The position numbers and the translations under genes were made by a program. 42,693 bases of DNA. Source: Neisseriales bacterium. Lineage in GTDB: Bacteria > Pseudomonadota > Gammaproteobacteria > Burkholderiales > UBA11063. The DNA lies in assembly GCA_008017155.1 (NCBI GenBank), contig SSGX01000019.1:1-42693 (forward strand), read 5' to 3'. The notes under the pieces are model-generated. The model saw nothing but the letters and a program-made list of their open reading frames with translations, ran no database searches and had not been told where the DNA came from. Positions 1 through 42,693 of this stretch are shown one piece after another. How positions within the stretch are numbered: position 1 is the stretch's first letter; every line of letters starts with the position of its first letter.

Positions 1-141
1 CAAATAGGAGAATTTTTAACATCACAAAGGCACTTGCAGTACTGCGTAGCAAAATATCAAAAATTATGTAGAGATGCCCGGAAAAGTAAAAATGTTCTAA
101 TGTTAAATATTTTAGTTTTAGCGTTAATAATACAAGATTAA
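1..141 (+). CDS. 3' end of an unrecognised gene (partial)
   Basis: An open frame runs from the first base of the window to a TAA at 139-141 (46 codons). The visible C-terminus begins QIGEFLTSQRHLQYC, is rich in Lys and Arg in the middle, and ends in a hydrophobic stretch (LNILVLALIIQD). I do not recognise the family. It may be the tail of a gene that starts outside the window, or a chance open frame, since 46 codons without a stop is only mildly unusual at this base composition. Two weak hairpins follow, at 163-185 and 235-259. Confidence 0.35.
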   Translation, partial: QIGEFLTSQRHLQYCVAKYQKLCRDARKSKNVLMLNILVLALIIQD

Positions 142-523
142 AATGTTGACTATAATTAATCGTTTCGATTTCTAGATAATCGAAATAATTATAAATCTCA
201 CTATTTAAATAAAGAGAAACCATATATATAAGTATCATTAGTTCTTTACGAACTGATGCTATTTTGGTTTCAAATTTATTTAACATTATATTTCTTTGCC
301 ACAAAACGATTAATTATTAACATCATGAACTTATCAAACTAGCTGATACTTAGTAGTTTTTAGATTTGATATTAAGGTTAAACCTTTAGTTTCGTTATTA
401 TAGCAATCGATAAATTTTATCAGTGATGAATTTTGGAAAGTACGAATAAGATAATAGAAATGACAAATCAACCCAGTATATTACTTGATCGATTTTTAAG
501 AAAAATAATCATTATTAATTAAA
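142..523. other. Gene-free region with two small hairpins
   Basis: I see no coding frame here. An 8-bp perfect stem (TTTCGATT/AATCGAAA) lies at 163-185. A second stem (CATTAGTTC/GAACTGATG, one G-U pair) at 236-258 is followed by CTATTTT and could be a weak plus-strand terminator for whatever ends at 141. The rest is plain A+T-rich sequence. Confidence 0.4.
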
Positions 524-1423
524 TTAACAACGTTCCTGCATACATTCATGAATAAAATCTATGAATAATTGGGTCTCTTGAGAAAGTTTTTTCTTAGTAA
601 CCACATAAAAATCCATCTCACATACATACCAATCTGGTAATACAGGTATTATCAAACCACTACGTAATTCCTCATGAATCAGTGCATCATATGCGCCAAA
701 TAAGAAATCACCACGTAAGCCAACTTGAAGAGAATGATAGTACTGGCTCATATTGAATTGATTATTAGTAAGATCCAGAAGATATTCTTCATTTGTATTT
801 CGGTGTTTAAACCGAACATAGTCTAAGGGTTTAAAATCAGAACCCACTAATCCGATGATTTTATGGCTGGGAAGCTCATTAATTGTTTCTGGGACACCAT
901 TACGAGTTACATACTCTTGGCTACAATATAGCCTTACGTATTCATGACGCAGAAATCTATTCTCAAGATTTTCATCTCTAATATAGTCTACCGATAAAAC
1001 CAAATCTAATTGTGGGTCAAGCCAAGATCTAATAAATGGGTAAAGATTTAGATTTAATTTAATATTCGGATACCTGCTTAAAAATTTACCTATATGAGGA
1101 GAAATTAATCTTTCATAAATAAGTGTTCCGATTGCAACATTAATCGTTCCACTTACTTTTTGACTAATAGTATTATTTTGATAAACATTAATAATTTTAT
1201 TCACAAATAGTGGGATATGTTTACAGTTTTCATAAAGGTATCGTCCATAAGCTGAAAGCTCAAATTTCTGTGCAGTTCTAGTAACTAATTTATGTCCAAG
1301 CTCTTCCTCTAATTCTGAGATTCGTTTACTAATCGTTGAGGAGTGAATATTTATCTTCTCTGAACAGGCTTTTAAACTTTTAGCTTCACATAATTTTATG
1401 AATAATGCGATATTGTCTAACAT
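524..1423 (-). CDS. LysR-family transcriptional regulator, paralogue 1
   Basis: LysR-type regulator of 299 residues, the usual family length. The N-terminal winged helix-turn-helix occupies about residues 1-60 (core STISKRISELEEELG) and is followed by an effector-binding domain of the LysR substrate type. The ATG has a good ribosome site (AGAGGTG) just upstream. It is divergent from the paralogue at 1707, with 283 bp between the starts, and the two proteins are clearly close relatives: both begin MLDNIALFI, share CKHIPLFV, and end with a VLPDWY motif. LysR proteins usually repress their own gene and activate a neighbour when a small ligand binds. The ligand here is unknown, and the nearby chitinase lipoprotein gene is a possible target. 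Confidence 0.93.
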   Translation of the reverse strand: MLDNIALFIKLCEAKSLKACSEKINIHSSTISKRISELEEELGHKLVTRTAQKFELSAYGRYLYENCKHIPLFVNKIINVYQNNTISQKVSGTINVAIGTLIYERLISPHIGKFLSRYPNIKLNLNLYPFIRSWLDPQLDLVLSVDYIRDENLENRFLRHEYVRLYCSQEYVTRNGVPETINELPSHKIIGLVGSDFKPLDYVRFKHRNTNEEYLLDLTNNQFNMSQYYHSLQVGLRGDFLFGAYDALIHEELRSGLIIPVLPDWYVCEMDFYVVTKKKLSQETQLFIDFIHECMQERC

Positions 1424-1706
1424 AAAAACACCTCTAGTAGATATCTATAGATAGAAATCAAAATTATCTTTGATCATCTATTTTTAAACTATTTTGTGAG
1501 ATTTTTGAGCTAATAAATACATTTCTAGTCAAATACTCTTGCCTTATGTAAGCTTAGAGTACTTTACTAAGTAGGTTTAGCTATACATAAGTATATGTGA
1601 TGGGTAAATTTATAAATTAGTATTTTAGAAATGATAACATGATATTTAGAAATCATTATATAATCCTGAATGTTATCGCTTGATATAATTTTGAAAGTAG
1701 CCTTTT
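1424..1706. promoter_or_regulatory. Divergent promoter region between two LysR genes
   Basis: These 283 bp hold the promoters of both LysR paralogues. The notable element is the 36-bp repeat at 1624-1659, listed separately, about 48 bp before the start of the plus-strand gene. I cannot assign -35/-10 boxes with confidence in such A+T-rich DNA. Confidence 0.6.
1624..1659 (+). promoter_or_regulatory. 36-bp operator-like repeat, copy 1
   Basis: The word TTTAGAAAT occurs at 1624-1632 and again at 1645-1653, exactly 21 bp apart, about two helical turns. AATGAT inside the first half and ATCATT in the second also form an inverted repeat. The whole 36 bp recurs at 4540-4575 with only two differences, both in the spacer just before the second word. 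It sits 48-83 bp upstream of the LysR paralogue 2 start, where LysR-type regulators commonly bind. A binding site is inferred, not shown. Confidence 0.55.
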
Positions 1707-2618
1707 ATGCTGGATAATATTGCATTATTTATTAGACTATGTGAAACAAGAAGCATTAAAGCATGTTCTGAAGATACTCATATCCATGCTTCAACAATTA
1801 GTAAGCGTATCTCTGAGCTTGAAGATACGCTTGGGAAACGGCTACTAATAAGAACGTCCAAGCGCTTTGAGTTAACTGAATTTGGTGAGCATATTTATAA
1901 GTCTTGCAAACATATTCCCTTGTTTGTTGATAGCATTATTAATACTTATGAGAAAAAACATCTTGTTAAAAGTGCACCTACTACCATAAATGTTGCGCTT
2001 GGCTCAGTAATTTCAAATAAAATAATTTGTCCATATTTGCATAAATTTTTGGAGGCAAATCCGAATATTAAGTTAAATCTAAGCTTCTATCCATCGATTC
2101 AGTCTTGGTTAAATCCAGACTTAGATTTGATTTTAGCTATAAGTTATATAAAAGGCGATGATTTAGAAAATAGATTTGTCCGTCACGAATATATCAAATT
2201 ATATTGTAATAGTGAATATGCGCTACGTCACGGATTACCACAAAATACGGATGAGCTTTCACAGCGTAATATTATTGGTTTTGTTAATCCGGATTATACA
2301 TCTTTGGATTATGTAAAGCTTAGACATAAAAATACTAACGAAGAATATGTTTTAGACTTGACTGATAATCACCTAAATATAAGTAATAATATTCATACAG
2401 TTCAGGTTGGCTTAAATGCAGACTATATCTTTGCAGCATATGAGTCACTAGTTAAGGATGAATTGGATGATGGAACATTCTTGGCTGTTTTGCCGGATTG
2501 GTACACTTATGAATTGGATTTTTATCTAGTTTCAAAGAAGAAAACTTCTCAAGAAGTACAATTGTTTATTGATTTTATCTATGATTGTATGCGTAATACT
2601 TCATACAAAGATAACTAA
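1707..2618 (+). CDS. LysR-family transcriptional regulator, paralogue 2
   Basis: LysR-type regulator of 303 residues with an N-terminal helix-turn-helix (core STISKRISELEDTLG, about residues 30-44) and a C-terminal effector domain ending in VLPDWYTYELDFYLVSKKK. It is closely similar over its full length to the product at 524-1423 and more distantly to the one at 26790-27689. The start ATG is preceded by only a weak ribosome site (GAAAG). A 36-bp direct/inverted repeat upstream is a candidate autoregulatory site. It is convergent with the chitinase gene and shares a bidirectional terminator with it. A role in controlling chitin use is plausible from position alone. Confidence 0.93.
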   Translation: MLDNIALFIRLCETRSIKACSEDTHIHASTISKRISELEDTLGKRLLIRTSKRFELTEFGEHIYKSCKHIPLFVDSIINTYEKKHLVKSAPTTINVALGSVISNKIICPYLHKFLEANPNIKLNLSFYPSIQSWLNPDLDLILAISYIKGDDLENRFVRHEYIKLYCNSEYALRHGLPQNTDELSQRNIIGFVNPDYTSLDYVKLRHKNTNEEYVLDLTDNHLNISNNIHTVQVGLNADYIFAAYESLVKDELDDGTFLAVLPDWYTYELDFYLVSKKKTSQEVQLFIDFIYDCMRNTSYKDN

Positions 2619-2646
2619 AAAGCCGCTGAATAATCAGCGGCTTTTT
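2617..2646. terminator. Bidirectional Rho-independent terminator
   Basis: A perfect stem AAAAAGCCGCTGA/TCAGCGGCTTTTT lies right after the LysR stop codon and 26 bp from the chitinase stop. The A-run on one side and T-run on the other let it work for both converging genes. Confidence 0.9.
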
Positions 2647-2671
2647 AGCTTTATTTAATAAGAGGTTTTGA

Positions 2672-4324
2672 TTAAAGTCCAGAGGCAAAGGCATTCAAAT
2701 ATTGTAGTGGTGATGTTTGAACAGGTATCCCATTTACTGAACTACTACATGTGGTAGTTGCATATTCATTTACACATGAAGAGTCTCTATCAAATGACCA
2801 GTAATGTACACCAGCAATACCATTTGCTTTTGACCATGCAGCAATATTTGTTGCATCACTAAGACTAACAATATCTTCCTTAGTATCATTAACACCGATC
2901 ATAGGAGTAAGTTCGATTCTACTATATGGGATACCATAAGTTTTACTTACATTGATTGCAGCTTGCTGTGCTGATTTATTCATATCACAGTTAGTTCCTG
3001 CTGCATTCATCACACAAACAGCAGAAGAGTTACCGTAATCCATTACCATCAGATTCACATAAAAATCAATGCCTGCTGCTTTAGCTTCTTTTACTACTGT
3101 ATCACCTAGTATATTAAGGCTTGAACCATTGGTTGAACCAACTGTTGCTAAAGTAAAGCTAATTCTTAATCCAGGATTTTCACGTTGAGCATAAGCAATC
3201 ATATTTATCAAGCTTTGTAAAGCAGCACCACTTGGTCCACCTTCAATATCAAAATCAAGACCAGCAAAACCTGCCGATTTATAACGATTAACAAATTTAG
3301 CCATACCTGACTCAGTTGAACAGGTAAATACTCCTCCTGCACCACCAGTTGAGACAATATATTTTAGACCTTTAGCATTAAATGCATTCATATTTGCTGT
3401 AGCAAATGTTGCTGCATCCATACCACCCCAATTTTCCGAACCACATTCACCTGTTGCAAATGCCCATGATACAGCGCCCATTCCTGTAGTAGATACTACA
3501 TCAGTTAAGGGAGTAGGCTCAGCTGCTGAATTATTTAATACTTTTGTTGACATAACCATAGTGTTCCAGTTCGCATTTATGCCTACATCTTTATACGCAC
3601 TAAAGAATACTGAGCCAGTTGGCGTCGGCGCTGGTGTAGGAGTTGGTGTTGGTACTGGCGTAGGCGTAGGTACCGGAGTTGGTGCTGGCGTAGGGCTAGG
3701 AGTTGGCGTCGGAGTTGGCGTAGAAGCTAATTTCCATGCCTGATCCCAGTATAAGCCTGTCCCCGGAGCATATGCCCATGCACCGCTATCACTATTACAC
3801 CAAGATGCAACTGTTGCAGAAAGACATTGATATAATTTACCATCTGTGCCATATACGTAAGCCTCACCAGTATAACTACCTCTTTGATCCGGATAAGTTG
3901 GATAATCTCCAGGAGTAGGAGTCGGTGTTGGTGTAGGGGTAGGTACCGGAGTAGGGGTTGGCACCGGAGTAGGGGTTGGTGCAGGCGTCGGCGTAGGTGT
4001 TGGAGTTCCACACTGTCCAATTTGAGTCCACGGTTGACCACTGCCAGCTGCTCCACTACTTGTAGCTGGATTATTACCCTGAGTCCACCAATTATTTTTA
4101 TACTCATAGCCATTATATACAACTAATGTTCCTGCATTTGCATATGGAGTCGCACTATCCCATGTTGGTACACCACTACAAATATCAGTTGAACGACCAG
4201 TTAAGTTTGCCGTAGAGGCATTATTTGATGCTGTACCAGATGATACTGCTCCACTATTACATCCTAATAGGATTGAAGAAACTAGTGCTGATAATAATAT
4301 GCCTTTATTTTGTATTTTATTCAT
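2672..4324 (-). CDS. GH18 chitinase, lipoprotein with two chitin-binding-like modules
   Basis: Predicted lipid-anchored chitinase that cleaves beta-1,4 linkages in chitin. A lipoprotein signal ends at Cys22 ([10 protein letters not shown]). A CBM5/12-like module follows at about 50-105 ([28 protein letters not shown]), then a Pro-Thr linker, a second aromatic-rich module at about 143-203 ([19 protein letters not shown]), a second Pro-Thr linker, and a GH18 barrel from about 240 to the end. The GH18 signature GLDFDIEGG places the catalytic Glu near residue 360, and VMDYG near 430 supplies the usual substrate-assisting Met-Asp-Tyr. The ATG has a strong ribosome site (AAGGGG). The lipid anchor is less usual than free secretion and suggests the enzyme stays on the cell. 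The neighbouring LysR genes may regulate it. Confidence 0.92.
3621..3722. repeat. Degenerate GGNGTN repeat coding a Pro-Thr linker
   Basis: Short tandem hexamer-like DNA repeat, G+C-richer than its surroundings, encoding the linker between the second carbohydrate-binding-like module and the GH18 domain of the chitinase. Open frames on the other strand here are mirror images of the repeat and are not genes. Confidence 0.85.
3912..4007. repeat. Degenerate GGNGTN repeat coding a Pro-Thr linker
   Basis: Second copy of the same kind of repeat, coding the linker between the two carbohydrate-binding-like modules of the chitinase. The two stretches are similar enough to permit recombination or slippage that changes linker length. 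Confidence 0.85.
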
Positions 4325-4539
4325 TATCTTACCCCTTAGGTTGATTAAAATTTAATTTTTTTGATGTAGAGATTGTATATTATTCACTTATGCTTACACA
4401 AGGCTGTATAACTGTTATGCAAAAATGTATAACTGGGTTACAAAAATATAAATAGGGCTGGTTTAGCCATACTTACTAAGAACTTAATTCACTACCTATG
4501 CATTAGTATAAAAGATGGTAAGCTATGAAAAATTGGTGA

Positions 4540-4575
4540 TTTAGAAATGATAACATGAATTTTAGAAATCATTAT
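4540..4575 (+). promoter_or_regulatory. 36-bp operator-like repeat, copy 2
   Basis: Matches 34 of 36 positions with 1624-1659. TTTAGAAAT occurs at 4540-4548 and 4561-4569, again exactly 21 bp apart. Only the two spacer bases before the second word differ (TA in copy 1, AT here). It lies 216 bp upstream of the chitinase start and 264 bp upstream of the cytochrome start, so it could serve either, or be a leftover of a duplicated LysR promoter. Confidence 0.5.
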
Positions 4576-4700
4576 GTAGGTTAGCTGGTTATTTTGATTT
4601 TGTGGTTTTATAAGTAGCCTTTATATCAGAAAATATTATGTATCTTTAGAAAATTAAACATCTTAGCCATTATAAATAGTATCCTTTATGTGTTATTTTG
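4576..4700 (+). pseudogene. Possible decayed 5' end of a LysR gene
   Basis: After the 36-bp repeat, GTAGCCTTTATATCAGAAAA and the following AATATT align with GTAGCCTTTTATGCTGGATA and AATATT at the start of LysR paralogue 2. The start codon is lost and the resemblance fades after about 25 codons. It is most simply a remnant of a duplication. A chance match in A+T-rich DNA cannot be excluded for the coding part. Confidence 0.35.
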
Positions 4701-4838
4701 TATTTTTTTTAACATTGTAATATACAGTATTAATTTATGATTTCTGATTTTCATGTTATAAATTACAAATTTCTTACTCATGATTCCTCTTTGTAGGTTA
4801 TATTATCAACTGGTTTAAAATTATTAAAGGTGATAATC

Positions 4839-5372
4839 ATGGAACAAAATTATATCAGCTATGGTAAGTTTGCAAAATTCTTGCATTGGACTATGGCAAC
4901 ACTTATTCTGTTAAACTACTTTCTTGGTCTAACCCTAGATAAGACAAGTTTATATAATTTTCATAAACAGACTGGCTTAACAATTCTACTCTTACTTATA
5001 ATTCGAGTAGTATGGAGATTGACTAGCCGATATCCAGAATCGGTTAAATCTTTATCTAAGTTGGAACAGTTTGCTGCAAAAATGGGGCATTTAGGATTAT
5101 ATGGATTTATGTTAGCTATTCCGATATCAGGGATTCTTATGGTTGATTCGTATGGCTATGAGTTAAAATTTTGGGGACTCTTTACATTACCTTCAATAAT
5201 AAGTGCACAATCAGCGTCAGCTAGTGAAGTCTTTTCTAAAATTCATGAGATATTGGCTAATGCTATGATTGCATTAGTTGCAGCTCATGTTTTGGCAGCA
5301 TTAAAACATCATATCTTTGATAAGAATGAAGTATTGTTGAGAATGATTCCATTTGGTGGCAAGAAAAAATAA
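4839..5372 (+). CDS. Cytochrome b561-type membrane protein
   Basis: Four-helix di-haem b-type cytochrome of the bacterial b561 (CybB/YodB-like) family, expected in the inner membrane passing electrons from quinol or to a periplasmic acceptor. It has 177 residues counted from the ATG at 4839, which has AAAGGTG 5 bases upstream. A GTG three codons earlier overlaps that ribosome site and is unlikely. Candidate haem ligands are the His of FLHWTM in helix 1, FHKQTGL at helix 2, MGHLGLYGF at helix 3, and AAHVLAALKHH in helix 4. It stands alone and is followed by its own terminator. The partner and exact role are unknown. Confidence 0.88.
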   Translation: MEQNYISYGKFAKFLHWTMATLILLNYFLGLTLDKTSLYNFHKQTGLTILLLLIIRVVWRLTSRYPESVKSLSKLEQFAAKMGHLGLYGFMLAIPISGILMVDSYGYELKFWGLFTLPSIISAQSASASEVFSKIHEILANAMIALVAAHVLAALKHHIFDKNEVLLRMIPFGGKKK

Positions 5373-5403
5373 ATATAAATTACTAGAATTCTAAATCTTT
5401 ATT

Positions 5404-5438
5404 AATAAAAGGGCTGATTATAATTTTGCCCTTTTATT
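5404..5438 (+). terminator. Rho-independent terminator of the cytochrome b561 gene
   Basis: Perfect 11-bp stem AATAAAAGGGC/GCCCTTTTATT, 32 bp after the stop codon. The T-run of the right arm completes the signal. Confidence 0.85.
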
Positions 5439-5439
5439 A

Positions 5440-5585
5440 TTCATATGGGGTGAATTATCTGATAGTCGAAAAATTGGAATAGCTTATGCAGATTTAGAAC
5501 AGTTTCTTGGTTTGTAAATGAGATTATAATGTTTATTCGCACAAATGAATATTATAAACAGGCGGATAAAGAGAATGCTAATTAA
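5440..5585 (+). pseudogene. Gene relic, possibly NAD synthetase 3' end
   Basis: Two short frames in different phases carry protein-like sequence. The first (to TAA at 5515-5517) ends SDSRKIGIAYADLEQFLGL. The second (to TAA at 5583-5585) reads IRTNEYYKQADKENAN. From memory these resemble, in order, the TDEDELGFxYDELD region and the NEYKRRQ region of NAD synthetases. There is no start, and a frameshift separates them. The identity is a guess, but degraded coding DNA is a reasonable reading. Confidence 0.25.
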
Positions 5586-5834
5586 ACCTTTAGAACAAGT
5601 AAGTACCAGTTGTATTGAATCAGATAGAGCATGTCATTGTTAGGTAAAATGGTGGTAACGTTACCAGATGCTTCAGCAGGTTTATGATTTTGTCCAAAAG
5701 CATAAAGAATAGGAAAGCTGTCTAGCTGGAGGTCTAAAAAACCAATTCAACAGGTATTTATCTGGAAAGAGTATCTTAGTAAAAATATTGATAGTATATA
5801 TTAGAAAAAATAATAACACACGAGTATGGGAAAT
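5586..5834. other. Gene-free stretch, possibly more decayed coding DNA
   Basis: Nothing definite. Short frames such as QMLQQVYDFVQKHKE are interrupted by stops. There is no clear terminator hairpin for the tRNA that ends at 5835, although a T-rich run lies at about 5802-5815 on the minus strand. Confidence 0.3.
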
Positions 5835-5911
<77 letters not shown>

Positions 5912-5926
5912 ATTGATAAGGTAGGT

Positions 5927-5956
5927 ATTATCACACATCAAACATAGCGTTGTCAA
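5927..5956 (-). promoter_or_regulatory. Sigma70 promoter of the initiator tRNA
   Basis: On the minus strand a consensus -35 TTGACA (5951-5956) and -10 GATAAT (5927-5932) are separated by 18 bp. This puts the transcript start about 10 bases before the tRNA 5' end. Confidence 0.85.
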
Positions 5957-6030
5957 GGCTTTTTATCAAATTAACAATCAACAATATGGCTTAAATAGAT
6001 TATTCTTTTAAATTTCAGATAGTTAATAGG

Positions 6031-6597
6031 TTAAAGTAAAGAGCAGTTATTTTCATTGATGCGATAGGTCTTACCACAAGACTCACAACAAGCAACTTCA
6101 GCTGTAGCAACTAATTTTACACCACAGCTGCAAACCCAGCCAATTTGCCTAGCAGGAACACCAACCATCATGGCATAAGGCTTTATGTCTTTATTAATAA
6201 CCGACCCCGCGCCAATAAATGCATATTCACCAATTGTTACACCACAAACAACTGTGGCATTGGCCCCAATTGTTGCGCCTCTCTTCACTAGTGTTTTACG
6301 GTACTCATGCTTCCTGATTATATGGCTTCGGGGATTATATACGTTGGTAAAAACCATCGATGGTCCACAAAAGACATCATCTTCGAGATAAACGGCATCA
6401 TAAACTGATACATTATTCTGAATTTTTACATTATTGCCGATAATTACATCATTACCGATAAAAACATTCTGTCCAAGAGAACATTTTTCCCCTATTACCG
6501 CTCCGCCACAGACATGGCTAAAATGCCAGACCTTGGTATCATTACCAATTGTTGCACCTTCGTCAATAATAGATGATGAGTGTACCGTATAGTTCAT
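6031..6597 (-). CDS. WbpD/WlbB-like left-handed beta-helix N-acetyltransferase
   Basis: Hexapeptide-repeat acyltransferase of 188 residues. The repeats ([35 protein letters not shown]) run through about residue 155 and match the WbpD/WlbB group, which uses acetyl-CoA to acetylate the 3-amino group of a UDP-2-acetamido-3-amino-uronic acid during O-antigen synthesis. His near residue 25 (WHFSH) is the expected catalytic region. A C-terminal CxC...CxxC zinc-ribbon-like tail (VCSCG, CESCG) is present, as in many homologues. Start ATG with AAGGA. It is the last gene of a four-gene run, 8 bases after the preceding stop. The partner dehydrogenase and aminotransferase genes are not in this window. 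Confidence 0.88.
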
Positions 6598-6605
6598 ATT
6601 TTTCC

Positions 6606-7775
6606 TTATGCGAAATAATAGCTATTACTTAGCCAATAAAACCAGCAGATGACTGACATGATAGTCAGGAGTATAATAGTAAAGACTGAAGCTAATAATG
6701 AATTGTTTTTAAATAGTCTTGAAAGCAGAATTAACCCTAAATAGAAGGTAAATATTGCAGTATCAAAGCGGAATGCATTCCACATATTGCCAGAAATAAG
6801 CCCGGGCAAAATACAGCATAAATTAAAGATAGCTTCGTTATAAAATTTGAAGTAGATTAAACTACCTGTAATTATTACAAGACTAAAAATGAAAATCCCA
6901 CGGTCATAGATATGTGAGGTATTTGTCATGACAGAGTATATCTGGCTAAATAGTTGGTCATCCCAGACTAAACCTGGACGTGCCCAGTCTTTTATTTGAC
7001 TTTGGATTTCAAGAAACCCGAAGGGATGTCCAGTGTGGATTTGCATATAAGTAACAAATAAAATTAGCCCACCAAGCGAAGCAATTGCATATGGAATTAT
7101 TTTGGCTGGTTGAACTTTGTCTTTAAAATATAATTGATAGATTAGGGGAATAATAAAGAATGCACCTACCATCCGTGTTGCAGACAATAGTCCTGCACAT
7201 ACTATACAAAATATATATTGCTTACGATATAAGAAGTAAAAGCTCAATAAAGATAGTAATAGGAATGAATTCTCTGTTAATCCAGAACAAAAGTAAATGT
7301 TAGCAGGACTTATAGCTAGCATTATGACTACAAATAGTGCCGACTCATGATTTGTTTTTATTTCAATAAGGTATAAATAGAAAACAATTAGCGCACCGAA
7401 GAAAATAATCTGATTCGCAATTAGACCCATCAGCGGGATTGGCAAAGTACCATTAAGTGAAATAATTTTTAATACAATTGGCCAAAGTGGGAAAAATGGC
7501 CAGTTAACTGCTTCACCATTGAAACTTGTAGCGTATCCGTGTTCAACAACACTTTGATACCAGCCACTATCCCAACGCCAGAAGTTTCCTATAAAATCAT
7601 TGTTGTTATGAATTAAATTATTAATTGCTGAATACTCAAACCAGATAGCAACTCTAGAAAGTAAGTAAATAACTAGAGTTATTTTTATGATGGCAATTAA
7701 ATCAACGTTATTTTTTTCACCTGTACTATCTATGATATTTAGGTTTTTTGGGGTATCTAGTTTTTTATGTTTCAT
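6606..7775 (-). CDS. Polytopic mannosyltransferase-like protein (PIG-V-like GT-C)
   Basis: Integral membrane protein of 389 residues with about ten hydrophobic segments. The N-terminal region has the features of GT-C glycosyltransferases of the PIG-V type: an acidic loop after the first helix ([17 protein letters not shown], about residues 65-81) and the aromatic-proline motif WPFFPLWP. Such enzymes move a sugar from a polyprenyl-phosphate donor onto an acceptor on the outer face of the inner membrane. It lies 16 bases after the preceding gene and 8 before the acetyltransferase gene, so the three are probably co-transcribed. The acceptor is unknown. Confidence 0.7.
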
Positions 7776-7791
7776 GAGGTAGCCTTTTTAA

Positions 7792-9477
7792 TTACCAGTT
7801 ACGGGTACATACATAATAATTATCTAAATTTTGACAATATTTTTGAATCTGTGGGTTTATCTGTTGTAATATTTCAGCTGGTAGAATATATACTCCTTGA
7901 TTATCTATGTTTCCATTTGCGAACTCATTAAGTTGCTGATATATGTATGGATTGGTGCCTCTTGCAAGATAAAAGCGATTCAATTTTAAATTATATTTAT
8001 CAGCAAGCATTCCTAGTTTAAAATAAATGGGATAACCATTAATGTCTTTATCAATCTTATCAAAAAAATACAGGTGTTGATAATTTCCAAGAGTTTGCCA
8101 CCACGAAGAGGTAAAATCACTATCCCAAGCTGGTCGCTCCAAATTTTTATCAATATTATGATGAATTGCATTCCGCATAGGAATCAAATCGATTATTTGA
8201 ATGGTTAATAATCCTGCCATTAGTAATAATGCTATCTTGTGTGTAAATTTTCTATTAAGTAAATCATAACAACCAATTAGAGCAAAGATCATGATTAGAT
8301 AAAAAATAGGCCAACCAAATCTAGCACTTGCACGTAACATACTAAAAAAATTCTGAACTGAATTATTATCAAACCAGTTAGTTATATCAAATAAAGCATA
8401 AGAGCCAAGCATTACTACGGTTGATAAGCCTAACATAAATAAAATGCTGATAGAAATAGTAAGTCCAAGATATGATGATTTAAGCAAAGGAGATTTTGAT
8501 ACTCTTTGTTGGAAATAATTATAAATTGCAGCTACAAGAGCTATGATAACTCCTAGACCGAGATATTGTAATGCTTCTTCATGTTGACGTGGACCTAGTG
8601 GTAGATTAGGGGTTAAAAGCCCAAAGCCCATTGGGTTAAACCATGAATCAATGTTCATTGAGAAATATCCCCAACCAAAAGCTCCAACACCGCCGACCAT
8701 GCTGAAATAGCCAAAGAAATAAGCGCTCAGTCCAAGTGTAGCAAGAAGTAAAATAGTGTGTTTGATTAAGAATAGTACTTTTTGTTTCTCGTAAAATAAG
8801 TGGCGATAGAGTAATCCAATAGATAAAATAAGATTCATTATTAATATATATGCATGAGTTCCAGCAGCCAGAAATATTATCAACAGATTGTAATATGGTG
8901 CTTTCTTATCTAGTTTGGGATTTAATATTAGATAAAGACTCCATAATATCAGCCAATGACTAGTTAATGCATAGTGTTTTAATAATCGATATGCTAATGC
9001 CGTTGAAAATACAAAGAAGACCCCGCCTAAGATTGCAAAAAATGTATTATTTGGTCGTAGCATTCTAAAGATACGAGAGGAGATATAAAATTGTAAACTA
9101 CAGCTTAGAATAGCTACTAGCCCATGCCAAATAAAAATTTTGGGCAATATTGGCGAAATAAGTTTGAGAAAAATGCTTAATAAGGGAAAAGAGTCAGTAT
9201 AGACAATAGAGGTCTCTATTGGATACTGCAATCTACTAGTCATGGTAAGAGGCCAGCTCCAATCGTCATTCCTATATAGTTGCCAACCAAGAAAATGTAC
9301 TAACATGTCATCGTTTATATATTGAGTATTAGTAAAATTACTAATAAATCCAACTCCAAGGCAGTACCAGCAATACGCTGTTCCTATCAAAAGAGAGAGA
9401 ACGAGCCATTGCCACTCAGGTCTAAGAGAATTGTTTTCTACAGTGAGCGGCGGCGTTATCAATACTTTTTTACGCAC
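7792..9477 (-). CDS. Polytopic membrane protein, DUF6311-like
   Basis: Large membrane protein of 561 residues with a dozen or so hydrophobic segments and a C-terminal soluble tail of about 130 residues. The first periplasmic loop (YINDDMLVHFLGWQLYRNDDW, about residues 53-73) resembles the DUF6311 family as I remember it, thought to be glycosyltransferase-like. The start is GTG with AGGAG ten bases upstream. It is flanked closely by the HlyIII-like gene (13 bases) and the PIG-V-like gene. A part in building or modifying a surface glycan fits the context. No enzymatic activity can be read directly. Confidence 0.65.
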   Translation of the reverse strand: MRKKVLITPPLTVENNSLRPEWQWLVLSLLIGTAYCWYCLGVGFISNFTNTQYINDDMLVHFLGWQLYRNDDWSWPLTMTSRLQYPIETSIVYTDSFPLLSIFLKLISPILPKIFIWHGLVAILSCSLQFYISSRIFRMLRPNNTFFAILGGVFFVFSTALAYRLLKHYALTSHWLILWSLYLILNPKLDKKAPYYNLLIIFLAAGTHAYILIMNLILSIGLLYRHLFYEKQKVLFLIKHTILLLATLGLSAYFFGYFSMVGGVGAFGWGYFSMNIDSWFNPMGFGLLTPNLPLGPRQHEEALQYLGLGVIIALVAAIYNYFQQRVSKSPLLKSSYLGLTISISILFMLGLSTVVMLGSYALFDITNWFDNNSVQNFFSMLRASARFGWPIFYLIMIFALIGCYDLLNRKFTHKIALLLMAGLLTIQIIDLIPMRNAIHHNIDKNLERPAWDSDFTSSWWQTLGNYQHLYFFDKIDKDINGYPIYFKLGMLADKYNLKLNRFYLARGTNPYIYQQLNEFANGNIDNQGVYILPAEILQQINPQIQKYCQNLDNYYVCTRNW

Positions 9478-9490
9478 GATTAATAAACTC

Positions 9491-10183
9491 CTAACGGTAT
9501 TGTAAAATATAAAAAGCTACCGATGCATATACCGATACAACTGCAACGATTACAAAAATATGCCAAACCATATGCGAATACTTAAATTTACTAAAGGCAT
9601 AAAATAATGCACCTAGTGTATAAATCACCCCACCACCTAGTAGGAAAGCAACTCCTGTAGCTGGTAATTTTGCAATTATTTGTGGCATTAATACCAGAGA
9701 CGCCCACCCCATCAAAACATAAATCAAAGTACCGATTCGTTTAAATCGCCCTGCATAAATAGCCTTGAAGATAACGCCAAGTATGGTTAGGAAAAATATT
9801 ACTGCATAGGTAATGTAGGCTCTTTGGGTTTTAAGAAGGCTAAATACATATGGCGTATATGAACCAAGAATCAGGATAAAAATTGCTACATGATCCATAC
9901 GCTTTAATACTGAGCGGGCAAGATGATTTACCATAGAATGATAAACTGTACTCATGACAAACATGAATAGCATGGTCAAGCCATAAAAGATAAAGGCAAG
10001 CCCATCAAGCCAGTTACCATAATGCCCAGCTATCCAAGCTAGGCTGATTAATAGCCCAAGAGCAATAAATGCACCAACACAATGGCTAACTGCATTGCCG
10101 ATGTCCTCTCCTAGGCTATAGGGAAACATTCTAGTTAATTGTTCTTTGGTATATTTGCTTGGTTTATCATAAACATGAGTCAT
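9491..10183 (-). CDS. HlyIII/YqfA-type (PAQR family) membrane protein
   Basis: Seven-helix membrane protein of 230 residues. The conserved metal-ligand pattern of the family is present: Ser and His of STVYHS in helix 2 and the HMVWH pair in the last helix, with Asp in the KRMDH motif. Relatives include E. coli YqfA and adiponectin receptors, implicated in membrane lipid homeostasis or hydrolysis. The old name haemolysin III does not show that it lyses cells. Start ATG with AAGGA. It leads the tight run of envelope genes and follows the acyltransferase genes after a MITE-like insertion. Confidence 0.9.
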   Translation of the reverse strand: MTHVYDKPSKYTKEQLTRMFPYSLGEDIGNAVSHCVGAFIALGLLISLAWIAGHYGNWLDGLAFIFYGLTMLFMFVMSTVYHSMVNHLARSVLKRMDHVAIFILILGSYTPYVFSLLKTQRAYITYAVIFFLTILGVIFKAIYAGRFKRIGTLIYVLMGWASLVLMPQIIAKLPATGVAFLLGGGVIYTLGALFYAFSKFKYSHMVWHIFVIVAVVSVYASVAFYILQYR

Positions 10184-10211
10184 AATTTTATTCCTTGTGC
10201 TTTTTGTCTTA

Positions 10212-10371
10212 GAACCTGTTTGCTAAGTTTAATGTAAGCGAGAAATCATGATAAATGTGATAAAAATTTATAAAATTTGAGGCGAATAGTTATTCTATTT
10301 AACGAGAATCTTATAAATTTTTAACCATTTGGTTATATTTCGTAGCTCATTGGAACTTAGCAAACAAGCTC
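10212..10371. mobile_element. 160-bp palindromic MITE-like element
   Basis: The ends GAACCTGTTTGCTAAGTT (10212-10229) and the reverse complement of the right end, GAGCTTGTTTGCTAAGTT, differ at two positions. The similarity continues inward in patches (AAAAATTTATAA on both arms, GAATAGTTATTC near the centre), so the whole element could fold into one long hairpin. A TTA triplet flanks it on both sides (10209-10211 and 10372-10374). There is no coding capacity. The ends plus a TNA-type 3-bp duplication recall IS5-family (IS1031/IS427-like) elements, so it may be moved in trans by such a transposase. It lies 6 bp from the stop of the acyltransferase gene and may also end its transcript. Confidence 0.65.
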
Positions 10372-10376
10372 TTATA

Positions 10377-11291
10377 TTAACAGTTTTCGTATAATTTACC
10401 ACGTGCTAGTCCAGGCTGGGTTTTGAAGCGTTTATGTAACCATAGGTACTGAGCTGGATGCTTCATAATCATGGTTTCAATGTAGCGGTTCATTCGTGTA
10501 ACATCAGCTATTTCATCTCCAGTCGGATATTTTTCCTTCCATGCTGGGAAGAGTTCAACCACAAAATGATTTCCTTCCCGATAGGTTGCCATCGGTACTA
10601 TTTCAGCATCAGTCAATTTTACCAGCTTTGGGAAAGTAGCCAGTGTAGCACAGTTTGGATGAGCAAAAAAAGGTACATATACCGAATCACGTTCATCCAT
10701 ATCCTGATCGGGTAGATAGTAAAACGGAATAAAGGTTTGTTTCATTTTACGTACAATTGTCCGTAATCCTTCCTGCCGAGAAAAAATCTCACCACCCTTA
10801 TCTCTGATAAAACGTAACCTAGCATTCTTGATTCGTTCTGTCAGATATTCATTGCGTTGTTGGGCATAAACACTATATCCGGGTGTTTCAAGAGTTAAGC
10901 GATTTGCTCCAATATCTAGCCCTAAAAAATGCGGTGCAAGATATACGACTGGGCGCTTGCCTCTAAACTGATCAAAATTTTCATAGCCACGTAATTTGAT
11001 TAACTTTCTTAATTTCTCTGGCGAAGCATAGAAAATCAACCCATAAACCAAGCTAAATCTTACCAATTCCTGAAAATGTTCGCGAATAAGTTGATGTTTT
11101 TCCTTATCATTCATGGTTGGAAAGCATAAGCTTAGATTCACTAACCCTACATTTCGACGTTTTTTCAGAAAGATATAGAGTAAATTACCAAGTCCAGTGC
11201 CTATCATATTTACTATTGGCATTGGAATCATGCTACATAGGCGGAAAAATCCTAATGCAAGATCAATAGGCAGTCGTTTTAACCAATTCAT
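10377..11291 (-). CDS. Lipid A biosynthesis acyltransferase family protein (LpxL/HtrB-like)
   Basis: Inner-membrane acyltransferase of 304 residues with one N-terminal hydrophobic helix. The catalytic HX4D motif is H121-F-L-G-L-D126 (APHFLGLDIG). The family adds a secondary fatty acid to Kdo-lipid A. Its start codon overlaps the stop of the upstream acyltransferase by 4 bp (ATGA), so the two are translationally coupled. A tandem pair of this kind is usual where lipid A receives two secondary chains. Which position each enzyme acylates cannot be told from sequence alone. Confidence 0.9.
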   Translation of the reverse strand: MNWLKRLPIDLALGFFRLCSMIPMPIVNMIGTGLGNLLYIFLKKRRNVGLVNLSLCFPTMNDKEKHQLIREHFQELVRFSLVYGLIFYASPEKLRKLIKLRGYENFDQFRGKRPVVYLAPHFLGLDIGANRLTLETPGYSVYAQQRNEYLTERIKNARLRFIRDKGGEIFSRQEGLRTIVRKMKQTFIPFYYLPDQDMDERDSVYVPFFAHPNCATLATFPKLVKLTDAEIVPMATYREGNHFVVELFPAWKEKYPTGDEIADVTRMNRYIETMIMKHPAQYLWLHKRFKTQPGLARGKLYENC

Positions 11292-12223
11292 TTAGCTACT
11301 ACTTCTTCAGGTTTTGGTTTGGCATTATCCGGATGGCGAAAACGGTCGTATGACCAATAATATTGTTCCGGCGTTTCACGAACTAATTTCTCAAGTTCTG
11401 AATATAATTCCTGCATAATATCATGAGTATCATCGTTACTTGGTTTAAATGGTATGCAACGCGAATGGAATCCTTTTTTAGTTCGGGTATTAGCAACTAT
11501 TACTACATGAGTATTTGGTATCTGACAAATCTTGGCTGCCAATGAGGTCGCATAAACATCTTGTCCGAAGAACTTAACCCATTCTCCATCACCACCGGAA
11601 GCTACATTATCTGGTAGAATCCCGATTGAACCACCAAATTTTAAGTGTTTCATCAAGCTTAATACGCCTTTACGATTAGTTGGTACTGGTGTAATGTTTG
11701 GTTCACTACGACCTTCAACCATGATTTCTTCTAAAACCGGATCTTTGGCTGGCTTATACAAAATCTGAATATCCATTGGTAGATAATACGAGAAATATTT
11801 TACCGCAACTTCAAAATTGCCAATATGCGGGGTTAGGAATACAATATTTTTGCCTTCCTCCATCAATCGCTTTACGGCATAGAAGCTTTCATCTACCTGA
11901 GATAATTTGGTTATACGTTTTTTATTCTTTTGCCAAGCAATTAATGCGGCTTCGGTAAAGGTCATTCCTAGTGCTTGTGCAGTTTTTTTAGTTAATTCCT
12001 CAACCGTTTCGGGTGTTGCGAGTCCAGTAATTAGCAAATTATGCGGTAATCTTTTAGCTGATTTTTTGGAAAACTTTAATGAGATTAGACCAATTGTTGC
12101 ACCTATCCAGCGGATTACTGATAGTGGCAGAAGTGACAACAATTTCATTAGGGTTGTGATAAAAAATTTTTTCATAAACAACAAGCGCTTACCGAGTTTA
12201 AAATTAAGCCTCAATTTTAGCAC
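11288..12223 (-). CDS. Lipid A biosynthesis acyltransferase family protein (LpxL/LpxM-like)
   Basis: Second acyltransferase of the family, 311 residues from a GTG start. Its motif is HX4E: H133-I-G-N-F-E138 (TPHIGNFEVA). The GTG at 12221-12223 has AAGGG 9-13 bases upstream. An internal ATG at 12173-12175 begins a more typical N-terminus (MKKFFITTLMKLLSLLPLS) but has no clear ribosome site, so the start is uncertain by 16 codons. It is coupled by a 4-bp overlap to the next acyltransferase gene and divergent from the symporter gene. Confidence 0.88.
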   Translation of the reverse strand: MLKLRLNFKLGKRLLFMKKFFITTLMKLLSLLPLSVIRWIGATIGLISLKFSKKSAKRLPHNLLITGLATPETVEELTKKTAQALGMTFTEAALIAWQKNKKRITKLSQVDESFYAVKRLMEEGKNIVFLTPHIGNFEVAVKYFSYYLPMDIQILYKPAKDPVLEEIMVEGRSEPNITPVPTNRKGVLSLMKHLKFGGSIGILPDNVASGGDGEWVKFFGQDVYATSLAAKICQIPNTHVVIVANTRTKKGFHSRCIPFKPSNDDTHDIMQELYSELEKLVRETPEQYYWSYDRFRHPDNAKPKPEEVVAK

Positions 12224-12296
12224 ATTAAAGTTTCCCTTCTAGTCATATCTATATTAAAATACTCGTTTAATTCCGAGGAATATGAAGGAAAATTAG

Positions 12297-13487
12297 ATGC
12301 GTAAATTAGGCTTTGGGAATCAATGTTTATTAGCTTTGGTATTAGGGTTAGTCGCTGGGCATTATTTACCACAAAAAGTAGTAGATTTTATTGTTCCATT
12401 TGGGGATGGGTTTCTTCAGTTATTGAAACTAATTATTGTACCGCTTACCTTTTCAACTATTGTTGCTAGTTTCTCAAAGCTTGAAGATATGAGTCTAGTA
12501 AAAAGACTGGGTAGTAGAACTTTGTTATGGTTTGTAATAACTGCGCTTTGTGCTGCTACAGTTGGCATTATTGTTGGAAAGATAATTAATCCCGGCAATG
12601 GATTAACACTTGCTTTGGCAGCTACGGATTATCAACCACGCCAGATTCCAACGATAAGTAGTACCTTCCTAGATATGTTACCGGGTAATTTAATCGCACA
12701 GATAGCCAATGGCAAAGTCATCCCGGTAATCATCTTTGCGATTTTCTTTGGACTAGCACTGACTTCAACTGGTGAAAGAGGCAAAACGGTACGTACCTTC
12801 TTTGACGAATTTTCACTAGTAATGTTTAAAATTACTCGTAAAATTATCCGCCTATCACCTTATGGCATATTTGCCTTATTAACCGCGGTTGGGAATGAGT
12901 ATGGTTTAGATACGCTTTTACCGCTGGGTAAATTTATCGTTGCAATTTATATAGCCTGCTTTATTCAGCTAATAATCTATGCTTTATTGATTAGTGTGGT
13001 TGCCAAACGAAATCCAATCCGTTTTTTCAAAGAGTTTTGGCCAGCGATGATAACTGCATTTACAACATCTTCCAGTCTTGGAACATTGCCAGTTACCCTT
13101 GAAACCCTTGTTGATCGGGTAAGAGTTAGTGAACGAGTTGCAGGCTTTGTAGCGCCACTTGGTGCAACTATGAAAATGGATGGTTGTGGTGCAATTTATC
13201 CGGCGATTGTCTGTATTTTAACGGCTCAAGTATTTGGCATTGATTTATCCGCTACACAATATTTATTAATCGCATTAACTGCGGCAGTTGCAACAATTGG
13301 TACTGCTGGAGTACCTGGGACCGCATCAATTATGGCAACTGTGGTGCTAACCAGTGTTGGCTTACCTTTAGAGGGGTTGGCACTGGTAATTGGTATCGAT
13401 AAAATTATTGATATGATGCGAACTATGACTAACGTTACCGGAACTGGAGTCTGTGCTACTTTGGTAGATAAGACTTATAAGGAATAA
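12297..13487 (+). CDS. Dicarboxylate/amino acid:cation symporter (DAACS family)
   Basis: Inner-membrane secondary transporter of 396 residues, the normal length for GltP/DctA relatives, importing glutamate, aspartate or C4-dicarboxylates with H+ or Na+. The serine-rich re-entrant loop TTSSSLGTLPVT (about residues 258-269) and the later GTAGVPGTASIMA stretch are family signatures. It also has the conserved MKMDGCGAIYPA region and the end MMRTMTNVTGTG. Start ATG with GAAGGA. The J-domain gene begins 10 bases after its stop, so the two are probably co-transcribed. The substrate cannot be fixed further. Confidence 0.93.
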   Translation: MRKLGFGNQCLLALVLGLVAGHYLPQKVVDFIVPFGDGFLQLLKLIIVPLTFSTIVASFSKLEDMSLVKRLGSRTLLWFVITALCAATVGIIVGKIINPGNGLTLALAATDYQPRQIPTISSTFLDMLPGNLIAQIANGKVIPVIIFAIFFGLALTSTGERGKTVRTFFDEFSLVMFKITRKIIRLSPYGIFALLTAVGNEYGLDTLLPLGKFIVAIYIACFIQLIIYALLISVVAKRNPIRFFKEFWPAMITAFTTSSSLGTLPVTLETLVDRVRVSERVAGFVAPLGATMKMDGCGAIYPAIVCILTAQVFGIDLSATQYLLIALTAAVATIGTAGVPGTASIMATVVLTSVGLPLEGLALVIGIDKIIDMMRTMTNVTGTGVCATLVDKTYKE

Positions 13488-13497
13488 CATAGCATTC

Positions 13498-14262
13498 ATG
13501 AAGAATTATTATCGAATTCTAGGTCTAAGTATTGATGCAGAATACGAAGAAATCCGTGCTGCGTACAAAATACTTGCCCAGCAACATCATCCGGATAAGG
13601 GGGGCTCACAAACCGAATTTACCCTAATTCAGGAAGCCTATACTATCCTTAGTGATCCTAAAACTAAGCGGGTATATGATAATGATTTATTAAAATATAT
13701 TAGCGATCGGCAGCTTTCAACGGTAGCACGTTCTTCTGGTAATGGCTCCTCAATGTGGTTATGGTTAATGGGGATTTTTACTTGCGCTGCACTGGCATTT
13801 GCTTATTGGGCTTATCAGCAGCATAAGGAACAGGAGACTATAATTAATGCTTTAAAGAAACCTATAAATACAACTTCTTCTGCCCCTATTGCAACTACAC
13901 CTAAAAAGGCCAGACGTAAAGCTGTAACGCCTTCGGCAAAAAAAACTAATACGTCCAATCCAACGGCAACAGCAGCTACAAACAACAATGACTACAACCA
14001 ATTAAATGGTTATTCAGGAACGCTGTATCTCATTAATACTGGTAGTTTTAGTGATTTAAATACAGCTAAGGCGCGACAAAAACAGCTTACACAGTTTGGC
14101 TTTAGCAGCAAAATCCAGAAAATTAACGCCAATACTGAAGGAGATACCAGCTATAATGTCTTTATTGGACCATATCAGACTCTAGACAATGCCAATAAGA
14201 CTCTTGATGCACTAAATAAGCAAAATATTGATGCTACACTAGAGCAAGTAGTTAGTGAATAG
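13498..14262 (+). CDS. J-domain protein with transmembrane helix and SPOR domain
   Basis: 254 residues in three parts. Residues 1-66 are a J domain with the essential HPD at 31-33 (QQHHPDKGG), which stimulates DnaK ATPase. Residues about 86-104 form a single membrane helix (WLWLMGIFTCAALAFAYWA). After an Ala/Thr/Lys-rich linker, residues 174-250 form a SPOR domain (TLYLINTGSFSD, YNVFIGPYQTLDNA), which binds glycan strands stripped of stem peptides at division septa. The layout implies a cytoplasmic J domain and a periplasmic SPOR domain, as in FtsN/DamX-type proteins. A septum-targeted DnaK co-chaperone is inferred. I know of no named protein with this exact arrangement. Confidence 0.9.
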   Translation: MKNYYRILGLSIDAEYEEIRAAYKILAQQHHPDKGGSQTEFTLIQEAYTILSDPKTKRVYDNDLLKYISDRQLSTVARSSGNGSSMWLWLMGIFTCAALAFAYWAYQQHKEQETIINALKKPINTTSSAPIATTPKKARRKAVTPSAKKTNTSNPTATAATNNNDYNQLNGYSGTLYLINTGSFSDLNTAKARQKQLTQFGFSSKIQKINANTEGDTSYNVFIGPYQTLDNANKTLDALNKQNIDATLEQVVSE

Positions 14263-14417
14263 ACCTCTTTCCTAACTTGCTTCTTTAACTCTTATATGTT
14301 GTCATAAGGACGTCTGAGATACTCATGTACTTAGATCTACACTCTGCTTCTCAAAGCCCTTATTCTTCGTCTAAGAATGAAATAATGGGTTATGAAAGAA
14401 CTCTAATAAGGGAAAAT

Positions 14418-15011
14418 ATGTATCAGCCTAAATCTTTTATTGAAACAAATCAAGAAAAATTATATTCATTGATAGAAAATTATCCATTTGCTACCCTAAT
14501 TAGCAAAAAAGATGGTGAGATAGAAATATCTCATTTGCCATTATTACTTGATCGTGAAAATGGACAATTGCTTGGACATATTGCTAGGGCAAATCCATTA
14601 CTAGAGTATATTTTAACTGGGCAATCGGCGATAGCAATTTTTCAGGGTCCGCATGGCTATATTTCATCATCTTGGTATCAAGACCCTACGGATAATGTAT
14701 CAACGTGGAATTATGCAGTAGTCCATATTGAAGGAAAATTAGTTGCAGCTACTGAAATAGAGCTGGAAATATTGCTTGATCAATTATATTCTTTACATGA
14801 TAAAAGTGATCAATCAATTAATTGGCAAAACCCGAAAATATCTGCAAAATTGAACGGGATTGCTGGGTTTAAAATAAAAATAGAGAAAATTACTGGTAAA
14901 TATAAACTTAGTCAGAACCGCAGTACAGAAGATCAGGGGAGTGTTTTGAAGAATCTCCGAGAAACTAATCCAACATTATATGCAATTATGAAGGATATTA
15001 CAAACTCCTAG
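14418..15011 (+). CDS. PaiB-like FMN-binding protein
   Basis: 198 residues from the ATG at 14418, chosen because AAGGG lies just upstream and the protein then begins MYQPKSFIE, as PaiB proteins do. An upstream ATG at 14325 would add 31 residues lacking family similarity. The family has a split-barrel flavin-binding fold. Conserved features include ISHLPLLLDRENGQLLGHIARANP and GYISSSWYQDPTDNVSTWNY. PaiB of Bacillus is annotated as a negative regulator of sporulation and protease genes, but homologues in Gram-negatives have no proven regulatory role. No PaiA partner is nearby. Transcribed alone or after the J-domain gene. Confidence 0.85.
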   Translation: MYQPKSFIETNQEKLYSLIENYPFATLISKKDGEIEISHLPLLLDRENGQLLGHIARANPLLEYILTGQSAIAIFQGPHGYISSSWYQDPTDNVSTWNYAVVHIEGKLVAATEIELEILLDQLYSLHDKSDQSINWQNPKISAKLNGIAGFKIKIEKITGKYKLSQNRSTEDQGSVLKNLRETNPTLYAIMKDITNS

Positions 15012-15215
15012 ATTTTTGAGGCTGCTTTAAGCAATCTTCAAAGAATTTACAAAAAATCTGAACTTTCAACGCATTATGATGCGGGTGGCGAAGCAAACAA
15101 AGTTAATCCTCATCAAACAAATGATATTCAGGTAGTTACCGAGTACCATCTCGAAGCAGTAATGAATTTTGGCAGTATGGATAAAACTGCTAACTTTTAC
15201 CATTTTGGTAAATAG
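15012..15215 (+). pseudogene. Unidentified 67-codon reading-frame remnant without a start
   Basis: Directly after the PaiB stop, the same frame stays open for 67 codons to a TAG at 15213-15215. The sequence looks like folded protein (FEAALSNLQRIYKKSELS, then a charged stretch, ending NFGSMDKTANFYHFGK) but has no ATG/GTG/TTG start with a ribosome site. PaiB homologues are complete without it. Most likely it is the tail of another gene truncated by a deletion. I do not recognise the family. Confidence 0.35.
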
Positions 15216-15252
15216 GAATAAATCGTCGTATGAATACATTATCAATGTAAGA

Positions 15253-15642
15253 TTAGTTATTACTTAATGGAACAGTTGCTGTTAAACTCCCGACTGTTAA
15301 GCTTAGGGTTTGGCTAGAAGCATTGATTTGTGGGGTATATGTGACGGTAACAACGCAGTTTGCCGATGTTGTACTTGCTGTACAACTATTTGCTGTTATG
15401 CTATACGGAGAGCTAATACCTGAAGTACCTAAAGATGCTGCTGGAGATGCTTGGTAACTTAGTGCAATATTGCATGTTGTAACGCTATTACTAAATTGAC
15501 AAGTCGATGCATTATTAATGTTGTCAGTATAGGGACCATCTATTGAGTAACTACTATTGCTGCTAGAACTACCTGCATTACAACCCATAATTCCAGAACA
15601 ATAAATAGTTATAAGAAAAATTTTTAGTCTATTATTGTGCAT
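15253..15642 (-). CDS. Small lipoprotein with Cys-pair repeats
   Basis: 129-residue lipoprotein. The signal peptide ends in a lipobox (YCSGIMGC), followed by Asn-Ala-Gly and a Ser/Asn-rich tether. The mature part has two segments with the pattern Cys-x(7-9)-Cys followed by alternating hydrophobics (STCQFSNSVTTCNIALSY and NSCTASTTSANCVVTVTY). The same pattern recurs in the large lipoproteins at 27856 and 30112. Probably a small extracytoplasmic beta-sandwich. Function unknown. Start ATG with AAAGGTG. Monocistronic as far as I can see. Confidence 0.75.
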   Translation of the reverse strand: MHNNRLKIFLITIYCSGIMGCNAGSSSSNSSYSIDGPYTDNINNASTCQFSNSVTTCNIALSYQASPAASLGTSGISSPYSITANSCTASTTSANCVVTVTYTPQINASSQTLSLTVGSLTATVPLSNN

Positions 15643-15824
15643 GATTAGAACACCTTTTAATAATGGTTTTTGATAATTTACCTATAAAGTAATCCTAAGA
15701 CTACATTAGATCAAGGGGTTAATGGGATTGTAGCATATTTAATTAAAGTCTTATTAAACAAAATTAAGAATATTTCTTAGTTATAGTGTATTTAAAAATA
15801 CAAATTAGGCTTTTAGTAAATTAT

Positions 15825-17030
15825 CTAGAATCTATGCTCTAATTTATATTTTAAAGTTTTCATTTGTGGGTAAAATAAAATGGCTACTACGGCTACACTT
15901 ACCAAATTTAGAAATATGTCCCCATGAATAAATGGCATAACTTGATTATGTGGAACTATTTTTGACATGGTGGTTGTAGCCAAGGCGCAACCAAATAGTA
16001 TCCCGCTCGACATCAAACCTGCAGAATTACCTGGGATATGACTAAATCTAGTAATCGTCATACAGTATAAACCAGAGTAAACCATGCCCGCAAAAATATT
16101 AAGTAAAATAGCAGCTGCCATTAAAGTCCAGATATTAAGCAGATAATGGGTAACAATCATGGTAATTATCGAAATGATAATTATTGCAATTGCAGCTAGA
16201 ATAGCTTTTTCTTCAAATGAATAAGATTTAATTATTTTGTTTGCCATGCTACCTGATAACCATGCTATTCCTAGCATAAGAGAACAGTAGCCAAAAGTAA
16301 TTGCCGACATATGTAATGTATTTTGAATGATAAATGAACCAACAGTATTAAAGGAAACTGCTACTGCGTATAACATCCCCATTGCTGTAACACCAAGTAA
16401 AAAATGATAGCTACCAAGAATTGTTACATAGCTTTGTTTAATTTCTGCCAAATTAACATTTTTCCTGACGGTTTGACTGTCGCTAATTATCAATGTAACA
16501 AGGATAGCCATGATTATTGCGTATGATGCCATCATGATAAAACTACTTTGCCAGCCAAAATGGTGTCCCAGATAACCGCCGATTGCAGGTGCTAAGATTG
16601 GTCCCATAGACCAAGCAATCTGCATGATGTTTACTTTAGATTTTAATAATTCTTTATCATGCGCATATAAGGACATTATGATTGCCCTTATTGCCACAGC
16701 AAAGAAGCCTACGCTTAATCCTTGAATTACACGCATTACAATCAAAGTCTCTATATTTGGGGCAAAAATCATTAAGATTGCAAGAGCTGCAAAAACTAAT
16801 AGTGAGCTAATTGTAAGCTTTTTCGTTCCATAAATATCAACAATGATTCCTGTGAATAACATGCTTACCGCATATCCGATTGTGTAGCATGGAATGGCTA
16901 GCTGAGCTAGGAAACTACTGGTATGAAAATAAGCTGTTACTGCTGGTAGTGATGGCGCAAAAGCGTCAACTCCCATTCCAGGTAATGGCAGAATGAATAG
17001 TGATATTATAAAAATAAGATTTTTATTCAT
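15825..17030 (-). CDS. MFS drug-resistance-type transporter (Bcr/CflA family)
   Basis: Twelve-helix major facilitator of 401 residues. The N-terminus (MGVDAFAPSLPAVTAYFHTSS) matches the Bcr/CflA signature, and the loop after helix 2 (DIYGTKKLTISS) is the family motif A position. Proton-driven efflux of a small molecule is expected, as for bicyclomycin or chloramphenicol exporters. The real substrate is unknown. ATG with AAGGA. It stands alone, divergent from the small lipoprotein gene at 17217. Confidence 0.88.
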   Translation of the reverse strand: MNKNLIFIISLFILPLPGMGVDAFAPSLPAVTAYFHTSSFLAQLAIPCYTIGYAVSMLFTGIIVDIYGTKKLTISSLLVFAALAILMIFAPNIETLIVMRVIQGLSVGFFAVAIRAIIMSLYAHDKELLKSKVNIMQIAWSMGPILAPAIGGYLGHHFGWQSSFIMMASYAIIMAILVTLIISDSQTVRKNVNLAEIKQSYVTILGSYHFLLGVTAMGMLYAVAVSFNTVGSFIIQNTLHMSAITFGYCSLMLGIAWLSGSMANKIIKSYSFEEKAILAAIAIIIISIITMIVTHYLLNIWTLMAAAILLNIFAGMVYSGLYCMTITRFSHIPGNSAGLMSSGILFGCALATTTMSKIVPHNQVMPFIHGDIFLNLVSVAVVAILFYPQMKTLKYKLEHRF

Positions 17031-17216
17031 GGCTATTTCCTTTATTTTACATAACGAAATTTTATGCTTTTAGCCAAGATTTATAAATAGTACTTTTATA
17101 CTATAAAGAATTGAAGGTTATAGTAAGCCTATGATATCATTCTTCGAGTAATTAATCCAGAATTGGTGTTAAAATGTTAGCCTAGTTCAATTCTAATTTT
17201 GAAGGTTTGTCAGAAA

Positions 17217-17675
17217 ATGAAGGTATTATTAACTATTATGTCAAGCATTTTAATTGTAGCTTGCGCAACAAGTACTATGGAAGAAGCAAGTAATGTGCAG
17301 CAGAAGCAATCAGTTAAGCCATCATTCACTACAGTAGCAAATATAAAATCTGGTACGTTAATTCCAATAAAAGATATTTCTATTCAGAAAAATGGACTTT
17401 TTACGGCAAAAACAAAATCAGAGTTAAGGCTTGCAGATAGTCAGCTATCCTTACCTGCTAATAGTACTATTCAGGGTGTTTGTAAGCATGGGAAAAAGAC
17501 AAATTCTGCATTGATCTTAAGTATAAATAAAAACTCAAAATTGGCGTATGAAATTCAGCTTGCAGATGTGAATAAACAGCCAATTTTATGTAATATGAAG
17601 AATGATCAATTAATTGAATATGTTCTTGCACTGGAAGATATGAAATTGTCATCAGCAAAAGCCAATTTAAAGTAG
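17217..17675 (+). CDS. Small lipoprotein of unknown function
   Basis: 152 residues from the ATG at 17217. A TTG six codons earlier is possible but sits before the GAAGG ribosome site. The signal peptide MKVLLTIMSSILIVAC ends in a lipobox with mature Cys16 (AC-ATSTMEE). The mature domain is short and Lys-rich (TFTTVANIKSGTLIPI is near its start) with several predicted strands (LSLPANSTIQGVC, LILSINKNSKLAYEIQL). I do not recognise it. The pattern of short strands around GTLIPI and STIQG could suit a TrbI/pilin-assembly-like beta domain, but that is speculation. Confidence 0.7.
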   Translation: MKVLLTIMSSILIVACATSTMEEASNVQQKQSVKPSFTTVANIKSGTLIPIKDISIQKNGLFTAKTKSELRLADSQLSLPANSTIQGVCKHGKKTNSALILSINKNSKLAYEIQLADVNKQPILCNMKNDQLIEYVLALEDMKLSSAKANLK

Positions 17676-17805
17676 TTTAATATTCAGGTTAATTCTATAA
17701 GAATCGATTTTTATTGTTTTCTCCAAGAGAATAAAAACTTCAAGTATTCTAGTTAATAATCTTCCGGGTATTACAAGTGGTTTATTTATATAATTATTAT
17801 GCTGA

Positions 17806-19224
17806 TTAAAAATTGATCCAAAGCGTATTCCACGGGATTTTATCGGATTTAATCGTCCAAATGTGTAGTACTAAAAGCCAAGAATAATTAATCATAGCAA
17901 ATACCAGAATGGTTATCAAAAGTCCACTAATTCTGCGAATAATTGAAGTCGTATATTGCCGGATAATTTGATATGCCAGATAAATGCTCCAAAATGTAGC
18001 TAAAGCTAGAATTACTGCTTTTAGATATGGTATCCAAGTAAATCCTTGATTAGCGTATTTTTCCAATAAGGTCACGGTTAGTGCAAATAAGCCAACAAAT
18101 ACACTGGCAGCGCCAAGTGGAGTTAGCGCTAAACTTAGATGATTAAATACTTCAACTTTATATTTACCATTAGTAATAATGGTTGCCAAACTTAATAAGC
18201 CTAGAGAAATACTACCAATAATAAACCCCATGCCAAGAATGTAGACTATTAATTCAAAACCAAATATCCAAGTAAAAACATCATCTTGATCTGGATAATT
18301 GGTAAAAATCCACCATGGTGCATTGGTATTAAATACCCACATGATATTGTGCGCCAAAAACCATGATTCGATAATATCTCGCATATGAGTTAGCCAGAAA
18401 CTATTTGTCCATTGAAAGGCAGCTAAAGCTACACCACATAAACCATATATCAAAAGTAAACTTCCCCAGATACTATTGTGATCCTTACCGTAGACGACAA
18501 TTTCTTCATTTGGTGAACGCCAGCTTAATTCAATTGCCTCACGGTGATTACTGCATCTGCCACACATTAGACATTCTGAACTACCAACCATGGTTCGTAG
18601 CGGCAGTACCGTTGGGCAGTGTATTGGGATTACCTTTTTATTAGAGAAATCATGCCATTTAGCTTTGTCTGGTTTATAACGATATGGTGCTAATCGTGAA
18701 AGTAGGGCGAATACACCAGTTACTGGACATAGAAATTTACACCAGATACGGCTTTGTTTACCATAAATCAATCCAACTATGATTGCAGCAATTGTTGAAC
18801 CACCCAATACCAAAACTACTGGTTTAGGATATTGGTAAACACTAGTCATTTGTCCATAAAGTGTCGTTAGAAGAAAAGAAACAAATGGCCAGCCGCCCCA
18901 TTTCATCCATTGTGGAATCCCTTTATGCTTACCAAAGCGATTAGCAAATTCGCTTAATGATCCTTCCGGACAAAGTACCCCACACCACATGCGGCCAAAA
19001 AATATAATACTCAGAAGTACAAATGGCCACCAGATTCCCCAAAACATAAATTGAGAAAAAACCGTTAGGTTGTTAACCAGTGTTGCGGCTTCATCCGGTA
19101 GTGACAGAAATGGAGGAACAATAATCAAAAAGGCATAGAATAAAATAACTATCCACTGGATCGCGCGGATAGTTTTCTGATTACGCCCAAGCCAGTGTCC
19201 AATTTGAGTTAATATTTTTTGCAT
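17806..19224 (-). CDS. ftrD: Membrane polyferredoxin (FtrD/NapH-like)
   Basis: 472-residue inner-membrane iron-sulfur protein. Cysteine motifs are CGVLCP (about residue 92), CKFLCP (about 164), and a CP...CLMCGRC cluster (about 205-226), typical of NapH/RdxA-like proteins holding two 4Fe-4S clusters. It then has a long multi-helix C-terminal half. In FtrABCD-type iron uptake the polyferredoxin moves electrons across the membrane to support the Ftr1 permease. It starts 11 bases after the Ftr1 stop, so it is co-transcribed. The ribosome site is weak (AGAAC). Gene symbol given by position and family. Confidence 0.82.
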   Translation of the reverse strand: MQKILTQIGHWLGRNQKTIRAIQWIVILFYAFLIIVPPFLSLPDEAATLVNNLTVFSQFMFWGIWWPFVLLSIIFFGRMWCGVLCPEGSLSEFANRFGKHKGIPQWMKWGGWPFVSFLLTTLYGQMTSVYQYPKPVVLVLGGSTIAAIIVGLIYGKQSRIWCKFLCPVTGVFALLSRLAPYRYKPDKAKWHDFSNKKVIPIHCPTVLPLRTMVGSSECLMCGRCSNHREAIELSWRSPNEEIVVYGKDHNSIWGSLLLIYGLCGVALAAFQWTNSFWLTHMRDIIESWFLAHNIMWVFNTNAPWWIFTNYPDQDDVFTWIFGFELIVYILGMGFIIGSISLGLLSLATIITNGKYKVEVFNHLSLALTPLGAASVFVGLFALTVTLLEKYANQGFTWIPYLKAVILALATFWSIYLAYQIIRQYTTSIIRRISGLLITILVFAMINYSWLLVLHIWTIKSDKIPWNTLWINF

Positions 19225-19235
19225 AGCTATAAGTT

Positions 19236-20519
19236 CTATCTGATAGTAGAAGATTTTTTATGTTTAATAAACCAAAGTACACCAATCCAATACATCAGAT
19301 ATATCAAAATATCGATTAATGATGGTGTTGCCCGGTAACCAACTACGCTTGCCAGTAGTGGCACAAAATGTCCTCCGTCACTTAGAATAAACGAAGTATC
19401 CCAGAATTTTGCTTTAAGTATCGGTAATGCGCCCACTGATACCAGAATATCAACGCAATTTAGTAACATTGCACCACCCAAAAGTAATAGCAAGATCTCA
19501 GTAATCTTAAAGAAATAACGCCATGAGAAAATTTTGTTACCAAGAGAAAGTAAATAGATGGTCAGGATAGCCAATAATAAACCAATTGCAACCGCCCCAA
19601 ACATGCTAACGCTAACCGCTCCATGCCGACCAAAACCAAGAGCATAGATAAAGATAACAGCTTCGCTACCTTCGCGGGCAATCGCAACAGCAACTACCAC
19701 AAGGATAGATATATTCCAACGTCTGGCTTCATTTTGCGCTAGAGCGCTATGCATTTCTGATTTTAGCTTGGCACCATTGGAGCGCATCCATTTAACCATA
19801 TAAACTATCATTAGTGCGGCTAAGAAAGTAAGCCCTGCCTGCAAATACTCCTGAGCATTGCCGGATAATTCTCCACTTAGCTTTATCAGAATATAACCAA
19901 GAATCATTGCCCATAAAACGCCAAGCCCAACTCCACCAGCCAGAAATAACATTCCTTCGCGACGACCAGTTTTTAACTGTTTTAGCCAGCTAAAAACAAT
20001 TCCGACTACTAATAGCGCTTCAATACTTTCCCGCCACATGATAAATGTAATATCAGCAAGTGAAGAGGATTCATCTAGACCACTACCATTAGCTGATGCT
20101 ATATTTTCATTTGAACTATTATTGGTAATTGTTGCGGTGTCTGTTGTTTTACCACCATTTTTATTGTAGCTAGCCATTTCAGCTTCAGTTAAGACTGCGA
20201 GATCGGCTGTTTTGGTTTTTGGATTAAAATCATTAAAGAATTTATATTTACCTGCACTTAAGCCTATTTTGAAAGTTTTATCTGTACCAGAATAAACTTC
20301 AACTGAGGTATCAGAGTTTTCCAGCTCAACTGGCACGCCAGCTTTATTAATCACGTGGACAATAAAAGGTGTGTTTTGAAGAATTGCCGTCGGCTCAAAT
20401 GAAATTTCGGTTGCGGTAATCGTTGCATTAACGGTAATTGGTTCTGCTTGTTGGGCTATAGCTAGACTACAGTAGCACATAAGTAGCAAAAAAATATAGC
20501 GAGTAAATTTTTTAATCAT
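19236..20519 (-). CDS. Cupredoxin-Ftr1 iron permease fusion
   Basis: 427 residues with two domains normally made separately (FtrB and FtrC). After a signal peptide (cleavage near AIA-QQ, residue 22), a cupredoxin-like domain covers about 28-112 (ATEISFEPTAILQNTPFIV, YKFFNDFNPKTKTADLAVL). A linker rich in Asn and Ser follows, then an Ftr1-type iron permease at about 153-420. Both REXXE iron-binding motifs are intact: RESIE 163-167 and REGSE 282-286. Fe3+ import is driven with help from the P19 and polyferredoxin partners. No Shine-Dalgarno sequence precedes the ATG. The upstream bases read AGCCTCCATC, resembling the anti-Shine-Dalgarno sequence. A strong terminator hairpin separates it from P19. 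Confidence 0.88.
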   Translation of the reverse strand: MIKKFTRYIFLLLMCYCSLAIAQQAEPITVNATITATEISFEPTAILQNTPFIVHVINKAGVPVELENSDTSVEVYSGTDKTFKIGLSAGKYKFFNDFNPKTKTADLAVLTEAEMASYNKNGGKTTDTATITNNSSNENIASANGSGLDESSSLADITFIMWRESIEALLVVGIVFSWLKQLKTGRREGMLFLAGGVGLGVLWAMILGYILIKLSGELSGNAQEYLQAGLTFLAALMIVYMVKWMRSNGAKLKSEMHSALAQNEARRWNISILVVVAVAIAREGSEAVIFIYALGFGRHGAVSVSMFGAVAIGLLLAILTIYLLSLGNKIFSWRYFFKITEILLLLLGGAMLLNCVDILVSVGALPILKAKFWDTSFILSDGGHFVPLLASVVGYRATPSLIDILIYLMYWIGVLWFIKHKKSSTIR

Positions 20520-20552
20520 GATGGAGGCTAAAAATCTTAGGTATATAAAAAA

Positions 20553-20586
20553 GTTAAGTCATCTACAGTCAGGCAGATGACTTAAC
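20553..20586 (-). terminator. Strong hairpin terminator between P19 and ftr genes
   Basis: On the minus strand a perfect 12-bp stem GTTAAGTCATCT/AGATGACTTAAC with a 10-base loop is followed by TTTTTTATATA. It lies 26-59 bp after the P19 stop and 34 bp before the Ftr1 start, so it should sharply reduce read-through and make P19 the most abundant product of the operon. Confidence 0.9.
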
Positions 20587-20611
20587 TCGGTATAAAGGTG
20601 ATTACATGGAA

Positions 20612-21319
20612 CTAATAACCACCTTTTTTGCCGATTCCGGTAAATTTAAATAAATAGCTTTGCTTAAATTTCCAATCAACATACTCGGTACCAAGAACTT
20701 TGCTATCTGTATCAGTATGCCAACCAAAATTCATTGGGTCAGTTTTTGCATCAAAAGTTGCTACATAAAAGCCAGGTCCGTCAAGTTTGACATTATCTCC
20801 ATAATGCGCTCCATCCGATGCTACCATTGCCATCAAGCGACAGGTAGTCATTGGCTTACCAGCCTTATCCATCCCGCACTGGATGGGCGTATTACTACCA
20901 ATTTTCTGGATAGAGTAAGTTACGTTTGCATTTGGTAACCAGTCACCAGGCGCAAAACCGCGAGATTTAAGATTAGCTTTGGCATGGATATCTATTTCCA
21001 AATGGATGTCCGATTTATCGCGTGGACGCATCATTCCTACTGGTGCCATATTAATTGGCTGCAAATATACCGTTCCAACACTTAGTTGGGGTGGGATGCT
21101 ACTAGTATTGTTGAGATTTATTTTTGAATTAGAGCTTTTGGCTGCAGCTATTGCATTTGCATAGACCTCCGAGCAGCCAGGGTCTGGATCTCCCTCTACT
21201 TTGGCATTATCAACAATCGTTTTACTCCCATTCATCGGGAGAGCACATAATGGCACTTCTGCAGCTTGAACTAAGTTGAATAATAACAAACTGATACCTG
21301 TAAATAATATGATACGCAT
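20612..21319 (-). CDS. Periplasmic iron-transport protein, P19/Tpd family (FtrA-like)
   Basis: 235-residue exported protein (signal peptide ending near VQA-AE). Residues about 80-235 match the P19 family: TVYLQPINMAPVGMM, DIHLEIDIHAKANL, and MVASDGAHYGDNVKLDGPG, which carry the Met and His copper/metal ligands. P19 proteins bind copper and iron and feed Ftr1 under iron limitation. The protein is longer than P19 of Campylobacter (about 180 residues) because of an added N-terminal segment (about 25-75) with two cysteines, C25 and C49. ATG with AAAGGG. A Fur-like box lies 39 bp upstream, and the gene heads the ftr operon. Confidence 0.9.
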   Translation of the reverse strand: MRIILFTGISLLLFNLVQAAEVPLCALPMNGSKTIVDNAKVEGDPDPGCSEVYANAIAAAKSSNSKINLNNTSSIPPQLSVGTVYLQPINMAPVGMMRPRDKSDIHLEIDIHAKANLKSRGFAPGDWLPNANVTYSIQKIGSNTPIQCGMDKAGKPMTTCRLMAMVASDGAHYGDNVKLDGPGFYVATFDAKTDPMNFGWHTDTDSKVLGTEYVDWKFKQSYLFKFTGIGKKGGY

Positions 21320-21357
21320 CTTTAACCCTTTTTAATAATTAGCAAGCATTATTCTAG

Positions 21358-21380
21358 TTGATAATGACTCTTATTTGCAA
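21358..21380. promoter_or_regulatory. Fur-like box upstream of P19
   Basis: GATAATGACTCTTATTTGC (21360-21378) fits the 19-bp Fur consensus pattern of alternating GATAAT/ATTATC. It matches the reverse complement of the box at 21562-21583 at 19 of 22 positions, so both divergent promoters carry the same site. It lies 39-61 bp upstream of the P19 start codon, where a repressor would cover the promoter. Iron repression of this operon is therefore likely. Confidence 0.75.
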
Positions 21381-21561
21381 TAGATGATGATAAATAAATA
21401 TAAGAATTTACATTTTCAAGGGAATCAGAGTAGATATTTACATGCTTGTAGTCAAAAAGCAACAATAGTCATTAGGGATAAAAAATTTTAGTTATCATAC
21501 TAATAAACTGAAATGTAATGTAATTTAGCCAAGTAAGGGATAATTTTATGGTTAATGTTCA

Positions 21562-21583
21562 TTGCAAATAAGAATCATTTGCA
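21562..21583. promoter_or_regulatory. Fur-like box upstream of the outer-membrane barrel gene
   Basis: TGCAAATAAGAATCATTTGC (21563-21582) is a near-palindrome with TGCAAAT on the left and ATTTGCA on the right and reads as a good Fur box. It sits 42-63 bp upstream of the barrel start codon and pairs with the P19-side box. Confidence 0.75.
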
Positions 21584-21624
21584 TTTATAATTAAGCCCGG
21601 ATAAGTACTGTTTATGAAAGATTT

Positions 21625-23055
21625 ATGATGACAAAAAAAATTCTTGCTGTTTTACTATCAGCAAGTACTTTTCTTGCCTATGCAGATGAGCAGCAGGTAG
21701 AGCAAGTATTGGTGCAGGATAAGGAGATAGAAAGCCAGCCAGAGACAGCGGATACAGGTTATATCTTTAGGGGTAACTATATTCAGAATCCATATATAGG
21801 GATGCCAAGTGGCGGTGGTACCCAAAATATAAGTGAAAGCGAATTCACTCGTGATAATGTGGCTCAGAAATGGTTTACTGATGGAACGTGGAATGTTTTT
21901 GGAGCTGCAAGTTATGTTAATCAAAATGGTGCAAATAATTATGGTTATGCAGTAAATATTTTTGGACAAACTGGTCAGGTTGCTGGCTTCTCATTTGGTG
22001 GATTGATGACTATAGCTAATCCATTTTTCAGTAGTCAGTGGAATCCAGCTGAAGCGGAGAATCAGGCGCAGGGACTCCCGGTTGCGCAACAAGTAACACC
22101 ACAAGAGTTATTTGCGGAATATCAGTATTCAGATATCATACAAGCAGATGCAGGATGGATAGGGATCAGTAATAGTCCGTGGATGACTTATTATCAGAAT
22201 AATGCATTAAATATGGTAACTTATCAGGGGGCACTGGTAAACGTAAATCCGGGTGGTGGTTGGCTACTAACTGGATTTGCGATTAATGGTGCGCAGCTTC
22301 TTGGTGAACAAGGATTTAGTCAACAAACTATGTACAATAGTGGCTTTGATAATGGTACCGGGACAGGAAACATCGGTGATGCTGGTAGTCCTCATACAAT
22401 TGCAGCAGGAGCAAGTTGGAATAGTCCAGGACAGATGTTAGGTTTCCGTTTATGGGGCTATGCATTTGCTGATTACGCAAACATGGCATATGCTGATACT
22501 ACAATAAAGCTACCAGTAAATGACGATCTTGGATTTACTATTGGTGCACAGGGTGCTATACAAGGGGAGAATGGAGAAGGAAATATTCTTAACAATAATG
22601 GTTATGGTAATAGTGTGAACAGTAATATGGTTGGGTTACAGTTAGGATTTAATTATTCAATATTTGGACTTCAGCTAGCTTATAATAATATCTGGGGACC
22701 ATCAGATGGCTATGAAGCTGGTGGACTAGTTTCACCATACACCTATCAATATGCAACTGATCCATTATATACAACTGGCTGGATACAGGGGATGGTTGAA
22801 AGATCATCTGGACAGGCATATAAGATTGCACCATCACTTACTTTACTCGATAATAATTTAGTCATATCACCAAGTTATCAATATTATGCAACAACGCTAA
22901 TTCCGGCTAGTAGTGAGTATGATATTCAAGTAAGCTATAGTGTTCCACAGGTTAAAGGATTAACCTTCTTTGGTGGTTATGGTTATGTTACAGATGCTGA
23001 TCCTGATGGCAATGGAGTTTATCAGGCTCAATTAATGGTGAGCTATTTGTATTAA
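21625..23055 (+). CDS. Predicted outer-membrane beta-barrel, iron-regulated
   Basis: 476 residues with a signal peptide (cleavage after LAYA, about residue 21) and then a Gly/Asn/Tyr-rich sequence of alternating strands ending in an aromatic residue (QLMVSYLY), as outer-membrane barrels do. There is no plug domain or TonB box that I can recognise, so it is more like a porin than a TonB-dependent receptor. It is divergent from the P19-Ftr operon and shares its Fur-like regulation, which suggests it passes iron, or a complex or cofactor needed for P19-dependent uptake, across the outer membrane. Two ATGs lie in tandem, with GAAAG upstream. I do not recognise a named family. Confidence 0.75.
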   Translation: MMTKKILAVLLSASTFLAYADEQQVEQVLVQDKEIESQPETADTGYIFRGNYIQNPYIGMPSGGGTQNISESEFTRDNVAQKWFTDGTWNVFGAASYVNQNGANNYGYAVNIFGQTGQVAGFSFGGLMTIANPFFSSQWNPAEAENQAQGLPVAQQVTPQELFAEYQYSDIIQADAGWIGISNSPWMTYYQNNALNMVTYQGALVNVNPGGGWLLTGFAINGAQLLGEQGFSQQTMYNSGFDNGTGTGNIGDAGSPHTIAAGASWNSPGQMLGFRLWGYAFADYANMAYADTTIKLPVNDDLGFTIGAQGAIQGENGEGNILNNNGYGNSVNSNMVGLQLGFNYSIFGLQLAYNNIWGPSDGYEAGGLVSPYTYQYATDPLYTTGWIQGMVERSSGQAYKIAPSLTLLDNNLVISPSYQYYATTLIPASSEYDIQVSYSVPQVKGLTFFGGYGYVTDADPDGNGVYQAQLMVSYLY

Positions 23056-23093
23056 AGTTTAGAAATCAGCAAAAATAAATAGCTGATAAATGA

Positions 23094-23108
23094 TGTTACT
23101 TTGTAACA
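23094..23108. promoter_or_regulatory. Zur-like palindrome
   Basis: TGTTAC-TTT-GTAACA is a perfect 6-bp inverted repeat, 15 bp long and 16 bp upstream of the COG0523 start codon. Its spacing and core resemble Zur operators (GTTATA/TATAAC type). The genes behind it form a zinc-acquisition set, supporting the assignment. Confidence 0.6.
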
Positions 23109-23123
23109 GAAAGGTGTATAATC

Positions 23124-24320
23124 ATGAGAAAATTACCTGTAACTGTGTTGTCAGGGTTTCTGGGTGCCGGTAAGACTACTCTTTTGAGTAGTATTTTAAA
23201 TAATCGCGAAGGCTTGAAAGTAGCGGTTATTGTTAATGATATGTCAGAAGTCAATATTGATGCTGCGATTATTGAAAAGGGTGATGCCAAATTATCCAAA
23301 ACCGATGAAAAGCTCGTTGAAATGTCAAATGGCTGTATCTGTTGTACTTTGCGTGATGATTTGCTAGTAGAGGTTGAGAAATTAGCTAATAGTAACAAGT
23401 TTGATTATCTATTAATCGAGTCAACTGGCATATCTGAGCCACTCCCGGTTGCTGCAACTTTTGCTTTTCGTGATGAGAATGGTAAGTCACTTTCCGATGT
23501 TGCCAGTCTTGATACTATGGTGACGGTTGTTAATGCTGAAACTTTACTTAAAGATTATAGTTCGGACATGTTTCTCAAAGATATTGGCGAAAGTCTTGGC
23601 GAGGATGATGAACGAAGTCTGGTAAATTTATTAGTTGATCAGATTGAGTTTGCGAATGTAGTTATCGTCAATAAGGCCTCCCTTATCAATAAAGATGAGT
23701 TGCAGCAAGTTATTTCGGTTATAAAAGGACTTAATCCGACCGCAAAACTACATATTACTGATTATTCTAAGGTGGAATTAAAAGAGATTTTAAATACGGG
23801 GTTATTTGACTATGATGAAGCTAGTCGCTCACCTCTATGGGTTAAAGAGCTAAATGGTGAGCATGTCCCGGAAACAGAAGCATATGGGATTAGTAGCTTT
23901 GTTTATAAAGCGAGAAAGCCATTTCATCCTAAGCGATTTTATGAGTTCCTTGAAAGTGATTGGGGCAGTGTAATCCGAGCAAAAGGATATTTCTGGCTAG
24001 CGACGCGTAATGATTGGGTTGGTCAAATTGCTCAAGCAGGGATGGCAGTACAGCATGAGGCTGTGGGCATGTGGTGGGCAAGTTGCCCTGCAGAAGAACT
24101 TGACGAAGAAGCGTTAATTGAAATGCAGAAAGATTGGGATCCACGCTGGGGCGATCGTCGTCAGGAAATGGTTTTTATCGGTATTGGGCTTGATAAAGAG
24201 GATCTAATCTCAAAACTAAATGGTTGTTTACTTACTGATGCTGAAATGAATCGAGGGGTTGATGCTTGGCTCAAGTTTGAAGACCCATTTCCACGCTGGG
24301 CATTTGTTGATGAAGAATAG
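23124..24320 (+). CDS. COG0523 GTPase, zinc metallochaperone-type (ZigA/YeiR-like)
   Basis: G3E-family GTPase of 398 residues. The Walker A motif is GFLGAGKTT (11-19) and the conserved metal-binding CxCC is C71-I-C-C74. It also has NKASL as guanine-specificity motif and a CobW C-terminal domain (from about 265). Members of COG0523 linked to Zur deliver zinc to client proteins during starvation. The Zur-like palindrome just upstream and the ABC importer genes just downstream argue for zinc rather than cobalamin or nitrile hydratase. Start ATG with AAAGGTG. It is separated from the next gene start by 66 bases and is probably co-transcribed. Confidence 0.9.
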   Translation: MRKLPVTVLSGFLGAGKTTLLSSILNNREGLKVAVIVNDMSEVNIDAAIIEKGDAKLSKTDEKLVEMSNGCICCTLRDDLLVEVEKLANSNKFDYLLIESTGISEPLPVAATFAFRDENGKSLSDVASLDTMVTVVNAETLLKDYSSDMFLKDIGESLGEDDERSLVNLLVDQIEFANVVIVNKASLINKDELQQVISVIKGLNPTAKLHITDYSKVELKEILNTGLFDYDEASRSPLWVKELNGEHVPETEAYGISSFVYKARKPFHPKRFYEFLESDWGSVIRAKGYFWLATRNDWVGQIAQAGMAVQHEAVGMWWASCPAEELDEEALIEMQKDWDPRWGDRRQEMVFIGIGLDKEDLISKLNGCLLTDAEMNRGVDAWLKFEDPFPRWAFVDEE

Positions 24321-24386
24321 GCTTAACTAATTTAGTTTAAGATGCATCAGGGTTATTCTAAAAATAATTTTATAAAGGTGTTAAAT

Positions 24387-25244
24387 ATGAAAAAATTTGG
24401 TTTAATTACATTATTATCAATCATTGGCGCTAGTTCTTTTGCTGCTGGGATAAATATTGTTGCTGCTGAGAATTTTTATGGTGAATTAGCAACTGAAATT
24501 GGCGGGAAACAGGTAAATGTACAGAGTATTATCAGTAATCCTGATGCTGATCCACATTTATTTACAACCTCTCCTTCAACAAGTAAGGCTCTTGGGCAAG
24601 CACAAATCATAATCTATAATGGTGCTGATTATGATAGCTGGATTAATCAAATGATAGCTGGCGTTGATAAGAAAAAGGTTATTATCATTAATGTAGCTGA
24701 TTTGGTTGGGGTGAAATCAGGTCAAAATCCACATTTATGGTATAAACCAGATACGTTCCCGAAATTAGCCAAGGTATTAGCAGATAAAATCGCTACACTC
24801 AATCCAACGGCTGCATCTGAGGTTAATCAGAATTTGGCGACCTTTATCAAAGGGCACGATACGGTAATTAAAATGATAGATACTACTAAATCAAAATATG
24901 CTGGAACTCCAGTTACTGCGACAGAACCGGTTTATGGTTATATGGCAGATGCGATGGGTTTAAAAATGGAAGGACTTGATTTTCAATGGAAAGTCATGAA
25001 TGATACTGAACCTACCCCTAAAATGATTGCTGATTATCAAAGTAGGTTAACCAACAAGCAGGTTAAAGTATTATTCTATAATAGTCAAGTTTCTGATTCA
25101 ATCACTAAAAATATGCAAGATTTGGCGAAGAAAAATAATATCCCGGTTGTTGGTGTGACTGAGACTATGCCTGCTAATACTACTATTAATAAATGGCTAA
25201 CTAGCGAAGTTGAAAATACTAATCAAGCTTTAGCTAAGAAGTAA
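24387..25244 (+). CDS. Zinc/manganese-type ABC transporter substrate-binding protein
   Basis: Periplasmic cluster A-I metal-binding protein, 285 residues from the ATG at 24387. That start has AAAGGTG upstream and gives a clean signal peptide MKKFGLITLLSIIGASSFAAG. An ATG 15 codons earlier spoils it. Likely ligands are His in DADPHLF and in QNPHLWY. The third region reads TATEPVYGYMADAMGL, where ZnuA proteins usually have His, and there is no His-rich loop. The protein may thus be closer to a divergent zinc/manganese branch with Glu as ligand. It is followed by its ATPase and permease. Confidence 0.88.
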   Translation: MKKFGLITLLSIIGASSFAAGINIVAAENFYGELATEIGGKQVNVQSIISNPDADPHLFTTSPSTSKALGQAQIIIYNGADYDSWINQMIAGVDKKKVIIINVADLVGVKSGQNPHLWYKPDTFPKLAKVLADKIATLNPTAASEVNQNLATFIKGHDTVIKMIDTTKSKYAGTPVTATEPVYGYMADAMGLKMEGLDFQWKVMNDTEPTPKMIADYQSRLTNKQVKVLFYNSQVSDSITKNMQDLAKKNNIPVVGVTETMPANTTINKWLTSEVENTNQALAKK

Positions 25245-25251
25245 CCATAAG

Positions 25252-25944
25252 ATGATTATTTGTAAACACCTAGAACTGGGCTATGCCTCGGGAAGCTTGA
25301 CTCCCGCCTTTAATCTTGAGATCGATGATAATCAATGGATTGGGATTATCGGCAAAAATGGTGCTGGGAAGTCAACTTTTTTAAAAACAATTCTTGGTGT
25401 TATCCCAGTTGTCAAAGGTGAATTAACCATTCTTGGACAGAAACCCGGTGAATGTAATAAATTGATTTCGTATATCCCGCAGGAGCGCGAAATTAATCTT
25501 GCTGATAAAATGAGTGGCGTGAGTCTGATAACTTCAAGCTACTGTGGTTCAAAATATGGCTTACCTTGGGTTAGTAAAAAATTAAAAGCTAGAGTAGATG
25601 AGTTGATTGATTTGGTTGGTGCTAATAGTTATGCACATCAACCATTTATAACTTTATCCGGTGGGCAGAAAAAAAGGATTTATCTTGCTCAAGCATTGAT
25701 AAATCAGCCGCAACTACTATTACTTGATGAGCCTTTGGCTGATCTTGATCCGCATGCCAAACAGCATTTTATTGAAGCCTTGCAGAAAATTCATCAGCAT
25801 CAACGGCTGGGCTTAATGATAATTTCACATGATATGCATGAGATAGCTAGTCATCTGGATGCGTTTATTCATTTTAGTGGTAATGGCGTACACTACTGTC
25901 CAACTATAGAATGTGTAAAAGAGGATACCTATGTGGGCATATAG
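25252..25944 (+). CDS. ABC transporter ATPase for zinc-type metal import (ZnuC-like)
   Basis: 230-residue ABC ATPase. Walker A GKNGAGKST is at about residues 34-42, with Q-loop YIPQERE, signature LSGGQKKR, Walker B LLLLDEPLADLD and switch His ISHD. It powers import by the permease whose gene overlaps its 3' end by 14 bp, indicating translational coupling. It starts 7 bases after the substrate-binding protein stop. Confidence 0.92.
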   Translation: MIICKHLELGYASGSLTPAFNLEIDDNQWIGIIGKNGAGKSTFLKTILGVIPVVKGELTILGQKPGECNKLISYIPQEREINLADKMSGVSLITSSYCGSKYGLPWVSKKLKARVDELIDLVGANSYAHQPFITLSGGQKKRIYLAQALINQPQLLLLDEPLADLDPHAKQHFIEALQKIHQHQRLGLMIISHDMHEIASHLDAFIHFSGNGVHYCPTIECVKEDTYVGI

Positions 25945-26728
25945 TTTTATGCAAAATGCGCTATTTGGCGGTATTATTGTTGCCACAGTATGTGGAATTG
26001 TTAGCGTTTTTGTTATTTTAAGACGGATGGGGTTTGCTGCTCATGCGCTTGGACATATGAGCTTGACGGGTGCATCCGCCGCAGCATTACTTGGTATGTC
26101 TTCAATTCTGGGGCAATTAGTACTAAATGGTTTAGCTGCCATTGTTATGGGGTTAATGGGGGATAAGGTTAAGAAAAACGATCTGGCAATTGGAGTAGTT
26201 TTGACATTTGTCCTTGGGCTTGGCGCTTATTTTCTTTTCCTCTTCCAGAATAACTACGCTGGTAGCGTCATGTCTATACTTTTTGGTAATATTTTTGCGG
26301 TATCTAATACCCAAATCTGGCAGCTTCTTGGTTTAGCTTCTGTTATTCTCCTGATTATGCTCGTGATTAGTCGTCCATTAATCTTTGCTTCTATCGATCC
26401 GGTTGTCGCAGAATCAAAAAATGTTTCAGTAAAGCTACTATCCGTAGTGTTTTTCTTGGTGCTGGCAATTACTGTCTCTATGGCGTGTCAGGTAGTAGGA
26501 GCATTACTGGTATTTGTATTATTGATAATCCCAGGCGCCATCGGGATTCAGTGGGGCGAATCAATTTACCGTATTGTAGCAATTAGCGTTGGGGTTGCGA
26601 ATGCTGCACTGATACTTGCACTTTATGTTTCATATCATTTTGATTTGCCAGCTAGCTTTTGTATTACCATGTTATTATGTTGTGGCTATTTTATTGGAGT
26701 AATAAAGGCTCTTATAAAAAGAGGGTAG
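25931..26728 (+). CDS. ABC transporter permease for zinc-type metal import (ZnuB-like)
   Basis: 265-residue permease of the ABC-3 family with about eight hydrophobic segments. It has the family's cytoplasmic coupling features (RRMGFAAHALGHMSLTGASAAALLG near the N-terminus). It is the last gene of the zinc-type operon, overlapping the ATPase gene by 14 bp. Converges on LysR paralogue 3. Confidence 0.9.
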   Translation: MWAYSFMQNALFGGIIVATVCGIVSVFVILRRMGFAAHALGHMSLTGASAAALLGMSSILGQLVLNGLAAIVMGLMGDKVKKNDLAIGVVLTFVLGLGAYFLFLFQNNYAGSVMSILFGNIFAVSNTQIWQLLGLASVILLIMLVISRPLIFASIDPVVAESKNVSVKLLSVVFFLVLAITVSMACQVVGALLVFVLLIIPGAIGIQWGESIYRIVAISVGVANAALILALYVSYHFDLPASFCITMLLCCGYFIGVIKALIKRG

Positions 26729-26750
26729 CGATTATACTTTGATTTATATA

Positions 26751-26786
26751 GTTAATATTATTTCTGAAATTGAATCTAATATTAAC
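26751..26786. terminator. A+T-rich hairpin between converging genes
   Basis: Perfect 10-bp stem GTTAATATTA/TAATATTAAC with a 16-base loop, followed by TTATTAAT, in the 61-bp gap between the permease and LysR stops. It is a weak but plausible bidirectional terminator. Confidence 0.5.
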
Positions 26787-26789
26787 TTA

Positions 26790-27689
26790 TTAATAGTTTA
26801 ATCTCAAGCACTGATAAAGAAAATCAATGACAATATCTTCTTCTTTGGATGTTTTTTTGTTAGTAACAATATGGTAATTTAAGTCGTAAAATGACCATTC
26901 GGGTAAAATAGGTATTACACTGCCACTTTTTAATTCACTACTAATAATTGATTTATAGGTACAAAATATATAATCTAAACTATTCCCGATTCTATATTGT
27001 TGAATAGAGCTATTTATATTTAAAAAATTATGTCTTAAGTCTATAAGATGTTCTTTTTTTGAATTAAGATTATATATTGTAACAAAATCTACTGGTTGAA
27101 GTTTATCATCAACCATACCAATAATTTTATGATTCTTCAATTCTTCAATCTTCTGCGGGATGCCATATTTGATAGCATAATCAGAAGAACTGAATAGCTG
27201 TACGTACTCAGTCCTAACAAATCTATTTATTAGATTATTACCTTTAATATAAACAGGAGATAAGACAATATCAATAGGTTCAGATGGCCACTTAGTGATG
27301 TTATTGACACAACTGATATTTAAGCTGATATTGGGGTATTTTGCAAAAAACTCTGGTAATCGTGGAGTAATGACTTTTTCTGCAATTTCTTCACCACATG
27401 CCAGATTTACAGAACCTTGTATTTCATCCATTTGAATGATATTGTTATATCTAGCTAAAGTATAATCTATAAAATCAGGCAAATGTTTAAATTGATTATA
27501 AATATAATTACCAAAATCTGTTACTTCAAACGTTTTAGATGTCCGGATAATTAGCTGTTTGCCTAATTTTTCTTCAAGATTTTTAATATGCCGACTAAGC
27601 GTCGAAGCTTCCATCTTTAATGCTGAAGCAGTAACAGAAAAATTTCTGCTATTATAAAGGTCAAGGAAGAGAATAATATCGTCTAACAT
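26790..27689 (-). CDS. LysR-family transcriptional regulator, paralogue 3
   Basis: 299-residue LysR protein related to the pair at 524 and 1707: it begins MLDDIILFLDLY, has the helix-turn-helix SALKMEASTLSRHIKNLEEKLG, and ends with the shared ILPEW...KKTSKEE region. The effector domain is more diverged. The ribosome site is weak. It lies downstream of the three large lipoprotein genes on the same strand, but a good terminator at 27795 separates them, so it should have its own promoter in 27690-27794. The ligand is unknown. The lipoprotein genes are plausible targets by position. Confidence 0.92.
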   Translation of the reverse strand: MLDDIILFLDLYNSRNFSVTASALKMEASTLSRHIKNLEEKLGKQLIIRTSKTFEVTDFGNYIYNQFKHLPDFIDYTLARYNNIIQMDEIQGSVNLACGEEIAEKVITPRLPEFFAKYPNISLNISCVNNITKWPSEPIDIVLSPVYIKGNNLINRFVRTEYVQLFSSSDYAIKYGIPQKIEELKNHKIIGMVDDKLQPVDFVTIYNLNSKKEHLIDLRHNFLNINSSIQQYRIGNSLDYIFCTYKSIISSELKSGSVIPILPEWSFYDLNYHIVTNKKTSKEEDIVIDFLYQCLRLNY

Positions 27690-27794
27690 TTTATGCTGAA
27701 CTCAAATTAATTATTAGATTCAACATAGATTTTATATTATTTCCTAATTAAAGAGTGAGTAATTTGATTTTTATGGGTTAATCGTTATAAAAGA

Positions 27795-27841
27795 GCCTAC
27801 CTTAGATAAGTAATTTTAGTGATTTTTATCATAAGGTAGGC
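27795..27841 (-). terminator. Terminator of the lectin-like lipoprotein gene
   Basis: The arms GCCTACCTT and AAGGTAGGC pair perfectly and are followed on the minus strand by TCTTTTAT. The hairpin starts 15 bp after the stop codon. Confidence 0.75.
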
Positions 27842-27855
27842 ATATAAGAGGGGTA

Positions 27856-30006
27856 TTAGAAGAACCTAGTGACTGAAGTGCACATTCTAGCACCCCAAGT
27901 ATCACAGACTACTCCTCGATAATAACCATCACCAAAAAGCACCATAAGATCGTTACGTCCATTATCTTGCAGGAAGAAGTCACAGCCATAAATAACAAAC
28001 TCAATACCAGCTCCCCAGTTTAATGTTTGGAATGTTGGATTATTATCAGTACCATTACCATAACCAACAAAATTGTAATCATCTTGAAACATTACATAGT
28101 TTGTTGATAGTGCATTAACCTCTAAAAACTTTGTTCCGCTATAGTTATAAGTAGTTAATTTTTTTGACACTGGATCTATCGCTATCCTACAATTATTTGA
28201 TTGATAGAATTTTACATTATTAGCATCCGAAGTGTACGGTAAGTAAAATGTATTTTTTCTAAAATTAATCAATGTATTATTTATGGTTAAGGTATAGTCT
28301 TTTCTACTCCCATCATTCGCAACTACTGTTATTATAAATGGCTTGGTGTAACCAGTTGAGGGATTACCATAGCGAACTAAGTAGTCATTTGTAGTAACAC
28401 CGCTTACTTGCCTTATATTATTTATAAATACACTACCTCCAGTAGTACTAAATGTAGCTGCAGTTCCTGTGGGATCTACTACCCAAGGGTAAGGTTGGTT
28501 TAGTGTAATGGTATTTGCTACATTATCAATATTTGAAGTTCCACCATAAGCAGCAAATGATGTAAGAGTTTTTCTGTCATCAGTTAGAGTCCCGGCAATT
28601 GGACGTAAGACAGCATTATATTTAGTGCTACCATTATCAACAGATGCTACGACATTTATAGAGCTATTCCCAAAGTTAGTACCATTCCCTCGGATAGTTA
28701 GGCTTGCCTGACAAGATGAATTAGCAGCAATAGTCCGACAGCTATTCCAGTTTAGAGTAGTATTTGTAGGGATAGATGTTGTTGCTACAAGGTTTTGAAT
28801 ATTGACACTCTGATTAGATAAATTATCAATCTTAATTGAAGTATTAACTGTTGTCTCACTACCGATATTTATAGTCTGTATTGGACTACTTAAAACTACT
28901 TTACCATTATTTACTGTACGTTGCCAGCCAATATATTGCTCAAGATTTACAGTTTGAAGAGTAGTTCCACTCTCATTGTAGTTTGCTAGAACCTTGAATT
29001 TTGCAGATCCGGTAGCTTGAGCTGAAGTACTTAGAGTTACATTTACGGTACACTGTGTGCCTGCTGCTAGAATATTATTTGGTTCATTCTTGAAACAGGT
29101 TCCATAATCAAGACCGGTTCCTGATTCAACCCCAAAAGATAGTGGAGATTCTATTGCTCCACGAGCAATAGTTAAGGGAACATTACCGCTATTAGATATT
29201 GTATGCGTAACACTAGCTTTTGTTCCGGTAAGATTTATCACTGAAGCTCCCGTTGTAAAACTAACTAGTACAGTTTTATTCTTACTTGGCGCAGTTACGT
29301 TTAAAAGTTCTTCAAGCTTCATAGTTTGATGAGACTTATTATCAAAGATATGGCTTAAAAATGAAACATTTCCCGGAGTTAATTTTTTACCATCTATGTA
29401 TACAGGTAAAATCTGACCTGAGCTGATTTTGCTTAATTCTTTTTGATTAATTATTGCACTCTCATGACCAACGAAGATGGTATTTTTTAGATCATAGGAT
29501 GCATCATTTCCTGTGGCATATAGATAGGTTGTAGATTTACTGTTATTATCAACAAGAGTATTAGCTAAATGAATCCCTGAATGTATTTCATTGGCAACTG
29601 CTTGAAACTCAAGTAAATGGTTGGTACTAGTAAGCTTGTCACCCACAGCAAGATTTGCATGTGCAGTATATGATAAACTAGGGCGTGCTGTTTTCTCTAG
29701 ATTTATATGTGCAGTTAATATACAATCAGTATGTGCCTTAATTGTATTACAACCACTTATTGTAACTGGACTTCCGGGTAAATTATCAAATTCAAGATTA
29801 TTGATATCTGAACTGGTATTATTGCTTACAAGGATTTTAATATCATTTGTTTTATCATAAAAAACAGGGATTACTCCTGTTTTTGAGAAAGTAAGATAAT
29901 TTACCTGATTATTAACACCTTGATTTGCAGTACCTGAATTGCAGGCGCTAACCAATACACTTATCGCTAAACTCGTTATTGAAACTAATTTTCTTTTTAA
30001 GAGCAT
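27856..30006 (-). CDS. Large lipoprotein with Cys-pair repeats and bulb-type lectin-like C-terminus
   Basis: 716 residues from the ATG at 30004-30006. An ATG four codons upstream overlaps the GGAGA ribosome site and is unlikely. The lipobox LVSAC-NSG follows a signal peptide. The mature protein has at least three segments with paired Cys and beta strands (CNTIKAHTDCILTAHI, CFKNEPNNILAAGTQCTVNV, CRTIAANSSCQASLTI). A segment near 535-590 resembles DUF5018-like sandwiches (ITVVANDGSRKDYTLTI). At about 641-649, QDDYNFVGY fits the mannose-binding pattern QxDxNxVxY of bulb-type lectins, and LQDNGRNDLMVL repeats it imperfectly. Sugar binding at the cell surface is inferred. Its upstream neighbour is another repeat lipoprotein. 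Confidence 0.8.
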   Translation of the reverse strand: MLLKRKLVSITSLAISVLVSACNSGTANQGVNNQVNYLTFSKTGVIPVFYDKTNDIKILVSNNTSSDINNLEFDNLPGSPVTISGCNTIKAHTDCILTAHINLEKTARPSLSYTAHANLAVGDKLTSTNHLLEFQAVANEIHSGIHLANTLVDNNSKSTTYLYATGNDASYDLKNTIFVGHESAIINQKELSKISSGQILPVYIDGKKLTPGNVSFLSHIFDNKSHQTMKLEELLNVTAPSKNKTVLVSFTTGASVINLTGTKASVTHTISNSGNVPLTIARGAIESPLSFGVESGTGLDYGTCFKNEPNNILAAGTQCTVNVTLSTSAQATGSAKFKVLANYNESGTTLQTVNLEQYIGWQRTVNNGKVVLSSPIQTINIGSETTVNTSIKIDNLSNQSVNIQNLVATTSIPTNTTLNWNSCRTIAANSSCQASLTIRGNGTNFGNSSINVVASVDNGSTKYNAVLRPIAGTLTDDRKTLTSFAAYGGTSNIDNVANTITLNQPYPWVVDPTGTAATFSTTGGSVFINNIRQVSGVTTNDYLVRYGNPSTGYTKPFIITVVANDGSRKDYTLTINNTLINFRKNTFYLPYTSDANNVKFYQSNNCRIAIDPVSKKLTTYNYSGTKFLEVNALSTNYVMFQDDYNFVGYGNGTDNNPTFQTLNWGAGIEFVIYGCDFFLQDNGRNDLMVLFGDGYYRGVVCDTWGARMCTSVTRFF

Positions 30007-30069
30007 CAAATTCTCCATCTAAGAATCACTTTTAACTTTATTCTTAGTTTTATATCTATTATTAAAGAT

Positions 30070-30098
30070 TGCCAGTACCTGCGGTGCTGATACTGGCA
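30070..30098 (-). terminator. Possible terminator or attenuator after the repeat lipoprotein gene
   Basis: 8-bp stem TGCCAGTA/TACTGGCA, followed on the minus strand by ATCTTTAATAAT, 14 bp after the stop. The T-run is poor, so it may only partly separate the two lipoprotein genes. Confidence 0.5.
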
Positions 30099-30111
30099 GA
30101 GTTTTAAAATA

Positions 30112-32748
30112 TTACTGTATGTCTGATTGTACAAAGGTTGGAGTATTTAATACTGCTTGTCCATTTGTACCTGAAATTCCAAAGTTTATGTTTAATGTTG
30201 CACCCACACTTTTCGCCCAATCTGCATTTGGTAAAGTAGGAGAGAAGGTAGCATTACCACTTACTGTACAAGACTGACTTAGTACTGTATTTGCAGAAGT
30301 GAAGCTACAACCTGCTGCTGCTACTGGATTATTAAAGTAGTTCTCAGCATCAAAAGTAATTTGGAATGGTGCATAACCAGTTGCATTTGTAACTGTTTGA
30401 TACAACATTGTATTACCTGAAGATTGGCTTACTACATTAGTTACTTTTGCAAGCTGTGTATTTGCGTATAGTGTTTTACTACTAATTGGTGCAGGGAACA
30501 CGTCATTTGATGATACAAATATCTCGCCAGTTACAGTATCTTTTATACCAATTTCTGGAGTTGTAATATTCATATTCGTATTATCAGAGTACCCAGAATA
30601 ACCACTATTAGAATAGTTAGCAATCGCACTTGTATAAGTAATCGTACATTTTGTATCAGGTTGTAAAGTATAACCTACAGTACAAGTTCCACCAAGAGTC
30701 CACATAAATGGATTTGCAGTATTATTCAATGATAGAATAGTGATTGGATTTGTACCCGTATTGGTATATTCTACTGATATAGTTTTTGATCCAGTATCTG
30801 AACCTTTAAAGGTCACTGGATTAGCTTGACTACCATCACCACTAACAGCACCAGAGATAGTTAGATTACTGATACCAACATCCTGACTATTAGGTTGTAC
30901 AATATAATTATAAAGATTTGAAGTTGATTTTAGATCTACAATACCTGATTGGTAATATGTTACCTTAACTGGTGTTAGACCTGAATCAGTCAATGGAGCT
31001 GCGATACTTGTGTATGCAATAGGACCCATAACTATAGTAAAGTTACAACTATCCCCTTGATTTAAGGTTACACCTTTTTTACATATTACTGGACCACCAG
31101 ATTCTTTTGATTTAAACCAAGAAGTTTGGACATTAGTAACACTCTCGCCCGCAATGACGCTTTCTAATACAGCTGGTGCAGCACCTGTATTTATAAGAGT
31201 AAAGACTTTTTCTGAAACTGATGCAGCATCACCAACTAACTGAAACGGTGTATCCGATGAAGTTAAGGCTAGAACTGAATTATATGAACTAGCAACATAG
31301 TTAACATTTAGATAACGTTTATAAAGACTACCATCAGGTTTTTTACCAGTGAGTAAGAATACGCTATTACCACTTGATTGAATCTGAGCATCGTTTAGGT
31401 TTAGGTTAAATGTACATGAATTTCCAGCAGTAAGCTGATTTGTACTACAAGGTTTTACGCCAGAACCAAGGTTTACTGAGGCTGAAGCAGTTGGAGAACT
31501 TGCAGCAGAAATAAACTGTATGCTTTGTACTGTTACTGGTGAAGAACCTGATATTTGATTTGTTAAGGTTACATCCAGATTAGTACCCTGAGTAGCATAG
31601 AAAGTTGGTAAAGTATAAGTATAACTGATAACTGGTTCTACCGCTGATTTATACCATGCTAGTGAAGTATTGGCAGAATGGAAAGTTTCAGAGCTTTCTT
31701 CAGCATACATAACTCTTAGATTATCTGTATTAACCGAGTTTTGTGGAATACCAATAGTCACTAAGCACCCTGTGCCAGCGCTTAGTGTTGAGCTACAATT
31801 ATTTGAAATTATAGTTGCACCAGTGCTTCCACCAGTCAGTGAGGCTTGTAACTGGCTGGCTGCTGCTGTTCCACCATTAAATACTGGAACTTGTATCTGA
31901 CTTTCTTGTGTTGAATCAACAATCTGGGCTAGTCCAAGCGAGATTACTGGTGTACTAGCTACTGTTTGAGCACCTAATTCCAAACTATTAGATTTACTTC
32001 CATTTGGAGACGTTGCGGACACCTTTAAGAAGTATGAACCTGTAGAAGAAACTTTAGATTTATCGATATTTAGTGGAACATCTATATCATATGCAAAAAT
32101 AGTCATATTTCCAACAGCATCCTGATTATTTGCTAGAGTTTGATCTCTAACTATTACAGCTGGTGAAGTTGGTGAAGCTGAAACCTTATACGTTGAGCTA
32201 CCTGGTATATAGTAATAAAGTGCTCTTGAGCCTTTACCTTTTCCATCCAAAGCTAGACCATTTGTATTTGTACTAAAAGGTTCTCCAGTATTGAGGCTAT
32301 TCATTTCCTGATATTGGAAGAGCTGAGTATAAATTGCTTTAGCTTTGTTGTTTGGATTTTGATATTGAGCCTGAATCAAGTTTGAACCCTGGCTGGCACC
32401 ATTAGGGGTAGTAATCCCCACGCGACAAACACCACCAGCAGGAATCACACTACATCCACCAGCACTTTTTGGATCTATTGAAATTTTATTACTATTACTA
32501 CCAAGAACAGAATAGCTTATATTGCTTATTGATTTGGTAGTATTATTATGAATAAACATTACAGTATTAGTAGAGTTTTTTCCAAGTACAGGAATAATGC
32601 TTGGTGCTGAAATGGTTAATGGAACTTCGCTATACGCGTTAGTCCCGGGAGTTGAGCCACCACCGGATTGGCCGCCTCCACTACTTCCACCACAGCCAAT
32701 AACTCCTATGGCTACTACCGTAGAGATAATTAGATTATTTTGTTTCAT
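30112..32748 (-). CDS. Large lipoprotein built of Cys-pair beta-sandwich repeats
   Basis: 878-residue lipoprotein. The lipobox VIGC-GGSSGG begins a Gly/Ser tether. The body contains at least five segments with the pattern Cys-x(7-11)-Cys plus hydrophobic strands (GCSVIPAGGVCRVGI, CSSTLSAGTGCLVTIGI, CSTNQLTAGNSCTFNLNL, CKKGVTLNQGDSCNFTIVM, CTVGYTLQPDTKCTITYT), spaced about 100-150 residues apart. The pattern recalls choice-of-anchor/ASH-type immunoglobulin-like domains with a disulfide per repeat. There is no enzymatic motif. It is a likely surface or periplasmic structural or adhesive protein. ATG with AAGGA. 337 bp of gene-free DNA precede it. Confidence 0.78.
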   Translation of the reverse strand: MKQNNLIISTVVAIGVIGCGGSSGGGQSGGGSTPGTNAYSEVPLTISAPSIIPVLGKNSTNTVMFIHNNTTKSISNISYSVLGSNSNKISIDPKSAGGCSVIPAGGVCRVGITTPNGASQGSNLIQAQYQNPNNKAKAIYTQLFQYQEMNSLNTGEPFSTNTNGLALDGKGKGSRALYYYIPGSSTYKVSASPTSPAVIVRDQTLANNQDAVGNMTIFAYDIDVPLNIDKSKVSSTGSYFLKVSATSPNGSKSNSLELGAQTVASTPVISLGLAQIVDSTQESQIQVPVFNGGTAAASQLQASLTGGSTGATIISNNCSSTLSAGTGCLVTIGIPQNSVNTDNLRVMYAEESSETFHSANTSLAWYKSAVEPVISYTYTLPTFYATQGTNLDVTLTNQISGSSPVTVQSIQFISAASSPTASASVNLGSGVKPCSTNQLTAGNSCTFNLNLNDAQIQSSGNSVFLLTGKKPDGSLYKRYLNVNYVASSYNSVLALTSSDTPFQLVGDAASVSEKVFTLINTGAAPAVLESVIAGESVTNVQTSWFKSKESGGPVICKKGVTLNQGDSCNFTIVMGPIAYTSIAAPLTDSGLTPVKVTYYQSGIVDLKSTSNLYNYIVQPNSQDVGISNLTISGAVSGDGSQANPVTFKGSDTGSKTISVEYTNTGTNPITILSLNNTANPFMWTLGGTCTVGYTLQPDTKCTITYTSAIANYSNSGYSGYSDNTNMNITTPEIGIKDTVTGEIFVSSNDVFPAPISSKTLYANTQLAKVTNVVSQSSGNTMLYQTVTNATGYAPFQITFDAENYFNNPVAAAGCSFTSANTVLSQSCTVSGNATFSPTLPNADWAKSVGATLNINFGISGTNGQAVLNTPTFVQSDIQ

Positions 32749-33085
32749 ATGTTTTCCTTATAAAAGTTCTTTGTCATCTTTTAAAATTTGATGAACTTTC
32801 AAATTTCAAATTGATAACACTATTTTATAGAAACATTGTTTCTAAATTTCTGCAATATTCGCAACATTAACTGTAATTTTTGCAACGATGTGGTGGCGAT
32901 AGGTATAAAATTTGTGGAAGGTATTATTGTCTTACAATATCGACATGATTTTTTAAAGTCAAGTTAACTTGATAAATATTGGCCATTTAAGGAAGAAGTT
33001 ATTCCTATAAATACTTATGTTGATTGAGAAGTAAAGCGGGTTGCGGTAACAGGTAAACTGCTACTGCAACCCCTAGGGGAGAAGC
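32749..33085. other. Gene-free region upstream of the repeat lipoprotein
   Basis: Holds the promoter of the 30112-32748 gene and, at its far end, the terminator of the DUF1566 lipoprotein gene. No open frame or repeat that I can support. Confidence 0.5.
33038..33073 (-). terminator. Terminator of the DUF1566 lipoprotein gene
   Basis: The long hairpin pairs GGGTTGC with GCAACCC and continues inward with GTA/TAC and CAG/CTG. It is followed on the minus strand by GCTTTACTTCT, 12 bp after the stop. The stem is strong, the T-run modest. Confidence 0.7.
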
Positions 33086-35185
33086 TTATTGTTGAACGCA
33101 GATTAGGTGAGTTTGGTATTGAACCCCATAGGTAAGTCGATTGTCTTGATCAACAAAGGTTTTGCTTGCCATAACCCAACGACTAACCTGACTACTTGAG
33201 CTAGCAAAGAAGGTTGCAAAATCAAAAGCCATACCCACATTTTTATTTACCAGCATTTTATAGGTGCTATCAGCAAAGTATCCATTATCACCAATACCTG
33301 CAGTGCTAACTGAAGCTGGGAATGTCCAATCCATTGCGGTATTATTGGTGTATTTATCCCATAGACCAGCAACATTTTTAGGTGTCCAGATACCATCAAG
33401 ATTTGCATATGACCAAGCTGAAACTTTACCATTTGCATCACCTTTAACACCATTGATACCAAGCCAAAACATTTTATCCTGACGGTAACCAAACTGATCA
33501 AGGATTAACCCTGCTGGGTAAGAATCTGCAAATATACCGTTTTCATTACTACTTAATGAACCATCATTACCAACTGTTGTATATTTGGTATTAACGGCAA
33601 CTGGCCAATCGCTAGCACCATCTACACCACACGCACCATTGCTATTACATGGATAACGATTACTTGATAGTAGCAATGCCTTAAATTTAGCTTTCTTATT
33701 AATTAAACTACCTGTAGCAGTTGCTTCTTGATTACAAATCGCATCAGCACCAGATGTCCCAGCAAATTTGGTATAGCCTTTTTCGGTAATGAAAATAACT
33801 TTATCAGATAATGCTGGTTTAGCTCTAGCTGCAGGCTTGATTACTGCACCGCCTGAAACTGGCATGGACCCAAGATAATCAGTAATCTTGTTAGTTCCCA
33901 CTTGAGTATTATTCGCACCCGTTTCCAGATATGCCAGATTAATAACCCATGGGTTAACGGTAGAATTTGCGGTTTGTCCATTCAGATTAGTTGTTGAGGT
34001 TGAATAAAAACTAGCTGGATCACGATATTCCGATACCGTAAAACCTAGCGAATTAAGCCATCCAGTATTGTTATTAACATTATAGTTAGCTAAAGTACGT
34101 AATTCACGAATGCTTGGCATTCTCCAGTTATTTTTACCACATACTTTTTCAGTGTTCATATTTTTAACACCGGTTAGCATAGCATTTTCCCAACTCACAC
34201 CATATAAAAGTGGTGCCGGAGTTTTTAATGTTGCATAAGTATCTAGTACGAATTTGGATCTGGCAGTAGCATCAGCTAGCCAGATTAAACCGGTTAATTT
34301 ATCCTGAATACACATTCCGCTACCATCGGGATCAACAAAGCGTGTTGAAGGAATCGCCTTACCTTTACGTAAATCACCATCTGAACCTTTAGGTGAGGTA
34401 TAATCTCCGCCACAAATTGCTGGGTTAAGTGGTTTCAGAATCCTAGTTTGCCCGGTTTGTGGTACTTGATATGGAGCATTGGCATCCGCAGTACGTACAG
34501 GCATAGTTGCCTGAATATAAGCTGCATCGTGTGCTGAATATGGTTTGCCAGTAATAATTTTAGCTACCTTAGATGTAACACCATTTTCAAGACTAATACC
34601 AAATGCTGAATCTTGTGGACAAGTGTACATTAGATTATCTGAAGTTGATGAATAGTATTTTTTGTCACGTTCAATATTTTGAAAGCCTTGCTCTTCAAGC
34701 CAGTCGGCATTACTTTTAATCCCATAATTAACTAGAGTTTCTAGCTCATTGATATTTGGCATGCGCCAGTCTGTATGACCACACAGGCTATAATTAGCCG
34801 CGTTTTTATTAGTATTCATCCCATCGATGGCAACTAAACTGTCACCCCATGAATCACGCTCCATTAATTTACCATTTTTTGGCCACATAAAGCCGGTAGT
34901 TTTATCAATAATACAATCAGCTTCGGCACCAGTTCCACTTACGAAGCGCTGACCATCTATTTCCCCGCCAGGTTGTAATTCACCATCATCACGTGGCGCA
35001 TAGATTGCTTTTTGCCCGGTAGCCATTACTTTAATGCTGCCTTTGCTATTTGTGGCAACGGCTTTGCTACTTGCCTCACTCGCTTGGCTATTTAAACTTG
35101 GTGTAGAAGCAGACGTTCCACTATTACATGCGGCTAAACCACTGATAGATAAAATTAGAGTTAGTTGTTTTAGTTTAAGATGCAT
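33086..35185 (-). CDS. Lipoprotein with two DUF1566 domains and one DUF1554 domain
   Basis: 699-residue lipoprotein (lipobox GLAAC-NSG). Two DUF1566 (Lcl-type) domains lie at about 75-235 and 280-440. Each has a C-I-x-D-x-x-T-G-x-x-W motif (CIIDKTTGFMWP, CIQDKLTGLIWL) and a CGxxxWRMPxxxEL motif (CGHTDWRMPNINELETLVNY, CGKNNWRMPSIRELRTLANY). The C-terminal third (about 465-699) is a DUF1554-like domain (IFITEKGYTKFAGTSGADAI and ending LICVQQ) of C-lectin-like type. These domains are known from secreted and surface proteins, some binding glycosaminoglycans or host ligands. The ribosome site is a perfect AGGAGG. LysR paralogue 4 is divergent from it. Confidence 0.88.
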   Translation of the reverse strand: MHLKLKQLTLILSISGLAACNSGTSASTPSLNSQASEASSKAVATNSKGSIKVMATGQKAIYAPRDDGELQPGGEIDGQRFVSGTGAEADCIIDKTTGFMWPKNGKLMERDSWGDSLVAIDGMNTNKNAANYSLCGHTDWRMPNINELETLVNYGIKSNADWLEEQGFQNIERDKKYYSSTSDNLMYTCPQDSAFGISLENGVTSKVAKIITGKPYSAHDAAYIQATMPVRTADANAPYQVPQTGQTRILKPLNPAICGGDYTSPKGSDGDLRKGKAIPSTRFVDPDGSGMCIQDKLTGLIWLADATARSKFVLDTYATLKTPAPLLYGVSWENAMLTGVKNMNTEKVCGKNNWRMPSIRELRTLANYNVNNNTGWLNSLGFTVSEYRDPASFYSTSTTNLNGQTANSTVNPWVINLAYLETGANNTQVGTNKITDYLGSMPVSGGAVIKPAARAKPALSDKVIFITEKGYTKFAGTSGADAICNQEATATGSLINKKAKFKALLLSSNRYPCNSNGACGVDGASDWPVAVNTKYTTVGNDGSLSSNENGIFADSYPAGLILDQFGYRQDKMFWLGINGVKGDANGKVSAWSYANLDGIWTPKNVAGLWDKYTNNTAMDWTFPASVSTAGIGDNGYFADSTYKMLVNKNVGMAFDFATFFASSSSQVSRWVMASKTFVDQDNRLTYGVQYQTHLICVQQ

Positions 35186-35478
35186 TTTGACCTCCTGGAT
35201 TTATGCTTTTATGAGTTGTATTAATAAAATGAATGTTTCGTATAATTTGATTGAACTAAACCAAACTTATCTTGTTAACTCATGTATTGGACTGATATAA
35301 TTAACTATTATTGTAAATTAATCTTTACAGGAATGGATTATAGATGATGCCAAGTACTTTTGGAAATAGAAGAATTTGGATAACATTTATCTAAAAAACG
35401 AATAAATAGAAAAAGTTAAAATAATTATGCTATCATTACACTAGCTAATCGCTTATTGCTAATAAATTGGAGATCAAA
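35186..35478. promoter_or_regulatory. Divergent promoter region, DUF1566 lipoprotein and LysR 4
   Basis: 293 bp shared by the two divergent starts, typical of a LysR regulator and its target. A GGAG ribosome site at 35469-35472 fixes the LysR start. No clear operator is visible. Confidence 0.55.
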
Positions 35479-36396
35479 ATGGAACATCGTGGTTTATACA
35501 ATAATGCGCAAACTTTTTGCCGTCTGATTGAGATCGGTAGTTTTAGTGGGGTTGCGAACAAATTTGGCATTAGTCAGTCAACGGTGAGTAGGCGAATAAC
35601 TCAACTAGAAGAAGATCTGGCTACAACTTTATTAAAAAGAAATACGCGTAGCTTTGAAATTACTGAAGCTGGACAAAAATTTTACGATACTTTTGTGCAA
35701 CAAGAAAATACATTGGATAATATGGTAAAACAGTTTCGTACTCATAATGTCGAACAAAAAACTATTATTCGCTTATCCTTACCTATGGGAATCATCAATA
35801 ATATTCTTTCACCGCGAATCACTGAATATCTACAAACACATCCAAACATAACCTTATTAGCATTTTATCAAAATCGGGAAGTTGATTTAGTAAAAGAAAG
35901 TTTTGATCTGGCAATTATTCGTCATTTACCCAAGCATTTGACCTTAAAAATGCGCAAATTATATCAGTGTCAATTTAGCCTTTATTGTACACCTGATTAT
36001 ATTAAACGCTATGGTGAACCAAAGACTTTAGATGAGCTTTCAAATCACTTATTAGTTGCTGCTGTCCATGAAAACAATATGGTATTTACTGCTGCTAATG
36101 TTACCCTACCTAATGGCGAAAGTACAGTCTGGAAACACGGTTCGCGATTTATGTTAAATAATAATGATCCGGCACTACGAATCGGTAAATATAGTCATGC
36201 AATTATTGGTGGACTAGATTTTATTTATCAGGAAGAGCTTGATTCGGGGACTTTAGTTAAGATAATGCCAGGTTATAGATTCGCTTCGTTTGAATTTTTT
36301 TTGGTACGCTTAGATGCTGATTTAAGTCCTCAATTGGAAGAATTCATTAAATTTATTGAAAGTTGTTTCAAAGATATTCCTGAATATAATGTCTGA
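35479..36396 (+). CDS. LysR-family transcriptional regulator 4
   Basis: 305 residues from the ATG at 35479. A TTG at 35467 overlaps the GGAG ribosome site and is less likely. The helix-turn-helix (FGISQSTVSRRITQLEEDLA) and effector domain are typical LysR, and it is more distant from the other three regulators here than they are from each other. It is divergent from the DUF1566/DUF1554 lipoprotein gene, the classical arrangement for a LysR protein and its target. The hairpin that begins at its stop codon may end its transcript. Confidence 0.93.
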   Translation: MEHRGLYNNAQTFCRLIEIGSFSGVANKFGISQSTVSRRITQLEEDLATTLLKRNTRSFEITEAGQKFYDTFVQQENTLDNMVKQFRTHNVEQKTIIRLSLPMGIINNILSPRITEYLQTHPNITLLAFYQNREVDLVKESFDLAIIRHLPKHLTLKMRKLYQCQFSLYCTPDYIKRYGEPKTLDELSNHLLVAAVHENNMVFTAANVTLPNGESTVWKHGSRFMLNNNDPALRIGKYSHAIIGGLDFIYQEELDSGTLVKIMPGYRFASFEFFLVRLDADLSPQLEEFIKFIESCFKDIPEYNV

Positions 36397-36424
36397 TGTT
36401 AGGCGACGAATTTGTAACATCAGA
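36392..36424 (+). terminator. Hairpin at the LysR 4 stop codon
   Basis: Perfect 10-bp stem TCTGATGTTA/TAACATCAGA overlapping the TGA stop. It is immediately followed by a second stem (ACAGTTTGA/TCAAACTGT, 36424-36457). No T-run follows directly, so termination is uncertain. Confidence 0.45.
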
Positions 36425-36443
36425 CAGTTTGATTGTATCATTG

Positions 36444-36550
36444 TATACTCAAACTGTTTGAAGTTCCTGAGTTGTTGCTTCGCTTCTTACCTACTACTTG
36501 TAGGCTGTGTCGCTCGCGCCTACCATGAATCTTCAATCTGATTGAGTATA
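36444..36550. repeat. 107-bp palindromic element with a G+C-richer core
   Basis: The ends TATACTCAAACTGTTTGAAG and the reverse complement of the right end, TATACTCAATCAGATTGAAG, agree at 17 of 20 positions. The core contains a further hairpin (GTAGGC 36500-36505 with GCCTAC 36518-36523) and is noticeably G+C-richer than its surroundings. It could be a REP- or MITE-like mobile repeat. No target duplication is evident. Lies between the converging LysR 4 and dsbB genes. Confidence 0.5.
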
Positions 36551-36568
36551 TATAGTTATACCTGATGA

Positions 36569-37105
36569 CTATATATAGGTTTCATGATTTTTTTTGCAAA
36601 ATGACTTGGCTACGCAAAATAGGCAAATTATTAGTATCAGGCTAAATCCATAAAGGCTTAGTTTAGCACCAGAAATACCCAATACCTTCCAACTAACCAT
36701 TGCGCATTCAGCTGAGCCAGATAAGACGGTATGTAAAAAACCACTTAACGGGATTTGCTTATATAAAATGCTAAGTGGCATTCCACATGATGCAGGCCAT
36801 TCTGATGGTGGCAGGCTTTGTAACCAGACGTGATGGTAGGCAGTTTTTATGCCAAAAATTGCAAGTGCAATAATGAGTACACTATAAACTAATGTTCCAG
36901 TTTTTTTTGCGCCATGAATAAATGCAATCAATGAAACTAGAGCAATTGCTGCAAAGATTACTCGTTGAGCAATACATAATGGACAAGGATCTGCATTTTG
37001 GTAGAATTGAGCATACATTGCATAGCCTACCGCAAAAAAACAGATTAGAAAGATAGCTAAAAACAGGCTTCGTGAGTTTATTTTATTCAAGATACTAATT
37101 TGCAT
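36569..37105 (-). CDS. dsbB: Disulfide bond formation protein DsbB
   Basis: 178-residue membrane protein with four helices that re-oxidises DsbA using quinone. The first periplasmic loop has the redox pair CPLC (DPCPLCIAQRV, about residues 37-40). The second loop carries the other pair, Cys of WPASCGMPLS and Cys of SGSAECAMV. Start ATG with AAGG. It is divergent from ppsR. The many Cys-pair lipoproteins in this window would be clients of such a system. Confidence 0.93.
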   Translation of the reverse strand: MQISILNKINSRSLFLAIFLICFFAVGYAMYAQFYQNADPCPLCIAQRVIFAAIALVSLIAFIHGAKKTGTLVYSVLIIALAIFGIKTAYHHVWLQSLPPSEWPASCGMPLSILYKQIPLSGFLHTVLSGSAECAMVSWKVLGISGAKLSLYGFSLILIICLFCVAKSFCKKNHETYI

Positions 37106-37235
37106 ATTAAATTGCCTTAAAGTTTGATCTTAACCCTCTTAAAGAAGGGGGATATATGATATATTTATGGTTAGTTGACCATGTTCAGTCGTTATTATCT
37201 CATATTAACCTAACTATATCCAATTTGGAGGATTT

Positions 37236-38048
37236 ATGCGGAGTGTCTTTTTTATCTCTGACCAAACCGGGATTACTACAGAAAAGCTGGGTAATGCCCT
37301 TTTAGCCAAATTTCCTGAAGTTGAATTTCGTCGCGAAACATTTCCATTTATTGATACTCCTGCTAAAATGAGCCAGGTGATGTTGCGTGTTTATAACCGT
37401 TATTTGCAAGATGGTGAGAAGCCAATTGTTGTTTCTAGTGTTCTTAATGCTGATTTACGTAAAATTATCGAAGTGGACTATGCGCATAGCTTAGATTTCT
37501 TTCAGGCATTTATTCCTCAGTTAGAAGAGGCTCTTGGAGTACAAGCAACTCAGAAAATTAATAAACTTCATGGCATCAGTGATGAAGAGAAATATAACCA
37601 TCGAATTGATGCAATTCATTTTTCACTTGAAAATGACGATGGGGTAAGTAGTAAAAACTATCATGAAGCTGATGTAATTATCGTTGGTGTTTCAAGGGTT
37701 GGTAAGACTCCTACCAGTATTTATCTGGCGGTCAATTATGGAATCAAGGCTGCAAATTATCCATTTGCCGAACTGGATCTTAAAACCGATCATTTACCAA
37801 AATCATTGGTTCCTTTTCATCAAAAATTATTTGGACTTAGTATTGAAGCTGATAGATTACATCAGATTCGTTCACATCGATTACCAAATAGCAAATATGC
37901 CAATATGACTACCTGCATGGATGAGATCAATGCAGCTGAAAGAATTATGAATACCTGCGGGATTCCATTCTTAAATACCAGTCACAAGTCAATTGAGGAA
38001 ATTTCGGTAGCAATTATGCAGATGGTAAGACTTAAGCGTCAGTATTAG
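37236..38048 (+). CDS. ppsR: PEP synthetase regulatory protein (bifunctional kinase/phosphorylase)
   Basis: 270-residue DUF299-family protein. It has the P-loop G151-VSRVGKT-158 and the N-terminal FFISDQTGITTEKLGNALL typical of PpsR. In E. coli it switches PEP synthase off with ADP-dependent threonine phosphorylation and on with Pi-dependent dephosphorylation. The target ppsA is not in this window. Strong GGAGG ribosome site. rpsB follows 144 bp downstream with its own promoter. Confidence 0.95.
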   Translation: MRSVFFISDQTGITTEKLGNALLAKFPEVEFRRETFPFIDTPAKMSQVMLRVYNRYLQDGEKPIVVSSVLNADLRKIIEVDYAHSLDFFQAFIPQLEEALGVQATQKINKLHGISDEEKYNHRIDAIHFSLENDDGVSSKNYHEADVIIVGVSRVGKTPTSIYLAVNYGIKAANYPFAELDLKTDHLPKSLVPFHQKLFGLSIEADRLHQIRSHRLPNSKYANMTTCMDEINAAERIMNTCGIPFLNTSHKSIEEISVAIMQMVRLKRQY

Positions 38049-38060
38049 TTAAATTAAAAG

Positions 38061-38089
38061 TAGAAAAATATTTCTATTTAGTGTATAAT
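38061..38089 (+). promoter_or_regulatory. Sigma70 promoter of rpsB
   Basis: -35 TAGAAA (38061-38066), a 17-bp spacer, and consensus -10 TATAAT (38084-38089). The transcript would start near 38096, giving a leader of about 97 nt. Confidence 0.8.
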
Positions 38090-38095
38090 GTGGCT

Positions 38096-38192
38096 CTTAT
38101 TTTTAAAATTCACACATCTGTGGTTAAAGGGTGTGGGCTTAGTGCTCATCTAAATCCATGGGTGGCGGTATAACCCTTTTTAAGGAAAAATC
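38096..38192 (+). promoter_or_regulatory. rpsB leader, candidate S2-autoregulated RNA
   Basis: The leader has a long-range stem AAAGGGT (38126-38132) with ACCCTTT (38173-38179) enclosing a region containing ATCCATGGGTGGCGG, and a small CACA/TGTG hairpin earlier. In E. coli S2 represses rpsB-tsf through a conserved structured leader. The position and layout fit, but I cannot confirm homology of the RNA by eye. Confidence 0.5.
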
Positions 38193-38981
38193 ATGTCTGT
38201 TTCTATTCGCGAAATGCTGGAAGCTGGTTGCCATTTCGGTCACCAAACAAAATTCTGGAATCCAAAAATGAAGCCATATATTTTTGGCTCACGTAATAAA
38301 ATCCATGTTATCAATCTGGATAAAACTTTACCGATGTTTGAAGATGCAATTAAATTTGCTAAACAAACTGTAAAAAATAAAGATACTAATTTATTTGTTG
38401 GTGCTAAATCTCAAGCTAGTGAGATTATTGCTGAAGAAGCTGCTCGTTGCGGTATGCCTTATGTTGATCATCGCTGGTTGGGTGGTATGCTTACCAATTT
38501 TGAAACTGTAAAAAAATCAATTAAAAAACTAGAAACTAAATCTGAATTGATGGAAAAAGCTGATGCGGGCTTATCTAAAAAAGAAGTTTTAGACTTATCT
38601 CGTGAAGTTGAAAAATTACAAAAAACAATTGGTGGTATTTCAGAAATGAAAGGTCTTCCTTCTGCACTATTTGTAATTGATACTGGTGTTCACGCTATTG
38701 CAATTCTTGAAGCACAAAAGCTTGGTATTCCTGTTATTGCTGTCGTTGATACGAATAACGACCCATCAGGTGTTGATTACGTAATTCCTGGTAATGATGA
38801 TTCAGCTCGTGCGATTAAACTTTATGCTTCAGCATTTGCTGATGCAATTTTATCAGCTAAAGAAGAAACAGTTGCTGATTTAGCAAAAGCAATTAAAGTT
38901 GAAATGGTTGAAGATGCTGCACCAGAGAAAAAAACGGTGCGTACGGTGAAGAAAGCTGAAGAAGAAGCTTCTGCTGAATAA
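38193..38981 (+). CDS. rpsB: 30S ribosomal protein S2
   Basis: 262 residues, with the characteristic start [26 protein letters not shown] and motifs [17 protein letters not shown] and [27 protein letters not shown]. Part of the 30S head, needed for late assembly and S1 binding. A Glu/Lys-rich C-terminal tail ([17 protein letters not shown]) is longer than minimal. The AAGGA ribosome site is good. Operon with tsf, as in most bacteria. Confidence 0.98.
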
Positions 38982-38987
38982 GTCAAT

Positions 38988-39010
38988 AAACCGTAACTAA
39001 GTTACGGTTT
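38988..39010 (+). terminator. Attenuator between rpsB and tsf
   Basis: 10-bp perfect stem AAACCGTAAC/GTTACGGTTT with a 3-base loop, followed by TCTGTTTATTTTT. It lies in the rpsB-tsf gap, as in E. coli, and would lower tsf relative to rpsB. Confidence 0.85.
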
Positions 39011-39057
39011 TCTGTTTATTTTTCTAAATTAATACAATACGAAATTAGGAGTAAAGA

Positions 39058-39936
39058 ATGGCAAACATTACTGCTGCGATGGTGGCTCAGTTACGTGAAA
39101 TGACTGGTATGGGAATGATGGAGTGTAAAAAGGCTCTAGTTGAGACTGACGGCGATCTAAAAAAAGCCGAAGAATTAATTCGTGTAAAAAGTGGTGCTAA
39201 AGCTTCAAAAGTAGCAGGTCGTACTGCTGCTGAGGGTGTAGTTGTGGTTGCTACTTCTGCCGATGGTAAAAAAGGCGTTGTTGCTGAAATTAACTGTGAA
39301 ACAGATTTCGTAGCTAAAGATGAAGGTTTTGTTGCTTTTGCTAATAGCGTTGCTGCAGCATTATTAGATACTACAGTTGCTAGTATCGAAGAAGCGGCTA
39401 ATGTTAAAATGGCTGAAGGTAAAACTATTGAAGAAACTCGTAAAGACATTATCGCTAAATTAGGTGAGAACATTTCTTTACGCCGTTTCCAAGCATTTTC
39501 TACTGAAGGTTCACTTGCAAGTTATTTGCATGGTAAGAAAATTGGCGTAGTTGTTGATCTAGCTGGTGGCGATAATGAGCTTGGTAAAGATATTGCTATG
39601 CATATCGCTGCGAATAAACCAATCTGTGTTTCTAAAGATAATGTTCCTGCTGAGAAAATCGAAGAAGAGCGCAATATCTACTCACAGCAAGCTGCTCAAT
39701 CTGGTAAACCTGCGGATATCGTGGCTAAAATGGTTGAAGGACGTATTGCTAAATACCTTGCTGAAGTTACATTATTAGGTCAGCCGTTTGTTAAAAACCC
39801 TGATCTAACAGTTGAAAAATTACTAGCTTCAAAGAACGCTAAAGTTAATGGCTTTACTATGTTTGTAGTTGGTGAAGGTATTGAGAAAAAAGTAGTTGAT
39901 TTTGCTGCTGAAGTAGCTGCTGCTGCCAAAGTATAG
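39058..39936 (+). CDS. tsf: Translation elongation factor Ts
   Basis: 292 residues, typical length. The N-terminal UBA-like domain and the signature [16 protein letters not shown] are present, followed by [19 protein letters not shown]. It exchanges GDP for GTP on EF-Tu. ATG with TAGGAG. It ends the rpsB-tsf operon with a strong terminator. The usual pyrH and frr genes do not follow it here. Confidence 0.98.
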
Positions 39937-39951
39937 ATCTCATACCGTTAA

Positions 39952-39979
39952 AAAAGCCTTGCTATATAGCAGGGCTTTT
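39952..39979 (+). terminator. Terminator of the rpsB-tsf operon
   Basis: The stem AAAAGCC...TGCT/AGCA...GGCTTTT with T-run starts 16 bp after the tsf stop. Confidence 0.88.
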
Positions 39980-39980
39980 A

Positions 39981-40355
39981 AAGCAGAATAAAACCTACGT
40001 TGTTTTTTTATGGACGTTTAATCGGTGATTCTGTGATATACATTAATATTACTACTTTCTTATCTAGCTCATGGAGTTTCTTCTCCGGAACAATACTACT
40101 GACTTTATCAGCATATCTTCTAGCCCCTATTATCTTAAAGGTCTGGGACTTATTGTAACTAGCTAATCCTCAGATGCAAGTAGATTTTATATTCTTACTA
40201 GTAATTAGCGTTATTAAAACTTATCTTCCCTAGAATTAATTTACTAGGATTCCACAATGATGATGTTCTATACATACTGAATAATTGACAGTTAATTATA
40301 GGTGTTGCAATTGATTATACTGATAATTTAAAGAAAATTGTTGAGTAAATATCGA
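39981..40355. other. Gene-free region after the tsf terminator
   Basis: Apart from the hydrophobic relic frame listed separately, I see nothing supported here. There are no tRNA or repeat structures. Confidence 0.4.
39982..40233 (+). pseudogene. Possible relic of a membrane-protein gene
   Basis: One frame is open for 58 codons (TTFLSSSWSFFSGTILLTLS and AYLLAPIILKVWDLL), interrupted by a TAA at 40156-40158, then continues LANPQMQVDFIFLLVISVIK to TAG at 40231-40233. Both parts are strongly hydrophobic and in the same phase. No start or ribosome site. Either degraded coding DNA or chance. I cannot name a family. Confidence 0.3.
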
Positions 40356-40381
40356 TAAAATGCTCCAAGTGGAGCATTTTA
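40356..40381. terminator. Hairpin terminator overlapping the K+ channel stop
   Basis: Perfect stem TAAAATGCTCC/GGAGCATTTTA with a 4-base loop. The right arm includes the channel gene's stop codon. TTTTT follows on the plus strand, and on the minus strand the arm ends in TTTTA. Confidence 0.75.
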
Positions 40382-41491
40382 TTTTTCATGTCTTTTAAGT
40401 ATCTGCTGCGCGGCTAAAATATGGGGTGCAATAACTTCATCTGCCCCAGCTCGTTTTGCCTTACTTATGTTTTCATCAAAAAATATTCTGACAATAATCT
40501 CGGGCATCTTTTGAGGATTTTTGGCTTCAAGATATTCACGAGTATTCATGGTTGCTAGAATGCTAGCTTCATCGGTTTCATAGGCAATAATTATTTTTGC
40601 TGCTAATTCTGCTTGAGCCTTGACTAGTGAATCATTATGTCCATGATATGATACAATTAATAAGCGGTTATTATCCATTAGCTGTTGTCTTTCATAATCA
40701 AGGTTTTTATCTGCATCAATAACGACAAAATTTACTTTCTCTCTTATATATCGTTGAATAAGTATTCTACTGAAGATTCCATAGCCAATTAAAATAATAT
40801 GATTAGTCATGCCAAGTCTGCCTTTATTAAGATGATTTAACACTTTCTTGAGGTGGCGGTTTATATTGTAAGCTATAACAGTGATGCTTGTCGCAAAAAC
40901 AATTAAACCAATTACTATCATGCTCATTACAAAAAATTTGGCAAATACTGTTTTGGGGAAGATATCACCATAGCCAACTGTACTATAAGTTACAATTGTA
41001 AAATAAAGAGCATCATAGATTGAGTTTATGCCACTAAAATCAACTCTAAAAAGATAAGTCCCAATCGTTCCATAAATCAGGGCAAAAATTAGGAATCCAA
41101 ACACAAATAAAAATATATATGAAACGAAGAGATCTTGATCAAATGCCTCTTTGGAAATTAGTAATAATACTAATGTACCTAAATAGAAGTATAGGATAAT
41201 GGAATTTGTCCAGAAAATAATATTGCCAATACAGATGGTAATAATTAGAATCAGTGCGATATACCATATTATTCTGGAGCGGTTAGCCAGAAGTAAGCCA
41301 AAAACCAATGAGCAATAGGTGGATATTATTTGGAAGAATATTTGTAAGCCCACTATTGAATTATAAGTAAAGTCACTTTCTGGGTGGCTTGCAACTACTG
41401 GGATTAAGCCTCTAGTTAAAATAACTCCAGCGCTTATAACTAGCATTAAGCTACAAATTTTTGCTATTATACTGAAATATTTATATTGCAT
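40379..41491 (-). CDS. Potassium channel with RCK/TrkA-N domain (Kch-like)
   Basis: 370 residues. Several N-terminal helices (to about 145) precede a pore with the selectivity filter T171-VGYGD176 (TIVTYSTVGYGDIFP) and an inner helix. From about 227 to the end is a cytoplasmic RCK/TrkA-N Rossmann domain (HIILIGYGIFSRIL; the next-strand acidic VVIDAD), ending in a helical tail. Such proteins are K+ channels gated by nucleotides or ions. The layout resembles E. coli Kch. It starts 14 bases after the stop of the PAS/LuxR gene, so both are probably one transcript. The ribosome site is weak. Confidence 0.9.
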   Translation of the reverse strand: MQYKYFSIIAKICSLMLVISAGVILTRGLIPVVASHPESDFTYNSIVGLQIFFQIISTYCSLVFGLLLANRSRIIWYIALILIITICIGNIIFWTNSIILYFYLGTLVLLLISKEAFDQDLFVSYIFLFVFGFLIFALIYGTIGTYLFRVDFSGINSIYDALYFTIVTYSTVGYGDIFPKTVFAKFFVMSMIVIGLIVFATSITVIAYNINRHLKKVLNHLNKGRLGMTNHIILIGYGIFSRILIQRYIREKVNFVVIDADKNLDYERQQLMDNNRLLIVSYHGHNDSLVKAQAELAAKIIIAYETDEASILATMNTREYLEAKNPQKMPEIIVRIFFDENISKAKRAGADEVIAPHILAAQQILKRHEK

Positions 41492-41505
41492 TATTTATTT
41501 TATAA

Positions 41506-42222
41506 TTAGTCATGGTTGAAGTTAAGTGGAGAAAAAACAATTAGCTGATTGCTTGCGATTAGCGATTTGGGAATGAATTTGTCCATTCCTGAGCTATGTA
41601 TTTTGTTAATAAGGTCAGATTTATTGTGGGCATTAAATTTGCGATATAATTGATTGTATACGATGCTGGCAATAGTTTTGTCAGAGACTGGTGTAGCATT
41701 AGCACTTAATATTCTACTAATTTCCAGATCCGTTTTACCCATATACTTTAATACTGCAATTTCGTACTCTCTTTTGCTTAAATTTGGAAAGTGTAACTGA
41801 TAGTCTTTTTCTTCGTCTAGTATATTAATAATTGGAAGTTCATCCATACTAATACATTCGAGTTCAATTCCTACTAAGTCCTGATTCTCATTGATAACCG
41901 GTGATAAATAAACTCTATCAACAATGTATTCTTTACTTTTATCTAGATTCTGACTAATAAAATATCCTTGTACTTTTTTGCTACGTATTAGTGTATCATA
42001 TACCTGACTCTTCTTATCCATTAATGGTAAATGCTTCAAACAATCAAATAAATTTGCACCTTCTTTAAAAGTCATGTTGTATTTTGTAAAAAAATCAAGA
42101 TTAGTAATGCACAGTATTGTCATGTCTAAGTTAACCACAATAATATTATGATTTGATTTGAATTTTTTGGTGAAAATGCAGTATTCAGAGATAAAATTGG
42201 ACATATTTAACGTGCTAGACAT
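41506..42222 (-). CDS. PAS-like sensor with LuxR-type DNA-binding domain
   Basis: 238 residues. About residues 20-130 form a PAS-like sensor (NHNIIVVNLDMTILCITN, YDTLIRSKKVQGYFISQN). About 148-215 is a LuxR/GerE-type helix-turn-helix (FPNLSKREYEIAVLKYMGKT, DLEISRIL, then SDKTIASIVYNQLYRKFNAH). The recognition region is longer than standard, with an insertion (SANATPVSDKT) between the two helices. Presumably a ligand- or redox-responsive regulator. It is divergent from the carboxymuconolactone decarboxylase-family gene and precedes the K+ channel gene. Targets are unknown. Confidence 0.82.
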   Translation of the reverse strand: MSSTLNMSNFISEYCIFTKKFKSNHNIIVVNLDMTILCITNLDFFTKYNMTFKEGANLFDCLKHLPLMDKKSQVYDTLIRSKKVQGYFISQNLDKSKEYIVDRVYLSPVINENQDLVGIELECISMDELPIINILDEEKDYQLHFPNLSKREYEIAVLKYMGKTDLEISRILSANATPVSDKTIASIVYNQLYRKFNAHNKSDLINKIHSSGMDKFIPKSLIASNQLIVFSPLNFNHD

Positions 42223-42440
42223 AACAAAAACTTTGCCATTGTAGCATAGTTTCTTTTGTTTCGCAATAAGGAAAAATAATTATTTAGATGTTTTTATATT
42301 TTATGCTAGAATCTCTTCATGAGTTAGCTCAGCGTAATGGATGGCATATTCATGTTGCAGGTTGTCTAGATTTTGTAAACATTTATTATGTCTACTGTTC
42401 TTTTATTATTATTATTATTATTGTTTTTAAAGGAAGTTTA
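42223..42440. promoter_or_regulatory. Divergent promoter region with (TTA)6 tract
   Basis: 218 bp between the PAS/LuxR gene and the decarboxylase-family gene. A possible plus-strand promoter is TTGTCT (42362-42367), 16-bp spacer, TATTAT (42384-42389). The (TTA)6 repeat follows in the leader. Confidence 0.5.
42403..42420 (+). repeat. (TTA)6 trinucleotide tract
   Basis: Six perfect TTA units lie 20 bp upstream of the start codon, between the possible -10 and the AAAGGAAG ribosome site. Slippage would change leader length without altering a protein. Confidence 0.9.
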
Positions 42441-42693
42441 ATGGTAGATTATAAAAATAGTGATAAATATAAGCTTGGACTTAAACTGATGCAAGAAAAA
42501 TATGAGCAATCAGTTATTGATTCTGTAGATAAAAATTTGTACGACTTCTCTCCTGAACTTGCAGACTTGGTAGTCAGCCATGGAATGGCTGAAGTATGGG
42601 GACAGAAAACTTCGTCTATTCCGCTAAAAGATAAAGAGATGTTGATTGCCGCTGCGTTGATTGCTCAAGGTGGTTGCGATGAAGAGTTTGAAG
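42441..42693 (+). CDS. Carboxymuconolactone decarboxylase family protein (partial, 5' part)
   Basis: The gene runs off the window after 84 codons. ATG with AAAGGAAG. The start MVDYKNSDKYKLGLKLMQEK and the stretch LVVSHGMAEVWGQKTSSIPLKDKEMLIAAALIAQGG match the four-helix CMD (PcaC-like) fold, including the conserved GEVW-type turn. The CxxC of the AhpD branch would lie further on if present. The function may be decarboxylation in aromatic catabolism or a redox-related role. It cannot be settled from this part. Confidence 0.8.
   Translation, partial: MVDYKNSDKYKLGLKLMQEKYEQSVIDSVDKNLYDFSPELADLVVSHGMAEVWGQKTSSIPLKDKEMLIAAALIAQGGCDEEFE

Follow-up and report, generated by a model that had tools for sequence, protein, structure and literature searches.

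The window analysed here, a stretch of 42,693 nucleotides from the genome of a Neisseriales bacterium (G000; the other G numbers are relatives), carries a gene whose product is composed, from the N- to the C-terminus, of a J domain, one membrane helix, a disordered linker and a SPOR domain, and which we refer to as J-SPOR. The gene, its parts and its two neighbours are as follows:

12297..13487, + strand: sodium:dicarboxylate symporter (SDF) gene, Pfam SDF 416 bits, directly upstream with a gap of 10 bases
13498..14262, + strand: J-TM-SPOR gene (J-SPOR), ATG start, 254 aa, with full-length relatives
13504..13680, + strand: J domain, residues 3-61, Pfam DnaJ 66.1 bits
13588..13596, + strand: HPD motif, residues 31-33, invariant in the 6 full-length copies and also present in the truncated G014 copy
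13747..13818, + strand: membrane helix, about residues 84-107, from hydropathy in 6/6 copies and a model helix at 84-116
13819..14013, + strand: presumed periplasmic linker, about residues 108-172, fast-evolving, with pLDDT < 50 at 109-166
14017..14235, + strand: SPOR domain, residues 174-246, Pfam 46.1 bits, fold match to 6i09
14035..14037, + strand: Asn180, at the Gln site (RlpA Q270, FtsN Q251, DamX Q351), N in 7/7 J-SPOR copies
14128..14142, + strand: loop 211-215, A-N-x-E-G, with A211, N212, E214 and G215 invariant in the 6 full-length copies
14155..14157, + strand: Asn220, at the Arg site (RlpA R309, FtsN R285), N in 7/7 J-SPOR copies
14161..14163, + strand: Phe222, at the site of RlpA R311 (basic patch), F in 7/7 J-SPOR copies
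14325..15011, + strand: FMN_bind_2 protein gene, Pfam 149.5 bits, the downstream neighbour

A first-pass annotation of this DNA had read the gene as a J domain, a single helix and a SPOR domain united in one protein of 254 residues, and the profile searches agree with this architecture. The Pfam DnaJ match (E 3.1e-18, against a curated cut-off of 27.8 bits; 68.9 bits in the genome scan) covers all 63 model positions and, together with the HPD motif, places J-SPOR among the J-domain proteins. Within J-SPOR, no DnaJ_C or zinc-finger region was matched by Pfam up to E 1, and its sequence places the protein in class C of the J proteins, with a SPOR module added; stimulation of an Hsp70 is predicted. 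The SPOR match (E 6.1e-12) lies well above its curated cut-off of 21 bits, a threshold below which the first-pass reading would have failed, and profile and fold together assign the domain to the SPOR family (PF05036). Membership in FtsN is not indicated, as the NCBIfam model TIGR02223 gives J-SPOR 45.2 bits, below the cut-off of 107.65. A frameshift or a chimeric contig was considered as the source of the fused reading frame and ruled out, because the same frame is found in six genomes, recurring in the closed genome of G017 (2,820,660 bases, one contig) and in four others besides that of the window.

An AlphaFold2 model of J-SPOR, built from 6 sequences, has a mean pLDDT of 66.4 and a pTM of 0.34, so that the relative placement of its domains is meaningless. 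The model has a four-helix J domain, a separate helix at residues 84-116, low confidence (pLDDT < 50) at 73-86 and 109-166, and strands and helices in the order of a SPOR domain at 174-253. By Foldseek, the N-terminal part matches J domains of DnaJ, and for the C-terminal part the match is the SPOR domain of RlpA (6i09 and 6i05; for 6i09, E 3.3e-4 and a TM-score on the target of 0.77). All six full-length copies have a single outstanding hydrophobic stretch, with charge-free spans within residues 77-110; in the window's protein, the best 19-residue hydrophobic window is 84-102 and the charge-free span 79-109, and the G022 copy has a second hydrophobic window of up to 1.21 on the same scale. 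We infer a cytoplasmic J domain and a periplasmic SPOR-fold domain; the charges that flank the helix leave the topology unsettled, and those of the G007 copy point the opposite way.

In the J half, the positions of helix II, HPD, EAY and YD match those of the DnaJ of the genus, and the HPD motif reported by the first-pass annotation is indeed intact. J proteins help to set where Hsp70 works. The three Hsp70 matches of the closed G017 genome are DnaK (NF001413, 1026.8 bits, cut-off 648), HscA (TIGR01991, 804.6 bits, cut-off 708.55) and MreB, and G000 has three Hsp70 matches with similar scores; a DnaK of the kind presupposed in the first-pass reading is therefore available. HscC was not found among the Hsp70 matches of G017 or G000, and J-SPOR was not assigned to the DjlB/DjlC type. 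Since the HPD motif is intact and HscA is the sole other Hsp70 found, DnaK is the likely partner of J-SPOR; in G000, a gene for HscB (TIGR00714, 85.9 bits, cut-off 46.75) is separated from the HscA-like gene by 372 bases, which would leave DnaK for J-SPOR.

Full-length J-SPOR is present in 6 of 61 genomes (that of the window and 60 relatives), all belonging to the window's genus (G000, G017, G022, G007, G002 and G011), with identities of 92 to 45% for the copies in the other five genomes. The genus, as sampled here, consists of 23 genomes with 6 full-length and 2 partial copies, one of which, in G013, comprises only residues 168-253 at a contig end. In the other 15 no J-SPOR was found at E 0.001, and four of them (G001, G008, G018 and G020) are less than 80% complete. 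For 20 of the 23 genomes a tree was built from DnaK (G002, G008 and G018 have no DnaK match at 1e-150 and are left out). It places the carriers in one clade (support 100/99), which unites five full-length copies, the two partial ones and two genomes without J-SPOR. The gene thus occurs in 7/9 genomes of the clade and in 0/11 outside it, a distribution that parsimony explains with 2 changes on this tree when partial copies are scored as present. Hence J-SPOR is limited to a single clade within the genus and has been kept in most of it. The clade members that lack it are G005 (98% complete) and G020 (75%), and because G005 is nearly complete, J-SPOR is dispensable there.

The second partial copy, in G014 (G014:C117 about 21,500-21,833; L128/L008), is cut after about residue 48-49 and runs in frame into the apparent end of a neighbouring glyoxalase-like gene. 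It looks as if helix, linker and SPOR domain had been deleted, through either a natural deletion or an assembly error.

Between G000 and G017 the two ends of the protein have changed little. Residues 1-66 are identical, with 19 synonymous and 0 non-synonymous changes (dN 0, dS 0.71), and the SPOR part, residues 172-254, has dN 0.015 and dS 0.42, a dN/dS of about 0.04. The corresponding values are dN 0.069 and dS 0.69 for the juxtamembrane and helix part, and dN 0.185 and dS 0.82 for linker residues 109-171. The low dN/dS at the J and SPOR ends indicates that both end domains are constrained by strong purifying selection, and the linker, much less constrained, looks like a spacer.

The gene neighbourhood was searched for an operon that might give a clue to the role of J-SPOR, and none was found. 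The SDF gene adjoins J-SPOR in G000, G017, G022, G007 and, with the truncated copy, G014, which form one synteny block, and not in G002 or G011; this neighbour is probably functionally unconnected. In G002 and G011 a different gene lies upstream (the G002 one gives only a sub-threshold MlaE match) and another downstream (in G002 it matches a mechanosensitive-channel domain), and among the relatives compared the FMN_bind_2 gene stands beside J-SPOR only in G017. At six SDF loci compared by tblastn (E 0.001), J-SPOR was found only in that of G014. The SDF gene is followed in G012 and G016 by a reading frame that we take, by eye, to be an alanyl-tRNA synthetase, and in G005 and G020 by other frames; G005 has both the lpxL-like and the SDF gene in position, with no J-SPOR after the latter. 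As the neighbours are not conserved outside the one synteny block, gene context gives no client or pathway.

The first-pass annotation had gone further and placed the protein at the division septum by means of denuded glycan, and it is here that the SPOR half departs from expectation. The passages on the crystal structure of RlpA with glycan name Q270 and the arginines R302, R309 and R311 at the glycan site, with counterparts in FtsN (Q251 and R285) and DamX (Q351), and note that main-chain contacts matter to binding (PMC6895207); for DedD, Q147 is named (PMC7642682). We aligned 86 SPOR domains and compared the sites of Q270, R309/R285 and R311. The alignment comprises 7 J-SPOR domains (the 6 full-length copies and the partial G013 copy), 10 FtsN-like and 9 DedD-like domains, which together are all 26 SPOR matches of 11 genomes of the genus, and 60 domains from the phylum, hand-picked among the matches listed for 36 of 39 other genomes, with the weakest matches outside the sample. 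FtsN-like and DedD-like are our own labels, the G017 proteins scoring 59.6 and 36.2 bits against the FtsN cut-off of 107.65.

At these three sites J-SPOR has N, N and F in every copy. The Gln is retained in 10/10 FtsN-like, 9/9 DedD-like and 51/60 phylum domains, the other phylum residues being N in 4, E in 3, S in 1 and R in 1, and the R309/R285 site is occupied by K or R in all 19 paralogues of the genus and in 50/60 phylum domains. The loss of the R311 residue says little, as that site is basic in only 30/60 phylum and 0/10 FtsN-like domains. Only one of the 60 phylum domains is without both Q and R/K, and that one has Arg at the Gln site; the four with Asn at the Gln site all keep Arg; and the eight without a basic residue at either Arg site all have Q, so that some SPOR domains can do without basic residues there. 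The canonical Gln and Arg, typical though not universal in PF05036, are therefore both absent from J-SPOR, and the mean net charge of its SPOR domain is -1.0, compared with +4.6 in the phylum set, +3.7 in DedD-like and only +0.8 in FtsN-like domains. The domain has conserved residues of its own, and in the loop at 211-215 the partial G013 copy keeps A, N and G and not E.

The exchanged site makes glycan binding by J-SPOR less likely. The likelihood is lowered rather than reduced to nothing, because N is a conservative replacement for Q, seen in 4/60 phylum SPOR domains; Asn keeps an amide and can still hydrogen-bond. Since the residues that grip the septal wall sugar are exchanged in every copy examined, the division-site address expected of a SPOR protein appears doubtful here, and because the module is conserved and yet non-canonical, its ligand has probably changed. 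In G017, G022, G007 and G011 an FtsN-like and a DedD-like SPOR gene are also present, which makes J-SPOR an extra SPOR protein in these genomes; besides J-SPOR, the incomplete genomes G000 and G013 have only an FtsN-like and G002 only a DedD-like SPOR gene. One Amidase_3 gene, whose product could make denuded glycan, is found in each of the 4/4 genomes searched.

As regards the origin of the SPOR half, mean identity is 25.8% to the FtsN-like domains of the genus, 21.8% to the DedD-like ones and 20.2% to the phylum set, and the SPOR tree unites the J-SPOR domains in one group (100/99) whose stem is long, at 1.15 changes per column. A grouping with the FtsN-like domains is neither supported nor rejected (p-AU 0.42), and the tree leaves J-SPOR unplaced.

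We also looked for the fusion elsewhere, as a search for J plus SPOR across the proteobacteria had been suggested in the first-pass annotation, and found it only within the window's genus. A scan of 84,980 species with peptide patterns from the N-terminus of the J domain, which tests for the J-SPOR family rather than for the architecture, returned 25 loci; the family accounts for five of them, 4 full-length and 1 truncated. None of the other 20 has a SPOR domain in Pfam at E 0.01, two of these loci (L087 and L101) reaching the end of the available DNA; three (L095, L096 and L097) are J proteins with an apparent membrane helix, recognised by eye, and no SPOR domain. Profile searches found at least 4 full-length J-SPOR, all in the genus, among the matches listed (E to about 1e-12) for 300 genomes of the order; in 369 genomes of the class, the window's own and one further match with DnaJ and DnaJ_C; and in 398 of the phylum, again the window's own, together with two matches that have a J domain and no SPOR domain (the first by Pfam, the second recognised as DnaJ by eye). 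In the 61 genomes no frame outside the genus has both J and SPOR among matches to E 0.001, and 0/224 matching plasmid records cover 80% of the J-SPOR query. Thus no J-SPOR fusion was found outside one clade of the genus, in a search that covered phyla other than Pseudomonadota only through the J-domain N-terminus patterns and the plasmids and hardly tested them for the architecture. The first-pass annotation knew of no described protein with this design, and our literature search likewise found none that unites a SPOR domain with a J domain or DnaJ; in passages that name both, they are separate proteins, and the architecture may be among those surveyed for prokaryotic J-associated domains by Barriot et al. 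(2020; cited in PMC8215388).

Several known proteins share parts of the design. DamX of E. coli, whose cytoplasmic domain is described as large and likely folded and whose periplasmic linker as long (PMC7642682), resembles J-SPOR in its succession of cytoplasmic domain, membrane anchor, linker and SPOR domain; the likeness rests on layout and SPOR, as the cytoplasmic domain of J-SPOR is a J domain, and DamX keeps the Gln (Q351; PMC6895207) where J-SPOR has Asn. DjlB and DjlC of E. coli likewise combine a J domain with a membrane anchor, but are described as tail-anchored, without a periplasmic domain, and as working with HscC (PMC8215388), whereas J-SPOR has a SPOR domain. FtsN is an inner-membrane protein with a C-terminal SPOR domain, but J-SPOR scores far below its cut-off and has a J domain as its N-terminus, and the FtsN-like protein of G017, itself below the cut-off, is the better candidate. 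With RlpA of P. aeruginosa J-SPOR shares the SPOR fold and neither the three glycan-site residues nor the enzyme part.

We favour, with moderate confidence, a bitopic inner-membrane J co-chaperone that recruits DnaK, with a re-specialised SPOR module setting the place or the wall state of recruitment. The N-terminal J domain would face the cytoplasm and stimulate DnaK, and the helix and a flexible linker would lead to the periplasmic SPOR-fold domain, which would decide where, or in what state of the wall, DnaK is recruited under the membrane. Re-specialisation is suggested because residues of the published denuded-glycan site have been replaced by others that are conserved in their turn; most likely the wall ligand has changed or is a partner protein instead, or septal glycan is bound in a modified way. 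Clients would likely be the cytoplasmic parts of membrane or envelope-synthesis proteins at the place of recruitment. More tentatively, and with the odds against it, the protein may couple wall and chaperone across the membrane, its clade-retooled SPOR domain reading another wall or envelope signal and, through the one helix, gating or placing DnaK activity in the cytoplasm.

If the SPOR domain were instead an ordinary one that binds denuded septal glycan, the J domain would bring DnaK to the divisome and remodel division proteins, essentially as the first-pass annotation proposed. The clear SPOR match, the likeness of the model to the glycan-bound RlpA domain, the Amidase_3 genes and the DamX-like layout (PMC7642682) are all in keeping with this; the N, N and F of all seven copies, at sites where the 19 other SPOR domains of the genus keep Q and K/R, and the negative net charge (the FtsN-like mean being itself low) make it unlikely. 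Of that proposal the architecture and the HPD motif stand, a DnaK is present and an Amidase_3 could supply the glycan; septal placement by denuded glycan, while possible, lacks support in the form proposed; enrichment at the septum by any route falls a little short of an even chance. Less probable still, indeed improbable, is that the SPOR domain is the remnant of a wall tether without an address, and the protein a general inner-membrane J protein like DjlB and DjlC. The exchanged ligand residues would suit such a plain anchor, as would the J proteins with an apparent helix and no SPOR domain at the three scan loci; a mere tail, however, should drift as the linker does, whereas purifying selection on this domain is strong and N180, N220 and A-N-x-E-G are invariant residues of its own, and the HscC with which DjlB and DjlC work was not found in G017 or G000.

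Were the favoured co-chaperone tied to the wall, it would give bacterial chaperone work a wall-defined address, and if the coupling across the membrane were true, it would be a J protein for which wall state serves as the address. A SPOR domain in which an altered ligand site has been conserved in nature also allows one to test directly which residues give such domains their septal character. Aquella oligotrophica has been described from an isolate (PMC6612550), and both questions are therefore testable.

Three further observations concern other genes. In the window, positions 10377-12223 on the reverse strand hold two genes of the lipid A acyltransferase type (189 and 119 bits), which lie in tandem, as they do in relatives, and overlap by 4 bases. 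A 110-aa frame in G017 (L073, G017:C1:2058095-2058208) contains HPDKGG within a J domain whose Pfam match is confined to model positions 15-56. In a second case of a J-type domain added to a membrane protein of the genus, a DnaJ-like domain stands at the C-terminus of a PlsY glycerol-3-phosphate acyltransferase (L066, G000:C57, ORF 790-1719 of the locus; L065, G017, reverse strand; G3P_acyltransf 179.9 bits and DnaJ 47.6 bits in the G017 copy), with a degenerate motif: the G000 copy lacks HPD, and the G017 copy has only PD left of it.
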